Shown: positions 1-63,832 of the stretch, piece after piece
Numbering within the stretch: the first letter of the stretch is position 1
How the letters are laid out: each line of letters begins with the position of its first letter
Origin: Candidatus Methanomethylophilaceae archaeon
GTDB lineage: Archaea > Thermoplasmatota > Thermoplasmata > Methanomassiliicoccales > Methanomethylophilaceae
Length of the DNA: 63,832 bases
Direction of reading: 5' to 3'
Assembly: GCA_017524805.1 (NCBI GenBank)
Contig: JAFXUX010000003.1
Coordinates: 1 to 63,832 of the forward strand
Translations under genes and position numbers: made by a program
The notes under the pieces: generated by a model
Databases searched by the model: none
What the model was told of the DNA's origin: nothing
The model's input: the letters and a program-made list of their open reading frames with translations, nothing else

Positions 1-23
1 AACTTTTGATAAGGCGAGACGTT

Positions 24-100
24 GGGCTCTTAGCTTAGCCAGGTAGAGCGCTCGGCTCATAACCGAGTGGTCGCCGGTTCGAACCCGGCAGGGCCCACCA
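24..100 (+). tRNA. tRNA with CAT anticodon (Met elongator or Ile2)
   Basis: The segment folds as a full cloverleaf: a 7-bp acceptor stem starting GGGC, a D arm, an anticodon stem CTCGG/CCGAG with loop CTCATAA, a T arm with TTCGAAC, and an encoded 3' CCA. The anticodon is CAT. The anticodon stem lacks the run of G-C pairs typical of initiators, so it is either elongator tRNA-Met or the tRNA-Ile whose C34 is modified to agmatidine. The acceptor stem and the CTCATAA loop lean towards Ile2. A decayed tyrosine recombinase lies just downstream, so the 3' end may once have been an attachment site. Confidence 0.93.
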
Positions 101-227
101 TTTCCTTATCCAGATCGTCATTTTGAAATCCTATGATTTCGGATTTTCGACCGTTCCAAAGGCGTTGGCCCACGCAGTTTGGACCCGCTCTCGGAGAGAG
201 CCCAAACCGTTTGGGCCGTAAATGGTT

Positions 228-923
228 TCATCTGCGGTTGTTCGTCTGATTCCTCAGTATCCTCTTGATCACCTGGTTCTCGCTGTTCCTGGCGTAGTAT
301 CCCTCGGTGGTCTTCGTCGAGGAATGGCCCATGGCCACGGAGACGTCCTCTATCCTGTTGCCGCTGTCCAGGAGCCTCTGGCCGAACGCCCTGCGCCCGG
401 CCCTCAGCTGGAAGCGGACCCCGATCTCCTTCTCCACGCATGCCTTCATCCTGCAGAAGCCCTGCTGGGTGTAGAACTCGTTGGAGTTGTTCAGCGGAGG
501 GAACATCGACCTCGACTCCTTCCCGCGCTCGGCGAGCTTCGAGGCCCTGACGTCCAGGTAGTGCTGGACTATGTCCTCGACTCCGTCCATCAGCAGGACG
601 GATCTGGGCTCGCCGTATCTCCCCTCGCCCTTGACGTGGACCACATGGATTATCATGTGGCCGTCCATGAACGACACGTCGTCGACATACACATGCGCGC
701 TCCGTTCCTGAAGAGCGGGATATCGCTGACGACCGTGATATCTCGCTGCAGATCTCTGATCTGCAGCATAAACAGCGACGGCATCCTGTCGGCCGATCAA
801 CCAAGCAGGAACGTCAGGGAATACTTCAAGACGGCTGGCGTGAAACTGCAGAGGCAAATGGATGTCCACGAATACAAAGCGCAATTCCTCGAATCGAAAT
901 GTAGTGCTGAGATTTGACATCAT
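228..923 (-). pseudogene. tyrosine recombinase (integrase), C-terminal part, decayed
   Basis: The last ~110 residues match the catalytic end of phage-type integrases. There is an Arg-rich box in RRAFGQRLLDSG, then GHSSTKTTE carrying the conserved His, then the Tyr pair in GYYA. Upstream of about position 715 the frame stops resembling the family. A family-like reading resumes in another frame (roughly IRDLQRDITVVSDIP), which implies a frameshift. The first catalytic Arg box cannot be found. The gene points toward the tRNA at 24-100, the usual layout of an integrated element. I see no second copy of the tRNA 3' end in the window. It is probably the remnant of a lost element. Confidence 0.6.
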
Positions 924-995
924 CTTAGGTTAAGACGATGTCCGCATCAAAGCAAATGTAAAGATTAGGGGCATCCGGAATGATGTTTGCTCCTA

Positions 996-1220
996 TCAAG
1001 AAGAATTCTTCTTCCCAGACTCGGCGAACTCCACGACGGCCGCGTCGAACTCGGCGGGAGCCATGTCGTCGAACACCTACCGTCTCCATTTGGTGTAGTC
1101 AGAGTTACCAGTCTTCACGGCAGCGAGGAACATCTCCGTGTTCACTATGCCGAACCTCTCGACAAGGCACTCCATGCCAAGCCTGTACATCTCGCTCATG
1201 GTGTAGACTTCATGATCCAT
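996..1220 (-). CDS. small protein with in-frame TAG at codon 48 (Pyl candidate or pseudogene)
   Basis: A 74-codon frame starts at an ATG with a strong ribosome site, GGAGGAGG at about -7, and ends at TGA. It contains one amber codon at 1079-1077. Both sides read as protein: MDHEVYTMSEMYRLGME before it and VFDDMAPAEFDAAVVEF after it. From memory, proteins of this type have a glutamate codon near this point, one base from TAG; I could not check that. The start lies inside the last codons of the upstream EamA transporter, which suggests translational coupling. It is either a pyrrolysine-containing product, a truncated 47-residue product, or a fresh nonsense mutation. Function unknown. Confidence 0.5.
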
Positions 1221-2176
1221 GTCATTCCTCCTCCAGTGATATGAAGCCTACCGGAGATATAATAGAGACGATTTCCAAGAATATTTGGATGATCCGAATT
1301 AAGCGTTCGGACCAGAAGCAGCAAAGTTCCGGCCACGATGCCGGCCAATCCGATTGCGCCTTTCTTGGACAGCTTCTCTTTGAAGACCAGGAATGAGAAC
1401 GCTATCGCGACCAGTATGCTGAGCTTGTCGATGGGAACGATTATGCTTGCGGGACCGGTCTGCAGAGCGCCGAAGAAACACATCCAGGACGCGCCCGTGG
1501 CAAGCCCAGACAGTACGACGAACAGCATGTCCTTCCGTCCTATGCCCCTCAGCTTGTCCTGTTTATTCGTCACACAGATCATCGTCCAGGACATGATCAG
1601 GACCACGACGGTGCGGATCGCGGTCCCCAGATTGGAATCGATGTCCTGCATTCCGACTTTGCCGAGAATCGACGTAAGCGCAGCGAACACCGCCGAGCCT
1701 ATGGCGAACAGCAGCCAACCCGCGCGTTCGTTGGCCTCTTCGACATCCTTCTTCTCGATCATCATCATAGTGCCGACCAATATCAGCGCGACTCCGATGC
1801 ACCCCCATGCCGACAGAGTCTCCCCCAGAAGGATCACGGCGAGAATGATGGTCAGGACATTGCTGGATTTGTCGACCGGGACGACCTTGTTCACATTGCC
1901 GATCTGCAGCGCTTTGAAATAGCACAGCCAGGAAGCTCCTGTGGCCAGACCTGACAGTATCAGGAACAGCCAGGTTTCCCCGCCTATGTCCCCGACGGAA
2001 GAGTATGAGCCTGCGGCCATGACGATAGCCCATGCGAACAGCATCGCCACTGCGGTGCGGTATGCGGTCGCCACCGTCGAGTCCACATTCTGCAGGCCGC
2101 ATTTCGCTAAGATGGATGTCAGGCCGGCGAACAATGCAGACCCAACAGCCAGAAACAGCCACACTTCCTCCGCCAT
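1196..2176 (-). CDS. EamA/DMT-family transporter, two repeats
   Basis: The protein has 326 residues and about ten hydrophobic segments in two homologous halves (about 3-140 and 150-290). Each half begins with a similar motif, LFAGLTSILAKCGLQ and VFAALTSILGKVGMQ, and contains LSGLATGASW. This is the drug/metabolite transporter fold, acting in the cytoplasmic membrane; the substrate is unknown. Its normal end is near residue 293. The last ~35 residues are an unusual hydrophilic tail, which suggests the original stop was lost. It lies downstream of ABC operon A on the same strand, after a hairpin, so it is probably a separate unit or a readthrough gene. Confidence 0.85.
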   Translation of the reverse strand: MAEEVWLFLAVGSALFAGLTSILAKCGLQNVDSTVATAYRTAVAMLFAWAIVMAAGSYSSVGDIGGETWLFLILSGLATGASWLCYFKALQIGNVNKVVPVDKSSNVLTIILAVILLGETLSAWGCIGVALILVGTMMMIEKKDVEEANERAGWLLFAIGSAVFAALTSILGKVGMQDIDSNLGTAIRTVVVLIMSWTMICVTNKQDKLRGIGRKDMLFVVLSGLATGASWMCFFGALQTGPASIIVPIDKLSILVAIAFSFLVFKEKLSKKGAIGLAGIVAGTLLLLVRTLNSDHPNILGNRLYYISGRLHITGGGMTWIMKSTP

Positions 2177-2209
2177 ACCGCCCCATAGCTTTATTCAATA
2201 AGTAATGGA

Positions 2210-2223
2210 GAGGCCGAAGCCTC
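2210..2223 (-). terminator. UUCG-loop hairpin after ABC operon A
   Basis: On the minus strand GAGGC and GCCTC close a TTCG tetraloop just after the stop codon of the ATPase gene at 2230. The same design follows the genes ending at 8573 and 12164. Confidence 0.55.
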
Positions 2224-2229
2224 CCGGTT

Positions 2230-3009
2230 TCATTCCTCGCGTATGGCACCGTTCAGAATGACATGGGGCCTGCCATTCACTTCGATGATGTCCGCGTCCA
2301 CGCCGTACACGGTGCGCAGATTCTCTTTGGTGATGACCTCTTTCGGAGTTCCGACGGCATAGATCGATCCTCCGTAAAGCATGATGATCTTGTCGGCATA
2401 CTTCGCGGTGATGTTGATGTCGTGGCTGATCATCACTATGATCATGTTCTTGGTCCTCGGCAGCTCGCTGAGGATCCTGGTCACCTCCAGCTGATGGCGC
2501 ACATCCAGATTGGAAGTGGGCTCGTCCAGGATGACCATGTTGGGCATCCTCACCAATCCCCTTGCCAGAACCACCTTCTGATGCTGCCCGGCGGACAGCT
2601 CGTTGAAGTTGCGCATGGCCAGATGCTGGATGCTCATCAGGTTCAGGACGTCGTAGACCTTCTCCAGATCCTCCTTCTTAGTGCCGAACTTGGCGTCGTT
2701 CTGGAGGCCCACCATGATGGTGTCGATGACGGTCAGAGGGAAATTGTCCTCCGAGGAAGCGGGAACATACCCCATGTTGGCCGCCAGCTCCTTCAGCTTC
2801 ATCTCCCTGTTGTCTTTCCCGTCGATCAGGACTGCCCCGCCGGTCGCTTTCAGGATCTTGTTGATGCAGTGCACCAAGGTTGATTTCCCGACCCCGTTCG
2901 GACCCAATATGCAGATGAACTCCGGCTTCTCGAAAGTGTAATTCACTCCCGAGAAGACCGGCTTGCTTGGGTCGTATCCGAACTCCAGGTCTTTCAGTTC
3001 TACCTTCAT
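2230..3009 (-). CDS. ABC transporter ATPase, iron/cobamide type (operon A)
   Basis: This 259-residue protein is the cytoplasmic ATPase of a FecCD/BtuCD-type importer. It has Walker A (GPNGVGKST, about residues 36-44), a signature LSAGQHQK, Walker B MVILDEPTS and the switch histidine in MISHD. A short C-terminal extension ends in PHVILNG, a motif also present at the ends of the ATPases of operons B and C. This marks the three as one paralogous family. It follows the permease gene by 4 bases, so the two are co-translated. The substrate cannot be told from sequence; ferric siderophore or corrinoid is most likely. Confidence 0.93.
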   Translation of the reverse strand: MKVELKDLEFGYDPSKPVFSGVNYTFEKPEFICILGPNGVGKSTLVHCINKILKATGGAVLIDGKDNREMKLKELAANMGYVPASSEDNFPLTVIDTIMVGLQNDAKFGTKKEDLEKVYDVLNLMSIQHLAMRNFNELSAGQHQKVVLARGLVRMPNMVILDEPTSNLDVRHQLEVTRILSELPRTKNMIIVMISHDINITAKYADKIIMLYGGSIYAVGTPKEVITKENLRTVYGVDADIIEVNGRPHVILNGAIREE

Positions 3010-3013
3010 GGGA

Positions 3014-4057
3014 TCACCACGCGCTCTTCCTCTGCTTGATCAGCAGATAGAGGAATATCGGCCCGCCGATGAACGACGTGATCACACCCACAGGCAGGAA
3101 TGTCGGCGCCAGTATCACCCTTGCGATAAGGTCCGAGACCATCAGCAGGACCCCTCCGAACACGGCCGCCGCCGGGATGAGATAGCGGTTGTCCGAGCCC
3201 AGGAACATCCTGACGATGTGCGGCGAAACCAGTCCGATGAATCCGATGATCCCCGTGAAACAGACGACCGATGCGGCCATCAGAGAGATCAGCAGCAGGA
3301 GGATGATCCTCAGCTTGTGGGCGTCCAATCCCAATGCCGTGGCGTTCTTGTCTCCGGTGATCAGGATGTTGAGTTTCTTGGACATCAGCATGAGCGTTAT
3401 CGATCCGACCACGGTGAAGCACATCATTATCCCGCAGTCGTTCCACGTGACTCCGCTCAGATCTCCCACGGACCAGTTGAACACGGATGCCAGACTTGCG
3501 TCGGACAATCCGAGCTTGATCAGCGTGGTGCATGCGTTGAACAGATACATGACGGCGATACCCGCAAGAATCATGGTCGCCGCGGATGTGCTCCTCAGCG
3601 ACGATACCAGGATGATCACCGCGGCAGGAATGAGCGAAAACACGAACGCGAACAGGACCAGGCTGACGCTCCCGCCGAATCCGGCGAAAGAGAGCCCGAG
3701 CCCCAGAGCCAATGTGGCTCCGAACGATGCACCCGATGATATTCCCGTGGTGTACGGATCCGCCAGGGGATTCTTCATCATGCTCTGCATGGCGGCCCCG
3801 GCGACGCCCAGCGACATTCCGGCGATCATGCCGGCCATTATCCTAGGCAGACGGATCGTGAATATCGCCCAATCCGCATCGGGATCCAGCGCATCGGGGT
3901 TGAAGAAATGGTTGAATATCGTTTCGTAGACCTCTATGAAAGAGATCTTCGAGGAGCCTATGGTGGTGGCATAGCCAATCACCAAAATCATTCCGATGAT
4001 GCAGCCTAAAATGAAAAGCAATTTCCTGCGGGTATAGCGATGATACTCCGCCATCAT
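3014..4057 (-). CDS. FecCD-family ABC permease (operon A)
   Basis: A 347-residue membrane protein with about ten hydrophobic helices. It carries FecCD-family signatures: MAGMIAGMSLGVAGAAMQ, NPLADPYTTGISSGASFGA and GFIGLVSPHIVR, the last being the loop that contacts the ATPase. Two copies would form the transmembrane channel for an iron-chelate or cobamide. It starts at an ATG at 4057, about 110 bases after the binding-protein gene. A GC hairpin lies in that gap, which probably sets a lower level of permease than of binding protein. Confidence 0.93.
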   Translation of the reverse strand: MMAEYHRYTRRKLLFILGCIIGMILVIGYATTIGSSKISFIEVYETIFNHFFNPDALDPDADWAIFTIRLPRIMAGMIAGMSLGVAGAAMQSMMKNPLADPYTTGISSGASFGATLALGLGLSFAGFGGSVSLVLFAFVFSLIPAAVIILVSSLRSTSAATMILAGIAVMYLFNACTTLIKLGLSDASLASVFNWSVGDLSGVTWNDCGIMMCFTVVGSITLMLMSKKLNILITGDKNATALGLDAHKLRIILLLLISLMAASVVCFTGIIGFIGLVSPHIVRMFLGSDNRYLIPAAAVFGGVLLMVSDLIARVILAPTFLPVGVITSFIGGPIFLYLLIKQRKSAW

Positions 4058-4136
4058 CTGGTCGCTTTCCGTATGGTCCGTATTATCAACCTCTTTTCAG
4101 AAACGGAATGGGACTGAACGATCCGAAACGGACCGA

Positions 4137-4154
4137 CAGGGGTCCGGCCCCCTG
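4137..4154 (-). promoter_or_regulatory. intercistronic GC hairpin, operon A
   Basis: CAGGGG and CCCCTG pair across a 6-base loop between the binding-protein stop and the permease start. Operons B and C have comparable hairpins at the same place. The likely role is transcript stabilisation or partial termination that favours the binding protein; that is an inference. Confidence 0.45.
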
Positions 4155-4169
4155 CCGATCCCCGGAAAA

Positions 4170-5554
4170 TCAATTCATCAGTTCCTCATATTTCTCGTCG
4201 GCGAATTTGAGGTCGAAATATGTGTACTGGAACCATTCGCTGGCATTCACTCCGGGATGATACTCCTTCATGTAATCGTTGAACAGCTTTTCGATGTCGA
4301 AGTTGAAGACTCCGGGGTAGATGTGGTTGGCTATGTACGCGGTCAGGATGAACGAGGCCGCTCCCAGACGGACTCCCTGGGTATTGATGAGCACCTTGCC
4401 TTTCTCGTAAGCCTGGGTGTGGTCGATCGCCTGGATGCTCTTCATGTCATCCTCGTAGAGCTTGGTCAGATCCCACTTGAACGTGTCGATGACCGAGCCG
4501 TCTGTCTGCTCGAGCACTCCGTGCCAGGGCTGGAGGAGGATCCAATCGGGGTTCATCTCTTTGATCGCTTCCGCGTCGACGTTTCCCTTGGGATATCCGC
4601 GGTCGATGGCGGTGGACGCTCCGGCGAGGACGACAGGCTCGATGTATCCGTTCTTGTAGTCGACTACCGCGGAAGCGTTGTGGCTCGCGAATACGAACGG
4701 ACGTTCCGACATGGGTATGTCCTTGACGTGCTTGGCGATCGTCTTGTAGACCGCGTCTGCCATGTCGACATACTTCTTGGCGTTCGCCTCGTTGTCGGTC
4801 AGGTATCCGAGCATGAGGATGCCGGGGATGGCCCATCCGTCCTCGTATGAGGGCAGCCTGATGATGTCGACTCCGCGTGGTCCGAGAACCTCTTCGCCGG
4901 TCTTGACGTAGTATCTCTTCGTCCCGGTGATTATGCAGCTGGGCATGTCTCCCGTCATGGATTCGTAGTCGGGGTGGCCCTGTTCCCGAAGCATTTCGCA
5001 TCGCTGAACTGCGGATACCACTGCCTCAGCTCTCCCTTGCCGGGGACGTCTCCGACAGAGTCGCAGACCCATTTGACTTCGTTGGAGGTCAGACCGGCCG
5101 CGGCCGCCATCTCGTAGATTGTCTTATATGCCAGGCCGATGGTTGTCAGAGGATAGTTGCAGGTCGAAAGGACGTTGTCGACGTTGATGTAGTTGATTTT
5201 GATCCCATGCTCGCGCTTGACCATCTTCTTGACCAGCTCCAGATCCTTCGAGTCTACGGCGCCGTCCGCGTTGGCATCGGCCAATGAGCGGTTTATGGTC
5301 TTGCCGTCGTAACTGTCCAGAACAGAGACGACCACGGAGCCTGTGACTTTCCCGTCGATGATGTCCTGGATGTATTTCACATCGTCATCGTTGATGTAGT
5401 CGTCGTTGTTAGCGTTGCCTAATATCGGCAGCCTTCCCTCATATTCGTAGGTGGGCTCTTTCTCGCCGCCCCCGTTTGTGAGAAGGACAGCCGCTATTAT
5501 GGCGGCCGCCGCAACGGCAACCACGGCTATTATTGCGATTATTTTTTTGTCCAT
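4170..5554 (-). pseudogene. dockerin-bearing ABC substrate-binding protein, frameshifted (operon A)
   Basis: The start is the ATG at 5554 (MDKKIIAIIAVV), giving an N-terminal membrane anchor with no lipobox. Residues ~45-120 hold two EF-hand loops of the dockerin pattern (NANNDDYINDDD and DANADGAVDSKD). A periplasmic-binding-protein domain of the iron/cobamide type follows. The frame breaks near 4981: the first frame stops at 4955 and a second, open from 5072, continues the domain to 4170. Adding one C near 4982 would restore a continuous reading (FGNQGHPDYESM). This is a real single-base deletion, a slippage site or a sequencing error. Otherwise the protein would bind ligand at the cell surface for the adjacent permease. 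Confidence 0.8.
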
Positions 5555-5627
5555 GGATACCACTGTACGTATAATCCAGCAATAGACCCATCACTAACTA
5601 TTTAACTAAAATAGAAAAAACATAGAG

Positions 5628-5686
5628 TAAATGAAATTATGGGACCATAAATACATGATGGATAAATGGTCCCATAATTTCATTTA
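5628..5686. repeat. 21-bp perfect inverted repeat
   Basis: The 21-base arms at 5628-5648 and 5666-5686 are exact reverse complements around a 17-base spacer. Each arm contains ATTATGGGACCAT or its complement. It lies between operon A's binding-protein gene (minus) and the amber-interrupted ORF at 5771 (plus), in AT-rich sequence. It could be an extended operator, a strong RNA hairpin or the relic of a mobile element. Confidence 0.85.
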
Positions 5687-5770
5687 TGCCGTTGTCGGAA
5701 CATCACCATAATATTTAGGTAAGGCAAAACACGGAAGGATAATACGAAAATCCCCAAGCCTTTGTAGCCT

Positions 5771-6508
5771 ATGCAATTTGATTCCGATTCGTCGGAATCG
5801 GTCGAAACAGCTACGTTCATAGATGGCGATACCAAAATAACGTCATCCTCGTACAGGGACGATGCGGGATTGATGGTCGTATTCCACGATTGCCTTTCAG
5901 CCTGCTACAGGGGCATGAACTAGGGGCAGAAGTTCAATGGATTGCTGCTGAACGTATACATCTTGGGAAGCTCGCGCAGAACAAGCGATTCCTACGATGG
6001 AGAAAGGATGGCGGGATGCGGGAACATCGCCCGTCCGTGGACAAGCTGCTGCGACATCTCCTCCGAAACGAAGCGCATACTGTCTGTGGCCGTAGTCGTG
6101 CTGATAGACGATTTCAAGCTCAGCCGCTATGGGGAGCATACGGACATGATCCTCCAAACCCTGATGGGCAGGTACTCCGAAGGCAACATCCAGTTCGCGA
6201 TGAGCGATGTGTCGATGGCTTACTGCTATGCGCTGTATAAGCTGCAGCAGGAAGACGATATGGGCCGCAAAAGTGACCTTGTCAGGGAGCTGGTCACAGG
6301 GCTGCTGCTCGAAATCTATTCCAATCATCTGACTTCATTGCCAGCGCATCAAATAAATGGTATGGCAGATCGGACCGCTGAAACACAATATCGGGACTAT
6401 TTTCCCACACAGGAATGGATTTATCGTTTTTTATCAGCGAAATGCAGGTCGGTGCCGCAATGGCGGCGGCGAAGTGTCTGCACATCCGCATCCGCCGGAC
6501 ATTCTTAA
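5771..6508 (+). CDS. unrecognised protein with in-frame TAG at codon 51 (Pyl candidate or pseudogene)
   Basis: From the ATG at 5771 one frame runs 245 codons to the stop at 6508, interrupted only by TAG at 5921-5923. The reading looks like protein on both sides: DDAGLMVVFHDCLSAC before it and GQKFNGLLLNVYILG, then ILSVAVVVLIDDFKLS, after it. I recognise no domain. The part after about residue 195 is less convincing and may be out of frame. No clear ribosome site precedes the ATG, and another TAG in the same frame lies just upstream of it. Alternatives are a gene starting after the TAG (ATG at 5942) or a decayed gene. Confidence 0.4.
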
Positions 6509-6555
6509 GCCGAGAATTGGCCATGCACCCTCCGCGGAGTCCGATGGGAAGCCCG

Positions 6556-7830
6556 TTATCCGGTATTCTCGCAGAGGATATGCCGAGAATTTTTGGCAGA
6601 AGGACAAAAACGGTCGATTTCACGCGGCGGCATCGGCCGTCGCACCTCCAGAAGCCAATCCACTACATTCTTGATCTTGATCCCCAGCTCATCCCCCAAG
6701 CCGAACCTGTCCAAAGTCAGTATGGTCTTAGGGTAATTGTCCCTCTGCCTGAGAAGCGACTTCCTCTCCCGCTCGCGCGTGCCTTCGGACATCAGCGTCT
6801 GGCACACCTGGTAATATTCGACGGAATCGTGCCTTACAGCCACGAAATCCACCTCCGAATCCTGGTAGCTGCCGCATCTGACATCATACCCCCGCCTGAG
6901 AAGCTCCGCATAGACGACATTCTCCAGCGGCCTGCTGATATCCGTGCCTGCCGCCATTCCGAGCACGGCGTTTCTGAGCCCGATGTCCATAGCGTAATAT
7001 TTGCCGTTGGTTTTTAGAAGCTTCTTCCCGACCATATCATAACGCTGGCAATGGGAGAACAGAAACGCGTCTGTCATCGCGGCCACGTACGTCTCCGCGG
7101 TGTTGGGCCCGAGCCCCACGGCCTTGGATATGGAAGAGACGCTGGTAATGTTCCCGATGTTGGAGAATAGGAAGCGGGCTATGGCATCAACCTTCTGGGC
7201 GCTGACCGCCCCGGCATGCCCTATCACATCTTTTATCACTATAGTGCTAAATACCCCTTGAAGATAGTCCTTCGCGTACCTGATGCCCCTGGACGGGCAT
7301 ACCGCCGGCAATCCGCCGAACCTCAGATAATCCGAGAATGCCTCCTCGGCGGAGACGTAACCGTGCATGGCCATGAACTCGCGCAGAGACAGCGGATGCA
7401 CTTCCACCTCCACATGCCGGCCGGCGATATGGGTGGCCAGATCGGACGAAAGCATATCGGAATTGGATCCGGTCAGATATACGTCGACGTTCTTCATATG
7501 GTTCAGCGCGGAGACTGACATCTCCCAGCCTTCGACATTCTGGATCTCATCGAGGAGGACGTATGCGATGCGATCCTTCGGGACCCTCTCTTGGATGAAC
7601 GCGTTCAGCTTCGATGCGTCGGTTATCCCCTGGCCTTCTATGCTCTCAAAATCAATATGCACTATGTCTCCCTCGGGGACGCCGGAACTGATGAGATCTT
7701 CAATGTAAAGCTCCATCAAAACCGACTTGCCGACGCGGCGCATGCCCGTTATGACTTTCACGATCCCCGTATCCCCGCGGCCGGCGCGGAGGCGCTCGAG
7801 ATATCTTTCCCTGACAAGATATCTATCCAT
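6556..7830 (-). CDS. AAA+ ATPase with DUF4143 C-terminal domain
   Basis: The protein has 424 residues. Residues ~20-150 form the AAA_14 ATPase, with Walker A GMRRVGKSV, Walker B YVLLDEIQN and the sensor region YLTGSNSDMLSSD. Residues ~200-370 match DUF4143, ending in the nuclease-fold-like SEVDFVAV. The family is common in archaea and host-associated bacteria. It is often linked to defence or mobile DNA, but its role is not established. The last ~30 residues after VVDWLL look like a non-homologous tail, so the original stop may be lost. A second member is at 28591-29919. It is flanked on both sides by degenerate AT-rich DNA. Confidence 0.88.
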   Translation of the reverse strand: MDRYLVRERYLERLRAGRGDTGIVKVITGMRRVGKSVLMELYIEDLISSGVPEGDIVHIDFESIEGQGITDASKLNAFIQERVPKDRIAYVLLDEIQNVEGWEMSVSALNHMKNVDVYLTGSNSDMLSSDLATHIAGRHVEVEVHPLSLREFMAMHGYVSAEEAFSDYLRFGGLPAVCPSRGIRYAKDYLQGVFSTIVIKDVIGHAGAVSAQKVDAIARFLFSNIGNITSVSSISKAVGLGPNTAETYVAAMTDAFLFSHCQRYDMVGKKLLKTNGKYYAMDIGLRNAVLGMAAGTDISRPLENVVYAELLRRGYDVRCGSYQDSEVDFVAVRHDSVEYYQVCQTLMSEGTRERERKSLLRQRDNYPKTILTLDRFGLGDELGIKIKNVVDWLLEVRRPMPPREIDRFCPSAKNSRHILCENTG

Positions 7831-8572
7831 GGAGAATAATCAGTAATCATCTATAAAAATAATATTTATAGAATTTTTTAATATTATTCCAGAAAATCTA
7901 TTATTGACTCATATATTCTTAAGGGAATTCCGGAATGGGTTGCCGATATCTGACCGAACGATATTTCACTTTTAACCGGACTTATACAAAACTATTCCAG
8001 AAATTGCTCCACCCAAAAAATGAAGGGATCCCATCCCAGACAAGATAGCTGACCCCATGGTTTCGCAGGAGGCGTCGAGGTCCGGATTCGAAAACAATCA
8101 TCTCGAACTCCACCCTGAGAAACTCATGGTCCGCAACGTTGTAGCACCCTTGTGTTTAGAAGACAACCCCTCTCCTCTGATGCCGCTTTGACAGCGTCCC
8201 TGAACGAATAGAGCCGCTTCTTCTCGTTTATTCGCTTTTTTGCAGACTTTCTAGGGGAGACCGCCCAAATTCTCCTCGAAAGAATACATCAAGTATTGGT
8301 CAATGAGAGCCGCGTTCTGCTTCAAACGAGAAATGATTCAGCCGGTAGCCCCGAATTCCCTGGGATGATCGAAGAATTGTCGCGGAGAAATCTTCGCTGA
8401 TGATGAAAAGTTTAGTTATTCGAATCAGAAAATCGTTTTAATACCTCCGTCTAAAATGGCGTCATTGTTAACAAAAATGTTCAACAAGATCAGTATTGTA
8501 ATTGAAATTACTGACAAAATCGCGTCATTTGAAATGATGAAAAGGTGAGAGGCCGAAGCCCCTCGTTTAAAA
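7831..8572. other. gene-poor AT-rich stretch with decayed coding remnants
   Basis: No intact gene is visible. On the minus strand, short protein-like readings sit in different frames between about 8020 and 8400, for example ALIDQYLMYSFEENLGG, then LYSFRDAVKAASEERG, then VADHEFLRVEFEMIVFE. They are separated by frame changes and by stops that include both TAG and TGA. This is a degraded gene I cannot identify. The AT-rich segment at 7850-7920 is probably the promoter of the ATPase gene that starts at 7830. Confidence 0.5.
8547..8564 (-). terminator. UUCG-loop hairpin after the LRR protein gene
   Basis: On the minus strand GAGGGGC and GCCTCTC close a TTCG loop nine bases after the stop at 8573. 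Confidence 0.55.
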
Positions 8573-11272
8573 TCAGGCAACAAGCTTGAGGACCTTTTCG
8601 GATCCCGCGAAGATGTGTCCTTTGAGTTTGGAAACACTCTGGCTGATAGTCTTTCCGGAAGCGTCAACAAATGTGATGCCTCCGAAAGCACCCGTACCGA
8701 TGGATTTGAGGCCGTCGCCGAAATCGACCATCTTCAACGCGCTGCATCCGAAGAATGCGTAAGCGCCGATGTACTTGACTTCTCCCACAAGGTCGATGTA
8801 CTGAAGGCTGTCACAATTTGCGAAAGCCTTGAATCCGATGGACTCCACGTTGCTGACATCGATGCTCTTCAGGGTCTTGCAGCCCTTGAACGCATTATCA
8901 GCTATGGATTTGACTGCAAATGTCGCTCCATCGTATTCGACGGTAGCAGGAACGGCAACAGCGATTATTTCGCCCTCATATCCGCTTACGGCAGCCATCT
9001 TCTTCTTAGCATCGGTCACAGTATAAACAAGAGAATCCACAGAGAATTCGGTCCCATTGACGATTCCCTTGTTGTCGAGCTTCAGTTTGCCGTCGGCTCC
9101 GACGAATTTCTTTCCGGCCAGATCTCCAACTGCCGCGCTCTTTCCATCGAAAGACACGCCTGAGAAAGCGCTCTTGCCGATGGATTTGAGACCGTCAGAG
9201 AAAGACACGGAAGTCAGTCCGGTGCATCTGAAGAAAGAGTACGCTCCGATGTATTTCACAGAGGAAAGGTCGGCAGACTCAATGGAGACGCAGTTCGCAA
9301 ATGCTTTGAGACCAACGTTGGTCACAGGTCCAAGGTCTATGGACTGGAGATCGGTGCAGGTGTAGAATGCCTTGTCGGCAATCCTGGTGACCTTGAATCC
9401 GTTGTCGCCTATGGGGTTGTCCACCGTGGCGGGGATCTTCACGTCGGTAATACCATCTTCATAGCCAATGACGGAGAGTGTCTTGCTGCTGAGCGAGGTC
9501 ACCTTATAAACGAGACCGCCCTGGGAGAACTCATAGCCAACATCAGGAGTGACTCTGAACCAGCCTTCGAGGGTTCCGGTATATCCTCTGTTCTCGTTTC
9601 CTTTGAGTACAATATGGTTCAGCTCGCTGGAAGTGGTGTTGATCTCTCCAGGTTCGTCATCGACAAGTATGGTTCTGCCCCATCCGTCATTGACGCTCAG
9701 AGTATAATCTTCGGGTTCAAGTACATACCCGAGGGCATAGATGAACACCTTGTTGTCAAACGTCTCTTTGGTTATAGGGCCGTTCAACTTGATAGTATTG
9801 ACAAGAAGCATTCCGTCAAGTGTGACAATGTTAACTTCAAATGTGCGAACAATATCTACAGGTTTGAACCCACTGTACTCAACGCATTTGAACCGCCCAT
9901 TATCTTTAACAACAACTATTTTGAAATTCTCGTAGGACCCAGTTACGTAGTTCTCATCTTCATAGTAGACAACAAACGTATTATTCACGAGTTCCACAGT
10001 AAAAGTTGCATTTTCATTCTTGGTAATGCCATTTTCTACAAGAACTTCGCCATTCTTTTTTATGGTTATTTTCGATGCAACTTTATAGTCTACAGGGGCG
10101 GATTTGAAGGAATACTTGTAAGAGGGACCAGGCTTAACATCATTATCTGAAATGGTGGCCTTATAAATGTGCCATTCTAGATCGAAACAATCATAGAAAT
10201 TTATACCCCACTCTCCATAAGTTTTCTCTTCACTTTCCTCTCCTAAATCAATGGCCATTATATAAGGAGCACCATCGACATTAGTTTCGGTTTTTTCCGT
10301 ATCGCCACTGATGTTTACTCTGTCCTGTATTTGAGCCCATTCAACATCTTTTCTGTTGTTATCCCCATCGATAAAAGAAAGATATTCTATCGCGGGACCA
10401 TGACTCTTCCCAGTGTATACTAATTGCTGGTAATGAATAGGTTCAATTGATATTTTGCGGTCTTCTTTGAGAACATCCTGAAGGCTCTTTTTCGTTATAG
10501 TCCACTCTATAGGCGTTCCTGGAATTTCTATATTTTCGCCTAATTTAATAGCCCACTTCAAAGAATATTTACCAGCATTTGTGGCAGAATCCTTTTCGTA
10601 AAAAACTAACTCGAATCCAGGAAGTTTTGATACCTCCTCTAAGGCATCATTGTCAATGTGTAAATACTTACGATTTCCAGATGAATCCATTTCGACTATG
10701 GATTGTTCAATACCATTGTAAACCAATTTACCGGCAGTAATTATAGTACCGATACGTATTGTCACAGGTAGATCGATCGTAGGAATATAAACGACAAAAC
10801 TAGATCCGTTGTCCGTAATCTCAACATTTACAGCAACGGTAACTTTTGCATTTGTTTCGAGAAGATGGGTTTTCTCGTTATACTGTAGTCCAGTTAAGGT
10901 TATTACTACAGGTGCTCCTGGATCGGTTGGGTTCACAGATAGTACTTTGCATGTGCACCGCTCACCTTGCTCGTTAATTGCGGTCTCGCCTGCAACACTT
11001 ATGTAGTCTATATCTTTTATTTCCAAACTGATTTCTTTTGTGCTATCGCTGATGCCACCTAGGTCTATAATTGCATTAAAGAACTTAGCTCCATCATAGC
11101 CTATTAATGCCTTATAATAAAACATATAATCGCCATGAATGACATCGGATATATTTTTCGGAGGATAATCAGGAAGATCCTCGCTTCCATCAGTGTCATC
11201 CAATGCAATTACGCCATTGAACAAGCAGCAAACCGACAGCAATGCTATCAGCACTTTTATTTCTGTTTTCAT
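8573..11272 (-). CDS. BspA-like leucine-rich-repeat surface protein
   Basis: An 899-residue secreted protein. An N-terminal signal peptide (hydrophobic core VLIALLSVCCLFNGVIA) is preceded by a good ribosome site, GGAGGTGCTGA, before the ATG. Residues ~30-540 are AT-rich in DNA and look like repeated beta-sandwich modules. Motifs such as LVYNGIEQ and TNAGKYSLK resemble MBG/YDG-type bacterial surface domains. Residues ~600-890 are two blocks of BspA-type leucine-rich repeats with units like IADKAFYTC, IDLGPV and VGLKAFANC. Such proteins act outside the cell in adhesion to surfaces or partner cells. I see no clear C-terminal membrane anchor. Base composition shifts between the two halves, suggesting a mosaic origin. 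Confidence 0.85.
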   Translation of the reverse strand: MKTEIKVLIALLSVCCLFNGVIALDDTDGSEDLPDYPPKNISDVIHGDYMFYYKALIGYDGAKFFNAIIDLGGISDSTKEISLEIKDIDYISVAGETAINEQGERCTCKVLSVNPTDPGAPVVITLTGLQYNEKTHLLETNAKVTVAVNVEITDNGSSFVVYIPTIDLPVTIRIGTIITAGKLVYNGIEQSIVEMDSSGNRKYLHIDNDALEEVSKLPGFELVFYEKDSATNAGKYSLKWAIKLGENIEIPGTPIEWTITKKSLQDVLKEDRKISIEPIHYQQLVYTGKSHGPAIEYLSFIDGDNNRKDVEWAQIQDRVNISGDTEKTETNVDGAPYIMAIDLGEESEEKTYGEWGINFYDCFDLEWHIYKATISDNDVKPGPSYKYSFKSAPVDYKVASKITIKKNGEVLVENGITKNENATFTVELVNNTFVVYYEDENYVTGSYENFKIVVVKDNGRFKCVEYSGFKPVDIVRTFEVNIVTLDGMLLVNTIKLNGPITKETFDNKVFIYALGYVLEPEDYTLSVNDGWGRTILVDDEPGEINTTSSELNHIVLKGNENRGYTGTLEGWFRVTPDVGYEFSQGGLVYKVTSLSSKTLSVIGYEDGITDVKIPATVDNPIGDNGFKVTRIADKAFYTCTDLQSIDLGPVTNVGLKAFANCVSIESADLSSVKYIGAYSFFRCTGLTSVSFSDGLKSIGKSAFSGVSFDGKSAAVGDLAGKKFVGADGKLKLDNKGIVNGTEFSVDSLVYTVTDAKKKMAAVSGYEGEIIAVAVPATVEYDGATFAVKSIADNAFKGCKTLKSIDVSNVESIGFKAFANCDSLQYIDLVGEVKYIGAYAFFGCSALKMVDFGDGLKSIGTGAFGGITFVDASGKTISQSVSKLKGHIFAGSEKVLKLVA

Positions 11273-11469
11273 TCAGCACCTCCTACCATTAGATTGGATA
11301 GGCCGAGCGTACCCACCTGATTGAAAGGCGCATGCGCTCCATAGCAGATCGGCCGATTCTCTGATTGCAAGAACCAGCTTCGACCATCTCTCTCCTACCT
11401 CTGCACTTACTGCTAGCACATAGGCCGAGTCTGCCATACGCCGATTATCACAGAGACAGGATTTATTAC

Positions 11470-11484
11470 TTTCGAAAACCGAAA
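11470..11484. promoter_or_regulatory. operator-like palindrome TTTCG-N5-CGAAA, copy 1
   Basis: The 15 bases TTTCGAAAACCGAAA contain the inverted repeat TTTCG/CGAAA. An identical 15-mer lies at 11783. This copy sits about 200 bases upstream of the LRR gene start. Confidence 0.5.
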
Positions 11485-11782
11485 AACGAAAATCCATAAT
11501 ACAAGAGAAATAAACGCCCCCAAAACAAAAAAAAATACCGGTATGGAGTTGCACTATGATGTTACAACTTTGATTGTTAAGACCAAAGATTATTGCCGTA
11601 TCAAATCTGAATCATAATAAACGACCCAAAATAATTGCGAATTATTGCAGCCAATCCCTAGAAATAGCCTACAGACATTACGTCACATGAAAGCTATCAA
11701 ATCGAGACGCGGCTCAGGACAGCACCATATATTGTATATTTGGATGATATAACCAATATCCTATCAGTTTAATTGTTTCTAT

Positions 11783-11797
11783 TTTCGAAAACCGAAA
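11783..11797. promoter_or_regulatory. operator-like palindrome TTTCG-N5-CGAAA, copy 2
   Basis: Identical to the 15-mer at 11470. It ends 36 bases before the start codon of the winged-helix regulator, a typical place for an autoregulatory site. Confidence 0.55.
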
Positions 11798-11833
11798 GAT
11801 GAGATTATCCGCTGGAACCCTCTAAACCAACTC

Positions 11834-12562
11834 ATGAGCGTGTCCCCCGCATCCCAGCCGGACAATCCACTGGAAGAAAAGAATGCCCAGACAATACTGA
11901 TAGTCCTGTTGGAATGCGGTGAGCAGAAGAAAACGACGCTCATGAGGCTGGTCTCCAAATCCTCCTCGATGCAGAACAGGATGGACTCTCTCGAAAGCAG
12001 CGGGCTCATAAAAACAAGGGCCGACAGCTTCAGCTACAACACGAAATGGGTCGACCTGACCGATAAAGGCAGAGATGTGGCGGTCCTCCTTAAACAGATA
12101 CACGAAATAATGAGAAACCGAAAGGAAAAAGCGGCACAGGCGCGAAGCCCATGCCTTGTTTGGTCATTCGTCCTCTTCGTCGAACGTTTCTTTCAGGATG
12201 ACGTGCGGGCTTCCGTCCACCTCTATCACGTCGCAGTTGATGCCGTAAACATCTCTCACAAGCTCCGGCGTGATGACATCCAGCGGCTTGCCTACCTTGT
12301 ATATGATCCCCGGCTCCTTCATGACTATTATCTCATGGGAATACCGGGCCGCGATGTTCAGGTCGTGGCAGATCATGATAACAAGCTTGTTGTCCACTAC
12401 CGCCAGTGCGCGCAGCATCTCGGCGACGAACACCTGATGCTTCACATCCAGGTTGGAAGTCGGCTCATCCAGGATCAGACACGGAGTCTCCTGGACAAGC
12501 CCTCTGGCCAAAGCCACCCTCTGGTGCTGCCCGGCGGAGAGCTCGTTGAAATTCCTCATTGA
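11834..12562 (+). CDS. winged-helix transcriptional regulator with abnormal 3' extension
   Basis: The first ~95 residues (to about 12120) look like a winged-helix DNA-binding domain. They include ILIVLLECGEQKKTTLMRLV, a recognition-like SSSMQNRMDSLESSGLI, a wing with YNTKWVDLTDKGRD, and a basic C-terminal helix. This would be a small one-domain regulator. The frame does not stop there. It runs another 400 bases antisense to the ATPase gene of operon B, where the sequence is plainly not homologous protein. The natural stop has probably been lost by a small indel near 12120. Two matching palindromes upstream suggest that it regulates itself and perhaps the LRR gene. Confidence 0.55.
   Translation: MSVSPASQPDNPLEEKNAQTILIVLLECGEQKKTTLMRLVSKSSSMQNRMDSLESSGLIKTRADSFSYNTKWVDLTDKGRDVAVLLKQIHEIMRNRKEKAAQARSPCLVWSFVLFVERFFQDDVRASVHLYHVAVDAVNISHKLRRDDIQRLAYLVYDPRLLHDYYLMGIPGRDVQVVADHDNKLVVHYRQCAQHLGDEHLMLHIQVGSRLIQDQTRSLLDKPSGQSHPLVLPGGELVEIPH
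12133..12155 (-). terminator. UUCG-loop hairpin after ABC operon B
   Basis: On the minus strand a nine-pair stem with two wobble pairs closes a TTCG loop and is followed by CTTTTT. It lies directly after the ATPase stop at 12164. Confidence 0.55.
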
Positions 12563-12949
12563 AAGGTCCTCCAGCGAAAGCATCTCCAGCGCCCTCCTGA
12601 CGATCTCCAGGTCTTTATGGGTGGTTCTCCACCCCTGGATATTGTGCCTCCCGATGAGGACGGTGTCCATCACGGTCATGGCGAAGATGTCCTGCGTCCC
12701 AGCCGGCACGAAGCCGACTTTCATGGAGATGTCCTTCATCGTCATCTCCTTGATGTCGACGCCGTCTATCAGGACCTCTCCCGTGTATCCCTTGTTGATG
12801 CGGTTCATGCACTTCACGAGGGTGGACTTCCCGACCCCGTTGGGGCCTATTATGCATACCAGCCCCGGCTTGTCGAACTTGAGGTTGATATCCGAGAGAA
12901 CGTGATGGGTCTTGTAGCCGAAACTCAGATTCCTGACTTCGTATTCCAT
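12164..12949 (-). CDS. ABC transporter ATPase, iron/cobamide type (operon B)
   Basis: 261 residues. Walker A is GPNGVGKST, the signature is LSAGQHQR, Walker B is CLILDEPTS and the switch region is MICHD. The C-terminal extension ends PHVILKE, as in the paralogues of operons A and C. It energises the adjacent FecCD permease on the cytoplasmic face. The gene follows the permease stop by four bases, which indicates tight coupling. The substrate is a metal chelate or corrinoid by family; which one cannot be read from the sequence. Confidence 0.93.
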   Translation of the reverse strand: MEYEVRNLSFGYKTHHVLSDINLKFDKPGLVCIIGPNGVGKSTLVKCMNRINKGYTGEVLIDGVDIKEMTMKDISMKVGFVPAGTQDIFAMTVMDTVLIGRHNIQGWRTTHKDLEIVRRALEMLSLEDLSMRNFNELSAGQHQRVALARGLVQETPCLILDEPTSNLDVKHQVFVAEMLRALAVVDNKLVIMICHDLNIAARYSHEIIVMKEPGIIYKVGKPLDVITPELVRDVYGINCDVIEVDGSPHVILKETFDEEDE

Positions 12950-12953
12950 CGGA

Positions 12954-14099
12954 TCACCACACGTTGGAGTTCTTCCTCAGGAGCAGCCACAGGAACATCG
13001 GTCCTCCGAGGAACGCGGTTATCACTCCCACCTGGAGCACCGCGGGCTGGATGATGACCCTTCCGACCAGATCCGAGACGACCAGCAGAGCGCCTCCGAA
13101 CAGCGCCGCCGCCGGGACCAAGTATCTGTTGTCGGCTCCGATGAACAGCCTGACGACGTGGGGCGCCACCAATCCGACGAAACCGATCAGGCCGGTAAAG
13201 CTGACGATTCCGGCGGTTATCAGCGCCACCAAGACCATCATTATGGTCCTGAGCTGGGCGGCGTTCACTCCCAGGGAGTTCGCCATGTCGTCCCCAGTCG
13301 ACAGCACGTTGAGCTTCTTCGACAGGAACATGATTATCACCGCGCCTACGGCGGTTATGCCGAGGGACACCACGATGTCGTCCCAGCTGGCTTTGGCCAG
13401 GGACCCGACCTGCCACTGGTACACGGCTTCCAGGTCGTTGGGGTCCGCCATGAGCATCATGACGGTCGTGAACGCGTTGAATATGTACATGACCGCGATT
13501 CCGGCCATGATCATCGTCGTGGGGGAGGATTTCTTTACTCTGGCCAGGCCGACGATCAGCGCGGTGGGTATGAGAGAGAAAACGAACGCGTTGCCTATGA
13601 CATCGTATCTCCCGCCGAAAATGCTGAATCCCGCAAGCATGGCGAGAGTCGCGCCGAAGGATGCGCCGGAAGAGACTCCGGTTGTATAAGGGTCCGCCAG
13701 AGGGTTCATCAGAGTGCTCTGCATGGCGGCTCCGCATATGGCCAGGCCGGCTCCGGCAACCACTCCCATGACCACGCGGGGCATGCGCAGCGTGCATATG
13801 GCGTAGTCGAAAGCGTCGTTGGTGATGTTCCCGGTGATGTGGTTCCACATCGTTTCGTAGGTTTCGATGAAGGTTATGTCCATGGGGCCGATTGTGGTGG
13901 CGAGACCAGCCGTGACCACCATGACCACTATGCATGCGGCCATGAAGACCCATTTGCGCCAGATGTACGTGTCATACTGGTGGTAGGATTCCTCGTCCTC
14001 CTTGGTCTGCTCGCGTTCGTCGGTCCATTTGCTGAGCGCCCTCAGCACCTTCTTACTGATGAGAGGGTCTTGTTTGAGGTCTGAAATGTTTTCATCCAT
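12954..14099 (-). CDS. FecCD-family ABC permease (operon B)
   Basis: About 381 residues, with an extra ~40-residue hydrophilic N-terminus before the first helix. The family motifs are NPLADPYTTGVSSGASFGA, MGVVAGAGLAICGAAMQ and GLIGFVGLVAPHVVRL. I prefer the ATG at 14099 (MDENISDLKQ), which has AGGA just upstream, over the GTG at 14111. The N-terminal extension resembles that of the operon C permease and is missing from operon A, so B and C look like the closer pair. It is a membrane channel for ligand delivered by the binding protein at 14172-15596. Confidence 0.92.
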   Translation of the reverse strand: MDENISDLKQDPLISKKVLRALSKWTDEREQTKEDEESYHQYDTYIWRKWVFMAACIVVMVVTAGLATTIGPMDITFIETYETMWNHITGNITNDAFDYAICTLRMPRVVMGVVAGAGLAICGAAMQSTLMNPLADPYTTGVSSGASFGATLAMLAGFSIFGGRYDVIGNAFVFSLIPTALIVGLARVKKSSPTTMIMAGIAVMYIFNAFTTVMMLMADPNDLEAVYQWQVGSLAKASWDDIVVSLGITAVGAVIIMFLSKKLNVLSTGDDMANSLGVNAAQLRTIMMVLVALITAGIVSFTGLIGFVGLVAPHVVRLFIGADNRYLVPAAALFGGALLVVSDLVGRVIIQPAVLQVGVITAFLGGPMFLWLLLRKNSNVW

Positions 14100-14137
14100 C
14101 TGTCCTGCCACCGTATAAGAATAAGAAAACGAAGGGA

Positions 14138-14161
14138 GCCCGCCCCAAAGCGGGAACGGGC
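14138..14161 (-). promoter_or_regulatory. intercistronic GC hairpin, operon B
   Basis: GCCCG/CGGGC with an inner CCC/GGG forms a hairpin between the binding-protein stop and the permease start, matching the position of the hairpins in operons A and C. Confidence 0.45.
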
Positions 14162-14171
14162 CGGTTTATGC

Positions 14172-15596
14172 TCATGGGGAGGTCTTGCCGAGCTTGAAGA
14201 CGATAAGTCCGCCGCACTCCTTGATGTCCTTGTTCTTGTCGATGAGGGTGTAGTTGTGGAAGTACTCGTTGACGTAATTCCATCCGTCCGCCTCGCTGAA
14301 GTACTCAGGATAGATGTAGGAGCACAGGAGATACAGGACGGCGACTCCGGCGAAGGTTCCGAAGGTCTCGTAGCACACTCCGTACACGTCTCCGTTCTTG
14401 TACGCGTCGAATTTGCTGTAGTAATCCGCCTTCTCCTTGAACGCGGCGTAAGCGTCGGAGTAGGAAGTCTCGTTGGTCAGCTTCCCCCACAGGCTGATGA
14501 TCAGGACGTCGGGGTTCTGGGTGAACAGGTACTCGATGGTTGTCGTGTAGCAGGGGCTGGTCGCGACGGTGGAAGGCTCCAGCTTGGCGGTCAGAGGGAG
14601 GTTTGAAGCGACGTTGGTGTAGTCTCCCATGGTCCTTCCGGTTGCAAGGGCGTCGTCGACGCTGGTCTCGACGGCCTGGTTGGTGTTGTACGGGATGATG
14701 AAAGTCTTCTCCTCGATTCCCGCGTTGTCGAAGATGGTCTGTATCTTGTTGTCGAGTCCGGTCCAGTAGTTGTAGAACTCCTTTCCCTTTTCCAGCTTGT
14801 CGAACATGAAGGAGAAGGTCAGGAATCTGTCGATGGGCTCCACGTTGGCGATGTACTTGCATTGGTCAAGCCTGACGTTGATGTAATCGATTCCCCAGCC
14901 GGCTTCGTGGAGAGCGTTGTTGACATCGAGGTTCCTGGATCCGGTGATGACTGTGACGCCAGCGGCCTGGTAAGCGGCGAGGTCGGCTTCGACGGTCTGC
15001 TCGGTACCCATATTGTACAGTTCGTGGACTCCGGGATACAGAGTGTCGGTCACACGGTCTCCGACCCATCTGTCGATACCGGCGGTGACGCGGTCCCAGA
15101 TGCCGATGATCTGGGCGGCCATGTAGCCGTAGTCATAGTTGATGCCGAGGTTTCCGGTGATCGGATAGTGGATGTACTCGGGGTATCCGTTGTCGTTGAC
15201 GTAGTAGAGAAGAGTCTTCTCCTTGTTGATGATCTTGTTCAGAGCGACGAGGTCGTCGTTGTTGACCTTTTTGTCGCAGTTGACGTCGGCGAGAGGATAT
15301 TTGGTCTTGTCCCAGACGCCAGTATTGATGATGTTTTTCAGGATGAAAACGTCGTCGGAATTGATGTCCATGTCGTTGTTGACGTTCCCGAAGATCAGAA
15401 GGTTGCATCCCGAAACCTCGAATTTGTCATAGCATTCCGCTTTGCCGTTGATCGAGGCGTTCTGAGGGGCATCCTTGATATCGTCCAGATTGTAGGACCT
15501 CTCGTTGCTTTTATTGGATGTCAAAGCCAATGCGGCCGCTGCCGCTATGATGATGGCAATAACAACCACAGCTATAATTGCTACTTTCTTATCCAT
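14172..15596 (-). CDS. dockerin-bearing ABC substrate-binding protein (operon B)
   Basis: 474 residues. It starts at the ATG at 15596 with a charged, then strongly hydrophobic N-terminus (KKVAIIAVVVIAIIIAAAAA): a membrane anchor without a lipobox cysteine. Residues ~68-130 carry two EF-hand loops in dockerin spacing, NVNNDMDINSDD and DVNCDKKVNNDD, each followed by a helix. Residues ~135-470 form an iron/cobamide-type periplasmic-binding domain. It is the first gene of operon B and the likely extracellular capture protein. In cellulosomes such EF-hand pairs bind calcium and dock onto a cohesin; no cohesin is visible in this window. Confidence 0.9.
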   Translation of the reverse strand: MDKKVAIIAVVVIAIIIAAAAALALTSNKSNERSYNLDDIKDAPQNASINGKAECYDKFEVSGCNLLIFGNVNNDMDINSDDVFILKNIINTGVWDKTKYPLADVNCDKKVNNDDLVALNKIINKEKTLLYYVNDNGYPEYIHYPITGNLGINYDYGYMAAQIIGIWDRVTAGIDRWVGDRVTDTLYPGVHELYNMGTEQTVEADLAAYQAAGVTVITGSRNLDVNNALHEAGWGIDYINVRLDQCKYIANVEPIDRFLTFSFMFDKLEKGKEFYNYWTGLDNKIQTIFDNAGIEEKTFIIPYNTNQAVETSVDDALATGRTMGDYTNVASNLPLTAKLEPSTVATSPCYTTTIEYLFTQNPDVLIISLWGKLTNETSYSDAYAAFKEKADYYSKFDAYKNGDVYGVCYETFGTFAGVAVLYLLCSYIYPEYFSEADGWNYVNEYFHNYTLIDKNKDIKECGGLIVFKLGKTSP

Positions 15597-15704
15597 CAAA
15601 TCACTTGGATAATATATCCGACAGTCAAATTATTGGGCCTGTATATCTATTCTTTGACAGTAAACTTGTAATACAATATGGTCAACATCCAAAATTCTGT
15701 GATA

Positions 15705-16928
15705 TTATACAATCGCGTTACAGAGCTCCGGCTGCCGCTGCCATCTGGATGCTCCCTCTCGCACTCCGTTCCGGCTGCCCTCTGGGAACCAATAAGTTGC
15801 CATCTTCGTGCTCCCTCCGCTCTTGGCGATGAGCCCCTCTTTCCTCATGGATTGGAGCAGATTGGTCGCTTTCACCCCGATCTGCTCTGCGGTGAGAGGC
15901 TTGGACGCCCTGGACCTGAGCAATTCCGCCACGTCCGCACGGGATACCGGGCCTGAAGCCATCAATTCAAGGACGGCATCGCGGTCGCTCATCCCGCGGG
16001 ATCCGCCCGGAATCACCCTCGATATCCCTCCCTCCGTGTCCGCCAGACCCCTTTCGATCAGAGATTTCATCCTCCTCTCCGGGACCAGACGGCCGGTGTA
16101 TATGCGGTCCAAGTCGATCAGCGTCCCTATGTCCAGACCGGAAACGGAATCCATGACCCTCGGCAGATCGCCGTAACGGATCCCATGGAATGTCACCGAC
16201 ACATAATCATCGTCGATGCGATACGAAGGCAGCGGGAAATGCCTGTGGGCCTGGCTCAGGTACATACCGCGTATCCCGGTCCCTTTCCCGGAGACCATCC
16301 CCGACTTGGCCATCGCCTCCCTGAGATAGCGGTTGCGCACCGGCGATGGGACGGACCTGCCTTCGGCGAAGGATTCCGGGTCGCCGAAGAAAGTCCCCCT
16401 GCTGCGGACCGAAACGGACTCCCCGTCCCTCTCGGTTATTTCCACCGTCCCCCCGAGGGAATAATCCTGATGGGCGAACGCGTTCAGTATCGCCTCCTCC
16501 AGGCTGGCTATGCGGTATGCGCTGACCGCCCTGGGGCTCTCTCCGCCTATATCTGCCGACCAGTTCCTTATCGCGGAAGCAGCTTGGATCGCAGCGAGAA
16601 CGATCGGACCGCTGAATGTCCTCTCGTCCGAATGCCCCCCGCCGGGATCGGCCAGCCTCCAGCGTATGCGCACCGACGGCGGGATGAGACGCTCCGACCG
16701 CTTCCCTAGAAGGATGGCCGCCGCGACTGTTACCTTTCCCCTCTTCAGGACGCCAGCTTTGGTCAGGAAAACCCCGTCGTCCCAATCCTTGGATTCGTCC
16801 GCGCGATCCGGGAATGCCAGCGCATATTTCGCCCTCAGAGCCCTCACCGCCTCCGGGTCAAGGCTCCTGAGGTCTGCATCCGGCATCACGTTCCCGGTCC
16901 AATCATCATACGTCCCAATGCCGCCCAT
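15705..16928 (-). CDS. RecG-like / AlbA_2-family ATP-binding protein, N-terminally short
   Basis: 407 residues resembling the C-terminal half of the AlbA_2/Schlafen-associated putative regulators. An HATPase-like region has SLEEAILNAFAHQDYS and GKGTGIRGMY, and a winged-helix end has PVSRADVAELL and LLQSMRKEGLI. The usual N-terminal AlbA_2 domain (about 100 residues) is missing. The first in-frame ATG lies where that domain would normally end, and the upstream sequence is closed by stops. It is either a truncated gene or a short variant. It is divergent from hdrD. Its function in this family is unknown, possibly nucleic-acid binding or transcription control. Confidence 0.6.
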   Translation of the reverse strand: MGGIGTYDDWTGNVMPDADLRSLDPEAVRALRAKYALAFPDRADESKDWDDGVFLTKAGVLKRGKVTVAAAILLGKRSERLIPPSVRIRWRLADPGGGHSDERTFSGPIVLAAIQAASAIRNWSADIGGESPRAVSAYRIASLEEAILNAFAHQDYSLGGTVEITERDGESVSVRSRGTFFGDPESFAEGRSVPSPVRNRYLREAMAKSGMVSGKGTGIRGMYLSQAHRHFPLPSYRIDDDYVSVTFHGIRYGDLPRVMDSVSGLDIGTLIDLDRIYTGRLVPERRMKSLIERGLADTEGGISRVIPGGSRGMSDRDAVLELMASGPVSRADVAELLRSRASKPLTAEQIGVKATNLLQSMRKEGLIAKSGGSTKMATYWFPEGSRNGVREGASRWQRQPELCNAIV

Positions 16929-17078
16929 GCATCCTGATAACTGTTCGCATTAATCTCATTTATTCTCATTTTTATTTCCTAAAAGGGCATCCATCGACGA
17001 TTTTCCCATATAACCATTATATACCGACAAAAAATGGGATTGACATTACCGGAAACCGCTGGTTCCGGAGGTAAACAA

Positions 17079-18317
17079 ATGAAACTCAAAATGCCAGACA
17101 AGCCCATTCAAGTCGACTCGAGCCTTCTGACCAGATACAACCTTCCCCGCGTTCAGAGGGCCATGGCCCAGTGCCTTCAGTGCGGCTATTGCATCGACGT
17201 GTGCGAAGCCCACAGGCAGACCCCTTGGGAATCCGTCACCCCCAGAGGGAAAATCTACTACATCAAAACCATCGACACCAACGGGATAGGCACCGTCGAC
17301 AAGATGCTCGGCAGGAAGGTCGAGCTCGCCCCCGATTTCGTCGACGCGATGTACAAGTGCACCGGATGCGGGAACTGCGAGGTCGTCTGCCACGCTCAGA
17401 TCAAACTCGTGGACCTCTGGGAGGACATGAGAGCCTGGCTCGTCAGGAACGGCGTGGCCCCTCTCTCCGCGCACAAAGGAATCGCGGAGAAGATCTCGAA
17501 ATACCACAACTCCTTCGGCGAATCCCCCGCCAAGAGGGACGCATGGTGGCCCAAAGACGTCCCCAAGTCCAACCCTCCAGACGTCATATTCTTCGCGGGA
17601 TGCACCGGTTCCTACAGGATGCAGGGAGTCCCCCAGGCAGGAGTCATCGTTCTGAGCCGCGCCGGCGTCAAGATGAACTGCCTCGGCGACAAAGAGTACT
17701 GCTGCACATCGCCCCTCCTGAGGACCGGAAACGACACCCTGAGCCTCGAGGCCTCCGAGGTCGTCGTCGAGAAAGCCGACGGAATGGGAGCCAAAGACAT
17801 GGTCATGACCTGCTCCGGCTGCTACAAGACCGTCTCCAGCAACTTCGGCAACTATTACGCCAAGGTCGGACAGAACGTCTACCACTTCTCCCAGTACGTC
17901 GAGAGGCTCATCAACGAGAGGAAACTGCCTCTGAACAACGAGTACAACCACAAGGTCACCTACCACGACCCCTGCCACCTCGGAAGGCACTCCGGAGTCT
18001 ACGACGCCCCCAGGAACGTCATCAAGAAGATCAAGGGCGTCGAGTTCGTCGAGATGGAGAGGTCCAGGGAGAACTCCAGATGCTGCGGGGCCGGAGGAGG
18101 CTACAAGAGCCAGTTCAACGACTTCGCGGTCAACATCGCCGCGGACAGGATCAGGGATGCGGAAGCCACCGGAGCCGACGTGCTCATCACCTGCTGCCCG
18201 TTCTGCGTGCTGAACCTGACCCAGGGCGCCAAGAAAATCGGATCCAACATCAAAGTCTTGGATCTGGCCCAGGTGCTCCTCGAAGTCACCGCCCCCAAGG
18301 AAGCTCCGAAGGAGTGA
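17079..18317 (+). CDS. hdrD: heterodisulfide reductase subunit D-like iron-sulfur protein
   Basis: 412 residues. The start is the ATG at 17079, with GGAGG six to seven bases upstream. Two 4Fe-4S motifs open the protein (CLQCGYCIDVC and CTGCGNCEVVC). Two CCG domains follow, with FFAGCTGSYR, YCCTSPLLRTG, CSGCYKTVS, YHDPCHLGRH, CCGAGGG and CCPFCVLN. This is the HdrD plan: reduction of the CoM-S-S-CoB heterodisulfide in methanogens at the cysteine-rich domains. In Methanomassiliicoccales HdrD is thought to act with an Fpo-like complex instead of HdrE; no such subunits are nearby. A GlpC/LutA-type oxidoreductase is the alternative. Confidence 0.85.
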   Translation: MKLKMPDKPIQVDSSLLTRYNLPRVQRAMAQCLQCGYCIDVCEAHRQTPWESVTPRGKIYYIKTIDTNGIGTVDKMLGRKVELAPDFVDAMYKCTGCGNCEVVCHAQIKLVDLWEDMRAWLVRNGVAPLSAHKGIAEKISKYHNSFGESPAKRDAWWPKDVPKSNPPDVIFFAGCTGSYRMQGVPQAGVIVLSRAGVKMNCLGDKEYCCTSPLLRTGNDTLSLEASEVVVEKADGMGAKDMVMTCSGCYKTVSSNFGNYYAKVGQNVYHFSQYVERLINERKLPLNNEYNHKVTYHDPCHLGRHSGVYDAPRNVIKKIKGVEFVEMERSRENSRCCGAGGGYKSQFNDFAVNIAADRIRDAEATGADVLITCCPFCVLNLTQGAKKIGSNIKVLDLAQVLLEVTAPKEAPKE

Positions 18318-18327
18318 GAACCATTTC

Positions 18328-18351
18328 CCGGGGGAAACCCCGGTTTTTTTT
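18328..18351 (+). terminator. intrinsic-type terminator after hdrD
   Basis: CCGGGG and CCCCGG close a GAAA tetraloop and are followed by eight T residues. The ATG of the next gene follows the last T directly. Confidence 0.8.
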
Positions 18352-21096
18352 ATGTCATTCGAACTTCTGTCGCCCGAGCTCGTCTCGATCCTGTCGCGCA
18401 AAGGGATAACGTCTCCCACCCCGCCGCAGGAGGACGCCATACCCCGCATCCTCAGAGGGGAGCACATACTCATCGTGGCGCCCACCGGGATCGGCAAGAC
18501 CGAAGCGGCGGTGCTCCCCGCTTTGGAGAAGATCCATCGCTCCCCCGGGAAGAAGGGATTCAGATGCATCTACATCACGCCGCTCCGCGCCCTGAACAGG
18601 GACATGCTGAGGAGGATGGTGGAATACGGCGGTGCGCTCGGCATAAGGGTCGGAGTGAGGCACGGGGATACCACCCAGTACGAGAGGTCCAAGCAATCCG
18701 AAGACCCTCCGGAAGTCCTCATAACCACCCCTGAGACCCTGCAGCTGCTGTTCATAGGGAAGAACCTGTCCAAGCATCTCTCGGCGGTGGAATGCGTCAT
18801 CATAGACGAGATACACGAGCTCGCGGACACAGAAAGGGGAGCGCAGCTCAGCGTCGCCATGGAAAGGCTCAGCGCCATAGCCGGGAATTACCAGAGGATA
18901 GGCCTTTCCGCCACTGTGGGCGACCCGATGTCGACAGCCATGTTCCTGGGCGGCAGAGGCAGGAGAGTTTCCGTAAGGATCCACGACACCTACCGCGAGT
19001 TCGAGATATCTGTCGAGAGCCCGGACCCGGAGAACGACAATACAAGCCTCTTGGACAGGCTCCAGGGGGACCCGGAGATCGTCGGGGTCATGGAGAGGGC
19101 GAGGGAGATAATAGACGGCAGCAGGTCCGTCCTGTTCTTCGTGAACACCAGGGAGACGGCCGAATGGCTAGCCGCCCGCTACCACGCCTGGGACGAGAGC
19201 ATTTCCGTCGATGTGCACCACGGGTCCCTCTCCAGGGAGAACAGGACCGACATGGAGGACCGCTTCAAAAGGGGAGACATCAAAGCGCTGATATGCACGT
19301 CGTCTCTGGAATTGGGGATCGACGTGGGCACCACGGACATGGTCGTCCAGTACAATTCTCCGAGAAGGGTCTCCCGCATGATACAGCGCGCCGGGAGGGC
19401 CGGACATCGCGTCGGGGAGAAGATCAGGGCGACCGTCCTCGCCACCGCCCCGGACGAAGTGGCCGAAGCGCTGGTGATCGCGAGGAAGTGCTCCTCCAAA
19501 GAGATCGAGAGCAGAGAGGGAAGGCCGTCCCCGCTTAGCGTCGTGGCGAACCAGCTGGTGGCCATGGCCATGACCGGACCGGTTGAGAAAGATTTCGCCT
19601 ATTCGATGTTCTACGGCTCATACTGCTTCAGAACGCTGAAGAGAGAGGATATGGACGCCGTCCTGGCCCAATTGGGATCGATAAAGCTGGTCTTCGACGA
19701 TGGGGAGAAGTTCAAGCGCTCCCGCAAAGGCATGGATTACTTCTACAGCAACATATCCATGATCCCGGACGAGAGGAACTACAGGATACGCGACATAGGC
19801 ACCAGAGCGATAATCGGAACTTTAGATGAGAGCTTCGTCGCCACCTTCGAGGAAACCCACGCGCTCTTCATCGCGAAAGGCCGCACCTGGCGCGTCGTGG
19901 AGATGAGGGACGACGAGATCCTGGTCGAAGAGACGCGCGACATGGGCGCCGTCCCGAGCTGGGTCGGATCGGACATCCCCGTACCGTTCGGAGTCGCACA
20001 GGAGGTGGGGAAGATGCGCCGCGAACGCGACTTCGGCTCCTACCCCGGAGACGCCAATTGCCGCCGCGTCCTGGAGGGATTCTTCGCCAAGCAGGATTCC
20101 GACCACCCGATGCCCACCGACCGGACGATAACGGCGGAATTGGGCGACGGCGTTGCGATCATCAACTGCTGCTTCGGGACCCGCGTGAACGAGACTTTAG
20201 GAAAAATATACGGCGCCCTGCTGTCCGCCAGGCTGGGGGAGAGCGTTGGGGTCACCGCAGACCCATACAGAGTCATACTGGAGCTTCCCCGCCACGTCAG
20301 CCGGGACATGCTGATGGAGACCGTGCGCTCGGTGAAACCCGGAACCGTGGAAGCGCTCGCCAGGATGGTCATACTCAACTCCACCTTCCTCAAATGGAGG
20401 TTCGCGTTCGTCGCGAAGAAGTTCGGGATAATAGAGAAGACGGCGGACCACCGCTTCATCAATTTCAAGAAGCTGTTCGAGATCCACGAAGGCACCCCGG
20501 CGTTCAAAGAGGCCGTGAACAAAGTGCTGTGGGAAGACCTGGACATACCGAACACGGAGAAGGTTGCCTCCATGATGGCTTCCGGGGAGATCGAAGTCGT
20601 CCCGGACTCGCCGTCGCCCATAGGGCTGGAAGGCATCACCAGATCCAAAGAGCTTATGCAGCCTCTCCGTGCCGACCACGCGATTCTGATGGCCCTCAAA
20701 AGGAGGCTTGAGAACGAGGTCATGTTCGCCACCTGCATCAACTGCGGGAGCCAGAGGAGATTCCGCGTCGCAGATGCCCCCAAAAGGTTCGGATGCGAGA
20801 AGTGCGGGGGATGCATGGTCGCAGTCCTGAAGGAATACGACAGGGATCTCGCGCGCCTGATCGGGAAAAAGGATCCGAGCCCCGAGGAGGTAAAGGATCT
20901 AAAGAAACTCAACAGAATCGCTAACCTGGTCAACGCATACGGGAACCGCGCCGCTCTTGTCCTGGCAGGGAGAGGCATCGGACCGGACACGGCCTCGCGC
21001 ATACTCCGCGCCATGTACATCGACGAAGACGGCTTCCTCCGCGGGATACTGAACGCCGAGATTCTTTACGCCAGAAACAAGCAGTTCTGGGACTGA
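18352..21096 (+). CDS. lhr: Lhr-type superfamily 2 DNA helicase
   Basis: 914 residues, close to the usual length of archaeal Lhr core helicases. Motif I is APTGIGKTEA (about 44-53), motif II is DEIH in IIDEIHELAD, motif III is LSAT, and motif VI is in IQRAGRAGHR. The C-terminal part has the Lhr winged-helix and beta-rich region, then a CxxC...CxxC zinc site (CINCGS and CEKCGG). Lhr enzymes unwind forked DNA and RNA-DNA hybrids in repair. The start follows the T-run of the hdrD terminator with no room for a ribosome site, so translation is either leaderless or fed by readthrough from hdrD. Its 3' end overlaps metA by 31 bases. Confidence 0.92.
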   Translation: MSFELLSPELVSILSRKGITSPTPPQEDAIPRILRGEHILIVAPTGIGKTEAAVLPALEKIHRSPGKKGFRCIYITPLRALNRDMLRRMVEYGGALGIRVGVRHGDTTQYERSKQSEDPPEVLITTPETLQLLFIGKNLSKHLSAVECVIIDEIHELADTERGAQLSVAMERLSAIAGNYQRIGLSATVGDPMSTAMFLGGRGRRVSVRIHDTYREFEISVESPDPENDNTSLLDRLQGDPEIVGVMERAREIIDGSRSVLFFVNTRETAEWLAARYHAWDESISVDVHHGSLSRENRTDMEDRFKRGDIKALICTSSLELGIDVGTTDMVVQYNSPRRVSRMIQRAGRAGHRVGEKIRATVLATAPDEVAEALVIARKCSSKEIESREGRPSPLSVVANQLVAMAMTGPVEKDFAYSMFYGSYCFRTLKREDMDAVLAQLGSIKLVFDDGEKFKRSRKGMDYFYSNISMIPDERNYRIRDIGTRAIIGTLDESFVATFEETHALFIAKGRTWRVVEMRDDEILVEETRDMGAVPSWVGSDIPVPFGVAQEVGKMRRERDFGSYPGDANCRRVLEGFFAKQDSDHPMPTDRTITAELGDGVAIINCCFGTRVNETLGKIYGALLSARLGESVGVTADPYRVILELPRHVSRDMLMETVRSVKPGTVEALARMVILNSTFLKWRFAFVAKKFGIIEKTADHRFINFKKLFEIHEGTPAFKEAVNKVLWEDLDIPNTEKVASMMASGEIEVVPDSPSPIGLEGITRSKELMQPLRADHAILMALKRRLENEVMFATCINCGSQRRFRVADAPKRFGCEKCGGCMVAVLKEYDRDLARLIGKKDPSPEEVKDLKKLNRIANLVNAYGNRAALVLAGRGIGPDTASRILRAMYIDEDGFLRGILNAEILYARNKQFWD

Positions 21097-22028
21097 TAAC
21101 GTCGCCTCTTGCCGCGATCCAATTTGCTCAGGTCGTAAGGCGTCTCCTGATAGACGTAATAGTTCAGCCAGTTGGAGTACAGCAATGTGGCGTAGCTCCT
21201 CCAGCTCAGGATCGGGTCATAGCTGGGATCCCCCTCAGGGAAATAGTTCTCCGGCAATCTGGGGTCCATTCCCCTGTCGAGATCCCTCTGATATTCGTAT
21301 GCCAGCGTATTCGCATCATACTCCAGATGGCCGGTTATGAAAATCTCGTTGCTGTCGGACAGGATTATCCCGGGATCTTCCCCGTCGCCGAGAGCCGCTA
21401 TGCTCAGCCTGGGGCAGCGGACTATATCCTTGGACAACACTTCCGCGTGCCTGGACTGGGGCATCCTGAACACGCTGTCCATCCCTCTCATCAGAGGCTC
21501 GCTGGGCATCATGTTCCTGTATTGGTATATGCCGCTCTTTTTCGACGGAAGCAGATGCTTCTCTATCCCGTACAGATAGTTCAGCCCGGCCAGAGCCGCC
21601 CAGCAGATGTACATCGAAGTGGTCGCGTGGGTGCGGCACCAATCCATGATGTGGCACATCTCATCCCAGTAATCCACCTCCCCGAAATCCTTCCTCTCCA
21701 GCGGTGCCCCCGTTATGATCATCCCGTCGAAATTCTCGTCCTCTATGTCCGAGAACTTCCTGTAGAATTTTGAGAGATACTCGTTGGATGTGTTCTTGGA
21801 CTCATGCGTGGCGGGGACGGCGAGGGTTATGTCGATCTGCAGAGGAGTGTTGCTCAGAAGCCTCATGAGCTGTATCTCGGTCTCCACCTTGGTCGGCATC
21901 AGATTCAGTATCGCTATCTTAAGAGGCCTTATGTCTTGGGTCCTCGCCCTCGTCTCTTTCATGACGAATATGTTCTCGCTTTCGAGCGCTGAGAACGCGG
22001 GAAGGCTGTCGGGAATGTTGATTGGCAT
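21066..22028 (-). CDS. metA: homoserine O-acyltransferase, MetA family
   Basis: 320 residues of the homoserine trans-acylase family, which activates homoserine with a succinyl or acetyl group at the first committed step to methionine. Visible residues are the lysine in MPTKVETE, the acyl-accepting cysteine in YICWAALAG, and the His and Glu of GHLEYD. Acetyl- versus succinyl-CoA preference depends on one residue that I cannot judge with confidence. The O-acetylhomoserine-type enzyme next door favours acetyl. It is divergent from metY across a shared 100-base regulatory region. The tail is somewhat long and basic. Confidence 0.93.
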   Translation of the reverse strand: MPINIPDSLPAFSALESENIFVMKETRARTQDIRPLKIAILNLMPTKVETEIQLMRLLSNTPLQIDITLAVPATHESKNTSNEYLSKFYRKFSDIEDENFDGMIITGAPLERKDFGEVDYWDEMCHIMDWCRTHATTSMYICWAALAGLNYLYGIEKHLLPSKKSGIYQYRNMMPSEPLMRGMDSVFRMPQSRHAEVLSKDIVRCPRLSIAALGDGEDPGIILSDSNEIFITGHLEYDANTLAYEYQRDLDRGMDPRLPENYFPEGDPSYDPILSWRSYATLLYSNWLNYYVYQETPYDLSKLDRGKRRRYQSQNCLFLA

Positions 22029-22068
22029 TTTTTACCGACGGCAATATGCATAACCGCATATTTAGAAA

Positions 22069-22091
22069 TTACCTACCTATTTAGTAGGTAA
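22069..22091. promoter_or_regulatory. 8-bp palindromic operator in the metA-metY divergent promoter
   Basis: TTACCTAC and GTAGGTAA are perfect inverted repeats seven bases apart. They lie in AT-rich sequence between the metA and metY starts. The Rrf2-family regulator encoded at the end of the metY-cysK cluster is the natural candidate to bind here. Confidence 0.6.
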
Positions 22092-22131
22092 ATATAAATA
22101 TCGCACAACCATGCATCAACAAGGTGAATTG

Positions 22132-23427
22132 ATGGCTGACAAGCCGAAATACAGATTGGAAACTCTTCAGATCCATGCCGGTCAGGAGACCCCCGACCCG
22201 ACCACCGACGCCCGCGCGGTCCCGATATACATGACCACGTCCTACGTCTTCAAGGATTCCGCGCAGGCCGCCGGACGCTTCGCGCTCGCTGAGCCGGGAA
22301 ACATCTACACCAGGCTGATGAACCCCACATCGTCGGTGTTCGAAGAGAGGATGGCCGCTTTGGAAGGAGGGATCGCCGCCCTCGCGACATCCTCCGGAGC
22401 CTCCGCGATAAGCTATGCGGTGCAGAACATCGCCCTCTCCGGCGACCACATCGTATCTTCCGCCAACGTCTATGGCGGGACTTACAACTTCTTCGCCAAC
22501 ACCATCCGCGAGCAGGGAATAGAGACGAGCTTCGTGGACCCTTCTGACCCTAAGAACTTCGAGAAAGCGATAAAGGGAAACACCAAGCTGCTCTACACCG
22601 AAATCCTGGGCAACCCGAATTCCGACGTCGCGGACATCGAGGCAATCTCTGAGATAGCCCACAGGCACGGCATCCCCCTCATTGTGGACAGCACCTTCAG
22701 CCCGCCCTCGGTGTTCAGGCCGCTGGAGCACGGCGCGGACATCGTGGTTCATTCCGCCACCAAATTCATCGGAGGCCACGGAGTAGCCATGGGAGGCATC
22801 ATAATAGACGGCGGAAAATTCGATTGGGCCCAGAACGACAAATTCCCCGGGCTTTCCAAGCCGAATCCATCATACCATGGCGTCGTCTTCACCGATGCCG
22901 CCGGGAAAGCCGCATTCGTGACGAAGATACGCACCACGCTCATGAGAGACCAGGGCGCCGTCATCTCCCCGTTCAACTCGTTCCTCCTGCTCCTCGGGCT
23001 CGAGACGCTTTCCCTGCGCACCGAGAGGCACATCGAAAATGCCCTCAAAGTCGTGGAGTTCCTAAGGAACCATCCGCAGGTGGAGAAGGTGAACCACCCC
23101 TCCTTGGAGACCGGGAAGAAGAAGGAGCTTTACGACAGATACTTCCCGCACGGGGCCGGATCCATATTCACTTTCGAGATCAAAGGCGGAGCTGAGACGG
23201 CCAAGAAATTCACGGAATCCCTCGGATTATTCTCGCTTCTGGCCAACGTGGCGGACGTGAAATCCCTGGTGATACACCCCGCTTCCACCACCCACTCCCA
23301 GCTGAGCGAGGAGGAGCTCCTCCAGTGCGGAATAAAGCCGAACACGATTCGCCTGTCTATTGGGACGGAGCACATAGACGATATAATTGAGGATCTGAAA
23401 CGCGGCTTCGAGGCCGTCAGGGAGTGA
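22132..23427 (+). CDS. metY: O-acetylhomoserine sulfhydrylase (PLP enzyme)
   Basis: 431 residues. The ATG at 22132 is chosen because AAGGTGA lies just upstream. It is a Cys/Met-metabolism PLP enzyme with the PLP lysine in HSATKFIGGHG and the family motif YTRLMNPTSSVFEERMAALEGG. It makes homocysteine from O-acylhomoserine and sulfide. Its 431-residue length fits MetY better than the shorter cystathionine synthases. It is first in a co-directional cluster with cysK and an Rrf2 regulator; the intergenic gap is five bases. Confidence 0.92.
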   Translation: MADKPKYRLETLQIHAGQETPDPTTDARAVPIYMTTSYVFKDSAQAAGRFALAEPGNIYTRLMNPTSSVFEERMAALEGGIAALATSSGASAISYAVQNIALSGDHIVSSANVYGGTYNFFANTIREQGIETSFVDPSDPKNFEKAIKGNTKLLYTEILGNPNSDVADIEAISEIAHRHGIPLIVDSTFSPPSVFRPLEHGADIVVHSATKFIGGHGVAMGGIIIDGGKFDWAQNDKFPGLSKPNPSYHGVVFTDAAGKAAFVTKIRTTLMRDQGAVISPFNSFLLLLGLETLSLRTERHIENALKVVEFLRNHPQVEKVNHPSLETGKKKELYDRYFPHGAGSIFTFEIKGGAETAKKFTESLGLFSLLANVADVKSLVIHPASTTHSQLSEEELLQCGIKPNTIRLSIGTEHIDDIIEDLKRGFEAVRE

Positions 23428-23432
23428 TTCGA

Positions 23433-24362
23433 ATGGCATTGTACAAATCGGTAGATAGAACTATAGGGAACACGCCGTTGGTAGAGCTCACCAACATCGA
23501 GAAAGATCTCGGGCTGAAAGCGAGATTGTTCGGCAAGCTTGAGTTCTACAACCCTGCCGGGTCGGTCAAGGACAGGATTGCGAAAGCCATCCTGGATACC
23601 CTGGAAGCTGAGGGCAAAATAAACAAGGACACGGTCCTGATCGAGCCCACCTCCGGGAACACCGGCATAGCGCTGGCATCCATCGCGGCCGCCAGGGGAT
23701 ACAAGATCAAAATCGTCATGCCCGAGACCATGTCCGCCGAGCGCCGCAAACTCATCAAAGCCTACGGAGCCGAGCTCATCCTTACCGAAGGGGCCAAAGG
23801 GATGAAGGGCGCGGTCGAAAAGGCGGAGGAGCTGGCCAAAGAGATCCCCAATTCGGTCATACCCGGCCAATTCACCAACCAGGCGAACCCCAGAGCCCAC
23901 TATTACACCACTGGACCCGAAATATACAACGACCTGGAAGGCGAAGTGGACATACTGGTCGCGGGAGTGGGGACCGGCGGAACCCTCTCTGGTACCGGGA
24001 AATACCTCAAAGAGAGGAAGCCGGACGTCAAAGTGGTCGCCGTCGAACCCAAAGGTTCGCCCCTCCTCTCCGAAGGAAGAGCTGGGCCCCACAAAATCCA
24101 AGGCATCGGAGCCGGATTCATCCCCGAAACTCTGGATACCGGGATATACGACAGGATAATCGCCGTCGAGAACGAGGACGCCTTCGAATGCGCAAGATAC
24201 GTCGGCAAAAAGGAGGGTTTCCTCGTCGGCATCTCCGCCGGAGCGGCGCTGTCCGCGGCTCTGGAGCTGGCAAAAGACCCTGCCAACGCCGGCAAGAACA
24301 TCGTAGCGATATTCGCCGACAATGGGGAAAGATATCTTTCCACGGCGCTGTACGAGGAATGA
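23433..24362 (+). CDS. cysK: cysteine synthase (O-acetylserine sulfhydrylase)
   Basis: 309 residues, the typical CysK length. The PLP lysine is in NPAGSVKDRIA, the phosphate-binding loop is TSGNTGIALA, and VGTGGTLSGTGKYLKE lines the active site. It makes cysteine from O-acetylserine and sulfide. The ATG at 23433 is preceded by GGGAGTGA. The gene sits between metY and the Rrf2 regulator and is probably co-transcribed with both, so sulfide assimilation into both sulfur amino acids would be controlled together. Confidence 0.94.
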   Translation: MALYKSVDRTIGNTPLVELTNIEKDLGLKARLFGKLEFYNPAGSVKDRIAKAILDTLEAEGKINKDTVLIEPTSGNTGIALASIAAARGYKIKIVMPETMSAERRKLIKAYGAELILTEGAKGMKGAVEKAEELAKEIPNSVIPGQFTNQANPRAHYYTTGPEIYNDLEGEVDILVAGVGTGGTLSGTGKYLKERKPDVKVVAVEPKGSPLLSEGRAGPHKIQGIGAGFIPETLDTGIYDRIIAVENEDAFECARYVGKKEGFLVGISAGAALSAALELAKDPANAGKNIVAIFADNGERYLSTALYEE

Positions 24363-24363
24363 A

Positions 24364-24777
24364 ATGAGCTATATGGTCTCCACGAAAGGAAGGTACGCCC
24401 TGCGCGTGATGCTGGATCTGGCAGAGAACGGATCTGATGGGTACATGCCCCTCAAAGACGTATCGAATAGGCAGGACATCTCGCTGAAGTACATGGAGGC
24501 CATAATGCCCGGATTGGTCAAAGCAGGCCTGGTCGAAGCTGCCCACGGGAAGAACGGCGGATACAAATTGGCCAGGCCTGCAGAGACATACACCATAGGC
24601 GAAGTTCTCAGGGCCGCGGAAGGCCCCATATCTTCGGTCGCATGCCTCAGCGGAGACTTCGAATGCCCGCGTGCGGACACGTGCAGGACGCTCCCTCTTT
24701 GGAAGAAGCTGAACGAGATGATCGACGGATACCTCAGCAGCCTGCCGCTCACAGACTTCATTGAAAACGGAAATTGA
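24364..24777 (+). CDS. Rrf2-family transcriptional regulator
   Basis: 137 residues. The N-terminal winged helix opens MVSTKGRYALRVMLDLA, as in IscR/CymR-type Rrf2 proteins, with SLKYMEAIMPGLVKAGLV and the wing GKNGGYKLARP. A loop with three cysteines (CLSGDFECPRADTC) matches the iron-sulfur ligand region of the family. It may sense cysteine status or Fe-S supply. The start is one base after the cysK stop. The palindrome at 22069-22091 is a plausible target. Confidence 0.9.
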   Translation: MSYMVSTKGRYALRVMLDLAENGSDGYMPLKDVSNRQDISLKYMEAIMPGLVKAGLVEAAHGKNGGYKLARPAETYTIGEVLRAAEGPISSVACLSGDFECPRADTCRTLPLWKKLNEMIDGYLSSLPLTDFIENGN

Positions 24778-24796
24778 CATCAGGCCTGCTTGTCAA
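24774..24796 (+). terminator. hairpin at the end of the metY-cysK-Rrf2 cluster
   Basis: TTGACA and TGTCAA are inverted repeats around an AGGCCT core, overlapping the stop codon of the regulator. Confidence 0.35.
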
Positions 24797-24973
24797 ATGC
24801 ATAAACTATAGTGCTAATTGGAATTGGTAACTGTTTTGGACGCTCAATCGATAGAACTATAGTCCGTATAATGGCACTCAAGTCCGAACAAGCATCGCCT
24901 TTGCCATGCGTTAGTGCGGCGAAACGATGGGATTAAATCTCAGCAGAGCGATGCATTGCATAAGACTCGGAAC

Positions 24974-24989
24974 CGGCCCCGAAGGGCCG
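24974..24989 (-). terminator. UUCG-loop hairpin after the small ORF
   Basis: On the minus strand CGGCCC and GGGCCG close a TTCG loop about 20 bases after the stop of the small frame at 25008. Confidence 0.5.
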
Positions 24990-25007
24990 TAAGGGGTTTC
25001 ATTGTCT

Positions 25008-25115
25008 TCAAATGAAGACGTCTCTAAGCAACTCGACAATCAGCCGAATCGCTTCGAGGACCAGGGTTAGTTTTGCAGTGTGTCCCTGGTCCTTTTTCTC
25101 GTCCAGGATTTTCAC
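25008..25115 (-). CDS. possible 35-residue peptide in a structured transcript
   Basis: On the minus strand AAGGAGGTGA, a full match to the 16S anti-Shine-Dalgarno region, precedes a short frame ending in TGA. The peptide reads KILDEKKDQGHTAKL then TLVLEAIRLIVELLRDVFI: a charged start and an amphipathic or hydrophobic helix. The start codon is uncertain. The GTG at 25115 overlaps the ribosome site, and a CTG at 25106 is better spaced; no ATG is available. It could be a small membrane peptide or toxin-like product. The coding sequence itself contains a 10-bp inverted repeat (25057-25066 and 25084-25093). Confidence 0.35.
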   Translation of the reverse strand: MKILDEKKDQGHTAKLTLVLEAIRLIVELLRDVFI

Positions 25116-25404
25116 CTCCTTTTCGATTACTCAGGTCGGGGACCGGCGCAAAGGGAGCCCTATGTGCCGGACTCCCTCCCTGGCGGCTGCCCATCTTGGC
25201 CCTAAATATATCATGGCTATGCTAGGAGTACACAAAACTTCATGTCACGGCAAAGACGGAGGGACCCAAGAGCCGATCATCTACGGCCACTTATCCAATC
25301 AATCAGAGTGGCTATTCAAAATCCCTGATTAGCAGTGCTATAATCTATGACAATCCAAGAAAGGCATTGCCCCTTCGTTAAGAAGCATCATATCCTCAAT
25401 GGCC

Positions 25405-26130
25405 TCAGACGGCACTCTGGGATATACGGAAGAGAATGCGTTCAGCCCGCGCCAGAAGATAAGGCTGAAATCGAGAAGACCTCAATGAATCCGATGATCG
25501 CCTCTTACTCTGGCCGGCCACAGGATTGGTTACCAACCCTATGCCTTCCACCTTGGCGCATACCACATCTCCGGGCCTGATCTCGGATACCCCCTCCGGA
25601 GTGCCGGTAATAAGGATGTCTCCCTCCTCCAGAGCCATGTAGCGGGATATGTACGAGATAAGGAACGGAATCGGGAATATCATATCGCGCGTGTTCCCGG
25701 ACTGCCTTAGCTCGCCATTGACGGTCAGACTGAGATCCAGATTCTTAACGTCGGTATCCCCTATCGGGACCGGCTCCGACATCGGGCCGAAAGTGTCCAT
25801 GCCTTTGCTGAGATCCCACGAATTCCCGGATGCGCGGGCTTCCTTCTGCATGTCTCTGGCCGATACATCGTTGAAAACAGCCAGATGGGATACGTAAGAC
25901 AAAGCCTCAGCTTCAGAGACGTTTTTGGCCCTCTTCCCGAACACCAAAGCAAGCTCGACTTCGTGCTGGACGTTGGTCACGCCATCTGGAATCACTATAG
26001 TGTCACCATCCCCGATGATGCAAGACGAGGGCTTGAGGAACACCGTCGGCACCTTCGGCAGCTCTGACTCGAGTTCTTTGATGTGAGAACTATAGTTCCA
26101 CCCAATGCAGACTATCTTGCCCGGCCTCAT
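25405..26130 (-). CDS. fumarylacetoacetate hydrolase-family enzyme
   Basis: 241 residues. The FAH fold is shown by the metal-binding acidic residues in HEVELALVFGK and the following NDVSARDMQ, plus KGMDTFGPMSEP and ILITGTPEGV. The family cleaves or decarboxylates small 2-oxo acids with Mg2+, for example oxaloacetate or acylpyruvates; the substrate is unknown here. The domain should end near VTNPV (about residue 205). The last ~35 basic residues look like readthrough past a lost stop. The start codon overlaps the rlmE stop (ATGA), so translation is coupled. Confidence 0.85.
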   Translation of the reverse strand: MRPGKIVCIGWNYSSHIKELESELPKVPTVFLKPSSCIIGDGDTIVIPDGVTNVQHEVELALVFGKRAKNVSEAEALSYVSHLAVFNDVSARDMQKEARASGNSWDLSKGMDTFGPMSEPVPIGDTDVKNLDLSLTVNGELRQSGNTRDMIFPIPFLISYISRYMALEEGDILITGTPEGVSEIRPGDVVCAKVEGIGLVTNPVAGQSKRRSSDSLRSSRFQPYLLARAERILFRISQSAV

Positions 26131-26828
26131 ATGAATCCGCCTTTAGCTTTGAACTCTGGCTTCTTCTCGGCCGAATCGAGATTCTCCAGTTTCACTGTAG
26201 TGCCATAGAACCCCTTGCAGATGACGTAGACTTCGGATGAAGTGGGCCTGGATGCATCGGGAGAATGGACCTTGACCGATTGGAACCTCTTCTCCAACGC
26301 TCTCTGAAGCGACGGGAACATGTCCCCCATGAACACTTTCATCACCAATTTGCCGCCTTTCTTCAGGATGCGGTCGCAGACGTTCACCGCATACATGCAA
26401 AGGTCGATGGACCTGGCATGATCCATGCAATAATGGCCGGCTATGTTCGGGGCCATGTCGGAAAGAACCACATCGGCCTTGCCGCCGAACCTCTCCAAGA
26501 GCTCGGCCATGGTGCTGTCCTCGGTGATGTCCCCGATTATCGTCTCAACCCCTTCCAACGGCTTGATGTATCTCAGATCCACACCGATGACCTTCCCGTC
26601 CGGCCATGTGCGCTCCTTAGCGACCTGCAGCCATCCCCCTGGACACGCCCCGAGATCGACGACCGAGTCGCCCTCCTTGAATATGCCAAACCTTTCGTCG
26701 ATCTGGATCAGCTTGAAGGATGCTCTGGAACGGTAGTTGAGCTTCTTCGCCAGCTTGTAGTAGTGCTCGTTCCTCCTCTCCGCCACCCAGCGGTCATGCA
26801 GGTCTGCCATGGCCATTGCATCGCGCAT
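26127..26828 (-). CDS. rlmE: 23S rRNA 2'-O-methyltransferase, RlmE/FtsJ type
   Basis: 233 residues. The Rossmann methyltransferase fold has the SAM loop VVDLGACPGGWLQVA. The catalytic K-D-K-E set is visible: Lys in YRSRASFKL, Asp in SDMAPNIAG, Lys in LVMKVF and Glu in SSEVYVI. It methylates a uridine in the A-loop of large-subunit rRNA. The divergent upstream region shared with the gene at 26892 has a TATA-like TTATATTTAAAT. The short C-terminal extension is typical of archaeal members. Confidence 0.93.
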   Translation of the reverse strand: MRDAMAMADLHDRWVAERRNEHYYKLAKKLNYRSRASFKLIQIDERFGIFKEGDSVVDLGACPGGWLQVAKERTWPDGKVIGVDLRYIKPLEGVETIIGDITEDSTMAELLERFGGKADVVLSDMAPNIAGHYCMDHARSIDLCMYAVNVCDRILKKGGKLVMKVFMGDMFPSLQRALEKRFQSVKVHSPDASRPTSSEVYVICKGFYGTTVKLENLDSAEKKPEFKAKGGFI

Positions 26829-26891
26829 TCAATTTAAATATAACGCCTCATAGCCATCGACGACAAGCAAAAATACGTTCGGAACGTCAAT

Positions 26892-27596
26892 ATGGACGCC
26901 ATGAGATTCGCATCCCCGGAGATATATCGCTTGAACGATAGAGCGCAATCGTACAGCTTCCCATTCCATTCGGTTGACCCTCGCGCCTCGGCCTTCAACG
27001 AATCTCTGTATGAGGAGATTCTAACATCCCACTTCCCAGAATTCCATGCGGAATACGTCTCGAAGATGCGCGAAGAGCGCAAGACGGTCTGCCCCACCAG
27101 AGAGGATATCACCCTGTTCTCCGAGCAGGAAGTACAGAAGAAATGCGCCGCACTGGATGTCCCCGAAGACGTGCGCTGCATGATTGCGGACCCAAGAGTG
27201 TTCGTGCTTGGGGTCATGTCGCCCGAAGTCCATGATCATTGCGAGAGAATCAGGAGAGAGCTCTCATCCGAATCGGACAGGCTGTACGGCAGATGGGCAT
27301 GGCATTTCATGGAGGAGATCCCTCTCCTTGGCAAGGACGCCGAGGACCTAACAGCCATAATCAGGAATGGGCCCCATGACGTCCATGTCGACGGCAGTGA
27401 CGTCAGATTGTGGGACGCCCTATATGAGACAGTCCTGCACGATTGCAGCTTCGTCGGAAAGGTTCCTAATAAAATAGGCGGCATGATCGAACTTTATAAG
27501 GAAAATGACATCTGGACGATGTTCACTATGCTCTCCGACGGCATCGAGCACGAGGCAAGATTCACCGGATTCGAGGTCAGGAGGCGCCGGAGATGA
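26892..27596 (+). CDS. unrecognised protein, first of a tandem pair
   Basis: 234 residues, soluble and rich in acidic and aromatic residues, with no signal peptide or membrane helix. The N-terminal two thirds look helical. The end (RLWDALYETVLHDCSFVGKV, then GGMIELYKENDIWTMFTML) looks like a small beta domain. It resembles the end of the next gene's product (LHDALAEVTWDGKDVAM, then GGLYTEIGFSDGKYEIGFL), so the pair may be distant paralogues. Stop and next start overlap as ATGA. I assign no function. Confidence 0.7.
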   Translation: MDAMRFASPEIYRLNDRAQSYSFPFHSVDPRASAFNESLYEEILTSHFPEFHAEYVSKMREERKTVCPTREDITLFSEQEVQKKCAALDVPEDVRCMIADPRVFVLGVMSPEVHDHCERIRRELSSESDRLYGRWAWHFMEEIPLLGKDAEDLTAIIRNGPHDVHVDGSDVRLWDALYETVLHDCSFVGKVPNKIGGMIELYKENDIWTMFTMLSDGIEHEARFTGFEVRRRRR

Positions 27597-28423
27597 GATT
27601 TCTGGACGCGAAATGGTACGAAGCTATGCAGCGGAGAGGCGCTGAGGAACTCTTCACCATAGACGAAAGAGTAGCCGCGGATCCGGTGAGCCTCCGGAAC
27701 GAGAGGTTCCCCGACCTTTTCTGGAGGGCGTATTACCGTCTTGCGTGCGCACACGGGTGGTTTGAAGACATACCGACGAAGGCTGATGTGCTGGCGGAAA
27801 TCCGCTCCTATGCCAAAGACATGGTCGCAGACTACCAAAAAAGAATGCCTTCGTTGCGCGTGGAGGACCCCATCCTGTTCTCAATGTATCTGGTGTCGCA
27901 GAGCCAATACGACATCATATCCGATTATTCCAGGCCTTGGGATTCGCTGTTCAAAGAGCGCATCGCAGCCTGCGAGGAGTACGAAAAAAAGGGGATGGCC
28001 ATAGCTGGCCCGAGAGTCTGGAGGAACTTCGGGCTCCATGATGCGTTGGCTGAGGTCACCTGGGACGGCAAAGACGTCGCCATGACGTTCAGGGGCGGGC
28101 TCGGAGGCCCATCGAAAGCGACGTTCCTTAACGCGTCCGTAGTGGAAGGGACACTCCCGGACCGCTTCGGCGGCCTTTACACGGAGATAGGCTTCTCGGA
28201 CGGGAAATACGAGATCGGGTTCCTTGCCGACACGGACGAGGGGCTGTCCGAATTCTCTCTGACGGCGGACGACGTCCTCATGGAAGATTCGCACGGGAAA
28301 ACAATGGGTTCCGATCGCGACCCAAGCCTTTCGTTTGCCAGGAATTGGATCAGAGACGAGTGGCAGCCCGATCCAGAACGCAAAACGTACGCCCGCCGCA
28401 ATGGAAAAGCGAGAAAGAATTGA
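27593..28423 (+). CDS. unrecognised protein, possibly DUF4085-like
   Basis: 276 residues. It opens MRFLDAKWYEAMQRRG, reminiscent of DUF4085-type proteins of unknown function, which begin with a similar Phe-Lys-Trp-Tyr pattern. A central helical region is followed by a beta-rich C-terminus with GGLYTEIGFSDGKYEIGF. It overlaps the upstream gene by four bases, so the two are translated together and their products may interact. The family assignment is from memory and uncertain. Confidence 0.65.
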   Translation: MRFLDAKWYEAMQRRGAEELFTIDERVAADPVSLRNERFPDLFWRAYYRLACAHGWFEDIPTKADVLAEIRSYAKDMVADYQKRMPSLRVEDPILFSMYLVSQSQYDIISDYSRPWDSLFKERIAACEEYEKKGMAIAGPRVWRNFGLHDALAEVTWDGKDVAMTFRGGLGGPSKATFLNASVVEGTLPDRFGGLYTEIGFSDGKYEIGFLADTDEGLSEFSLTADDVLMEDSHGKTMGSDRDPSLSFARNWIRDEWQPDPERKTYARRNGKARKN

Positions 28424-28539
28424 GTTGCGGCAACCCTCGCCCTCTCGCACCATCAGTTTCGTTTTCCTCTTCTTCAGGGCTTCGAACCGACAGGATTCCC
28501 AGCATGACCGCCATCTGGCCATTGGCTTGCGATTTCTCC

Positions 28540-28580
28540 TATTCGATATTATTCAAAAAACTTTGGAAAAAATCGATTAG
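28540..28580. repeat. 41-bp direct repeat, copy downstream of the AAA/DUF4143 gene
   Basis: Identical at 40 of 41 positions to 29955-29995. The last 33 bases, ending CGATTAG, are exact. It lies 10 bases after the stop codon of the gene at 28591-29919. Confidence 0.9.
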
Positions 28581-28590
28581 CATTATTCAC

Positions 28591-29919
28591 TCAATGCCCT
28601 AGAACATCCGGATTCAGAAGGAAATCGAACAGATCCATCGTGATGATGCCCTTTTCATCTCTCAAAATGTTGAGGCCGTTCTTTGTTACGACGATTTTGA
28701 CAAAAGAATCGTCGATAGACACCAATGACCTCTTCTCTCTGGCCTCCTTATCAGGATCCAAGGACAGCGCGGATTGGATGTAGTATTTCCTGTCCCCTGA
28801 TGTGGCTACGAAATCGACTTCCAAAGATTTTGTGGCATAGATCGGATGCCCGTTCACGTCGATCCTGTCTGTCTTCTCATACTTGCGGACGACGCCTACG
28901 TCTACGTTGAACCCACGATATCTCAGATCGTTATAGAGAATGTTCTCCATTAAGTGGGTCTCCTCCATCTGGCGGAAATTCAACCTGGCGTTGCGGACCC
29001 CTATGTCCTCAAAGTAAAGTTTATAGGGCGTCCCTATGTATTTGCGCCCCTTGACGTCGAATCTCCTGGCTCTGGATATCAGAAATGCATCCTCCAAATA
29101 CCCGATGTACTCGGATACCGTGTCATCGGCGATACTCTTCCCCAACGCTGTGCGAAACGTATCCGATATCTTGCGGGGGTTTATCATGGAGCCTATCATC
29201 GACGCGGAAACGTCGAAAACATCCGACAAAGCCGCCGCATTGCGGACATGGTTGCGGGAGACAACATCCTTTAGATAGGTCTCTTCGCAAAGGGTCTGCA
29301 AATAGCCTCTCCTCTCTTCCCTGCTTTTCATGGTCGCAATCAGAGGTATGCCGCCGGTCTCGACGTATTCTTTCCATGCCGACTCGGGAGACAGCCCCGT
29401 CCCGCCCACGTATTCCGAGAATGAAAGCGGAAAAACATGCAGCACCGTCCCCCTTCCCCTGAATTCGGTTGCTATATCCGATGACAGAAACTTTGAGTTG
29501 GACCCGGTCACATATAGCTCATACCCTCTGTGCCTTTGCAGACCGTTCAGAGTGCCGACGAATCCCTCAAGCAATTGCACTTCGTCGAGGAGGAAGAATA
29601 GGCGTTCCCTCCCTCCTGCCCACTCTTTCGCGAATGCCCGAAACTTCCTGGAATTGACGAGATAACTGCCATCTTTCTGCATTATCTTCGTATCTTCTTC
29701 AGGAAAATATCCGTCCAATATATCCGAATCGTCATCCGAATCGAAAGCAAAACGCAGTATCTCCGATTCGTCAATGCCGGAACCGAGGAGGTGACAGTAG
29801 AACAGCTCGTTCATCAGAAAGGATTTTCCAACCCTTCTAGAGCCTGTTATGACTTTGATCAAGCCGTTGCCGATCCGCTCGGAAAGTTTGCGGACGTACG
29901 TTTCCCTCGGAAAATCCAT
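28591..29919 (-). CDS. AAA+ ATPase with DUF4143 domain, flanked by direct repeats
   Basis: About 442 residues from the ATG at 29919; an upstream ATG at 29937 is also possible. Walker A is GSRRVGKSF, Walker B is FFLLDEVQL, the sensor region is YVTGSNSKFLSSD, and a DUF4143 nuclease-fold motif SLEVDFVAT is near residue 375. It is a paralogue of the gene at 6556-7830. The gene is bounded by near-identical 41-base direct repeats close to both ends, as if it were a transferable cassette. No transposase or integrase is inside the unit. Proposed roles for the family are defence or toxin-like, but none is proven. Confidence 0.88.
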   Translation of the reverse strand: MDFPRETYVRKLSERIGNGLIKVITGSRRVGKSFLMNELFYCHLLGSGIDESEILRFAFDSDDDSDILDGYFPEEDTKIMQKDGSYLVNSRKFRAFAKEWAGGRERLFFLLDEVQLLEGFVGTLNGLQRHRGYELYVTGSNSKFLSSDIATEFRGRGTVLHVFPLSFSEYVGGTGLSPESAWKEYVETGGIPLIATMKSREERRGYLQTLCEETYLKDVVSRNHVRNAAALSDVFDVSASMIGSMINPRKISDTFRTALGKSIADDTVSEYIGYLEDAFLISRARRFDVKGRKYIGTPYKLYFEDIGVRNARLNFRQMEETHLMENILYNDLRYRGFNVDVGVVRKYEKTDRIDVNGHPIYATKSLEVDFVATSGDRKYYIQSALSLDPDKEAREKRSLVSIDDSFVKIVVTKNGLNILRDEKGIITMDLFDFLLNPDVLGH

Positions 29920-29954
29920 GATATCAGACCACCGCATCAAAGTGAAATGAATAA

Positions 29955-29995
29955 TATTCGAAATTATTCAAAAAACTTTGGAAAAAATCGATTAG
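29955..29995. repeat. 41-bp direct repeat, copy upstream of the AAA/DUF4143 gene
   Basis: Partner of 28540-28580. It lies 35 bases upstream of the preferred start codon, so it probably overlaps the promoter. Confidence 0.9.
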
Positions 29996-30115
29996 AAAAA
30001 ATGAAGCCCGCACCGCAGCGGCATCTGCAGGCTCTGATGGGCGATTGCGATGGTGCGGTGGCAAAAAATCTCCCGATAATATAATGGCTCATGCTTCCAT
30101 TCGCATGCGATAGAG

Positions 30116-30883
30116 ATGCCCATAGCCCAACTCATAGATCTAGACACGAGCCCGGTCGCAATATACCGCGCGAAAAACATCCCGGAAGGCGCGCACGTCC
30201 CCGAGGGGCACTGCAGCATACCTCCGCTGTTCCTCATGGCGGCGAAAAATAGGAAGACATGCGCGGCGGATAGGGCCCACATATTCTGCCACGGGGCCGT
30301 CAGCGGCCTGGGATTCGGACCTATCCAGAGCAGGCAGCGCTCAGCGTGGTCCATGTCCGTGGTGCCGGAGGAAGTCAGGGCGGATATGCGCCACGCCGGC
30401 AGCGGAGGCCAGAGGGAATACGCCGATTGCGGGGCGGCCCTCGCCCAGATGTCCGAGATAAAGGATTATCCCGGGGAAGACGACGCCATTGTTTTCGAGC
30501 CTCTGGATGTCGCGGAAGCCAAAGGCGCCCCGATAGAGGTTGTCGCCCTTCTCGCCGACCCCACCCGCCTCTCGGCCCTGATCATCCTCGCCGGCTACGA
30601 CAAGAGAACCCCGGGATCCGCCGTGAAGATATTGCACTCGCACGCCTGCCAGGAAATCTACATCATACCGAAGGCCGAAGGGGACTCCGACGATCCCCAC
30701 GCCATACTCGGCATGACCGACCTGTACGCCAGGAGATTCATAGATCCGGACAAATTCTCGTTCGCCGCGCCGTATTCCCTGTGGAAGAGAATGGAGTCGA
30801 ACGCGGGCTCCTCATTCCTTACCATGGACAAATGGGCAAAAGCGCTGGGAAAGGCCGGAACCGGGCAACATAATAACCTTTGA
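30116..30883 (+). CDS. DUF169-family protein
   Basis: 255 residues. The start (LIDLDTSPVAIYRAKNIPEG) and the conserved cysteine region (HCSIPPLFLMAAKNRKTCAADR) fit DUF169, a family common in methanogens and anaerobes with no settled function. The motifs FEPLDVA and LLADPTRLSALIILAGY, followed by SHACQEIY, are also typical. Conserved cysteines hint at a metal or Fe-S site. It sits 24 bases upstream of purM on the same strand. There is no obvious ribosome site at the ATG. Confidence 0.85.
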   Translation: MPIAQLIDLDTSPVAIYRAKNIPEGAHVPEGHCSIPPLFLMAAKNRKTCAADRAHIFCHGAVSGLGFGPIQSRQRSAWSMSVVPEEVRADMRHAGSGGQREYADCGAALAQMSEIKDYPGEDDAIVFEPLDVAEAKGAPIEVVALLADPTRLSALIILAGYDKRTPGSAVKILHSHACQEIYIIPKAEGDSDDPHAILGMTDLYARRFIDPDKFSFAAPYSLWKRMESNAGSSFLTMDKWAKALGKAGTGQHNNL

Positions 30884-30907
30884 CGGCATAAAGGGTGTCA
30901 GATAAGC

Positions 30908-31924
30908 ATGAGCGGATGGACATACGCCAAATCTGGGGTCAACATCGACCAGAAATCCAGCGCCATCAAAGCGCTGGTAGATGAGATAGGATACCGGAGG
31001 GATGGCATCGGCCAGAACGTCCGCCTCCCCGGACTCTTCGCCAGCCTGATCGACTTCGGCGACAGATACATCACCCTGGCAACTGACGGGGTCGGATCCA
31101 AGCTCATGATCGCGGAGGCCCTCGGGAAATGGGACACCGTCGGGATCGATTGCATCGCCATGAACGTCAACGATACGATCTGCGTAAACGCCGAGCCCAC
31201 CTCATTCGTCGATTACATAGCGATAGACAAGCCGAACGAAGACATCACCCGCGACATAGGCATAGGCCTTCAGAAAGGGGCCGAACTGTCCAACATGGAG
31301 ATCGTGGGCGGGGAGATCGCCGTCCTGCCGGAGATAATCAACGGCGTGGACCTCTCCGGGACCTGCCTCGGATACGTCGAGAAAGACAGGATAATCACCG
31401 GGGAAAGCTGCGCCGAGGGCGACCTGATCGTTTCACTGAAGTCCTCAGGAATCCACTCCAACGGCCTGACACTTGCGAGGAAAGTGGTGGAATCCGCCGG
31501 CCTGAAATACACCGACAAAGTGTCCGGGCTCTCCAAGAGCATCGGAGAGGAGCTCCTGACCCCCACGGAAATCTATGTCAGGCAGGTCCTGAAGATCACC
31601 TCGGAGCATGAGGTGCACGGCCTCGTAGACATCACCGGCGGAGGCCTCAGAAACATCCTCAGAATGAGGAAAGGACTGAGATACGTCATCAGCGACCCCG
31701 TGAAACCGGCCCCGATATTCCGGAAACTTCAGGAGCTGGGGCAGATCGAGGACAAAGAGATCTATCAGACCCTGAACATGAGCATGGGATTCACCATCAT
31801 AGCGCCTGCCGATGAAGCTGAAGCCATCGCCAAAGAATATCCGAACGCGGATGTCGTCGGCCGCGTGGAGAAAGGCGACGGGGTTCTTCTGGAGCCCGGG
31901 AACATACTCTACGATCACTACTGA
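30908..31924 (+). CDS. purM: phosphoribosylformylglycinamidine cyclo-ligase
   Basis: 338 residues. It makes aminoimidazole ribotide in purine synthesis, using ATP. The PurM/PurL fold is shown by YAKSGVNIDQK, LATDGVGSKLMIA, the metal/ATP region CIAMNVNDTICVNAEPTSFVDY and GGEIAVLPEI, with ITGGGLRNILR near the end. Its length is standard. A stable hairpin follows the stop. Confidence 0.95.
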   Translation: MSGWTYAKSGVNIDQKSSAIKALVDEIGYRRDGIGQNVRLPGLFASLIDFGDRYITLATDGVGSKLMIAEALGKWDTVGIDCIAMNVNDTICVNAEPTSFVDYIAIDKPNEDITRDIGIGLQKGAELSNMEIVGGEIAVLPEIINGVDLSGTCLGYVEKDRIITGESCAEGDLIVSLKSSGIHSNGLTLARKVVESAGLKYTDKVSGLSKSIGEELLTPTEIYVRQVLKITSEHEVHGLVDITGGGLRNILRMRKGLRYVISDPVKPAPIFRKLQELGQIEDKEIYQTLNMSMGFTIIAPADEAEAIAKEYPNADVVGRVEKGDGVLLEPGNILYDHY

Positions 31925-31958
31925 CCGCGAAACTCCTTTCCAAAACCTGTTCAATGAT

Positions 31959-31976
31959 GCCGGGGAATCCCCCGGC
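31959..31976. terminator. bidirectional hairpin between purM and ABC operon C
   Basis: GCCGGGG and CCCCGGC close a 4-base loop between two converging genes that end at 31924 and 31986. Confidence 0.6.
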
Positions 31977-31985
31977 GAATATGTT

Positions 31986-32858
31986 TCAGATGGATTTGGC
32001 CGAGCCCAGCACGACGTGCGGCCTGCCCTCGTCGAGGGTTACCTTGCATTCTATGTCATAGAGCTCGGATATCAGTTCCTCAGTGATGATCTCCTCCGGC
32101 GGGCCCACTTTGGTTATCACTCCGGGAGGGGACATCACGATTATCTGATGGGCGTACTTCGCGGCCACGTTGAGGTCATGGCTGATCATCAGGACGATCA
32201 TCCCGGACGTCTCGGCCAGACCTCTCAGCAGCTCGGTCACATAGACCTGATGCTTGACATCCAGATTAGCGGTCGGCTCATCCAGTATCAGCATCTTAGG
32301 CTTCTGGATCAGCCCGCGGCAGATGGCAACCTTCTGGTGCTGCCCGGCCGAAAGCTGATTGAACCCGCGCATCGCAAGATCCTCTATGCCGAGCATCTTC
32401 ATCACGCGCGTCGCCATCTCCAGATCGCTGTCGGTGGTCTTCCATTTGGATTCGGATTTCGCTCCCAGCAGGATGGCGTCTATCACCGGCATCGAGAACA
32501 CATCGAACGTCGTCACCGGGACGTAACCGATGTATTTGGCCACGTCCTTGAGGCTCAGCTCTCTCGTGTCCCACCCGTTTATCAGAACCCTGCCTGCGGT
32601 GGGCTTGTTCAGCTTGTTTATGCACTTTATGAGCGTGGACTTCCCCACCCCGTTCGGCCCGACGATGCAATACAGGCCGGGATGGTCCAGCGTGAGGTTG
32701 ATCCCGCTTATGACCGGGTTGTCCGTGCCGTGGTATGAGAAAGCGACGTCCTGAAGTTCGACGGTCATCTGGCCGCCCTCAGGAAGACCGAATGCCTCCC
32801 CCTGCCCGTGGCGGGTCAGCTCCGAATCGGAACCCCCTCTCTTTAAGCTCAGGTTCAT
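31986..32858 (-). CDS. ABC transporter ATPase, iron/cobamide type (operon C)
   Basis: About 290 residues if the ATG at 32858 is used; it lies four bases after the permease stop. The family-like sequence starts at MTVELQDVAFSYHG, so an ATG at 32768 is an alternative, and the first ~30 residues would then be non-coding. Walker A is GPNGVGKST, the signature is LSAGQHQK, Walker B is MLILDEPTA and the switch is MISHD. The end, PHVVLGS, matches the operon A and B paralogues. It powers the FecCD permease encoded just upstream. Confidence 0.92.
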   Translation of the reverse strand: MNLSLKRGGSDSELTRHGQGEAFGLPEGGQMTVELQDVAFSYHGTDNPVISGINLTLDHPGLYCIVGPNGVGKSTLIKCINKLNKPTAGRVLINGWDTRELSLKDVAKYIGYVPVTTFDVFSMPVIDAILLGAKSESKWKTTDSDLEMATRVMKMLGIEDLAMRGFNQLSAGQHQKVAICRGLIQKPKMLILDEPTANLDVKHQVYVTELLRGLAETSGMIVLMISHDLNVAAKYAHQIIVMSPPGVITKVGPPEEIITEELISELYDIECKVTLDEGRPHVVLGSAKSI

Positions 32859-32862
32859 CCGA

Positions 32863-34029
32863 TCATCCCCATACCTTGCTGTTCTTCCTGACAATCAGCC
32901 AGAGGAACAGCGGTCCGCCCATGAACGCGGTGACCACACCCACCTCCAACTGGGCGGGAGCGATTATCGTGCGTCCGATGAGATCCGCGACGACCAGCAG
33001 CAAAGCTCCGAAAGCGGCGGAAGCCGGAAGCAGGAACCTGTTGTCTGGACCGACGAATATCCTCACGATGTGCGGGGCCACCAGACCGACGAATCCGATG
33101 AGCCCGGTGAAACTGACAACGGCGGCGGCGATGAGCGCCACTATGAGAAGGATCAATCTCCTCATGCGGTCCGCGTCGACTCCGAGCGATTTCGCGGTGT
33201 CGTCTCCGGTAGAGAGGATGTTCAGCTTGCTGGTCAGGAACTGGAGCGCTATCACGCCTGGGATGACGAACACAGCCATCACGACTACGTCGGAGGATCC
33301 GGCCATCGCCAAAGATCCTACGGTCCAGCGGTACAGCTGCTGCAGCTTCTCCGGCTCGGCCATCAGAGATATCAGCGTCGTGAAGGCGTTGAATATGTAC
33401 ATGATGGCGATACCCGCCATGATCATCGTCGTGGGAGAGCCGTTCCGCAGCTTCGACAGGATGATGATCACGAACATGGGGATCAGCGAGAACACGAACG
33501 CGTTGATGACGGTGGTGTACTGCGCGGGGACCCCGAAGATCGATATCCCAAGCACTATGCCTATGGTCGCTCCGAAACTTGCTCCGGACGACACTCCTGT
33601 GGTGTAAGGATCGGCAAGCGGGTTCATCAAAGTGCTCTGCATGGCGACACCTGCCGCCGCGAGACCGACGCCTGCCAATATGCCGAGATAGACCCTCGGC
33701 AATCTAATGTCGAATATTATGCTGGCTTCCAAAGACTCCCTGCCCTGCGGGAACTGATAGCCTGTGATCTGCTGGAATATGATCTCATAGCATCTCCCGA
33801 CTGACAGCGGATAGTCGCCGACGGTCAGCGCCAACAGAAGCACCGCGAAAGTGGCGACTATACATACGACAATGAACACCCATTTTCTGTGGACATACTT
33901 CTTGTATTTGTCCACGATCGAATTGGTGGTGTCGTCCCTGTTATCCTCGGCGGGGGCGTCCCAGATGCCCAACGATTTCCTGACGACGTCCTTTATGAGC
34001 GGATCGTCGGATACGATGTCTGAGGACAT
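32863..34029 (-). CDS. FecCD-family ABC permease (operon C)
   Basis: 388 residues with an extra N-terminal hydrophilic segment of ~50 residues, as in operon B. Motifs are NPLADPYTTGVSSGASFGA, LGILAGVGLAAAGVAMQ and GLIGFVGLVAPHIVRI. It has about ten transmembrane helices. It starts at the ATG at 34029, fifty bases after the binding-protein stop and just past a GC hairpin. It probably transports the ligand caught by the Big_2/dockerin binding protein at 34079-35953. Confidence 0.93.
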   Translation of the reverse strand: MSSDIVSDDPLIKDVVRKSLGIWDAPAEDNRDDTTNSIVDKYKKYVHRKWVFIVVCIVATFAVLLLALTVGDYPLSVGRCYEIIFQQITGYQFPQGRESLEASIIFDIRLPRVYLGILAGVGLAAAGVAMQSTLMNPLADPYTTGVSSGASFGATIGIVLGISIFGVPAQYTTVINAFVFSLIPMFVIIILSKLRNGSPTTMIMAGIAIMYIFNAFTTLISLMAEPEKLQQLYRWTVGSLAMAGSSDVVVMAVFVIPGVIALQFLTSKLNILSTGDDTAKSLGVDADRMRRLILLIVALIAAAVVSFTGLIGFVGLVAPHIVRIFVGPDNRFLLPASAAFGALLLVVADLIGRTIIAPAQLEVGVVTAFMGGPLFLWLIVRKNSKVWG

Positions 34030-34043
34030 GTTATCGGAAAGAT

Positions 34044-34065
34044 GGGCGGGGATCCGGGCCCGCCC
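34044..34065 (-). promoter_or_regulatory. intercistronic GC hairpin, operon C
   Basis: GGGCGGG and CCCGCCC pair across an 8-base loop between the binding-protein stop and the permease start, as in operons A and B. Confidence 0.5.
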
Positions 34066-34078
34066 TTGTTTTCTGGTT

Positions 34079-35953
34079 TCAGGCCATCTTGTAGGGTTGG
34101 GCGTTGCCCATGTTCTTGACGTCAGGGTTGCTGTACATCGAGAAGTTGTCGTAGCAGTACTGCATCGCCTCCCATCCTTCCTCCTCGCTGAAGATGTCGG
34201 GCCAGATGTACGAGGCCATCAGGAGAAGCTGGGGTATTCCGAAGTAATTGGCGATGTTGTAGTAGTTGACGCCGTAGATCTGCTTGTTGGCGTAGGCGTC
34301 GGTGTACTTGAAGACTTCAGCTTTGTTGTTGAAGTCTTCCTCGACCGCTTCGACGGAGTGGGAACCGTTCTGGAACTGGATGATGAATATGACATCGGGG
34401 TTCACAGTGTATACCCACTCGAGACTGACCTTGGGGCATCCGGAATCCACTACGAGGTTCACGCTCCTCATCGGGAGTTTGCTCAGAGTGTAGACGTCAC
34501 CGGGCGCGGAGCCGTTGGTGTAGGGCGAGTCCAAGGAGATGGTGGTCTCGCTGTCGCTGATGGACAGGAAGGGCGAGATGAAAGTGTAGGTCTTGTCGAG
34601 CCTTGCGACTCCGTCCGCAACCTTCTTCTCGATGCCGTCGGCCCAGTCGAGGTACTTGTGGGCCTGCTCCATGTCGTCGAGGATGAAACCGAGGATCAGG
34701 AGGGATCCGTACTGGTCCACATAATCGGCTGAGCACTTGGTGATCGGCAGCATGATGATCTGCATGTCCAGACCGTTGGCGATCAAGGTCTCCAGCTTGG
34801 AATAGTCGTTGTACCAAGGAGCGATGAAGAGGTTCGCGCCGGATGCGGCGAGGGTCTCGGGGGCTCCCTTGTTGGGCTCTCCGATGTTCTTGATCTTATC
34901 GCCGACGCCGGGATACCTGTCTTCGGCGGTGATGGAATTGCCGAAGGACTGGTTGGTAGTTCCGATGATCTTGTCATACTCGCCGAGAATGATCAGCGCA
35001 TCGATTGGATAGATGTGGTGGGTGGCGATCTTGAGGTTGGACTTGTCGATGGGCCACTTGATGCTGGCGATCTTGGGTTCGACATCCCAGTAGTACAGGG
35101 TGGTCTCTTCCTTGTCCAGTATCTTCTGGAGAGCGGCGATATCTGCGGAATCGATGACTCCGTCGGCGTTGACATCCGCATACGCGTTCATGTTCTGGTC
35201 GAAAAGGGCCTTGCCTTCGAGAATGTTCATCAGAGCGACCATGTCTTTCTGGTCGATGTCGTCGTCTCCGTTGACGTTTCCGAACACCGCAAGCCTGACG
35301 CTCTGGGTGTACTTGAAATCGTAAGCGTATGAGTTCATCGCGGTTTTCACGGTCACTGCGCAGGTGGCGGTCTTGGAACCGTCGACGGTGGTCACAGTTA
35401 TGGTTGCGGTACCGTTGGAGACTCCGGTAACTACGCCGTTGGATACGGTGGCGACTGAGCTGTCGCTGGATTTCCAGGTGACGTTCTTGTTAGTAGCGTT
35501 GGAGGGAGCTACGTTCGCGGTGAGCACAGCCGACGATCCTTTCACGACTTCCAGAGTGGTGTTGTCGAGGGAGACTCCCGTGACATTGACGACGGTGGAG
35601 ACCGCTTTTACCGTGACGCTGCACGTGGCAGTCTTGGAACCGTCCACCGTGGTCACCGTTATGGTCGCATTTCCGGCGGAAACGCCGATCACGACGCCGT
35701 TCGAAACCGTGGCGACAGACGTGTTGCTGGATTTCCAGGTGACGTTCTTGTTCGTGGCATCGGAGGGAGACACGGTAGGCGTAAGCGTGTATGACGAGCC
35801 AACATCCAATGTTAAGGATGTTTTATCCAATGTAACTTTACTAACGCTAACATCCTTGTTTCCATTTCCGGATGTCAGAACCACTGCGGCCGCTATTGCG
35901 GCGATAATGATTATCGCAGCGGCAATAAGGGCTATGAGTTTGTTCTTTTCCAT
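34079..35953 (-). CDS. ABC substrate-binding protein with two Big_2 and a dockerin-like module (operon C)
   Basis: 624 residues from the ATG at 35953. Order of domains: an N-terminal membrane anchor (LIALIAAAIIIIAAIAAAVVL); Big_2 domain 1 (~35-115) and Big_2 domain 2 (~120-205), both with TNKNVTWKSS and ATITVTTVDGSKTATC; two EF-hand loops in dockerin spacing (~225-285), NVNGDDDIDQKD and DVNADGVIDSAD; then an iron/cobamide-type binding domain (~290-620). The Big_2 stalk would lift the calcium-binding module and ligand domain away from the membrane. It is the longest of three paralogues and the first gene of operon C. Ligand unknown. Confidence 0.92.
   Translation of the reverse strand: MEKNKLIALIAAAIIIIAAIAAAVVLTSGNGNKDVSVSKVTLDKTSLTLDVGSSYTLTPTVSPSDATNKNVTWKSSNTSVATVSNGVVIGVSAGNATITVTTVDGSKTATCSVTVKAVSTVVNVTGVSLDNTTLEVVKGSSAVLTANVAPSNATNKNVTWKSSDSSVATVSNGVVTGVSNGTATITVTTVDGSKTATCAVTVKTAMNSYAYDFKYTQSVRLAVFGNVNGDDDIDQKDMVALMNILEGKALFDQNMNAYADVNADGVIDSADIAALQKILDKEETTLYYWDVEPKIASIKWPIDKSNLKIATHHIYPIDALIILGEYDKIIGTTNQSFGNSITAEDRYPGVGDKIKNIGEPNKGAPETLAASGANLFIAPWYNDYSKLETLIANGLDMQIIMLPITKCSADYVDQYGSLLILGFILDDMEQAHKYLDWADGIEKKVADGVARLDKTYTFISPFLSISDSETTISLDSPYTNGSAPGDVYTLSKLPMRSVNLVVDSGCPKVSLEWVYTVNPDVIFIIQFQNGSHSVEAVEEDFNNKAEVFKYTDAYANKQIYGVNYYNIANYFGIPQLLLMASYIWPDIFSEEEGWEAMQYCYDNFSMYSNPDVKNMGNAQPYKMA
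35341..35790 (-). repeat. internal tandem repeat encoding two Big_2 domains
   Basis: Segments 35341-35540 and 35605-35790 are highly similar DNA, for example both contain GGATTTCCAGGTGACGTTCT. The likeness at the DNA level points to a recent duplication or gene conversion. Confidence 0.85.
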
Positions 35954-36180
35954 GTGAAACACCGCCCAAATCCAAATTATGGGCTGATTGATTAACCCAG
36001 TAATACGTTTATTTGTATGTATAATCCATAATCATTTTAATTACATTAAACAATGAATTATATCAAATTTAGATTCTTGACCCTTTTATGATTTATATTT
36101 CGGAGAAAGAGTTAACACTTAATAATATATCCAAAATATTATTTAATAATATAAAAACTGGAAGATATTATTATCTAAAC

Positions 36181-36256
36181 TAACTGAACACATTGTTCGG
36201 AATTTAACGGGATGATTACTGCTCTTCAGATGCTTCACCAAAAAAGAGGAATTTTA
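36181..36256 (+). pseudogene. truncated duplicate of the ABC exporter leader and first codons
   Basis: This 76-base segment aligns with 36520-36595: the same operator-like palindrome, then LLFRCFTKKEEF followed by TAG, against MFFRYFTKKDWVF in the intact gene. The following bases diverge. It is the remnant of a duplicated or replaced copy. Confidence 0.7.
36185..36199. promoter_or_regulatory. operator-like palindrome, relic copy
   Basis: GAACA-CAT-TGTTC is a perfect inverted repeat with a 3-base centre. Its counterpart lies at 36524. Confidence 0.5.
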
Positions 36257-36523
36257 GCGGCCGACCTTGTTTCCGTTTCCAAATTTCCTCACCGCAACTG
36301 GCAACATAGCCCCTGCTCTTTCAAAATAAAAATCACTTAAATTTCGCTAAAATTCATCAGTTCACATAACTGATTACTGCTGATGCTGAAACTATGGCTG
36401 TGCCGTTCGCGCGCATAATTGCCTCTTAGCGAATGCGTTTCATTCGTTCCTATGTTCTCTATCATGCGTCCAAAATACTGCTTAATGACACCGAAATCAG
36501 GGGACAAGATTTTCTAACCATAC

Positions 36524-36538
36524 TGAATACATTGTTCA
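36524..36538. promoter_or_regulatory. operator-like palindrome upstream of the ABC exporter
   Basis: TGAATACATTGTTCA is an imperfect inverted repeat 20 bases before the exporter start codon, overlapping the expected promoter or leader. A homologous copy lies at 36185. Confidence 0.5.
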
Positions 36539-36557
36539 GAGTTAACGGCATAATACG

Positions 36558-38369
36558 ATGTTCTTCAGATATTTCACCAAAAAAGATTGGGTTTTCGTAG
36601 CCCTATGCACAATATTCATAGTGTTCCAGGTGTACCTAGATCTGAAGATACCCGAATACATGAACGGCATCACGTATGCCATCCAAACCGGACATGCCTC
36701 GGACATAGTTCAGCAAGACGGGTATAGGATGGTGGCGTGCGCCCTGCTGAGCTTGGCGGCCTCCGTGTGCGCCGGATTCTTCGCCGCAAAATTCGCGGCC
36801 TCTTACACCCGCACCCTCCGCAAAAGAATGTTCTCGAAGGTGCAGGAGCTGTCTTCCCAGGACATCTCGGAGATATCAGCCGCATCCTTGGTGACGAGAA
36901 GCACCAACGATCCTTACCAGCTGCAGAACTTCCTCGGAAGAAGCCTGCAGGTCATCGTCAAATCGCCTATACTGGCATCCTGGGCCATCCTGAAGATCTC
37001 CGGGTCAGACTGGCATTGGACTGCGATAACCTTGGCCGGGGTGCTGATCATCGTCACCACCATCTCGGTGGTCATGTGGTGCGTCATAAAGTATTTCAAA
37101 CGCATCCAGTGGCTGAAAGACGACGTCAACCGCGAAGTCCGCGAGAACCTGACGGGATCCAAGGTCATACGCGCGTATAACGCCGAAGAATACCGCAAAT
37201 CCAAATTCGACGATGCCAGCGAGGCGCTCCTCGACAACAACGTGAAGATATTCACCTGGATGGCGCCCATGGGCAGCATGTCGAGCGCGGTCGTCAACAT
37301 CATGACCATATCGATCTACTGGGTCGGAGCTTTGCTGATCGCGGACGCCGCGGACCAGGACACCAAATTCCGTCTGTTCTCGGACATGGTGGTCTTCTCG
37401 TCGTACGCTCTGCAGGTTATGTCGGCGTTCATGATGCTCACAGGCATAATCCGCGGCTTCCCGGGCGCGAAGGTGTCCTACGGAAGGATGACCGAAGTCA
37501 TAGAGAGGGAGAGGAGCGTCCCCGAAGGCTCTTTCGACGGCGAGACGCCCGAAACCGGGACGATAGAGTTCGAAAATGTCACATTCACTTATCCCGGAAG
37601 GAAAAAGCCGGCGCTGAGCGACGTGAGCTTCAAGATCGGAAAGGGGCAGACCTTGGCGGTGCTCGGATCCACGGGAAGCGGGAAAAGCACGCTGATAAAG
37701 CTCATACTGAGGCAATACGACCCCGATTCGGGAAGGGTGATGATAGATGGCAGAGACGCGAAGGATTACACGCGCAAAGCCCTCTATTCCCGCCTCGGGT
37801 ATGTGCCGCAGACCCCCATAATATTCACCGGCTCCGTGGAGCGCAACGTCAACTTCGGCGAGACATCCCCGTTCAGGAGCCGCGAAGACATCCTCCGCGC
37901 CCTCAGGATCGCGCAGGCCGAGGAGTTCGTATCCAAGCTTCCCGAGGGCACAGAAACCGTCCTGTCCCAATACGGGAAGAACGTCTCCGGGGGGCAGAAA
38001 CAGAGGATAACGATTGCCCGCGCCATATGCAAAGATCCGGAAGCCCTTCTCCTGGACGATTCGTTCTCCGCCTTGGATTTCAAAACGGACAGCGCCCTCC
38101 GCGGCTGCCTCAAAAGGGACATGGCGGGAACCACCAAGGTCATAGTGGCCCAGAGGGTGGGGACGGTCATGGACGCGGACCTCATCATCGTCCTGGACGA
38201 GGGGGAGGTCATGGGCATAGGGACCCACGAGAGCCTTATGGAAAGCTGCCCGATATACCGCGACACGGCCATAGCGCAGATGGAGGAGCGCCGATGCCGC
38301 CGGGAGGACCGCCTTGGGCAAGCGCCGAGAAGCCCAAATCGCTTTGGAAGACGCTTTGGATCCTGCTGA
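36558..38369 (+). CDS. ABC exporter subunit 1, degenerate catalytic site
   Basis: 603 residues: a six-helix exporter domain (~10-310) fused to an ATPase (~340-580). Walker A is GSTGSGKST and the signature is VSGGQKQR. The catalytic glutamate after Walker B is replaced by Asp (ALLLDDSFSALD), and the switch histidine by Gln in IVAQRVGTV. This is the pattern of the degenerate half of heterodimeric exporters such as TM287/288. The partner gene overlaps by 76 bases, so the last ~25 residues are probably a dispensable tail. Substrate unknown; drug, lipid or peptide efflux is typical. Confidence 0.9.
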   Translation: MFFRYFTKKDWVFVALCTIFIVFQVYLDLKIPEYMNGITYAIQTGHASDIVQQDGYRMVACALLSLAASVCAGFFAAKFAASYTRTLRKRMFSKVQELSSQDISEISAASLVTRSTNDPYQLQNFLGRSLQVIVKSPILASWAILKISGSDWHWTAITLAGVLIIVTTISVVMWCVIKYFKRIQWLKDDVNREVRENLTGSKVIRAYNAEEYRKSKFDDASEALLDNNVKIFTWMAPMGSMSSAVVNIMTISIYWVGALLIADAADQDTKFRLFSDMVVFSSYALQVMSAFMMLTGIIRGFPGAKVSYGRMTEVIERERSVPEGSFDGETPETGTIEFENVTFTYPGRKKPALSDVSFKIGKGQTLAVLGSTGSGKSTLIKLILRQYDPDSGRVMIDGRDAKDYTRKALYSRLGYVPQTPIIFTGSVERNVNFGETSPFRSREDILRALRIAQAEEFVSKLPEGTETVLSQYGKNVSGGQKQRITIARAICKDPEALLLDDSFSALDFKTDSALRGCLKRDMAGTTKVIVAQRVGTVMDADLIIVLDEGEVMGIGTHESLMESCPIYRDTAIAQMEERRCRREDRLGQAPRSPNRFGRRFGSC

Positions 38370-40084
38370 AGTACATCGGAGAATTCAAGTGGCACATAAT
38401 CGCCGGGATCGTATTCTCCCTGCTGTCGTCTGTCACGCTCCTGCTGGCGCCGCAATATCTCGCCGACATGACCGACGGAATCTCCTCCGGCATCGAAAGC
38501 GGCGGCATGGATTTCGGTCCCATCGCGGCCGCCGGGATCGTCCTGGTGGTCCTCTACCTATTGAACATGGCCTTCCGGACCATGGAGAGCTATGTCGTCC
38601 CATGCGCGTCGGAACGCAACGGAAACATAATGCGGAAGGACCTCTCGGCGAAGCTGTTCCGCATCCCGCTCAGGATCCTGGACCGCATGAGCGCCGGGGA
38701 CGTGATGAGCAGGTTCACGAACGACACCGACACCATACGCACCCAGTCGGCGGAATGCATATGCGACCTGGTCACCGCCCTGAGCATGATGGTCGGATCC
38801 GCGATCATGATGCTGATCACCGATTCGAATCTGGCCGTCGTGTCGCTGATCCCCGTCCTAATAGGGTTCGGTCTGATGCTGGCGATCATAAAGAAGTCCC
38901 AGAAATATTTCGTCGCCCAGGCCAAAAACCTCGGCCGCATGAACTCCCTGGTCGAGGAGATGTACTACGGCATGGACATCGTCAACACGTACAACGACGG
39001 CGACCACGCGATGGAAATATTCGACGAGATAAACGACAGCCTCTACAAGAGCGCGTTCACCACGAGGTTCGTCTCCAGCCTCATGCCCCGCATGATGGAT
39101 TTCCTCTCGAATCTGGGATACGTGGTGGTGTGCGTGTTCGGGTCCGCCATGATCCTGGACGGGAAGATCGGCTTCGGCGTCCTGGTGGCATTCATAGTCT
39201 ATGTGAAACAGTTCACCGACCCTCTCCTCCGCCTGTCCGATACCTTGGCTTCGATGCAATCCGTCGCCGCCTCCGCGGAAAGGGTGTTCGAGCTGCTGGG
39301 AACTGAAGAGATGGAGGACGAGTCCCGCAAGACCAGGGAAGCGCCTTCGGTTGAGGGGCATGTGTCATTCGATCACGTCTGCTTCTCGTATGATAAGGGG
39401 ACCCCGGTCATCCAAGACCTGTGTTTGGACGTGCATCCGGGCGAGAAAGTGGCCATCGTGGGCCCGACCGGCGCCGGGAAGAGCACCATAGCCAACATCC
39501 TAATGAGATTCTACGAGCTGGACTCCGGCAAGATAACGATAGAGGGCGTCGACATATCCGAGATGACCAGGGAGACACTCAGAAGCCTGTTCTGCATGGT
39601 CCCGCAGGAATCCTGGACCTTCGGAGCGTCCATCAAGGAGAACATATCCTTGGGGAAGAAAGACGTCAGCGACGAACGCATCAAAGAGGTCTGCGAGGCG
39701 ATAGGCGCGGACCAATTCATAGAGACGCTGGACGAAGGCTACGACACCGTGCTGAACGAATCGGTGCAGCTGTCCGCCGGGCAGAAGCAGCTGCTGATGA
39801 TCGCCAGGGCGATGGTAAGGGATGCGCCTCTGCTGATACTAGACGAAGCCACCAGCTCTGTGGACACCAACCTGGAAAAGAAGGTCGAAGCGGCCATGGA
39901 CCGGCTGAAGGAAGACAAAGCATCGTTCATAATCGCCCATCGCCTGTCCACGATCAAAGACGCCGACGTGATATTGGTTGTGAAGGACGGCCGCATAGAG
40001 GAGAAGGGAACCTTCAAGGAGCTTCTTTCTGCAAACGGGTTCTTCAGGACGCTTTACGACAGCCAATTCGAAGGCTGCGACTGA
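38294..40084 (+). CDS. ABC exporter subunit 2, canonical catalytic site
   Basis: 596 residues. The ATG at 38294 is chosen for the upstream GGAGG and because the MPPGGPPW start leads into the first helix. The exporter membrane domain (~25-330) contains the family motif DVMSRFTNDTDTIR. The ATPase has Walker A GPTGAGKST, signature LSAGQKQL, an intact Walker B with glutamate (LLILDEATSSVD) and the switch IIAHRLST. It is therefore the hydrolytically competent partner of the preceding gene. Its 3' end overlaps the converging DUF531 gene by 31 bases. Confidence 0.93.
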   Translation: MPPGGPPWASAEKPKSLWKTLWILLKYIGEFKWHIIAGIVFSLLSSVTLLLAPQYLADMTDGISSGIESGGMDFGPIAAAGIVLVVLYLLNMAFRTMESYVVPCASERNGNIMRKDLSAKLFRIPLRILDRMSAGDVMSRFTNDTDTIRTQSAECICDLVTALSMMVGSAIMMLITDSNLAVVSLIPVLIGFGLMLAIIKKSQKYFVAQAKNLGRMNSLVEEMYYGMDIVNTYNDGDHAMEIFDEINDSLYKSAFTTRFVSSLMPRMMDFLSNLGYVVVCVFGSAMILDGKIGFGVLVAFIVYVKQFTDPLLRLSDTLASMQSVAASAERVFELLGTEEMEDESRKTREAPSVEGHVSFDHVCFSYDKGTPVIQDLCLDVHPGEKVAIVGPTGAGKSTIANILMRFYELDSGKITIEGVDISEMTRETLRSLFCMVPQESWTFGASIKENISLGKKDVSDERIKEVCEAIGADQFIETLDEGYDTVLNESVQLSAGQKQLLMIARAMVRDAPLLILDEATSSVDTNLEKKVEAAMDRLKEDKASFIIAHRLSTIKDADVILVVKDGRIEEKGTFKELLSANGFFRTLYDSQFEGCD

Positions 40085-40626
40085 CCTCGGAAATCGAGCA
40101 TCGCGTGGAATGCGCCGCAGACGGAGCCCAAAGCGGCGCAGGTCTCCAGCGAGAATCCTCCGGGCGTTATGTCCAGATTGTATTTCGGGATTTTCATGAC
40201 ATCCTTGGGGACTCCATGCGGGCCTATCCCGAACACCAGAAGAAGGCTCTGGCCACCTCTGACCATCGACGCCGCCTGTGCCACGTCTATCTTTTTGGAC
40301 GGCTCGGGCCTGCATGTGGTAAGCACCGGGATCCCCAGCTGGGGCGGGAAGCCTTTGGACGGATACGGAAACTTTTGGAAGCGCCCTTTCTCGGCCAGAT
40401 CGACGAAGTAATCGCCGTGATGACCTATGCTGGTGGTGTTGGCGATCCATTCCGCCACCTCCACCGGTGTGCGGGTCTCCTCCGGGATCGGGAATCCGAA
40501 GAGGGCGAGATTCATGTCGAAAGCCATCGCCAGATCTCCCGCGCGTGCTATCACGCGTCTGTGGGGCTCCCTGAAATTCTGGTCGTAAGAATTGTACAGG
40601 CCTATGGTCAGCCTTCCGCGGGACAT
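40054..40626 (-). CDS. DUF531-family archaeal protein
   Basis: 190 residues, cytoplasmic. The opening LTIGLYNSYDQNFREPHRRV and the central VRGGQSLLLVFGIGPHGVPKDV fit DUF531, an archaeal family with a SPOUT methyltransferase-like look, suggesting RNA modification. The enzymatic role is unproven. The start overlaps the end of the small upstream gene by 19 bases, and tRNA-Phe is just beyond that. The last residues overlap the ABC exporter gene on the other strand. Confidence 0.85.
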   Translation of the reverse strand: MSRGRLTIGLYNSYDQNFREPHRRVIARAGDLAMAFDMNLALFGFPIPEETRTPVEVAEWIANTTSIGHHGDYFVDLAEKGRFQKFPYPSKGFPPQLGIPVLTTCRPEPSKKIDVAQAASMVRGGQSLLLVFGIGPHGVPKDVMKIPKYNLDITPGGFSLETCAALGSVCGAFHAMLDFRGQSQPSNWLS

Positions 40627-40796
40627 CGCGCATCCCTCTTGCGGCCGACGATGGCATAAGCGTCCCCATCCAGGAACACCTCATAATCGGGATTCTCCTC
40701 CTGGATGCGCCTGATCTCTTCCATCAGCTGCGACATCCTCAGCTCGCATGTGCGGATGTCGATGAAAATCCTGTCAGGCTCCAATGAGACCACCAT
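40608..40796 (-). CDS. small conserved-looking archaeal protein
   Basis: 62 residues from the ATG at 40796: VVSLEPDRIFIDIRTCELRM, then a helical acidic stretch and YEVFLDGDAYAIVGRKR. Compact alpha/beta, no membrane helix. It starts about 20 bases after tRNA-Phe and overlaps the DUF531 start, so it may be transcribed together with both. Function unknown. No strong ribosome site is visible, so a leaderless or processed transcript is possible. Confidence 0.65.
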   Translation of the reverse strand: MVVSLEPDRIFIDIRTCELRMSQLMEEIRRIQEENPDYEVFLDGDAYAIVGRKRDARCPAEG

Positions 40797-40816
40797 CGCT
40801 AATCGGAGAGAAATCA

Positions 40817-40892
40817 TGGTGCCGTGAGCCGGGCTCGAACCAGCGACTTCAAGATCTTCAGTCTTGCACTCTCCCAACTGAGTTACCACGGC
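40817..40892 (-). tRNA. tRNA-Phe (GAA)
   Basis: On the minus strand a full cloverleaf reads from GCCGTGG to the encoded CCA. The anticodon stem CAAGA/TCTTG holds loop CTGAAGA, giving anticodon GAA. The T loop is TTCGAGC. No intron is seen. Confidence 0.95.
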
Positions 40893-40991
40893 GTAATTGG
40901 TCTGAATGGATAACTTGTCTATAAAGTTGTTGGCCATCCAAACGGTTTGCGATGCGGGATTATCGATCTGGGTGTCCGCAACCCCTCTTCC

Positions 40992-42134
40992 TCAGCATCC
41001 CAGCCGGATAGTCTCGAACTCCACATCGGTGCCGAAGTCCTTCAGATGCAGGATCTTGGATTCGATCAGAGGGAGCGAATCGCTGTCGCACACCAGCATG
41101 GAGTCCCTGCCCATCAGGCATTCTCCCATGCACGACTCGAACCCGTTGAAAACGTAATCCGCCGGCAGCGAAGCCCCGTACATCATCCTGCGGGATGACG
41201 TCCCGAACACTCCCACCTTGGAATCGCCTCTTCCGGCCAGAATCTTCCCGAGAGCCGCGGCGTCCGAATCCGCGTCTGTCGGGACCACCGTCATCCTGCC
41301 TTTCGGCCCGGATGCCATCTTGGATACCAATTGAGACTCCGTCCTGGGATATGGTGCGGGATCTTCCCCGCGCAATGCGGCGAGATTGCCGTTGATGATG
41401 AACATCGAGGGCTGCATGACGCCGGTTGAATGGACCGCTAAGGGATCGCAATAGAAATCTTCGGAACTCCCGGAGAATATGAGCTCTCCTTTCCTGAGCA
41501 CATGGATCTCGTCCGCCCACGCGTATGCCAGATCGACGTCGTGGGTGGATATCACTATGGTCGTACCCTTGTGGTGCAGCTGCTCCGCGAGCTCCATAAG
41601 CTCCAAAGCCATCTGCGGGTCGAGGCCGGCGGTAGGCTCGTCCATTATCAGGACCTCCGGCCTCATAGCCAGGGCCCCGGCCAAAGCCAGCCTCTTCCTC
41701 TGCCCGTACGAGAGCTGGAGCGTGTTCTTGCTCCTGAGATCCCCGAGACCGGTCTGGAAAAGGGCCTCCTCGACCCTCTGCTTGACCTCTTCCTCAGGGA
41801 GCTTCATGTTCCTGGGACCGTAGGCAATATCCGCTTCCACGGTCTGCCCGAACACCTGATCGTCGGGATTCTGAAGTACCACGGCAACCTTGGAGCGCAG
41901 CGCCTTCAGACCTTTCTTCCTGTAGCTCACAGGCTCCCCCATGACCCTTACGACGCCTTCCTTGGGCTTCACGACGCCGTTGAAATGGTAGAAGAGGGTA
42001 GATTTCCCGGCGCCGTTTGCGCCCAGTATGACGGTCTTGACGCCTTTCTTGATGGATATGCTGACCCCTTTCATGGAGGGCGTCTTCGAGCCTTCGTAAT
42101 AGTAAGTGATGCTTTCGGTCTCGATCACGCTCAC
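40992..42134 (-). CDS. cbiO: ECF-type cobalt/nickel transporter ATPase with C-terminal extension
   Basis: 380 residues, starting at GTG 42134, which overlaps the stop of the upstream gene (GTGA); GGAGGT lies six bases before it. Residues 1-235 form a CbiO-type ATPase: Walker A GANGAGKST, Q-loop NPDDQVFGQTVEADIAYGPRN, signature LSYGQRKR, Walker B VLIMDEPTAGLD and switch STHD. Residues ~240-380 are an extra domain homologous to the whole of the upstream small protein. The membrane partners CbiM and CbiQ are not in the window, so this is an orphan ATPase here. The metal specificity (Co or Ni) is inferred from family only. Confidence 0.88.
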   Translation of the reverse strand: MSVIETESITYYYEGSKTPSMKGVSISIKKGVKTVILGANGAGKSTLFYHFNGVVKPKEGVVRVMGEPVSYRKKGLKALRSKVAVVLQNPDDQVFGQTVEADIAYGPRNMKLPEEEVKQRVEEALFQTGLGDLRSKNTLQLSYGQRKRLALAGALAMRPEVLIMDEPTAGLDPQMALELMELAEQLHHKGTTIVISTHDVDLAYAWADEIHVLRKGELIFSGSSEDFYCDPLAVHSTGVMQPSMFIINGNLAALRGEDPAPYPRTESQLVSKMASGPKGRMTVVPTDADSDAAALGKILAGRGDSKVGVFGTSSRRMMYGASLPADYVFNGFESCMGECLMGRDSMLVCDSDSLPLIESKILHLKDFGTDVEFETIRLGC

Positions 42135-42535
42135 ATGACCACCTCCACAGATTTGCCGAACTCTTTCATGGCATCGATGCGGCCCAATACCGCGCCTTTG
42201 ACGCATTCGTCGCAATATAGGACGGAATCCCTGCCGGAAATCGCCTCCATGAGGCAGTATTCAACGGCGTTGAAGTGGAAATCAGGCGCCATGTCGGCGG
42301 CCCTGAAGAGACGGCGGACGTTGGAACCGTATATGCCCACACGCCCGGTTCCGGCGGGCTCTGGCAGCGAATCCGACACCGCAATAAGGCGTATCTTGCC
42401 GACGGATGCGTTCTCCGGAAGCATCTTGCAGAGCATCTGGCTGTTCGTCCTCGGGAACGGTGCCTCCGGCTTCCCGCGTATGGCCTGCACCGAATGGTTC
42501 ACAGAGAACGTGTGCGGCAATACCAAGCCTGACAT
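42131..42535 (-). CDS. stand-alone copy of the CbiO C-terminal domain
   Basis: 134 residues with no ATPase motifs. They align over almost their full length with residues ~240-380 of the following CbiO: EAPFPRTNSQML with PAPYPRTESQLV; GRVGIYGSNVRRL with SKVGVFGTSSRRM; FNAVEYCLMEAISGRDS with FNGFESCMGECLMGRDS. It is either the relic of a second CbiO that lost its ATPase domain or a dedicated regulatory or metal-sensing subunit. The four-base overlap (GTGA) and the intact frame favour a functional gene. Confidence 0.75.
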   Translation of the reverse strand: MSGLVLPHTFSVNHSVQAIRGKPEAPFPRTNSQMLCKMLPENASVGKIRLIAVSDSLPEPAGTGRVGIYGSNVRRLFRAADMAPDFHFNAVEYCLMEAISGRDSVLYCDECVKGAVLGRIDAMKEFGKSVEVVM

Positions 42536-42566
42536 CGCAAAAAAAATTATGCGGACGGATTGGTGC

Positions 42567-42593
42567 GGCGGGAAGGGAGAGCCCCTCCCGCCC
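42567..42593 (-). terminator. hairpin after gyrA
   Basis: GGCGGGA-GGG and CCC-TCCCGCC pair with one bulge, ten bases after the gyrA stop, with T-rich minus-strand sequence on both sides. Confidence 0.5.
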
Positions 42594-42602
42594 GGAAAAA
42601 AA

Positions 42603-47084
<4,482 letters not shown>

Positions 47085-47191
47085 AATTATAAGTGACATG
47101 TGGACTGATCCGCAGACCTCGCCACAGATGCGCCCATCGCTCTGGCTGGTCGCAGGCATAGTATTATTTTGCGCTCGCCATTCCATCGGCA

Positions 47192-48475
47192 ATGAGCACC
47201 ATCATGGAAGAAGCCTGCAGAGGCGAGATCACGCCTCTGATGAGAAAGATCGCGGAGAACGAAGGGGTCAGCGCCGAATTCATAAGGAACGGGATAGCAT
47301 CGGGACGCATCTGCGCGCCGCACAACCCCGTGCATGACGCCAAACCTGCCGCAATCGGCGAAGGGCTGTCCATCAAAGTGAACGTAAACCTTGGTACGTC
47401 CCGCGACATGGCCGACCTTGACGCCGAATTGAAGAAGCTGAAGGTCGCCATGAAATACGGGGCGGACGCGGTGATGGACCTGAGCACCGGAGGGGACATA
47501 GACGCGATAAGGAGGAAGATCATCTCCGAATGCCCCGTGATGATGGGGTCCGTCCCCATATATCAGACCGGAGTGATGGCCGCCAGAAAAAAGGCGATAG
47601 TCGAGATGACCGAGGACGACATATTCAACGGCATCGAGAAGCACGCCAAAGACGGGATGGACTTCATGACGGTCCATTGCGGGATAACCAAGGAAAGCGT
47701 GGGGTGGCTCAGCAAAAGCGGCAGAACGACGGACGTTGTGTCCAGAGGGGGATCGTTCCTCACCGCATGGATCCTTCACAACGGGGAAGAGAACCCCCTC
47801 TACAAGAATTTCGATTATCTTCTCGATCTCGCGAGGGAATACGAGTTCACGCTGTCCCTCGGAGACGGATTCAGGCCCGGATGCATAGACGACGCCTCCG
47901 ACCAGGCGCAGATCTCTGAGCTGATGACTCTCGGCCACCTGGTTGTAAGGGCCAGAGAGGCTGGTGTGCAGAGCATGGTGGAAGGCCCTGGGCACGTTCC
48001 GCTGGACCAGGTGGCCATGAACATGCGCCTGGAGAAGAGGATGTGCCATGACGCCCCGTTTTACGTGCTGGGGCCGCTGGTGACCGACATAGCGCCCGGA
48101 TACGACCACATAGTCGGAGCCATAGGCGGAGCGGTCGCCACCCAGAACGGAGCCGATTTCCTGTGCTACCTGACGCCGGCGGAGCACCTGTCCCTGCCGG
48201 ATGCCGACGACGTCAAAGAGGGCGTCATAGCCTCGAAGATCGCGGCCCACGTCGGGGACCTCTGCAGGGGCATCGGAAGGGAGCGCGACACCAAGATGGC
48301 GAAGGCCAGGAAAGCGCTGGATTGGAACGCGATGTTCGACATCTGCATCGACGAGGAGAAGGCCAGAAGGTACAGATGCCGCGGGTGCACCGAGGAGAGC
48401 GAAGGATGCTCCATGTGCGGAGACATCTGCGCCATAAAGATCGTGGACACCTACATGAAAAAGGGCGGAAACTGA
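47192..48475 (+). CDS. thiC: phosphomethylpyrimidine synthase
   Basis: 427 residues, the archaeal length. It converts aminoimidazole ribotide to the thiamine pyrimidine by radical SAM chemistry. The C-terminal cluster-binding segment CRGCTEESEGCSMCGDIC, the metal/substrate region MVEGPGHVPLDQ, and YEFTLSLGDGFRPGC and GIGRERDTKMAKARKALDW are all present. It shares the aminoimidazole ribotide intermediate with purM at 30908. I could not find a TPP-riboswitch pattern in the ~100-base leader. Confidence 0.95.
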   Translation: MSTIMEEACRGEITPLMRKIAENEGVSAEFIRNGIASGRICAPHNPVHDAKPAAIGEGLSIKVNVNLGTSRDMADLDAELKKLKVAMKYGADAVMDLSTGGDIDAIRRKIISECPVMMGSVPIYQTGVMAARKKAIVEMTEDDIFNGIEKHAKDGMDFMTVHCGITKESVGWLSKSGRTTDVVSRGGSFLTAWILHNGEENPLYKNFDYLLDLAREYEFTLSLGDGFRPGCIDDASDQAQISELMTLGHLVVRAREAGVQSMVEGPGHVPLDQVAMNMRLEKRMCHDAPFYVLGPLVTDIAPGYDHIVGAIGGAVATQNGADFLCYLTPAEHLSLPDADDVKEGVIASKIAAHVGDLCRGIGRERDTKMAKARKALDWNAMFDICIDEEKARRYRCRGCTEESEGCSMCGDICAIKIVDTYMKKGGN

Positions 48476-48519
48476 GGGCAGACAAGCCTGGACCGCAATA
48501 CGGTTGGGAATGCAGAAAA

Positions 48520-48594
48520 TGGAGCCACTGGAGGGGATCGAACCCCCGGCCTGCGGTTTACGAAACCGCCGCTATACCCCTAAGCCACAGTGGC
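48520..48594 (-). tRNA. tRNA-Thr (CGT)
   Basis: On the minus strand GCCACTG and CAGTGGC form the acceptor stem, with a T discriminator and an encoded CCA. The anticodon stem GCGGT/ACCGC holds loop TTCGTAA, giving CGT. The T loop is TTCGATC. Confidence 0.95.
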
Positions 48595-48642
48595 CTCAGC
48601 TACTGCAAAGAATGATACTATAAAAACCGTGTTGCATGTCCA

Positions 48643-49452
48643 TCATAGGCGATATGCTGGGAACATTTCCCTGAATACTACCGCATCCTTCTCTATCAGC
48701 GGCGACTCGCAGATGAACGTGCATTCCTGCTTGGAATCCTGGAGGATGTCGGCCAGAATCTGAAGGTCAGGTTCCTTCGTTTCCAGCGGCAGATGGGATA
48801 TATCCCCTTTTTCGCCGTATTTTATGCAGCTGATATGGAAATGCGCGATATCTCCGCACAGTGGGAAGAATTGCCCTATCAGATCGCGCATGTCGGCCTC
48901 CGTCTTCAGGCATCCGCGCCCGCGGGCGTGCACATGCGCCACATCCAGCACCGGCCTCACGCCATCGACGGAATCCATGATCTTGCCGATTTCTTCAAGG
49001 GTCCCGAACTGCCCCAATTTTCCCATGGTCTCCACGCCGAGGATGACGTCTTTGATCCCCTCGTCGTCAAGGATGTCCTTGCACTTGGACAGGCCCTCTA
49101 TGACCGACGGGAGGGCCGTCTCGGGCGATTTCCCATAAGAAGCGGCGTGTATCACTATCAGATATGCTCCGAGATGGTGGGCAGCCCTAGCGGTGCTGGT
49201 GACGTAGTCCACGCTCTTCTCCCTGGTCTCAGGGTTCTCGGAATTGAAGCTTATGAAATACGGCGCGTGGCAGCTTAGCCTTATATCCAGTTCCTTGGCT
49301 TTGGCGCCTATTTCATCGGCTCTCTCGGGCCTGATGCGTGCCCCGCGGACGAACTCCACCTCCAATGCGTCCAAACCTATGCTTCTGGTGTATTCCAACG
49401 ACTTCTCCGGCGTCTTCCCAGCCGACGGATATCCTGCGGGCCCGAATCTCAT
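48643..49452 (-). CDS. endonuclease IV / xylose isomerase-like TIM-barrel protein
   Basis: 269 residues. The start is the ATG at 49452 (MRFGPAGYPS), with AAGGAA upstream and a TTTATAT element 30 bases away. Motifs of the AP-endonuclease 2 barrel are visible: LSCHAPYFISF, LGAYLIVIHAASYG, ILGVETMGK, PVLDVAHVHARG, HFHISCI and a late ICESP. These carry the His, Glu and Asp metal ligands. It is likely a DNA-repair nuclease at abasic sites, though archaeal relatives are not always tested. It is downstream of tRNA-Thr on the same strand. Confidence 0.85.
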   Translation of the reverse strand: MRFGPAGYPSAGKTPEKSLEYTRSIGLDALEVEFVRGARIRPERADEIGAKAKELDIRLSCHAPYFISFNSENPETREKSVDYVTSTARAAHHLGAYLIVIHAASYGKSPETALPSVIEGLSKCKDILDDEGIKDVILGVETMGKLGQFGTLEEIGKIMDSVDGVRPVLDVAHVHARGRGCLKTEADMRDLIGQFFPLCGDIAHFHISCIKYGEKGDISHLPLETKEPDLQILADILQDSKQECTFICESPLIEKDAVVFREMFPAYRL

Positions 49453-49577
49453 GCGCTTCCTTAATGCGCTATCCATATAAAACAGGGGCAAGGAATCATA
49501 TTGCGCTTCAACATAGTATTTCATTGGAAGTCGAAAGGAAAATCGGGGCGGACGGCCTGCCCCCGGTTTTGCCGGCA

Positions 49578-49808
49578 TCAGGGGACCAAATAATGGAACC
49601 CGGAACCAGCCTCAAAGACCTTCCTGACCAGGTCCGCGGCCGTATTCTTGGCCTTGGCGCCGATGGCATCATGGAAGGCAATCTAGTAGAACGCGTTGCC
49701 GCCGATCTTCGACACGGACGTAACAATCTCGACGTGCTCCGGACGGGAGCAGTACGCAAACACGCTCACGCGGATGGTTTCCACGCCTTCGCACACGGTC
49801 AGCACCAT
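49578..49808 (-). CDS. small protein with in-frame TAG at codon 42 (Pyl candidate or pseudogene)
   Basis: From the ATG at 49808 the frame reads VLTVCEGVETIRVSVFAYCS, then SVSKIGGNAFY, a TAG at 49685-49683, then IAFHDAIGAKAKN and ADLVRKVFEAG to a TGA at 49578. That is 76 codons, with protein-like sequence on both sides of the amber. Upstream, another frame (49930 to about 49825) also reads like protein (MADPNPADATTGCKCRG, then IRCTANFAKR). The true gene may therefore be longer and frameshifted as well, which would make it a pseudogene. No known family recognised. Confidence 0.42.
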
Positions 49809-49966
49809 GACGGCGATGTGGCCTCAGCCTCTTTGCAAAGTTTGCGGTGCACCTTATCTGGCCCCGGCATTTACAGCCTGTCGTCGCGTCCGCCGGATTG
49901 GGATCGGCCATTATTGCATTGCCATCGCTTTTGAAGATACATAACGGAACACGGTCTGCCGGGGCA

Positions 49967-50404
49967 TCAGCGCCGCAGTTTCGCATCCGTTGCCATTCCG
50001 CGGAACGATCGGCCCGTCCGTTGATCCGTCCCGGGATAGCAGGAGCATTTGGGAGGCGGAGAGCCTGTCTGCGCCAGGAATTCCCTGTCAAGAAGCCCCG
50101 TTTTCCTGAATGTCCCGCACAGCTTGCACATCTCGACTGAGGGATCGGCGTTTTCCTCCGCGATTCTGCGGGCCGATTCCCGGATGGCTTCCATGAAAAT
50201 GATGCCTGCCGGATCCTCGGGATCGAACTCCGGCCTGGTCCCCCTCTTCTTCCCGATGTATTGGGACACAGCAGCGTCGCTCATGCCGAACTTTCTGGCG
50301 ACGTCCGCCTGGCTCATGCCGTGGGATCCTACGAGCTCCACCGCCAGCTCGCGGCGTATCATCGGCAAGGCATGCCATACGATGAGTTCGCATGGTATCT
50401 TCAT
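49967..50404 (-). CDS. helix-turn-helix regulator with C-terminal cysteine cluster
   Basis: 145 residues from the ATG at 50404 (MKIPCELIVWHALPMIRREL). The helix-turn-helix is GMSQADVARKFGMSDAAVSQYI. The C-terminal half has cysteines in a pattern that suggests a metal or Fe-S site: MCKLCGTF and KCSCYPG. The overall form matches small archaeal regulators found in Thermoplasmatota. The last ~20 residues are basic and may be a tail. A TTAAATAT element is ~30 bases upstream of the start. It lies between the amber-interrupted small ORF and the large Lhr-type helicase. Confidence 0.75.
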   Translation of the reverse strand: MKIPCELIVWHALPMIRRELAVELVGSHGMSQADVARKFGMSDAAVSQYIGKKRGTRPEFDPEDPAGIIFMEAIRESARRIAEENADPSVEMCKLCGTFRKTGLLDREFLAQTGSPPPKCSCYPGTDQRTGRSFRGMATDAKLRR

Positions 50405-50440
50405 CGTCAAATGAACCTGCCAACCGATATTTAACACCGC

Positions 50441-53400
50441 TCAGGCGCCGGGATTGAACTTGATGTATGATTCCGACACGCTCCAATCGTCATCCTCGCG
50501 CTGCCTCTCGGTCTCCAGGCTCACGCCGGATATCTCCGCGACGCTCTTGAGGATCGCCATGGCGCGGTCGGAGCCTTCGAATTCCTCGACTTTGACGCCG
50601 GTCGGGCAGACCTTGCCCTTGAACGATCCCACGGGGCGGGTCCCGCTGAATATCAGGCATTTTCCGGATGTGACCTCCCCCTTCAAAAGGGACCTGAGGT
50701 AGATGTGCAGATTGTCCTGGGTATTGAGGAGGAACGTATCCGTGAACGGCTCCGGATCTTTGCCGACGTCCTCGGCGATCATCCACCTCAGCGCGGGATC
50801 CCCCTCCAGGAAGAACCCTTTTTTTAGGAATCCCTCGTCCTCGAGGCTTCTGAGGGCGGCCCTGACCGTCGGCATCCTGACCGCCATGAACGACGACAGC
50901 TCCTCCGCCGAGAATACGCCGAAGAACCTGAAATGCATCTTCGCAATCTCTTTGGCCGCTTCGTACTGGCTCATGCCGTTGTTGGGGACCAGATTGTACA
51001 GGGAATCCCCGTCCTGATAAAGCACCGACGATTTCGACAGGAAATTCAGGGCTTCGGATGTTATGTCTATGGAGTATTGGGAGCGGTCGACTATCTCCCT
51101 CTTCGACACGGGCTGCCTGTCCTTGATCAGCCTGAAAATGTCCGAGGCCGGGCCTTCGATCTTGGCCGCTTTCTCCGCGCGGAAGATTGGGGCGCACTTC
51201 AGAGTGGTGAAGCCTAGGAAAGATGGCGAAAGAGTCATCTTCACGACGTCGCCCCTTTCCAAAAGCCTCTTCATGCCGGTCTTGTCAATGACGCGTGGGG
51301 TGAGCTCCTGGTCGTTGCGGATGTATCCGCGGGCGTCCATCGCCTCCGCGGCCGTGCGGAATCTGTCGGCCTTGGCGATGCGCTGCTTGCGGAATATGTA
51401 GCCAAGCATATCCTGCATGCTTATGGTCCAGGGGACGAAATCTCCCATCGCCCAGAACCCGTTGACGAAGCTGTAGCCGGCCTCTTTGAGAGCAGAGCGT
51501 TTTTCCTTATCCAATTCCGCGGCGTCGACACCCAGGATCTCTCTGATGCGGAGGATGTCGCAGCCTTTCATGCGGAAGTATCCCATCATATGCTCCAACG
51601 CGGCCAGAGCCTCAGGGAGCAGGTCTGGGGAATTCAGATCCATGGCGCGGATCTCCACGCACCCGGACATCTCCCACATCTCGACGGCGCCGCATACTGC
51701 GTTGCCCCTCACTATGGGATACACCCATCTGTCCCCGTAGCGCGAAGCTATCTCCGCCCATTTAGACCCGATGTCCGGATCGGAAAGGGCGATGACTTTC
51801 AGCGGGAGTTCGGGCATCGGCATCCTTTCGAGGTTTGGTATCTCGGACGACATAATCGCCATCTGGGACTGCCCCTCGCCCACGGTGATTATCTCCGCGC
51901 CGAGCTCCGGAATCAGCGCCTCTATAGTATCCAAAGGCACATCCACCAGATATCTCAGCGAGCTGACGGGGATCGGGCCGTATGCTTTGATCGCCCTCCC
52001 CAGAAGGTCCCGCGTGGGATCGCCGGATACCTCTGACGGGCGGTACACGGCATATACGTTCTCGGTTCCCCAATCCTCCCTCTCGTCGAAATCGCGTATG
52101 ACCAGCAGTGAACGGTCCAGACGCATGACGGCGTCCTTCACCTCGCCTTTGTCCGCGCCCAGAGCGGCGGACAGCTGCCTCATCGTGGCCCTTCCCATGC
52201 CGTCGATCATGTTCAGGACGGCCAGGTCACCGGGCTGGATCTCCTCGCGCCTCAGAGCGGCGTACTTGTCGCCTTCCTCCTTCAGCACGTACCTTACCCT
52301 TCCCCTGACGAACCTGCCCAGAAGGAGCTCCCCGGATTTCCTCATGGAATGCCATTCGTTCAGGTCGAAGCCCCTCACTCTGTTGTACACGTCCATCTCG
52401 CTTCCGGCGCTGCCGTAGAAATCGAAATACGAGCGTATGTCCGGGAAATCGTTTCCTTTGGAGAGCCTATAACGCTCCACGGTGTCGTAATCGAACACGT
52501 TCTTCTTGCCGGAGCGGAGCCTCATGTGGTCCAGCTTCAGCATGTACTGGTCGTTCTCGGAGATCAGGAAGCGGCCCTTGGAGACTTCTCCTGAAGCCAC
52601 CAGCGATTCCAGGGAAGCGAAGGCCTCGTCGTCCGGAAGCGAAAGCGCGAACGCGGCTTCCTGAACGGTCGCCGGCGAGAAGCAATCCAGATACCTCAGC
52701 ATTATGCGGTCCACGGCGGCTTTGACCTCCACCTCAGGATATTCGGCGAGAGCGAAAGTCCATTTCCCGCGTCCGTCCACGTCTGTGCGGCGGACTTTGT
52801 ACATGGACTCCAGCTTTCTCAGGCTCCTCAGGACGGCGTCTTCGCTGGCCTCCAGCGCCTCCGCGATCTCTGATATGGAAGAGCCTTCGCCGACCCTGGC
52901 CAGAACGTCCTCGTCCATATCCGTCAGGCGGCGCTCCTTGCGGGTGGCTGCCGCATAGTATGGGATCTCGGATGCGACCATGATGTGGACGTCGTCCATG
53001 TATACTGTGCCGATGGATCCGTCTCTGAGAAGCTCCCTCACCCAGCCGTCCACGACTTTCTTGTCTTCGTCGGTGTAAGTGTATACGTTGCGCCCGCGCT
53101 CGCGGATGGCTTGGAGAGGGCCGGTCCTCATCAGAAGCTTCGGGATGTCATCCTTGGAAGAGATGCGGGGCGCTTTCTGCGCGAAATACGGGATTATCTG
53201 GTCCTCAGTGAACTCGAACTCGCTCACGGAGTCGCCCAGCGCGCGATACAGGACTTTGCGGTGGAGCTCCCTGAGAAGTGCGGAACGGTCCTCCATCAGG
53301 ACTATATCGGAGAAACCTGAGAGGATGGCGGAATGGGCGAACGGAGAAGGCGTCCCTCCATAGTGGATCAGCCTCAGACCCATCCTGCCGGAATCCAGGA

Positions 53401-55804
53401 GATTCAGAACGTATTCCGCGTTCCTGATGTCCATATCGTCCTCCATCACCTCGCGGTAAGTCTCCTCGATGACAGGGACGTCCTCCATATCCTCCAGCAT
53501 CTCGAGGAGATAGCTGGACCGGACCTGCTGCCTGTTGACGGATATGGGCTTCCCCCTGTAATTGCGGAGGATCATGAAGCTGCGGGCGGCGGTGTGCCTG
53601 AACCTCAGCTTGAATATCTCGGAGTCTTTGAGGGATTTCCTGAGCACCTGCTCCAGCTCCGACGACCTTATCAGCCCCGGAATCAGTCCCATGTCGAATT
53701 TCCTGGGGCAGCCGAGCATGAAGCTGTCGTCGGATATCGTCACCGAGACGTTGGCGCCGATCATGGCGGTCATCCTGTACGCATATGCGCGGGACAGAGC
53801 GTCGTTCACCCTGCGGCCGAATGGGAAATGGAAGACCAGCTTCTGGTTGCCGGAAGGGTCTATGTACTCCTCCACGGCGAGGCAGTCGCAATCCGGGATG
53901 AAACCCGCGACGGCCTCCTGCTCCCTGAAATAAGATAGGATCGAACGGGCGGAACCTGCGTTGACGTCGAACTCCTCAGAGATCGATTTCACAGCCTTGG
54001 AATCGGGATCCTTGATGCGGGACGCCATCTCCTTCCTGAACATGGCTATGTCCATTGACAGATCGAAGCTGCGGGGAAGCATCTCGCCCGCCCAGGAAGG
54101 CACGGTGGGCTTCCTTCCGTTGGCCTCTTTGACGTAGGCCGTCATGCCTTTGGAGCGGACGAACTCGAACGAGCGGCCTCCCAGAACGAAGACATCCCTG
54201 GGCGACAGCCTCTCAACGAATTTCTCGGACAGCTCCCCGGCCATGGTCCCGTGGCTTGTGATGACCCTGTAATTCGCTTCCTCGGGGATCGTCCCCAAGT
54301 TCATAAAGTAGATCATGCGGGAGCCTTTCTTCTTCCCGAACTGCTTTTCTTCCTCGTCATACCATATCTTGGAATAGACGCCTTCAAAGTCGTCCTTGCT
54401 CCCCAGGTATCTGAGGACGCTGTCGAATTTCTCCCGGGGAAGGTTGCGATAGCAGTAGGAGCCTTTCACAAGGTTGTAGGCCTCATCGGTATCCCACCTC
54501 TTGTCCAGGCTCATTCCCACGACGGTCTGCGACAGCACATCCAGGCAATTCTCCGGTATGCCCACGCGGTCCACGTCGCTGCGATGGGCGGCGCGGCACA
54601 GCACGGCGCATTCCACCAGATCGTCAGGATCGAACACCAGAAGACGGCCTTTCGCGATCTTGCCGAAGCTGTGCCCGCTCCTTCCGATTCTTTGCAGCCC
54701 TTTCGCGACGGATTTCGGGGACCCGATCTGGCACACCAGATCCACGGAACCTATGTCTATCCCGAGCTCCAGAGAAGTGGAGGAAACCACGCATTTGATC
54801 TCCCCGCGCTTGAGGCGCTCCTCGACGTCCAGCCTTATCTCCTTCCCCAAGGAGCTGTGGTGGACCTCGATGTTGTCCAGTCCCCTCTCCTTCAGCTTGT
54901 ATACGACGCTCTCCGCGCCTGAGCGGGTGTTCGTAAAGACCAGAGTCGTTTCGTGCTGGTCTATGAGCTCCTTCAGAGCGTCGTACATCATGGAATTCAC
55001 GATGTCCGAAGATAGAGCGGTCATATCGTTCGCAGGGCATATGACCTTCAAATCCAGCTCCTTCTTGGAGCCGGACTCTATGAGCACAGCATCCCTGGAG
55101 GTGCCGTCCGGATTGCTTCCGACCAGATATCCTGCTATCTCCTCTATCGGAGCCAAAGTGGCGGACAGGCCTATGCGTGTGAACTCGCCGTCGCAATGTG
55201 CTCTCAGACGCTCCAGCGTGAGGGAAAGGAACGCGCCTCTCTTGGAATCGCATATGTCGTGGATCTCATCCAGAATGACCCATTCGACTTTCTTGAACGA
55301 TTCCCTGAACTTCGGGGCCGCGAGAATCAGCGCCATGCTTTCCGGGGTAGTTATCAGAATGTGGGGCGGATGGCGGACCATCTTCTGCCTGTCGGTCTGG
55401 CTGGTGTCGCCGGATCTTACGGCCACCCTGATGTCCGGCACGTTCATGCCGTGGGCGGCGGCGACTTCCCTCATCTCCGCCAGAGGGGTGTTGAGATTGC
55501 GGTTGACGTCGTTGGCGAGGGCTTTGAGCGGGGATATGTAGATGCAATACACGCGCTCTTCCAGGGTCCCTTCCCTGGCGTAGCGGGTGAGTTCGTTGAT
55601 GATGCTCGTGAATGCCGTGAGAGTCTTTCCCGAGCCGGTCGGTGACGAGACGAGAACGTTGCGGCGCTGATGAATGACCGGTATCGCCTTTGCCTGCGGT
55701 ATCGTGAGATCATCGAACTTCTCGTTGAACCACGTTGAGATCAAAGGCTCCATCATACCCATGACTTCACCTTTGGTATAGGCCCTGTCTATTCTCTCGA
55801 TCAT
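50441..55804 (-). CDS. very large Lhr-type helicase (1787 residues)
   Basis: Residues ~1-870 form an Lhr-like core: motif I SPTGSGKTLTAF, motif II DEIHDICD, motif III LSATLAP, motif VI LQRIGRSGHSFG, then the winged-helix and beta-rich region. Residues ~870-1787 are rich in repeated winged-helix-like units (EDAVLRSLRKLESMYKV, ATMRQLSAALGADKGEV, MPTVRAALRSLEDEGFL). This resembles the extended C-terminus of bacterial Lhr (~1500 residues) but is longer still. It probably remodels DNA during repair. It is a second Lhr family member in this window, distinct from 18352-21096. Confidence 0.88.
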   Translation of the reverse strand: MIERIDRAYTKGEVMGMMEPLISTWFNEKFDDLTIPQAKAIPVIHQRRNVLVSSPTGSGKTLTAFTSIINELTRYAREGTLEERVYCIYISPLKALANDVNRNLNTPLAEMREVAAAHGMNVPDIRVAVRSGDTSQTDRQKMVRHPPHILITTPESMALILAAPKFRESFKKVEWVILDEIHDICDSKRGAFLSLTLERLRAHCDGEFTRIGLSATLAPIEEIAGYLVGSNPDGTSRDAVLIESGSKKELDLKVICPANDMTALSSDIVNSMMYDALKELIDQHETTLVFTNTRSGAESVVYKLKERGLDNIEVHHSSLGKEIRLDVEERLKRGEIKCVVSSTSLELGIDIGSVDLVCQIGSPKSVAKGLQRIGRSGHSFGKIAKGRLLVFDPDDLVECAVLCRAAHRSDVDRVGIPENCLDVLSQTVVGMSLDKRWDTDEAYNLVKGSYCYRNLPREKFDSVLRYLGSKDDFEGVYSKIWYDEEEKQFGKKKGSRMIYFMNLGTIPEEANYRVITSHGTMAGELSEKFVERLSPRDVFVLGGRSFEFVRSKGMTAYVKEANGRKPTVPSWAGEMLPRSFDLSMDIAMFRKEMASRIKDPDSKAVKSISEEFDVNAGSARSILSYFREQEAVAGFIPDCDCLAVEEYIDPSGNQKLVFHFPFGRRVNDALSRAYAYRMTAMIGANVSVTISDDSFMLGCPRKFDMGLIPGLIRSSELEQVLRKSLKDSEIFKLRFRHTAARSFMILRNYRGKPISVNRQQVRSSYLLEMLEDMEDVPVIEETYREVMEDDMDIRNAEYVLNLLDSGRMGLRLIHYGGTPSPFAHSAILSGFSDIVLMEDRSALLRELHRKVLYRALGDSVSEFEFTEDQIIPYFAQKAPRISSKDDIPKLLMRTGPLQAIRERGRNVYTYTDEDKKVVDGWVRELLRDGSIGTVYMDDVHIMVASEIPYYAAATRKERRLTDMDEDVLARVGEGSSISEIAEALEASEDAVLRSLRKLESMYKVRRTDVDGRGKWTFALAEYPEVEVKAAVDRIMLRYLDCFSPATVQEAAFALSLPDDEAFASLESLVASGEVSKGRFLISENDQYMLKLDHMRLRSGKKNVFDYDTVERYRLSKGNDFPDIRSYFDFYGSAGSEMDVYNRVRGFDLNEWHSMRKSGELLLGRFVRGRVRYVLKEEGDKYAALRREEIQPGDLAVLNMIDGMGRATMRQLSAALGADKGEVKDAVMRLDRSLLVIRDFDEREDWGTENVYAVYRPSEVSGDPTRDLLGRAIKAYGPIPVSSLRYLVDVPLDTIEALIPELGAEIITVGEGQSQMAIMSSEIPNLERMPMPELPLKVIALSDPDIGSKWAEIASRYGDRWVYPIVRGNAVCGAVEMWEMSGCVEIRAMDLNSPDLLPEALAALEHMMGYFRMKGCDILRIREILGVDAAELDKEKRSALKEAGYSFVNGFWAMGDFVPWTISMQDMLGYIFRKQRIAKADRFRTAAEAMDARGYIRNDQELTPRVIDKTGMKRLLERGDVVKMTLSPSFLGFTTLKCAPIFRAEKAAKIEGPASDIFRLIKDRQPVSKREIVDRSQYSIDITSEALNFLSKSSVLYQDGDSLYNLVPNNGMSQYEAAKEIAKMHFRFFGVFSAEELSSFMAVRMPTVRAALRSLEDEGFLKKGFFLEGDPALRWMIAEDVGKDPEPFTDTFLLNTQDNLHIYLRSLLKGEVTSGKCLIFSGTRPVGSFKGKVCPTGVKVEEFEGSDRAMAILKSVAEISGVSLETERQREDDDWSVSESYIKFNPGA

Positions 55805-55905
55805 CCGACCACAATCGCATAGCCTATGATTGGATGCAATATAAACATTATTGATTGCTCACAATTAACCGTAAATCCTCCGAAAACGTATTAGATTTCC
55901 ATACC

Positions 55906-56511
55906 ATGCAAGGTGGCATGAGACACTTGGCGTTTCCCGCTGCGACCGTTGCGATCGTGGTTTTGGCGGCGCTCTTGCCGTTCGCATCTTTTGCCGAAGG
56001 CGGCGGAGAAAGCGCCACTTTCATCGAGGGATACGTCTCCAGCGACATCAAAGGGGAGAATACCTTCCTCAAAAACGCCGAGATAACCGCTGTAAGCAGC
56101 AACGGAACCATATACAGGTCCACCACCGATTCCAAAGGCTTCTTCAGCCTCCCATGCCCAAAAGGAGAATATTCAATTTCGGTGGAATGCAAGGGGTTCA
56201 AGCAAGTGGATTTCGGGAATGTCTCCGCAGGCGGGCCTCCGCTTTATGTCACCCTCGACATGAGAAGCAGCGAAGCGATCTGGGGCATGGATACCCCGCA
56301 CGCCCTGCAGGTCCTTGGGATAGTCATCCTTCTCATCATCGTCGGCGTCGGCATGGCCGTATTCCTGATATGCAAGAGAAAGAGAGCCAATGCCGCCACG
56401 GTCATCGGGCCCTTACCCGAAGAGAAAGGCAGCACCGAAGACTCGGACGACATCGGCTATGGCGAAGAGGATGGGGACGAATACGTCAAGAACGGGATCA
56501 ATTACCCCTGA
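55906..56511 (+). CDS. membrane-anchored protein with carboxypeptidase-regulatory-like domain
   Basis: 201 residues. A signal peptide (FPAATVAIVVLAALLPFASFA) is followed by a ~80-residue beta-sandwich of the CarboxypepD_reg type: FIEGYVSSDIK, then TTDSKGFFSLPCPKGEYSI and VECKGFKQ. A C-terminal helix (LGIVILLIIVGVGMAVFLIC) then anchors it, leaving a basic and acidic cytoplasmic tail. It is exposed outside the cell; ligand unknown. The start is either 55906 or 55918, the latter with AAGGTGG directly before it. Confidence 0.75.
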   Translation: MQGGMRHLAFPAATVAIVVLAALLPFASFAEGGGESATFIEGYVSSDIKGENTFLKNAEITAVSSNGTIYRSTTDSKGFFSLPCPKGEYSISVECKGFKQVDFGNVSAGGPPLYVTLDMRSSEAIWGMDTPHALQVLGIVILLIIVGVGMAVFLICKRKRANAATVIGPLPEEKGSTEDSDDIGYGEEDGDEYVKNGINYP

Positions 56512-57067
56512 CCAGGGACTCCGAGACCCTCTTGTAAAGGCTGTTCCCTTCCGCGTCCATGGCGACGATGAGAGGGCCGAACCTATCCGTTTCGAAGCGC
56601 CACATGGCTTCCGCCATCCCTAAGTCGAGCCATTCCACGCCGGAGCATCTTTTGAGCCCTTCCGCGTACGATATCGCTACCCCGCCGGTGGCAGCCAGAT
56701 ATACGCAGCCGACTTCCTTCATGGCTTCTGCGACCCCGTCTGACATCCCGCCCTTGCCTATGATGGCGCGGATATGGAATCTGCGGATCATCTCGGGCTC
56801 CAGCTTGTTCATCCTGGCGGAGGTGGTGGGCCCTGCTGCCAAGACCTTCCATTCTCCGGCGTCGTTCTTGGCCATTATCGGACCGCAATGGAACAGGGTG
56901 GCGCCTTCCAACCCCTGAGGCAGAGGCTTGCCTTCCTTTGCGTATTCCAGGGCGCGGATGTGCATCTCGTCGCGGCCGGTTATGACGGAACCGAAGAGAT
57001 ACACGGTGTCCCCGAGCTTCAGCGATCTTGCATCAGTTTCTGTGAGAGGGGCGGTGAACGACCTCAT
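56498..57067 (-). CDS. fumarate hydratase class I, beta subunit (C-terminal domain)
   Basis: 189 residues. The C-terminal domain of class I fumarase or tartrate dehydratase occurs as a separate subunit in archaea. Motifs are LKLGDTVYLFGSVITGRDEMH, FHCGPIM, AAGPTTSARM and IGKGGMSDG. With the alpha subunit it hydrates fumarate to malate. Its start overlaps the alpha stop (ATGA). Confidence 0.93.
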   Translation of the reverse strand: MRSFTAPLTETDARSLKLGDTVYLFGSVITGRDEMHIRALEYAKEGKPLPQGLEGATLFHCGPIMAKNDAGEWKVLAAGPTTSARMNKLEPEMIRRFHIRAIIGKGGMSDGVAEAMKEVGCVYLAATGGVAISYAEGLKRCSGVEWLDLGMAEAMWRFETDRFGPLIVAMDAEGNSLYKRVSESLVRGN

Positions 57068-57933
57068 AATATGGCCCCCTGAGAATAGTGGACACCGTTC
57101 TCTGTTATCCTGGCGGAGGCGCGGCGGGTCGCCCAGCATCCGATGTTGACGGCAACTGGAAGGCTGGCCGTGTGGCAGTAAGCTTTCTTCGCCTTCACCG
57201 CGAACGACGTCGTCGATCCGCCCAATCCCATCGGCCCGAGACCGGAGGAATTGAGCGCCGTGAACAGATCCTCCTCCAGCTTCGCCAGATCCGGGTCTGG
57301 ATTCTCCGAATCTATCGGAGCGAGAAGAGCCTCCTTGGCCATCTCCACGCATCTGTCGGATGTCCCGCCTATGCCGACTCCGACTATGGTCGGGGGGCAG
57401 GGCCTTCCGCCCGCGTCGAGAACGGCGTCGATGACGAATCTTTTCACGCCTTCGATCCCATCGGAGGGGTTCAGCATCGCCAGGCGGGTCATGTTCTCCG
57501 AGCCGGCCCCTTTCGGGAGGACGGTGATCTCGGTGAACTCGTCGTCGGTCGGCATGTAATGGATTATGGGCATGCCCAGCCCGAGATTGTCGCCGCTGTT
57601 CTCGCGGGTGATGGGATCGACAGCGTTGGGCCTCAGCGGGATCGACTTGGTCGCCCTCCGCACCCCGTTGGCAATGTCCTTGGCTATCGAGGAATCGAAC
57701 TTCCCTCTGACATAGAACACCGGAATCCCGGTGTCCTGGCACATGGGAAGCCCCAGATGCTCGGCTTTCTTAGCGTTCTCCATTATGGCGCCGAGCTGAA
57801 TGCTGGCTATCTCCCCAGATTCCCATCCGGCGGCGGCTTCGAGCGCCCAGCCGATGTCCATCGGGAGCTTTGTGTTGGCCAAGCGGAGAAGGTTGACGAC
57901 GACGTCCTCCACCGGCTCTGGCAGTCTCATCAT
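57064..57933 (-). CDS. fumarate hydratase class I, alpha subunit
   Basis: 289 residues, the Fe-S subunit. The three cluster cysteines are in PMCQDTGIPVF, GGRPCPPTIVGVGIGG and VNIGCWATRR. An additional motif is GPMGLGGSTTSFAVK. It works with the beta subunit encoded directly downstream. An alternative ATG lies three bases further in. Confidence 0.94.
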   Translation of the reverse strand: MMRLPEPVEDVVVNLLRLANTKLPMDIGWALEAAAGWESGEIASIQLGAIMENAKKAEHLGLPMCQDTGIPVFYVRGKFDSSIAKDIANGVRRATKSIPLRPNAVDPITRENSGDNLGLGMPIIHYMPTDDEFTEITVLPKGAGSENMTRLAMLNPSDGIEGVKRFVIDAVLDAGGRPCPPTIVGVGIGGTSDRCVEMAKEALLAPIDSENPDPDLAKLEEDLFTALNSSGLGPMGLGGSTTSFAVKAKKAYCHTASLPVAVNIGCWATRRASARITENGVHYSQGAIL

Positions 57934-57969
57934 GCCCCTTGGATAGGAGGACGCCGTTAAAAACTGTGC

Positions 57970-58998
57970 TCACGGGACCAGATAAAGCACGTCGTCTATG
58001 GGCACCACATGCACCGTGTCCGGGGCTTCATATCCCTCCGGGACCTTCAGATCCACGGCGGAATAATTGTCGGGATGCATGATCTGAATCTCGCGCCCGG
58101 AACGGCTTATGACCGTCGCTTCCTTGAGATTCCCGGCTTTCTCGTACAGCTTCAGCGATGGGATGTCCGCCTTCCTGACCGCTTTCTCCCTGAAATCGAA
58201 GAGGTCCAACGCACGGCCGCCGTAAGACGATATGCGAAGCAGCTTGCAGTATCTCCCTCCGGAGATCACCACGTCGCCCACATGGTATTCCGGCAGGCGC
58301 ACAAGGTATGTCAGGCGGTACATGTCCTGGCCGTCGGCGGTCTGCCCCACCAGCTTCGGGGATTCCTTGGTCTCGGCGCAATAGGTTTCTCCCAGCTCTT
58401 TCATCAGGGATTTCCCCAGGGATATGGATGATAGGTAGACGTCGACGCCTCCCGTGACCAGCTCCGTCTTGGTTATGAAAAGCTGCTTGTTGTTCTCCGC
58501 CTGCTTGGCCACCGACTTCTCCACCGCGGTCAGAACCTCGTTCCTCAGCTCCGGGCTGAGATCTTTGGAGCCTGCCCTGATCTGGAGTATCGAAGTGTAA
58601 TAGCTTCCGAGCTTCCTGGAGCAGGGCTTGCACACGCCTTTCTTGATGCGGACTATGACGGATGCCGTGTCGGTCGTCACGTAGCCCATTATGTCGAGCA
58701 CGGATTGCAGCGTCACTTCGTACACGAAAGGATCCTTCTTGGACACAAGGATGTCCCCGTCCACGACTTCCGCGCCCTCTATTATCCTTATGGCGCTCTG
58801 GGCTGCTTTGGCGACGGCGTCCTCTACCTTCATCCCGTACCATCTTTCGTTGAAGCAGAACTCCCCGCAGTTCGCGCAGACCTTCAGGTCCACGTGGTGC
58901 GGCATCGTCGACAGCTTCCTTCCGTCGAGCCAGCAGCTTACGCACATGCCCTCGAGAGATTCCGCGCAATCGCGGCCGCATTTCACGCAGAAATTCAC
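57970..58998 (-). CDS. nmd3: NMD3-family ribosome assembly protein
   Basis: 342 residues, starting at GTG 58998, which overlaps the DUF424 stop. Three zinc-type cysteine pairs open the protein (CVKCGRDC, CVSCW, CANCGEFC), followed by CKPCSRK, as in eukaryotic NMD3 and its archaeal counterparts. A central domain and an OB-fold-like end follow (VGDVVISGGRYCKLLRI). In eukaryotes NMD3 binds the late 60S subunit; in archaea it probably acts in large-subunit assembly. It clusters with DUF424 and MCM. Confidence 0.93.
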   Translation of the reverse strand: MNFCVKCGRDCAESLEGMCVSCWLDGRKLSTMPHHVDLKVCANCGEFCFNERWYGMKVEDAVAKAAQSAIRIIEGAEVVDGDILVSKKDPFVYEVTLQSVLDIMGYVTTDTASVIVRIKKGVCKPCSRKLGSYYTSILQIRAGSKDLSPELRNEVLTAVEKSVAKQAENNKQLFITKTELVTGGVDVYLSSISLGKSLMKELGETYCAETKESPKLVGQTADGQDMYRLTYLVRLPEYHVGDVVISGGRYCKLLRISSYGGRALDLFDFREKAVRKADIPSLKLYEKAGNLKEATVISRSGREIQIMHPDNYSAVDLKVPEGYEAPDTVHVVPIDDVLYLVP

Positions 58999-59273
58999 AT
59001 CATCACGACCATCAGATATTTGACGCCGCAGATCTCGAACGCTTGGTCCGAAGTTGCGTACCCTTCCCTGACCGCCAATTCCACGGCGCGGTTGCCTATC
59101 AGATTCATGGAACCGGCCGATCTCATCCATTCGGCCAGCTCATTCTCTTCGATGGCCGCGCCGCTGTAGAAGGCTTCGCTGACCGCGATCCTGCGGCCCC
59201 CTTCCTTCAGGGACCTGCCAAGAAGCTCGTCGTCGCACGCGGCGAGGATCGTGTCCCCGCCCATCATATGCAT
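58995..59273 (-). CDS. DUF424-family archaeal protein
   Basis: 92 residues: ILAACDDELLGRSLKEGG, then AVSEAFYSG and SMNLIGNRAVELAVREGY. This fits DUF424, a small archaeal family usually next to translation or ribosome genes. It overlaps the nmd3 start by four bases and lies 21 bases after mcm. Confidence 0.85.
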   Translation of the reverse strand: MHMMGGDTILAACDDELLGRSLKEGGRRIAVSEAFYSGAAIEENELAEWMRSAGSMNLIGNRAVELAVREGYATSDQAFEICGVKYLMVVMM

Positions 59274-59294
59274 CCTTGCGTACGTATTATCCCC

Positions 59295-61382
59295 TCAGGC
59301 AATTTTGAATTCCTTGGTCCCGAAGATCTCGCCTGCGTCATGGAGCTGCTTGACGATCTTCTCCACTTCGCTGGGCGACAGCCCCTCGTGCCCGCACTTG
59401 GCGACGATGTCCTCCAGGACGATGCCGGCCTCGCCCGCGGATTTGATTATGCGCTTGACGATGCCTCTCTTGTCCAGCTTGACCTTGTTCTTGTCGGTGT
59501 CGACTATGCCCATGTCGAAAGACCCGTCCTCGGTCCCGGCGATGCCCCTCAGATAATGCTCGACGAGATCTACCGCACGGTTCGCGTCCAGGTCGGTCAC
59601 TTTGTTGCTCAGCCTCATCTTGGCGGACGCCTCCGAAAGGCGCACGAAAGCCTCCAGCTGCCTGGCGGTTATCGGCACGGAATCCTCCTTGGCGGTCTTC
59701 CTGATCTGAAGGTAGCTGTCCTCTATGATTTTGTACGCGTCCTCGGTCATCACCGGCACGATGCGCTTGGAATACGCGACATATTTCCTCAGGATCTCGA
59801 CGTCATAGATCGGCTTGATGTTGTTGGTCCTCTCGATGATGCCTGCGATGTCAACCCCCTCTATGCGGGAGTCCTCCGAGATCTGGCGGGCCTGACCGCG
59901 CTGATGGGCAGACAGGATGTGCTCAGTGATCTTCTTGTCTCTGGTGACTTCCGGCTTGTCCCTGAGGACGAATATGAGATCGAAACGGGACATGAGCGCC
60001 GGAGGCAGATTGATCTGGTCGTAAATGGAGGCACCCTCGTCGAACCTCCCGAATTTCGGGTTGGCCGCGGCCAGCATCGAGCACCTGCACTGCAGAGTCG
60101 CTGTGATTCCTGCCTTAGCCACAGAAATCTTCTGGGATTCCATTGCTTCGTGGAGGGACGAACGGTCCTGGTCGGTCATCTTGTCCAGCTCATCGATGCA
60201 TGCCAGACCTTTGTCCGCGAGGACCAGCGCACCGGCCTCCAGTGTCCATCTCCCGTCGCCGAAATCGTCTCTCACGGCCGCCGCGGTCAGACCCGCCGCA
60301 GAAGCGGATTTCCCTGAGGCGTAGATCCCTCTGGGCGCGAGCATGCTCATATATCTGAGAAGCTGGGACTTGGCGACACCGGGGTCCCCTATCAAAAGAA
60401 TGTGCATGTCACCCCTGATCACGGTCCCGTCGTCCAAAGTCTTGTGGGAACCACCGAACAGCTGCAAGGCGATCGCGCCCTTGACCTCCTCCAAGCCGTT
60501 GATCGTCGGCGAGATGGACTGGACGATGTTGTTGAAGAGATCCTTGTCCCTGGACATCTCCATTATCCTCTCCTCATCCTCCGCGGTTATCTGGATCTCA
60601 TCGTATTCGTGCTGCTCGAATTCCACCGCGAGCACATCGAGGAATGTATCGAAAACTGTCGTCTTGTCCCTGTCAGACTTCTCGACCGCCCTCAGAATCC
60701 CGACCAGCGTGATGCGGTTCCCTGCCGTGACCTGCCCGGCGATGTCGTCCTCGACGTATCCGGTTATCCTTTCGGGTTGGGCGCCGCCTCTGAGTCCCTC
60801 CGGGCTCTCCTGGATCTCTATCTTCTGTGTGTCGGTGTATACGGACGCGTTCTGGTCCAGGATGAACCTGACCGCCTGCTTGTTGCATCCGCCCTCGGGG
60901 TTGGAGCACATCACAGGCTCCCTCAGGATCATGCCGGTCTCCTCGACCCATGTCTCCGCCCCGCATCTGGCGCATCTGAACAGCGCGTGGGTCAGGCGCG
61001 GCTTCACGGCCGTGACTTTCCTGGCCAAGCCTTCGACGGCAACCAATTTGAGGAGATGCTCCGACCTGAGATTCCTGATCTCCACGGTGGCGTCGCGGGG
61101 GAGATTGCGTATCCTGACGTTGATGACATCCCCCGGGCGGTTGACGTTGGGCACCAGGGACATGACGGTCTTCCTGGCCAGGCTGAGGCATCTGTCAGGG
61201 TAATCGAGCATGAACATGGCGAAATCCACGTTGTACGCGTTTATGTCGGCGTAATCGACGTTCAGGCTCTTGGGATCCGGATATTTGTTTGCTATCTCCG
61301 CGATGGCTATGCGGTATTCGTCCTTGGAGAAGACCTCCGACCATGCCAGCTCTATCTCGCTGTCCTGGAAATTCATAGCCAT
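59295..61382 (-). CDS. mcm: replicative helicase MCM
   Basis: 695 residues, a standard archaeal MCM. The N-terminal domain has a zinc motif (CARCG then CSNPEGGC). The AAA core has Walker A GDPGVAKSQ, Walker B ACIDELDKM, sensor AANPKFGRF and the arginine finger SRFDLIF. A C-terminal winged helix closes the protein (LEDIVAKCGHEGLSPSEVEKI). It unwinds DNA at the fork as a hexamer. The ATG at 61382 follows the stop of the small upstream gene by two bases. Confidence 0.97.
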   Translation of the reverse strand: MAMNFQDSEIELAWSEVFSKDEYRIAIAEIANKYPDPKSLNVDYADINAYNVDFAMFMLDYPDRCLSLARKTVMSLVPNVNRPGDVINVRIRNLPRDATVEIRNLRSEHLLKLVAVEGLARKVTAVKPRLTHALFRCARCGAETWVEETGMILREPVMCSNPEGGCNKQAVRFILDQNASVYTDTQKIEIQESPEGLRGGAQPERITGYVEDDIAGQVTAGNRITLVGILRAVEKSDRDKTTVFDTFLDVLAVEFEQHEYDEIQITAEDEERIMEMSRDKDLFNNIVQSISPTINGLEEVKGAIALQLFGGSHKTLDDGTVIRGDMHILLIGDPGVAKSQLLRYMSMLAPRGIYASGKSASAAGLTAAAVRDDFGDGRWTLEAGALVLADKGLACIDELDKMTDQDRSSLHEAMESQKISVAKAGITATLQCRCSMLAAANPKFGRFDEGASIYDQINLPPALMSRFDLIFVLRDKPEVTRDKKITEHILSAHQRGQARQISEDSRIEGVDIAGIIERTNNIKPIYDVEILRKYVAYSKRIVPVMTEDAYKIIEDSYLQIRKTAKEDSVPITARQLEAFVRLSEASAKMRLSNKVTDLDANRAVDLVEHYLRGIAGTEDGSFDMGIVDTDKNKVKLDKRGIVKRIIKSAGEAGIVLEDIVAKCGHEGLSPSEVEKIVKQLHDAGEIFGTKEFKIA

Positions 61383-61384
61383 GC

Positions 61385-61618
61385 TCAGACCTCCTGGGAA
61401 CGGCATTCCTCATCCGCCCACCATATCCATCCGCCGCGTTCCATGGATATCGCCCCTTTGATACGGCCTTCCCTGCGGTATTTCGAGAGGGTCTTAGCCA
61501 AATCGTCGGGACACCTGTAACTGAACAGATGCTCGAGCCTATCGGTGGCTTCTCTGGTCGTCAGCATATCGTTTCCCAGAGCCTCCCATATCATCCGCAA
61601 AAGGTCGTCCTCCGCCAT
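61385..61618 (-). CDS. small winged-helix-like protein upstream of mcm
   Basis: 77 residues: MAEDDLLRMIWEALGNDMLT, then TDRLEHLFSYRCPDDLAKTLSK, and an end rich in Trp and acidic residues (GGWIWWADEEC). It looks like a single winged helix. Its coupling to mcm suggests a replication-linked role; that is inference only. Confidence 0.7.
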   Translation of the reverse strand: MAEDDLLRMIWEALGNDMLTTREATDRLEHLFSYRCPDDLAKTLSKYRREGRIKGAISMERGGWIWWADEECRSQEV

Positions 61619-61743
61619 ATGTCAGGTCATTAACCAAAGGAAGTATAAATCCAGTCGCTACGGTTTCGTTACACCGTCAAATCCGATCGAAAAACGCGGA
61701 GACGATTGTGAAAGCATATATTGCAGGCAACAAATGAGCAGGC

Positions 61744-62742
61744 GTGTATGGGTCCGGGGAACGCGCTGGCGCCTTGGCGGCTCTTGCCGCGGGTATTATA
61801 TGGGGATTTCTGGGCCCTTTCGTTCGCGGATGCGCTTCCATCGGCATCACGCCCATGCAAATGACCTGCCTGCGCTACATTATCGTGGCGCTCATCATGG
61901 CGCCCATAATGTGGCACGGATTCCGCGGAAAACCGACCCCATCGCGGAGATCCGCCATTCTGATCGCGATCATGGCCATAATCGGCATATCCGCGAATTC
62001 CACGCTGTATTTCGAGTCGATGACTCTGATTTCGCTGTCGATGTCTACGGTGCTTCAATACCTAGCCCCGTTCATCGTCGTCGCAGTATCCGTTCCGCTG
62101 TTCGGCGAGAGCCTCACCAAAACGAAAGCCGCCGCCGTCATCGTGGCGTTCCTGGGATGCGTCCTGTGCGCGAATCTCATATCGGACCCGGGATCGATGG
62201 ATCCCATCGGAATCTTGTGCGGAGCCGTGTCTGGATTCTGCTTCGCAACGTACACGATATGCTCCAAAGATCTGTCGGAGAACGGAGTATCTGCGACGGA
62301 GATCCTGTTCTACGGCTCTCTGGTTGCGATAGCCGGTTTGGCGCCTTTCTGCGACCTCCCGTCCGCCTTCTCCACCGTATCGGCCGACCTCGGCAACCTG
62401 GCCCTGATAGTTGCCCTCGGAATTTTCATGACCCTGCTGCCTTTCGCGCTGTTCAACTGGTCGCTGAAAAGAATAGAAGCCGGAAAAACATCGGTGATAA
62501 CTTTCGCCGAACCCATGACCGCGACCGCACTCGGCCTGATCCTTTACGGCGAAGACATAACCCTTGAGACCGCGGCGGGGCTGGCGATGATACTGATCGC
62601 GCTGATGCTCGTGGGCAGGGAGAAATCCAAAGATAGCCTCGTTCGCCGATCACAGAACGGATATATTCTTCCTGGATGGCGACGACTTCGGAGCTGTCCT
62701 TGGCTTTGGAGTAATCCTCTAGCATGGCTCCGTTCAGCCTGA
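61744..62742 (+). CDS. EamA/DMT-family transporter
   Basis: About 332 residues with ten hydrophobic helices in two repeats: AAGIIWGFLGPFVRG and CGAVSGFCFATYTICSKDLS open the halves, and FAEPMTATALGLILYGE is the typical late motif. The start is a GTG at 61744; no ATG fits this frame. The family-like part ends near LMLVGREKS. The last ~40 residues are Trp/Arg-rich and antisense to the converging Tsr3 gene, so a stop has probably been lost. Substrate unknown. Confidence 0.8.
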   Translation: MYGSGERAGALAALAAGIIWGFLGPFVRGCASIGITPMQMTCLRYIIVALIMAPIMWHGFRGKPTPSRRSAILIAIMAIIGISANSTLYFESMTLISLSMSTVLQYLAPFIVVAVSVPLFGESLTKTKAAAVIVAFLGCVLCANLISDPGSMDPIGILCGAVSGFCFATYTICSKDLSENGVSATEILFYGSLVAIAGLAPFCDLPSAFSTVSADLGNLALIVALGIFMTLLPFALFNWSLKRIEAGKTSVITFAEPMTATALGLILYGEDITLETAAGLAMILIALMLVGREKSKDSLVRRSQNGYILPGWRRLRSCPWLWSNPLAWLRSA

Positions 62743-63154
62743 GGAATTCCGGGGCCCAATTGAACCTCCCCAAAAAGGAATCGGCCTGCTCCTTCTCGCC
62801 GAGGATGTAAAGCGCCGCCATTACCGCCTCGGCGCTGTTGAGCTCCATGGGCCTCCCCCAATTGATAGGATTGGAAGCCAGAAGATAGGGCAGGGCGCGT
62901 TCCTCCACCCTTTTCAGACGCGGGAACTCGTCGATGTTGGTCCAAGTCAGGTCCATCACGACCAAACCGCGGCGGGCATGGGGCAAATCAGCCGGAGACA
63001 TAGCCCTCTCCGCGAACGGGGAGAGCACAATGGAACCCGGCGGTATGGCCCCGAGCGTCTTGGCCTCCTTGCCCAGCCCGAACTTCAGCATCCGCTTGAC
63101 GGTGCACTTTTTGGGGTCGCATTGGCATTTGTCGTAGATGATTACCGGTATCAT
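62453..63154 (-). CDS. tsr3: Tsr3-family rRNA aminocarboxypropyltransferase
   Basis: 233 residues, of which ~170 are family-like: IIYDKCQCDPKKCTVKRML, GSIVLSPFAERAMSPADL, VVMDLTWTN, LPYLLASNPINWGRPMELNSAEAVMAALYILG. Tsr3 transfers the aminocarboxypropyl group of SAM to a hypermodified uridine of small-subunit rRNA. The last ~55 residues are antisense to the EamA gene and not family-like. Its start overlaps the stop of the next gene (63151) by four bases. Confidence 0.9.
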   Translation of the reverse strand: MIPVIIYDKCQCDPKKCTVKRMLKFGLGKEAKTLGAIPPGSIVLSPFAERAMSPADLPHARRGLVVMDLTWTNIDEFPRLKRVEERALPYLLASNPINWGRPMELNSAEAVMAALYILGEKEQADSFLGRFNWAPEFLRLNGAMLEDYSKAKDSSEVVAIQEEYIRSVIGERGYLWISPCPRASARSVSSPAPPRSQGLCLRRKGSGRVRSRSWVRRKLSPMFFRLLFFSATS

Positions 63155-63630
63155 CGGCTGAGCTGCGCCTTCAAAACGTTTGGATCGCTCATGTTTGTTT
63201 TGACCCAGTTCCTGACCTCTTCCATGGACTTGTAATACTCGTCATAGAGTTCGGCGTCGTCGGTGGCGGCGAAATCGGGTCTGGCCCTCATATCGACCAG
63301 CATCTGCCTGCCCTGCCAGGGGGTCCTCGGAGCCCACTCCTCGTAAGTGGCCTTATCCATGTATACGACCGCATCGTACTCCTGGTCCTTCCTGAGATAT
63401 TCCTCGTCCTTGAAGTCCTTGGAGACCTGCCTCCTTATGTCCACCCCGTTCTGGTACAGGACGGAGATCATCTCGCAGTCGATCGCGTCTTTCTCGGGGC
63501 CTGCGCTGTAGACATCGTAAAGATCGGGGAACATCTCCCTGGCGAAATGCTCCGCGACCTGAGAGACGAAATCGTTCTTCCGATCGATGAACAGCACGCG
63601 CACCTTGGTCTGGGCCTGCTTCTTTGACAT
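63151..63630 (-). CDS. low-molecular-weight phosphatase-like protein, catalytic loop lost
   Basis: 159 residues from the ATG at 63630, with GGCGGT upstream. The fold matches low-molecular-weight tyrosine phosphatases and ArsC: VRVLFIDRKNDFVSQVAEHF at the N-terminus, then YSAGPEKDAID and YDAVVYMDKATYEEW. The CX5R signature is gone: the position of the nucleophilic Cys is Asp in FIDRKNDF. It is therefore probably non-catalytic. It is translationally coupled to tsr3. Confidence 0.75.
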   Translation of the reverse strand: MSKKQAQTKVRVLFIDRKNDFVSQVAEHFAREMFPDLYDVYSAGPEKDAIDCEMISVLYQNGVDIRRQVSKDFKDEEYLRKDQEYDAVVYMDKATYEEWAPRTPWQGRQMLVDMRARPDFAATDDAELYDEYYKSMEEVRNWVKTNMSDPNVLKAQLSR

Positions 63631-63718
63631 GATACCGCCTACTGCCGCTCCGATGCATCGGACCATAGATAACGATTGGCCCGTGACTGTGTCTGAATTT
63701 CTCGTTTTTGTAGGTATA

Positions 63719-63832
63719 TCATTCGGCCTTCTGGCCCTCTTTCGCAGTTTCGATGGCGCTTTGAGGGATGTATTGGGATGCGGGCAGCGTCTGCCTCTCG
63801 TCGGGCTTCTGGATCCTCAGCGCGCTGAGGAA
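63719..63832 (-). CDS. C-terminal end of an unidentified gene (runs off the window)
   Basis: The last 37 codons before a TGA at 63719 read FLSALRIQKPDERQTLPA, then a polar helix ending in AKEGQKAE. The frame is open to the window edge. There is too little for an assignment. Confidence 0.5.
   Translation of the reverse strand, partial: FLSALRIQKPDERQTLPASQYIPQSAIETAKEGQKAE

Follow-up and report, generated by a model that had tools for sequence, protein, structure and literature searches.

We propose, with moderate confidence, that type I dockerins are an inbuilt part of an order-wide set of membrane-anchored class III binding proteins that serve FecCD-type ABC importers in the Methanomassiliicoccales, and that any envelope partner of these dockerins is usually something other than a cohesin. 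Dockerins are best known from bacterial cellulose-degrading machines, and their presence is taken to indicate cohesin-based assembly. The ancestral family described here, which reaches at least 15 copies in some genomes, has kept its dockerins intact within uptake proteins, and most of these genomes have no detectable cohesin; either the dockerin fold has taken on a second job, as a calcium-stapled pedestal, or it meets an unrecognised surface partner on cells that are reported to be wall-less. The proteins share an order of parts (membrane helix, optional Ig-like spacers, dockerin, ligand domain), conserved calcium-ligand positions, recurring gene neighbors, and a spread that is independent of cohesins.

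Three transport loci with dockerin-bearing binding proteins

The 63,832-nt stretch of DNA analysed here (the window) comes from a 1.95 Mb, 98% complete genome of a gut methanogen of the order Methanomassiliicoccales and contains three genes for such proteins. Plus-strand reading of the ranges 34079–35953, 14172–15596 and 4170–5554 meets stops in all of them (just one in 14172–15596). The genes lie on the minus strand and begin with ATG codons at 35953, 15596 and 5554, the outer coordinates given in a preliminary description of this DNA. Those ranges do match ATG-started minus-strand genes, but 5554–4170 is not a single open frame: comparison with intact orthologues from other genomes shows two frames that join at about 4970–4973, and given those orthologues either the assembly is in error at this point or the gene is broken. 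At all three loci, a permease gene and an ATPase gene come after the binding-protein gene:

34079–35953, minus: binding protein 1 (P0001); membrane helix, two Big_2 Ig-like domains, dockerin, class III ligand domain
35864–35953, minus: N-terminal hydrophobic anchor of P0001, without a lipobox (from sequence)
35354–35584, minus: second Big_2 Ig-like domain of P0001; the other Big_2 lies just N-terminal of it
35117–35284, minus: dockerin of P0001, with loops NVNGDDDIDQKD (35278–35243) and DVNADGVIDSAD (35176–35141)
34103–35101, minus: class III (Peripla_BP_2-like) ligand domain of P0001 (from profile A2 against the PDB and alignment to P0002)
32863–34029, minus: FecCD-family ABC permease adjoining P0001
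31986–32894, minus: ABC ATPase of the P0001 set
14172–15596, minus: binding protein 2 (P0002); membrane helix, dockerin, class III ligand domain
15225–15386, minus: dockerin of P0002, with loops NVNNDMDINSDD and DVNCDKKVNNDD
12954–14111, minus: FecCD-family ABC permease adjoining P0002
12164–12949, minus: ABC ATPase of the P0002 set
4170–5554, minus: binding protein 3 (P0003), frame-broken near 4970; membrane helix, dockerin, class III ligand domain
5144–5431, minus: dockerin and linker of protein 3, with loops NANNDDYINDDD and DANADGAVDSKD and a longer spacer between the loops
3014–4057, minus: FecCD-family ABC permease adjoining protein 3
2230–3009, minus: ABC ATPase of the protein 3 set

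As first described, the loop pair lies between the membrane anchor and the ligand domain in all three proteins, and each loop, 12 residues long, is followed by a helix. Among named relatives, the closest is the rumen MAG Methanomassiliicoccaceae archaeon Tb.RUG.172, with 93% identity to P0002. An 899-aa BspA-type LRR protein is encoded at 8573–11272, between two of the transport loci.

Identity of the loop pairs

The pattern [DN]xNxDxxx[DN]xxD, which had been claimed to occur as two loops in all three proteins, is found exactly twice in each (at residues 229 and 263 of P0001, 72 and 105 of P0002, and 50 and 96 of P0003), and when each protein was shuffled by residue 5000 times, two loops within 70 aa never arose. 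Pfam Dockerin_1 matches over the loop pair of P0001 above its cut-off (3.3e-7) and covers part of the loop pair of protein 3; P0002 fell just under the 22.9-bit cut-off in hmmscan (21.6 bits, 2.5e-4) and above it in the genome search (26.7 bits). A lineage-tuned profile, A5, matches all three (E 1.7e-28 for P0002, 1.9e-26 for P0001 and 1.3e-23 for protein 3), and 38 of 39 relatives match Dockerin_1 at E 0.01. When a profile built from 39 full-length relatives was searched against the PDB, its loop region returned the dockerins 4fl4 (3.2e-9), 1daq (1.5e-8) and 1ohz_B (1.2e-6).

Structure prediction of the EF-hand pair, which the preliminary description had proposed as a check, points the same way. 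The AlphaFold model of the P0002 module, made from an alignment of just five rows, has a pLDDT of 85–95 over loops and helices, and its best 39 PDB matches in Foldseek are all dockerin-containing structures, none with E < 0.001; these E-values are weak because the domain is small (79-aa query). Sequence and fold features of type I dockerins are present, with D or N at loop positions 1, 3, 5, 9 and 12 and two predicted loop–helix units. As Pfam, PDB profile and model-fold searches all return dockerins, we conclude from sequence and predicted fold that the loop pairs are real type I dockerin modules with predicted calcium sites.

In 92 aligned modules, which were collected by dockerin profiles and thus have some built-in enrichment for intact ligands, the ligand positions of both loops are D or N at 0.97–1.00, with 1.00 for the opening Asn and closing Asp of loop 1 and for the Asp at either end of loop 2. 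Loss of the ligating residues, the outcome named beforehand as speaking against the dockerin claim, is not seen in these relatives, where D/N stays at or above 97%. In orthologue pairs, drift is faster in the dockerin than in the ligand domain (85 vs 94%, 74 vs 90% and 36 vs 50% identity), and most ligand positions nevertheless remain D/N; the P0001 orthologue of the cohesin-negative genome G020 also retains D/N at most of them. No conserved patch was seen among the dockerin surface positions.

Ligand domain and transporter type

The ligand-domain part of the 39-relative profile matches 4mo9 (1.8e-25), 2etv and BtuF (1n2z, 1.5e-5), and Pfam PF01497 is found in 16 of the 39 relatives. By these matches and their adjoining FecCD permease and ATPase genes, the proteins are class III ABC binding proteins (Peripla_BP_2; BtuF/FepB-like). 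The full-length AlphaFold model of P0002 (six rows) had a mean pLDDT of 49 and was not used for domain packing. The permeases resemble the BtuC, F420-0 and siderophore NCBIfam models alike, all below cut-off; among NCBIfam permease models there was no specific match to B12 transporter models above cut-off, and naming the ligand by this route was given up, as no model exceeded its cut-off. The binding proteins probably capture a corrinoid, a heme or a siderophore-like chelate.

A 2024 survey found that BtuC diversity marks the Methanomassiliicoccales and linked the BtuFCD set to competition for B12 and to the amount of methane that ruminants produce (PMC10804542). The dockerin-bearing transporters are probably the same set as that BtuFCD expansion, with its expanded FecCD/BtuC permeases; the text of the paper does not mention dockerins.

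Spread of the fusion in the genome and the order

The genome yields 15 dockerin-plus-linker matches at E 1e-8, all inside binding-protein genes, and 24 FecCD permease matches, an unusually large set for 1.95 Mb. Several of its FecCD-linked class III binding proteins have no dockerin (L203, 766 aa; L201, 472 aa; L204, 806 aa; and, judged by eye, L198:4782-5885), which indicates that the dockerin is common but not essential for transport. In other proteins, the dockerin and ligand domain are repeated jointly: L028:936-4169 (C47) and L029:7217-9933 each carry two dockerin-plus-ligand-domain units per polypeptide (the second protein runs off its contig), and three dockerin matches fall within one frame in a relative (G018:C40). 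That the two domains repeat together in these tandem proteins argues that they form an integral unit.

Among 293 sampled genomes of the phylum, the fusion was found only in Methanomassiliicoccales, in four of its families; four matches in family f14 stop short of the linker end. Pfam detects dockerins in 27 of 30 same-genus relatives and in 35 of 60 relatives overall (a tally that may include the window’s own genome), although Pfam alone undercounts them, as in G015, with no Pfam dockerin and three A5 matches. On a gyrase B tree, dockerin-bearing binding proteins occur throughout the genus and into sister genera. No relatives were found on viral contigs, and a literature search that scarcely covered subscription journals returned no paper describing dockerins in Methanomassiliicoccales.

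Cohesins and two types of dockerin

A cohesin profile search of the genome, also proposed in the preliminary description, found four cohesins above cut-off with Pfam and five, in four proteins, with a tuned profile (A1). Two of these proteins, of 831 and 455 aa (L024:6373-8868, L026:3246-4613; C37, C33), are secreted and have a cohesin followed directly by a canonical dockerin, an arrangement that might in theory let them link up head to tail or serve as adaptors. One 739-aa protein, which combines a cohesin with Big_2 repeats and has a membrane helix at its C-terminus, adjoins a 1763-aa protein (L025:2972-8263; C37:40971-46262) with two cohesins, the most in any one protein of the genome, together with Big_2 repeats and BspA-type LRRs, possibly an adhesin-scaffold hybrid. 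The cohesin profile matches solved cohesins, among them 3ul4, 4ums and 2xdh, the last being the Archaeoglobus fulgidus cohesin. No dockerin-bearing glycoside hydrolases were found in the genome; the dockerin proteins found are binding proteins or cohesin proteins.

Cohesins are present in 10 of 60 relatives by Pfam and 8 of 60 by the tuned profile (tallies that may include the window’s own genome), and in 6 of 30 same-genus relatives by the tuned profile. That cohesins were simply missed was rejected, as the tuned profile found them in nearly the same genomes as Pfam, adding the second cohesin of C37:40971-46262. On the gyrase B tree, the cohesin genomes group in a single clade (G000, G026, G018, G027, G001, G006), with one weak case, G011, in addition; G002, which lies in this clade, is just 61% complete. 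No cohesin was detected in about 20 same-genus genomes with dockerins, several of them single-contig, nor in complete genomes with up to 9 binding-protein dockerins. Of 15 other genomes from the family and order that have dockerins, several of them single-contig, 14 likewise gave no cohesin with the tuned profile; the single weak cohesin in this group again has a canonical dockerin after it within one protein. Since binding-protein dockerins are more widely spread than detectable cohesins, they are probably the older of the two.

The dockerins themselves fall into two types, one of which is often part of the cohesin-bearing proteins themselves. Those linked to cohesins are internally symmetric, with a repeated L-[KR]-K-type helix and a repeat-to-repeat identity of 0.47 at non-ligand positions, versus about 0.21 for binding-protein dockerins, a value that is alike whether the genome has cohesins or not (0.21, 0.22). 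Within the genus, the cohesin-linked type occurs in 6 of 7 cohesin genomes and none of 24 others, counted on the best-scoring dockerins rather than all of them. Dockerin counts are highest in cohesin genomes (mean 14.9 vs 3.5, p 2e-4), which are mostly one clade, and the binding-protein dockerins of cohesin genomes are slightly nearer to the cohesin-linked type (24.6 vs 22.0 bits, p 0.02, uncorrected for descent).

Possible roles of the dockerin

Our best reading is that the binding protein has the dockerin from an ancestor, as a module that lies close to the membrane and is stabilised by calcium. Each module would bind two calcium ions and fold into a compact, calcium-stapled base for the ligand domain next to the membrane helix, setting the height and orientation of the ligand domain above the FecCD permease, to which the ligand domain would hand over. 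The dockerin may also offer a docking face to an envelope partner, usually a non-cohesin one, and in the minority clade that includes this genome, cohesin proteins with their own dockerin type could have secondarily recruited the binding-protein dockerins. On balance, we see about an even chance that throughout the Methanomassiliicoccales, an order with gut as well as environmental methanogens, the dockerin fold has ceased to be a cohesin ligand and become a permanent calcium-bound component of ABC binding proteins that works without cohesins. Against this reading count the coincidence of the dockerin-richest genomes with the cohesin genomes, which fits co-use, the small bit-score shift toward the cohesin-linked type, and the dockerin-less class III binding proteins of this genome; some cohesins may also have diverged past the reach of the profiles.

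Classical docking, in which the genome’s cohesin proteins would bind the binding-protein dockerins and gather the capture proteins into a surface scaffold, finds support in the five cohesin domains, including those of the membrane-helix cohesin–Big_2 and two-cohesin Ig-like/LRR proteins, in their match to solved cohesins, in the dockerin richness of cohesin genomes, and in a precedent from ANME archaea with multi-cohesin proteins (PMC9012536). We nevertheless consider it unlikely: two of the four cohesin proteins have a canonical dockerin of their own, a type that tracks cohesin presence among the sampled dockerins, whereas the binding-protein dockerins lack this internal symmetry equally in cohesin-positive and cohesin-negative genomes. 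The preliminary description’s suggestion of cohesin docking gains a set of candidate cohesins in this genome but finds no support as a general role, since cohesins were detected only in a single clade and in a handful of scattered genomes.

If the dockerin instead docked to some non-cohesin envelope partner shared by all members of the order, this would account for why an intact dockerin has been kept in the same position order-wide, and the faster drift of the dockerin would fit diversified partners. This drift fits a purely structural role equally well, however, and with no candidate partner and no conserved surface patch found, we regard such docking as quite improbable. Linking to the cell wall, another role suggested earlier, is unlikely to be the sole one, as the protein is already held by its N-terminal membrane helix and neither a wall nor an S-layer was seen in a ruminal member of the order (PMC5011839), so that wall attachment is not needed. 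Finally, chance EF-hand-like motifs or generic acidic repeats are refuted by the absence of the loop pair from shuffles, by the dockerins returned from profile, PDB and fold searches and by ligand conservation in 92 relatives, the hmmscan score of P0002 just under the Pfam cut-off being the one point in favor of a reading to which we give practically no credence.

Relation to known systems

The preliminary description was not quite right that dockerins are not standard in uptake proteins: in ANME archaea, dockerins are fused to NikA/OppA and TroA binding proteins, and multi-cohesin, scaffoldin-like proteins occur in the same genomes (PMC9012536). The proteins described here share the fusion of archaeal dockerins to ABC substrate-binding proteins, but they belong to a different binding-protein class (class III, FecCD-linked) and represent an ancestral, order-wide trait that usually occurs without cohesins; we therefore see them as a variant of a known dockerin–binding-protein fusion.

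Like clostridial type I cellulosomal dockerins (1daq, 1ohz, 2ccl, 4fl4), the modules have a duplicated EF-hand loop plus helix, the calcium-ligand positions and the predicted fold; unlike them, they lie between a membrane helix and a ligand domain rather than on an enzyme, begin loop 1 with Asn, lack repeat symmetry, and usually have no cohesin in the genome. The A. fulgidus cohesin and other non-cellulosomal archaeal cohesin–dockerin modules are similarly found outside cellulosomes, but here the dockerin sits in uptake proteins, mostly without cohesins. Class III binding proteins (4mo9, 2etv and BtuF 1n2z) share the ligand domain and the FecCD permease partner, but match just the ligand-domain part of our profile, whereas here a helix and a dockerin precede that domain.

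Elsewhere in the same genome, a 629-aa membrane-helix protein (L198:6126-8015; C8) carries a single EF-hand-like loop, DSNGDGKYDTDD. Methanomassiliicoccales use pyrrolysine, so the in-frame TAG codons seen in a gyrase B gene (L207; G026:C57:46126-48033) and in a dockerin binding-protein frame (G043:C22:203510-203749) reflect either read-through or sequencing error.

Follow-up and report, generated by a model that had tools for sequence, protein, structure and literature searches.

A probable cbiO1 remnant beside a CbiO with a DUF7839-like C-terminal domain in a Candidatus Methanomethylophilaceae archaeon

Genes at the locus and the two parts of CbiO2

We have analysed a stretch of 63,832 nucleotides (the window; contig JAFXUX010000003.1 of assembly GCA_017524805.1) from a Candidatus Methanomethylophilaceae archaeon, whose genome (G000) comprises 1.95 Mb in 47 contigs and is 98% complete. 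The window encodes a stand-alone protein of 134 residues directly upstream of cbiO2 (Table 1). The two genes overlap by 4 nt (GTGA, 42131-42134), which is the coupled arrangement described in an earlier note on this DNA, and the stand-alone protein is homologous to the C-terminus of CbiO2, as that note had stated (BLASTP: 35% identity over 140 columns, E 8e-25). This homology is far beyond chance. When the whole genome was searched with the stand-alone protein, the sole other match was the CbiO2 copy (E 5.9e-20).

Table 1. Features of the locus (positions in the window; L032, nearest relative)
Feature	Position	Strand	Basis or remark
tRNA-Phe downstream, right-hand flank of the cbi insertion site	40817-40892	-	Synteny
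cbiO2, ECF-type cobalt transporter ATPase with C-terminal DUF7839-like domain	40992-42134	-	GTG start, 380 aa
cbiO2 residues 279-380, extra DUF7839-like C-terminal domain	40995-41300	-	Profiles, predicted structure
cbiO2 residues 1-278, canonical CbiO part	41301-42134	-	5x3x_A structural alignment
Stand-alone protein, probable cbiO1 remnant (3' part only)	42131-42535	-	ATG start, 134 aa, frame intact
Remnant residues 43-134, DUF7839-like domain with invariant Cys94	42134-42409	-	hhalign and conservation
Remnant residues 1-42, probable leftover of the canonical CbiO C-terminal helical tail	42410-42535	-	Aligned to CbiO2 236-278
Probable deletion junction, after ...TTTTTTTTG (gyrA terminator to cbiO1; 1-nt shared G)	42537-42538		L032 alignment
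gyrA, complete; 3' end and terminator form the left side of the probable deletion	42603-45122	-	ORF

The ABC motifs of CbiO2 are intact (GANGAGKST, LSYGQ, LIMDEPTAGLD and STHD, which we take to be Walker A, the signature, Walker B and the switch His), and most of their positions are invariant across 70 full-length sequences. CbiO2 passes the TIGR01166 cbiO model with 240 bits (cut-off 211.8). Its relatives are encoded together with CbiM and CbiQ, and the copy in the window genome is not. The CbiO2 of the window is a CbiO by descent that has no transporter.

AlphaFold2 predictions, made for single chains only, gave confident folds both for the full CbiO2 (pLDDT 96.4, pTM 0.92, 70-row alignment) and for the remnant alone (pLDDT 93.8, pTM 0.85, 83-row alignment), the latter being the domain-alone prediction that had been proposed earlier. 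The solved CbiO structure 5x3x (5x3x and 5x40 are presumably both CbiO of Rhodobacter capsulatus) aligns over its whole length with residues 1-278 of the CbiO2 model (Z 35.4, rmsd 2.5, 277 residues aligned, 39% identity). Because 5x3x covers residues 1-278, the first ~40 residues of what had been described as an extra domain of ~140 residues belong to the usual CbiO tail, and only the ~100 residues 279-380 are additional.

The stand-alone protein is a CbiO fragment. It matched no Pfam or NCBIfam model at E up to 1 and showed no nucleotide-binding domain, and a search for solved relatives by sequence (as P0001) returned none at E up to 10. The only solved-structure match of the domain profile, a 3-oxoacyl synthase (E 1.3), was taken as chance. 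In structural searches, the best matches of remnant residues 42-134 have the tetrapyrrole methylase fold (CbiL, CysG, 3hh1; ranks 1-43, part of which we take to belong to the tetrapyrrole methylase family). However, only the N-terminal half of that fold is matched, with Z of 4.3-6.0 lying below the tool's guide value of 8, and Foldseek with the domain gave nothing at E 0.001 or better. Considering that these structural matches are weak (Z at most 6.0), we do not claim a relationship to the tetrapyrrole methylases.

The cbi operon in relatives and the junction behind gyrA

With the 134-residue protein as query, 38 of 389 genomes sampled from the phylum gave matches. In most genomes of the window's family the domain occurs twice, ~1.1 kb apart and both times within a long open frame, and genomes from the order's other families carry it once. 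Among the 46 loci compared (L001-L046, of which L001 and L002 are the window itself), wherever a locus covers the neighbourhood each copy ends a full-length CbiO, the two CbiO proteins being encoded in tandem with CbiQ upstream, and the loci that are long enough also show CbiM and CbiN upstream. The gene order in relatives is cbiM-cbiN-cbiQ-cbiO1-cbiO2, with the domain ending both CbiO proteins. Within the genus, the domain is present in 23 of 31 genomes; the window is the only short-frame case (169 aa), and the other 22 have every copy in frames of at least 350 aa. The genome survey suggested earlier, for the domain without the ATPase, returned no stand-alone copy among the 31 genus genomes besides that of the window.

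The nearest relative (L032, JAEEJP010000122.1 of MAG Tb.RUG.172) carries the operon directly after the same gyrA terminator as in the window, with genes for CbiM (304-975), CbiN (972-1259), CbiQ (1291-2130), CbiO1 (2127-3245) and CbiO2 (3242-4375); Pfam confirmed CbiM, CbiN, CbiQ and the ABC domain of CbiO1. The cbiO2 of L032 is 89% identical to that of the window, and the remnant is 81% identical to the L032 cbiO1 tail. The full second CbiO whose occurrence in neighbouring species the earlier note had named as a refutation is therefore present, in the nearest relative exactly at this place. Since a full cbiO1 stands at the same site and the other genus frames have at least 350 aa, a dedicated stand-alone domain gene is refuted and the fossil of a duplicated CbiO, one of two options offered earlier, is supported; for the other option, an allosteric partner, no positive evidence was found. 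A stand-alone sensor gene was rejected as the main reading on the same grounds, namely the full cbiO1 of the sister genome and the lack of any other stand-alone copy in the genus. In addition, the ~40 CbiO-tail residues of the remnant, which a purpose-made sensor gene would not need, favour the fossil.

The junction was located by aligning L032 positions 1-141 and 2838-3245 with the window. Bases 1-141 of L032 are 100% identical to window 42678-42538 and hold the last 76 nt of gyrA and the terminator region. Beyond ...TTTTTTTTG, L032 runs through an AT-rich stretch to cbiM, and the window resumes at L032 position 2838, inside cbiO1, the joined pieces sharing one base at the break. Compared with L032, the window is without ~2.7 kb comprising the promoter region, cbiM, cbiN, cbiQ and the ATPase domain of cbiO1. 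Further downstream, tRNA-Phe and the next protein follow in the same order in the window and in L032. Three other relatives (L118, L120 and L121) have gyrA and then the same downstream gene with no cbi genes between, which indicates that the cbi operon arrived here before the window and L032 lines split. L032 also has three extra ORFs (4468-5961) between cbiO2 and the tRNA region that are missing in the window, one of them glutathione-peroxidase-like by eye and one MarR-like.

We consider it very probable that the stand-alone protein is the undeleted 3' end of cbiO1, left by a ~2.7 kb deletion of the cbi operon. The ancestor shared with L032 would have had cbiM-cbiN-cbiQ-cbiO1-cbiO2 between gyrA and the tRNA-Phe region. 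A single deletion, running from just past the gyrA terminator into cbiO1, would have taken the promoter region and the genes up to and including the cbiO1 ATPase domain, and what was left over would be the cbiO1 tail with its old 4-nt overlap and an intact, partnerless cbiO2. The homology of the two tails would come from the old cbiO duplication, each tail consisting of a normal CbiO C-terminus and the DUF7839-like domain.

The same junction would also be seen if the operon were whole in the organism and the contig misjoined the end of gyrA to the middle of cbiO1. The junction is known from one genome only, whose assembly is in 47 contigs, and the 141 identical bases contrast with the ~88% identity of the surroundings between the window and L032. 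The name of the L032 record starts with 'k141', and contigs of such assemblers overlap their neighbours by k bases at branch points. The L032 contig probably starts at a branch point of the assembly graph (k=141) that it shares with another genome of a mixed sample, which would explain the exact length of 141 bases and leaves a small chance that either contig is mosaic. However, the joined pieces share a single base, which makes a repeat-driven misjoin unlikely, and an erroneous join in the window would have needed reads spanning this one-base junction, which we also judge unlikely. The flanks are arranged as in the sister genome, and the other contigs of the assembly (98% complete) do not contain the missing 2.7 kb. 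Used as a DNA query against the assembly, the deleted L032 segment had no second copy; it matched the paralogous stretch of cbiO2 (69% identity), and the rest were chance-level matches of at most 45 bases. CbiQ (PF02361) and CbiM (PF01891), which the earlier note had found missing nearby, gave no match in the whole window genome. We therefore regard an assembly artefact as unlikely and infer that the deletion is real in the living organism. No other CbiQ-type T component was detected, so that CbiO2 is presumably an orphan.

In a maximum-likelihood tree of the 83 domain sequences, which has only 143 columns and many unresolved forks, the remnant falls within a clade of 19 cbiO1 domains (support 100/99) as sister to the cbiO1 of the L032 genome, and the window's CbiO2 domain falls within a clade of 19 cbiO2 domains (99/94). 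A recent duplication of the domain within the genome was rejected because the two window copies fall into two different clades with good support, each of which includes the sister genome. As judged from this tree, the cbiO duplication behind both tails is old, within the window's family, and the recent event would be the deletion. It could also be supposed that the domain was first a separate gene and was fused to CbiO later, the window keeping the ancestral stand-alone form. DUF7839-like domains do exist outside CbiO, but the remnant is nested in the cbiO1 clade with the identity to the sister cbiO1 tail given above, carries a CbiO tail itself, and stands where the sister genome has a full cbiO1. 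We give this idea hardly any credence.

Between the window and L032, codon counts gave dS 0.77 and dN 0.117 for the remnant, a ratio of 0.15; the ratio is 0.16 for the cbiO2 domain and 0.07 for the cbiO2 ATPase part. When amino-acid differences were polarised with L033 and L044 as outgroups, 7 changes in the remnant fell on the window branch and 4 on the L032 branch (13 unpolarised), compared with 7 and 4 (15 unpolarised) in the cbiO2 domain and 6 and 4 (8 unpolarised) in the ATPase part. Pseudogene decay was sought in the remnant by these codon counts, and no stop, frameshift or excess of changes was found. P7, G70 and C94 (remnant numbering) are invariant in 83 of 83 domain sequences. With no sign of relaxed selection on the remnant, the deletion is recent unless selection still acts on what is left, and the missing signs of decay weaken any claim that the deletion is old. 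This undecayed state is the chief observation that fails to favour a dead remnant.

Accordingly, the remnant could have been kept as a functional partner that binds CbiO2, or another CbiO-like dimer, in trans by way of its CbiO tail and its DUF7839-like domain. Its low dN/dS, its intact frame, start codon, 4-nt coupling and three invariant residues, and the confident fold predicted for it alone would all agree with such a role. On the other hand, there is no transporter left to regulate, and among the 31 genus genomes the window genome is alone in having a stand-alone copy. The distance from the gyrA stop to the remnant ATG is 67 bases, and the 160-base stretch that precedes cbiM in L032 has been lost; with the gyrA terminator directly upstream, expression of the remnant is doubtful. 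The Met start also aligns with 'MTGL' in L044 and may be an old internal Met. We consider a functional partner very unlikely. The remnant is presumably functionless, and is itself a case of ordinary gene loss.

Cobalt uptake across the genus

CbiM was found in 22 of the 31 genus genomes, including G398, apparently the assembly that L032 comes from, and is absent from nine. In the high-quality subset (completeness at least 90%, contamination at most 5%), four of 17 genomes are without CbiM, namely the window genome (G000), G156, G201 and G319. The last three are also without the CbiO domain, and cobalt ECF uptake has been lost more widely in the genus in these genomes. The pairing of CbiM and the domain has two exceptions: G402 (76% complete) has the domain without CbiM, and G405 (61% complete) has CbiM without the domain.

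The window genome has 24 matches to FecCD/BtuC-type permeases in its 1.95 Mb, which is an unusually rich set of corrinoid or siderophore importers. With these permeases, corrinoid import could replace cobalt uptake, and the cell presumably relies on it. On the other hand, CbiC is retained in the window genome; corrin synthesis, which needs cobalt, thus seems to be retained as well, and this counts against the deletion reading. Both cbiOMQN and BtuFCD are reported to be widespread in the order (PMC10804542). In the probable deletion scar we would accordingly see a gut methanogen relative that is losing its cobalt uptake but still has at least one gene of corrin synthesis and two dozen permeases of the FecCD type. 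Three of the FecCD/BtuC-type matches lie inside the window, at 3035-3988, 12975-13907 and 32887-33849 (-).

The extra domain and DUF7839

The extra domain, which the earlier note did not recognise, can be placed by profile evidence. In the window proteins it matches no Pfam or NCBIfam model, including PF25211 (DUF7839; gathering cut-off 27 bits). A profile built from the 83 domain sequences matched 53 of the 389 phylum genomes, 37 of them in the order, on CbiO, and 16 outside it (E 3e-8 to 2.6e-4). We fetched 12 of the 16 outside loci, and in all 12 the match lies near the C-terminus of an ORF of 254-370 aa. Pfam was run on five of these ORFs, and all five have PF25211 at the C-terminus (four over the cut-off) and winged-helix models at the N-terminus; the remaining seven look alike by eye. 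In the opposite direction, PF25211 was matched by 22 of the 83 CbiO-domain sequences (best E 9.6e-5), and any other Pfam model by at most one. Comparison of the CbiO-domain profile with the winged-helix set by hhalign gave 98.5% probability (E 2.2e-15) over 92 columns, the match beginning at column 44 of the CbiO-domain profile; this comparison is partly selected, because the winged-helix set was gathered via matches of the same profile, whereas the Pfam count is unselected. The hhalign controls gave at most 0.5% for eight column-shuffled profiles, 0.6% for the reversed profile and at most 2.9% for the CbiO ATPase parts. A common ancestry of the CbiO extra domain and DUF7839 is thus detectable at the level of profile comparison. 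Considering that the window copies fall below the Pfam model, the domain is best called DUF7839-like.

PF25211 itself was found in 103 of the 389 genomes, once per genome. Of these genomes, 68 belong to the class but not to the order, 33 to the rest of the phylum and two to the order. The two matches in the order (G325 and G265; E 0.001 or better) lie inside CbiO genes and under the cut-off. The model is also matched in the control genomes of M. jannaschii, H. volcanii and M. acetivorans. In Methanomassiliicoccales, the profile finds the DUF7839-like domain on CbiO in 37 of 56 sampled genomes, and a separate DUF7839 gene, sought at E 0.001, was found in none of the 56. The domain appears to sit on the transporter where the winged-helix regulator is absent, a correlation within one phylum that may reflect a single event.

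In terms of known systems, the locus resembles the CbiMNQO cobalt ECF transporter in that residues 1-278 of CbiO2 match the solved chain and the relatives have CbiM, CbiN and CbiQ beside CbiO. It differs in that the operon of the relatives has two tandem CbiO proteins with ~100 extra C-terminal residues each, and in that the window genome is without the membrane subunits. The extra domain shares profile similarity with DUF7839 across the 92 columns, but its partner domain is an ABC ATPase instead of a winged helix, and the Cys that is invariant in the CbiO versions is missing in most of the 12 winged-helix versions. MetN and ModC likewise have an additional C-terminal domain on the ATPase of an ABC importer; by binding substrate where the two halves of the dimer meet, these domains are reported to shut the importer down (PMC10710835). 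CbiO carries a different domain from these. To our knowledge, MetN and ModC are not ECF ATPases.

By analogy with MetN and ModC, the likeliest role of the domain in the intact relatives would be regulatory. The invariant Cys is a candidate ligand residue, and a built-in cobalt or corrinoid sensor on CbiO is plausible by the same analogy. A more specific proposal is that the domain is a cytoplasmic cobalt or corrinoid sensor, with the Cys as the likely ligand, which trans-inhibits the ECF transporter, and that it moved from a winged-helix regulator onto CbiO in Methanomassiliicoccales, where the regulator was lost; the winged-helix form would then control transcription in other Thermoplasmatota. 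We put this forward tentatively and regard it as rather unlikely in its full form.

We consider that the CbiO with a DUF7839-like tail, as a new form of a known transporter family, is the more useful part of these results than the remnant. The more lasting point is that a DUF7839-like domain seems to sit on a winged-helix protein in most Thermoplasmatota carriers and is found on CbiO in Methanomassiliicoccales. Should both versions respond to one and the same signal, the transporter, with a substrate that is presumed known, would disclose which ligand an uncharacterised family of archaeal regulators binds. In the partial literature collection available to us, nothing was found under the name DUF7839, and an architecture of CbiO with a C-terminal domain or extension was not found described.

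The gene context of the winged-helix DUF7839 proteins was inspected at 10 of the 12 loci, and it showed no consistent neighbourhood, most neighbours looking unrelated by eye. At one locus (L131 145-3590, in G253), the winged-helix DUF7839 gene lies directly behind, and overlaps with, a gene set encoding a binding protein, a FecCD permease and an ABC ATPase, and its DUF7839 domain has the Cys that is common to the CbiO versions.
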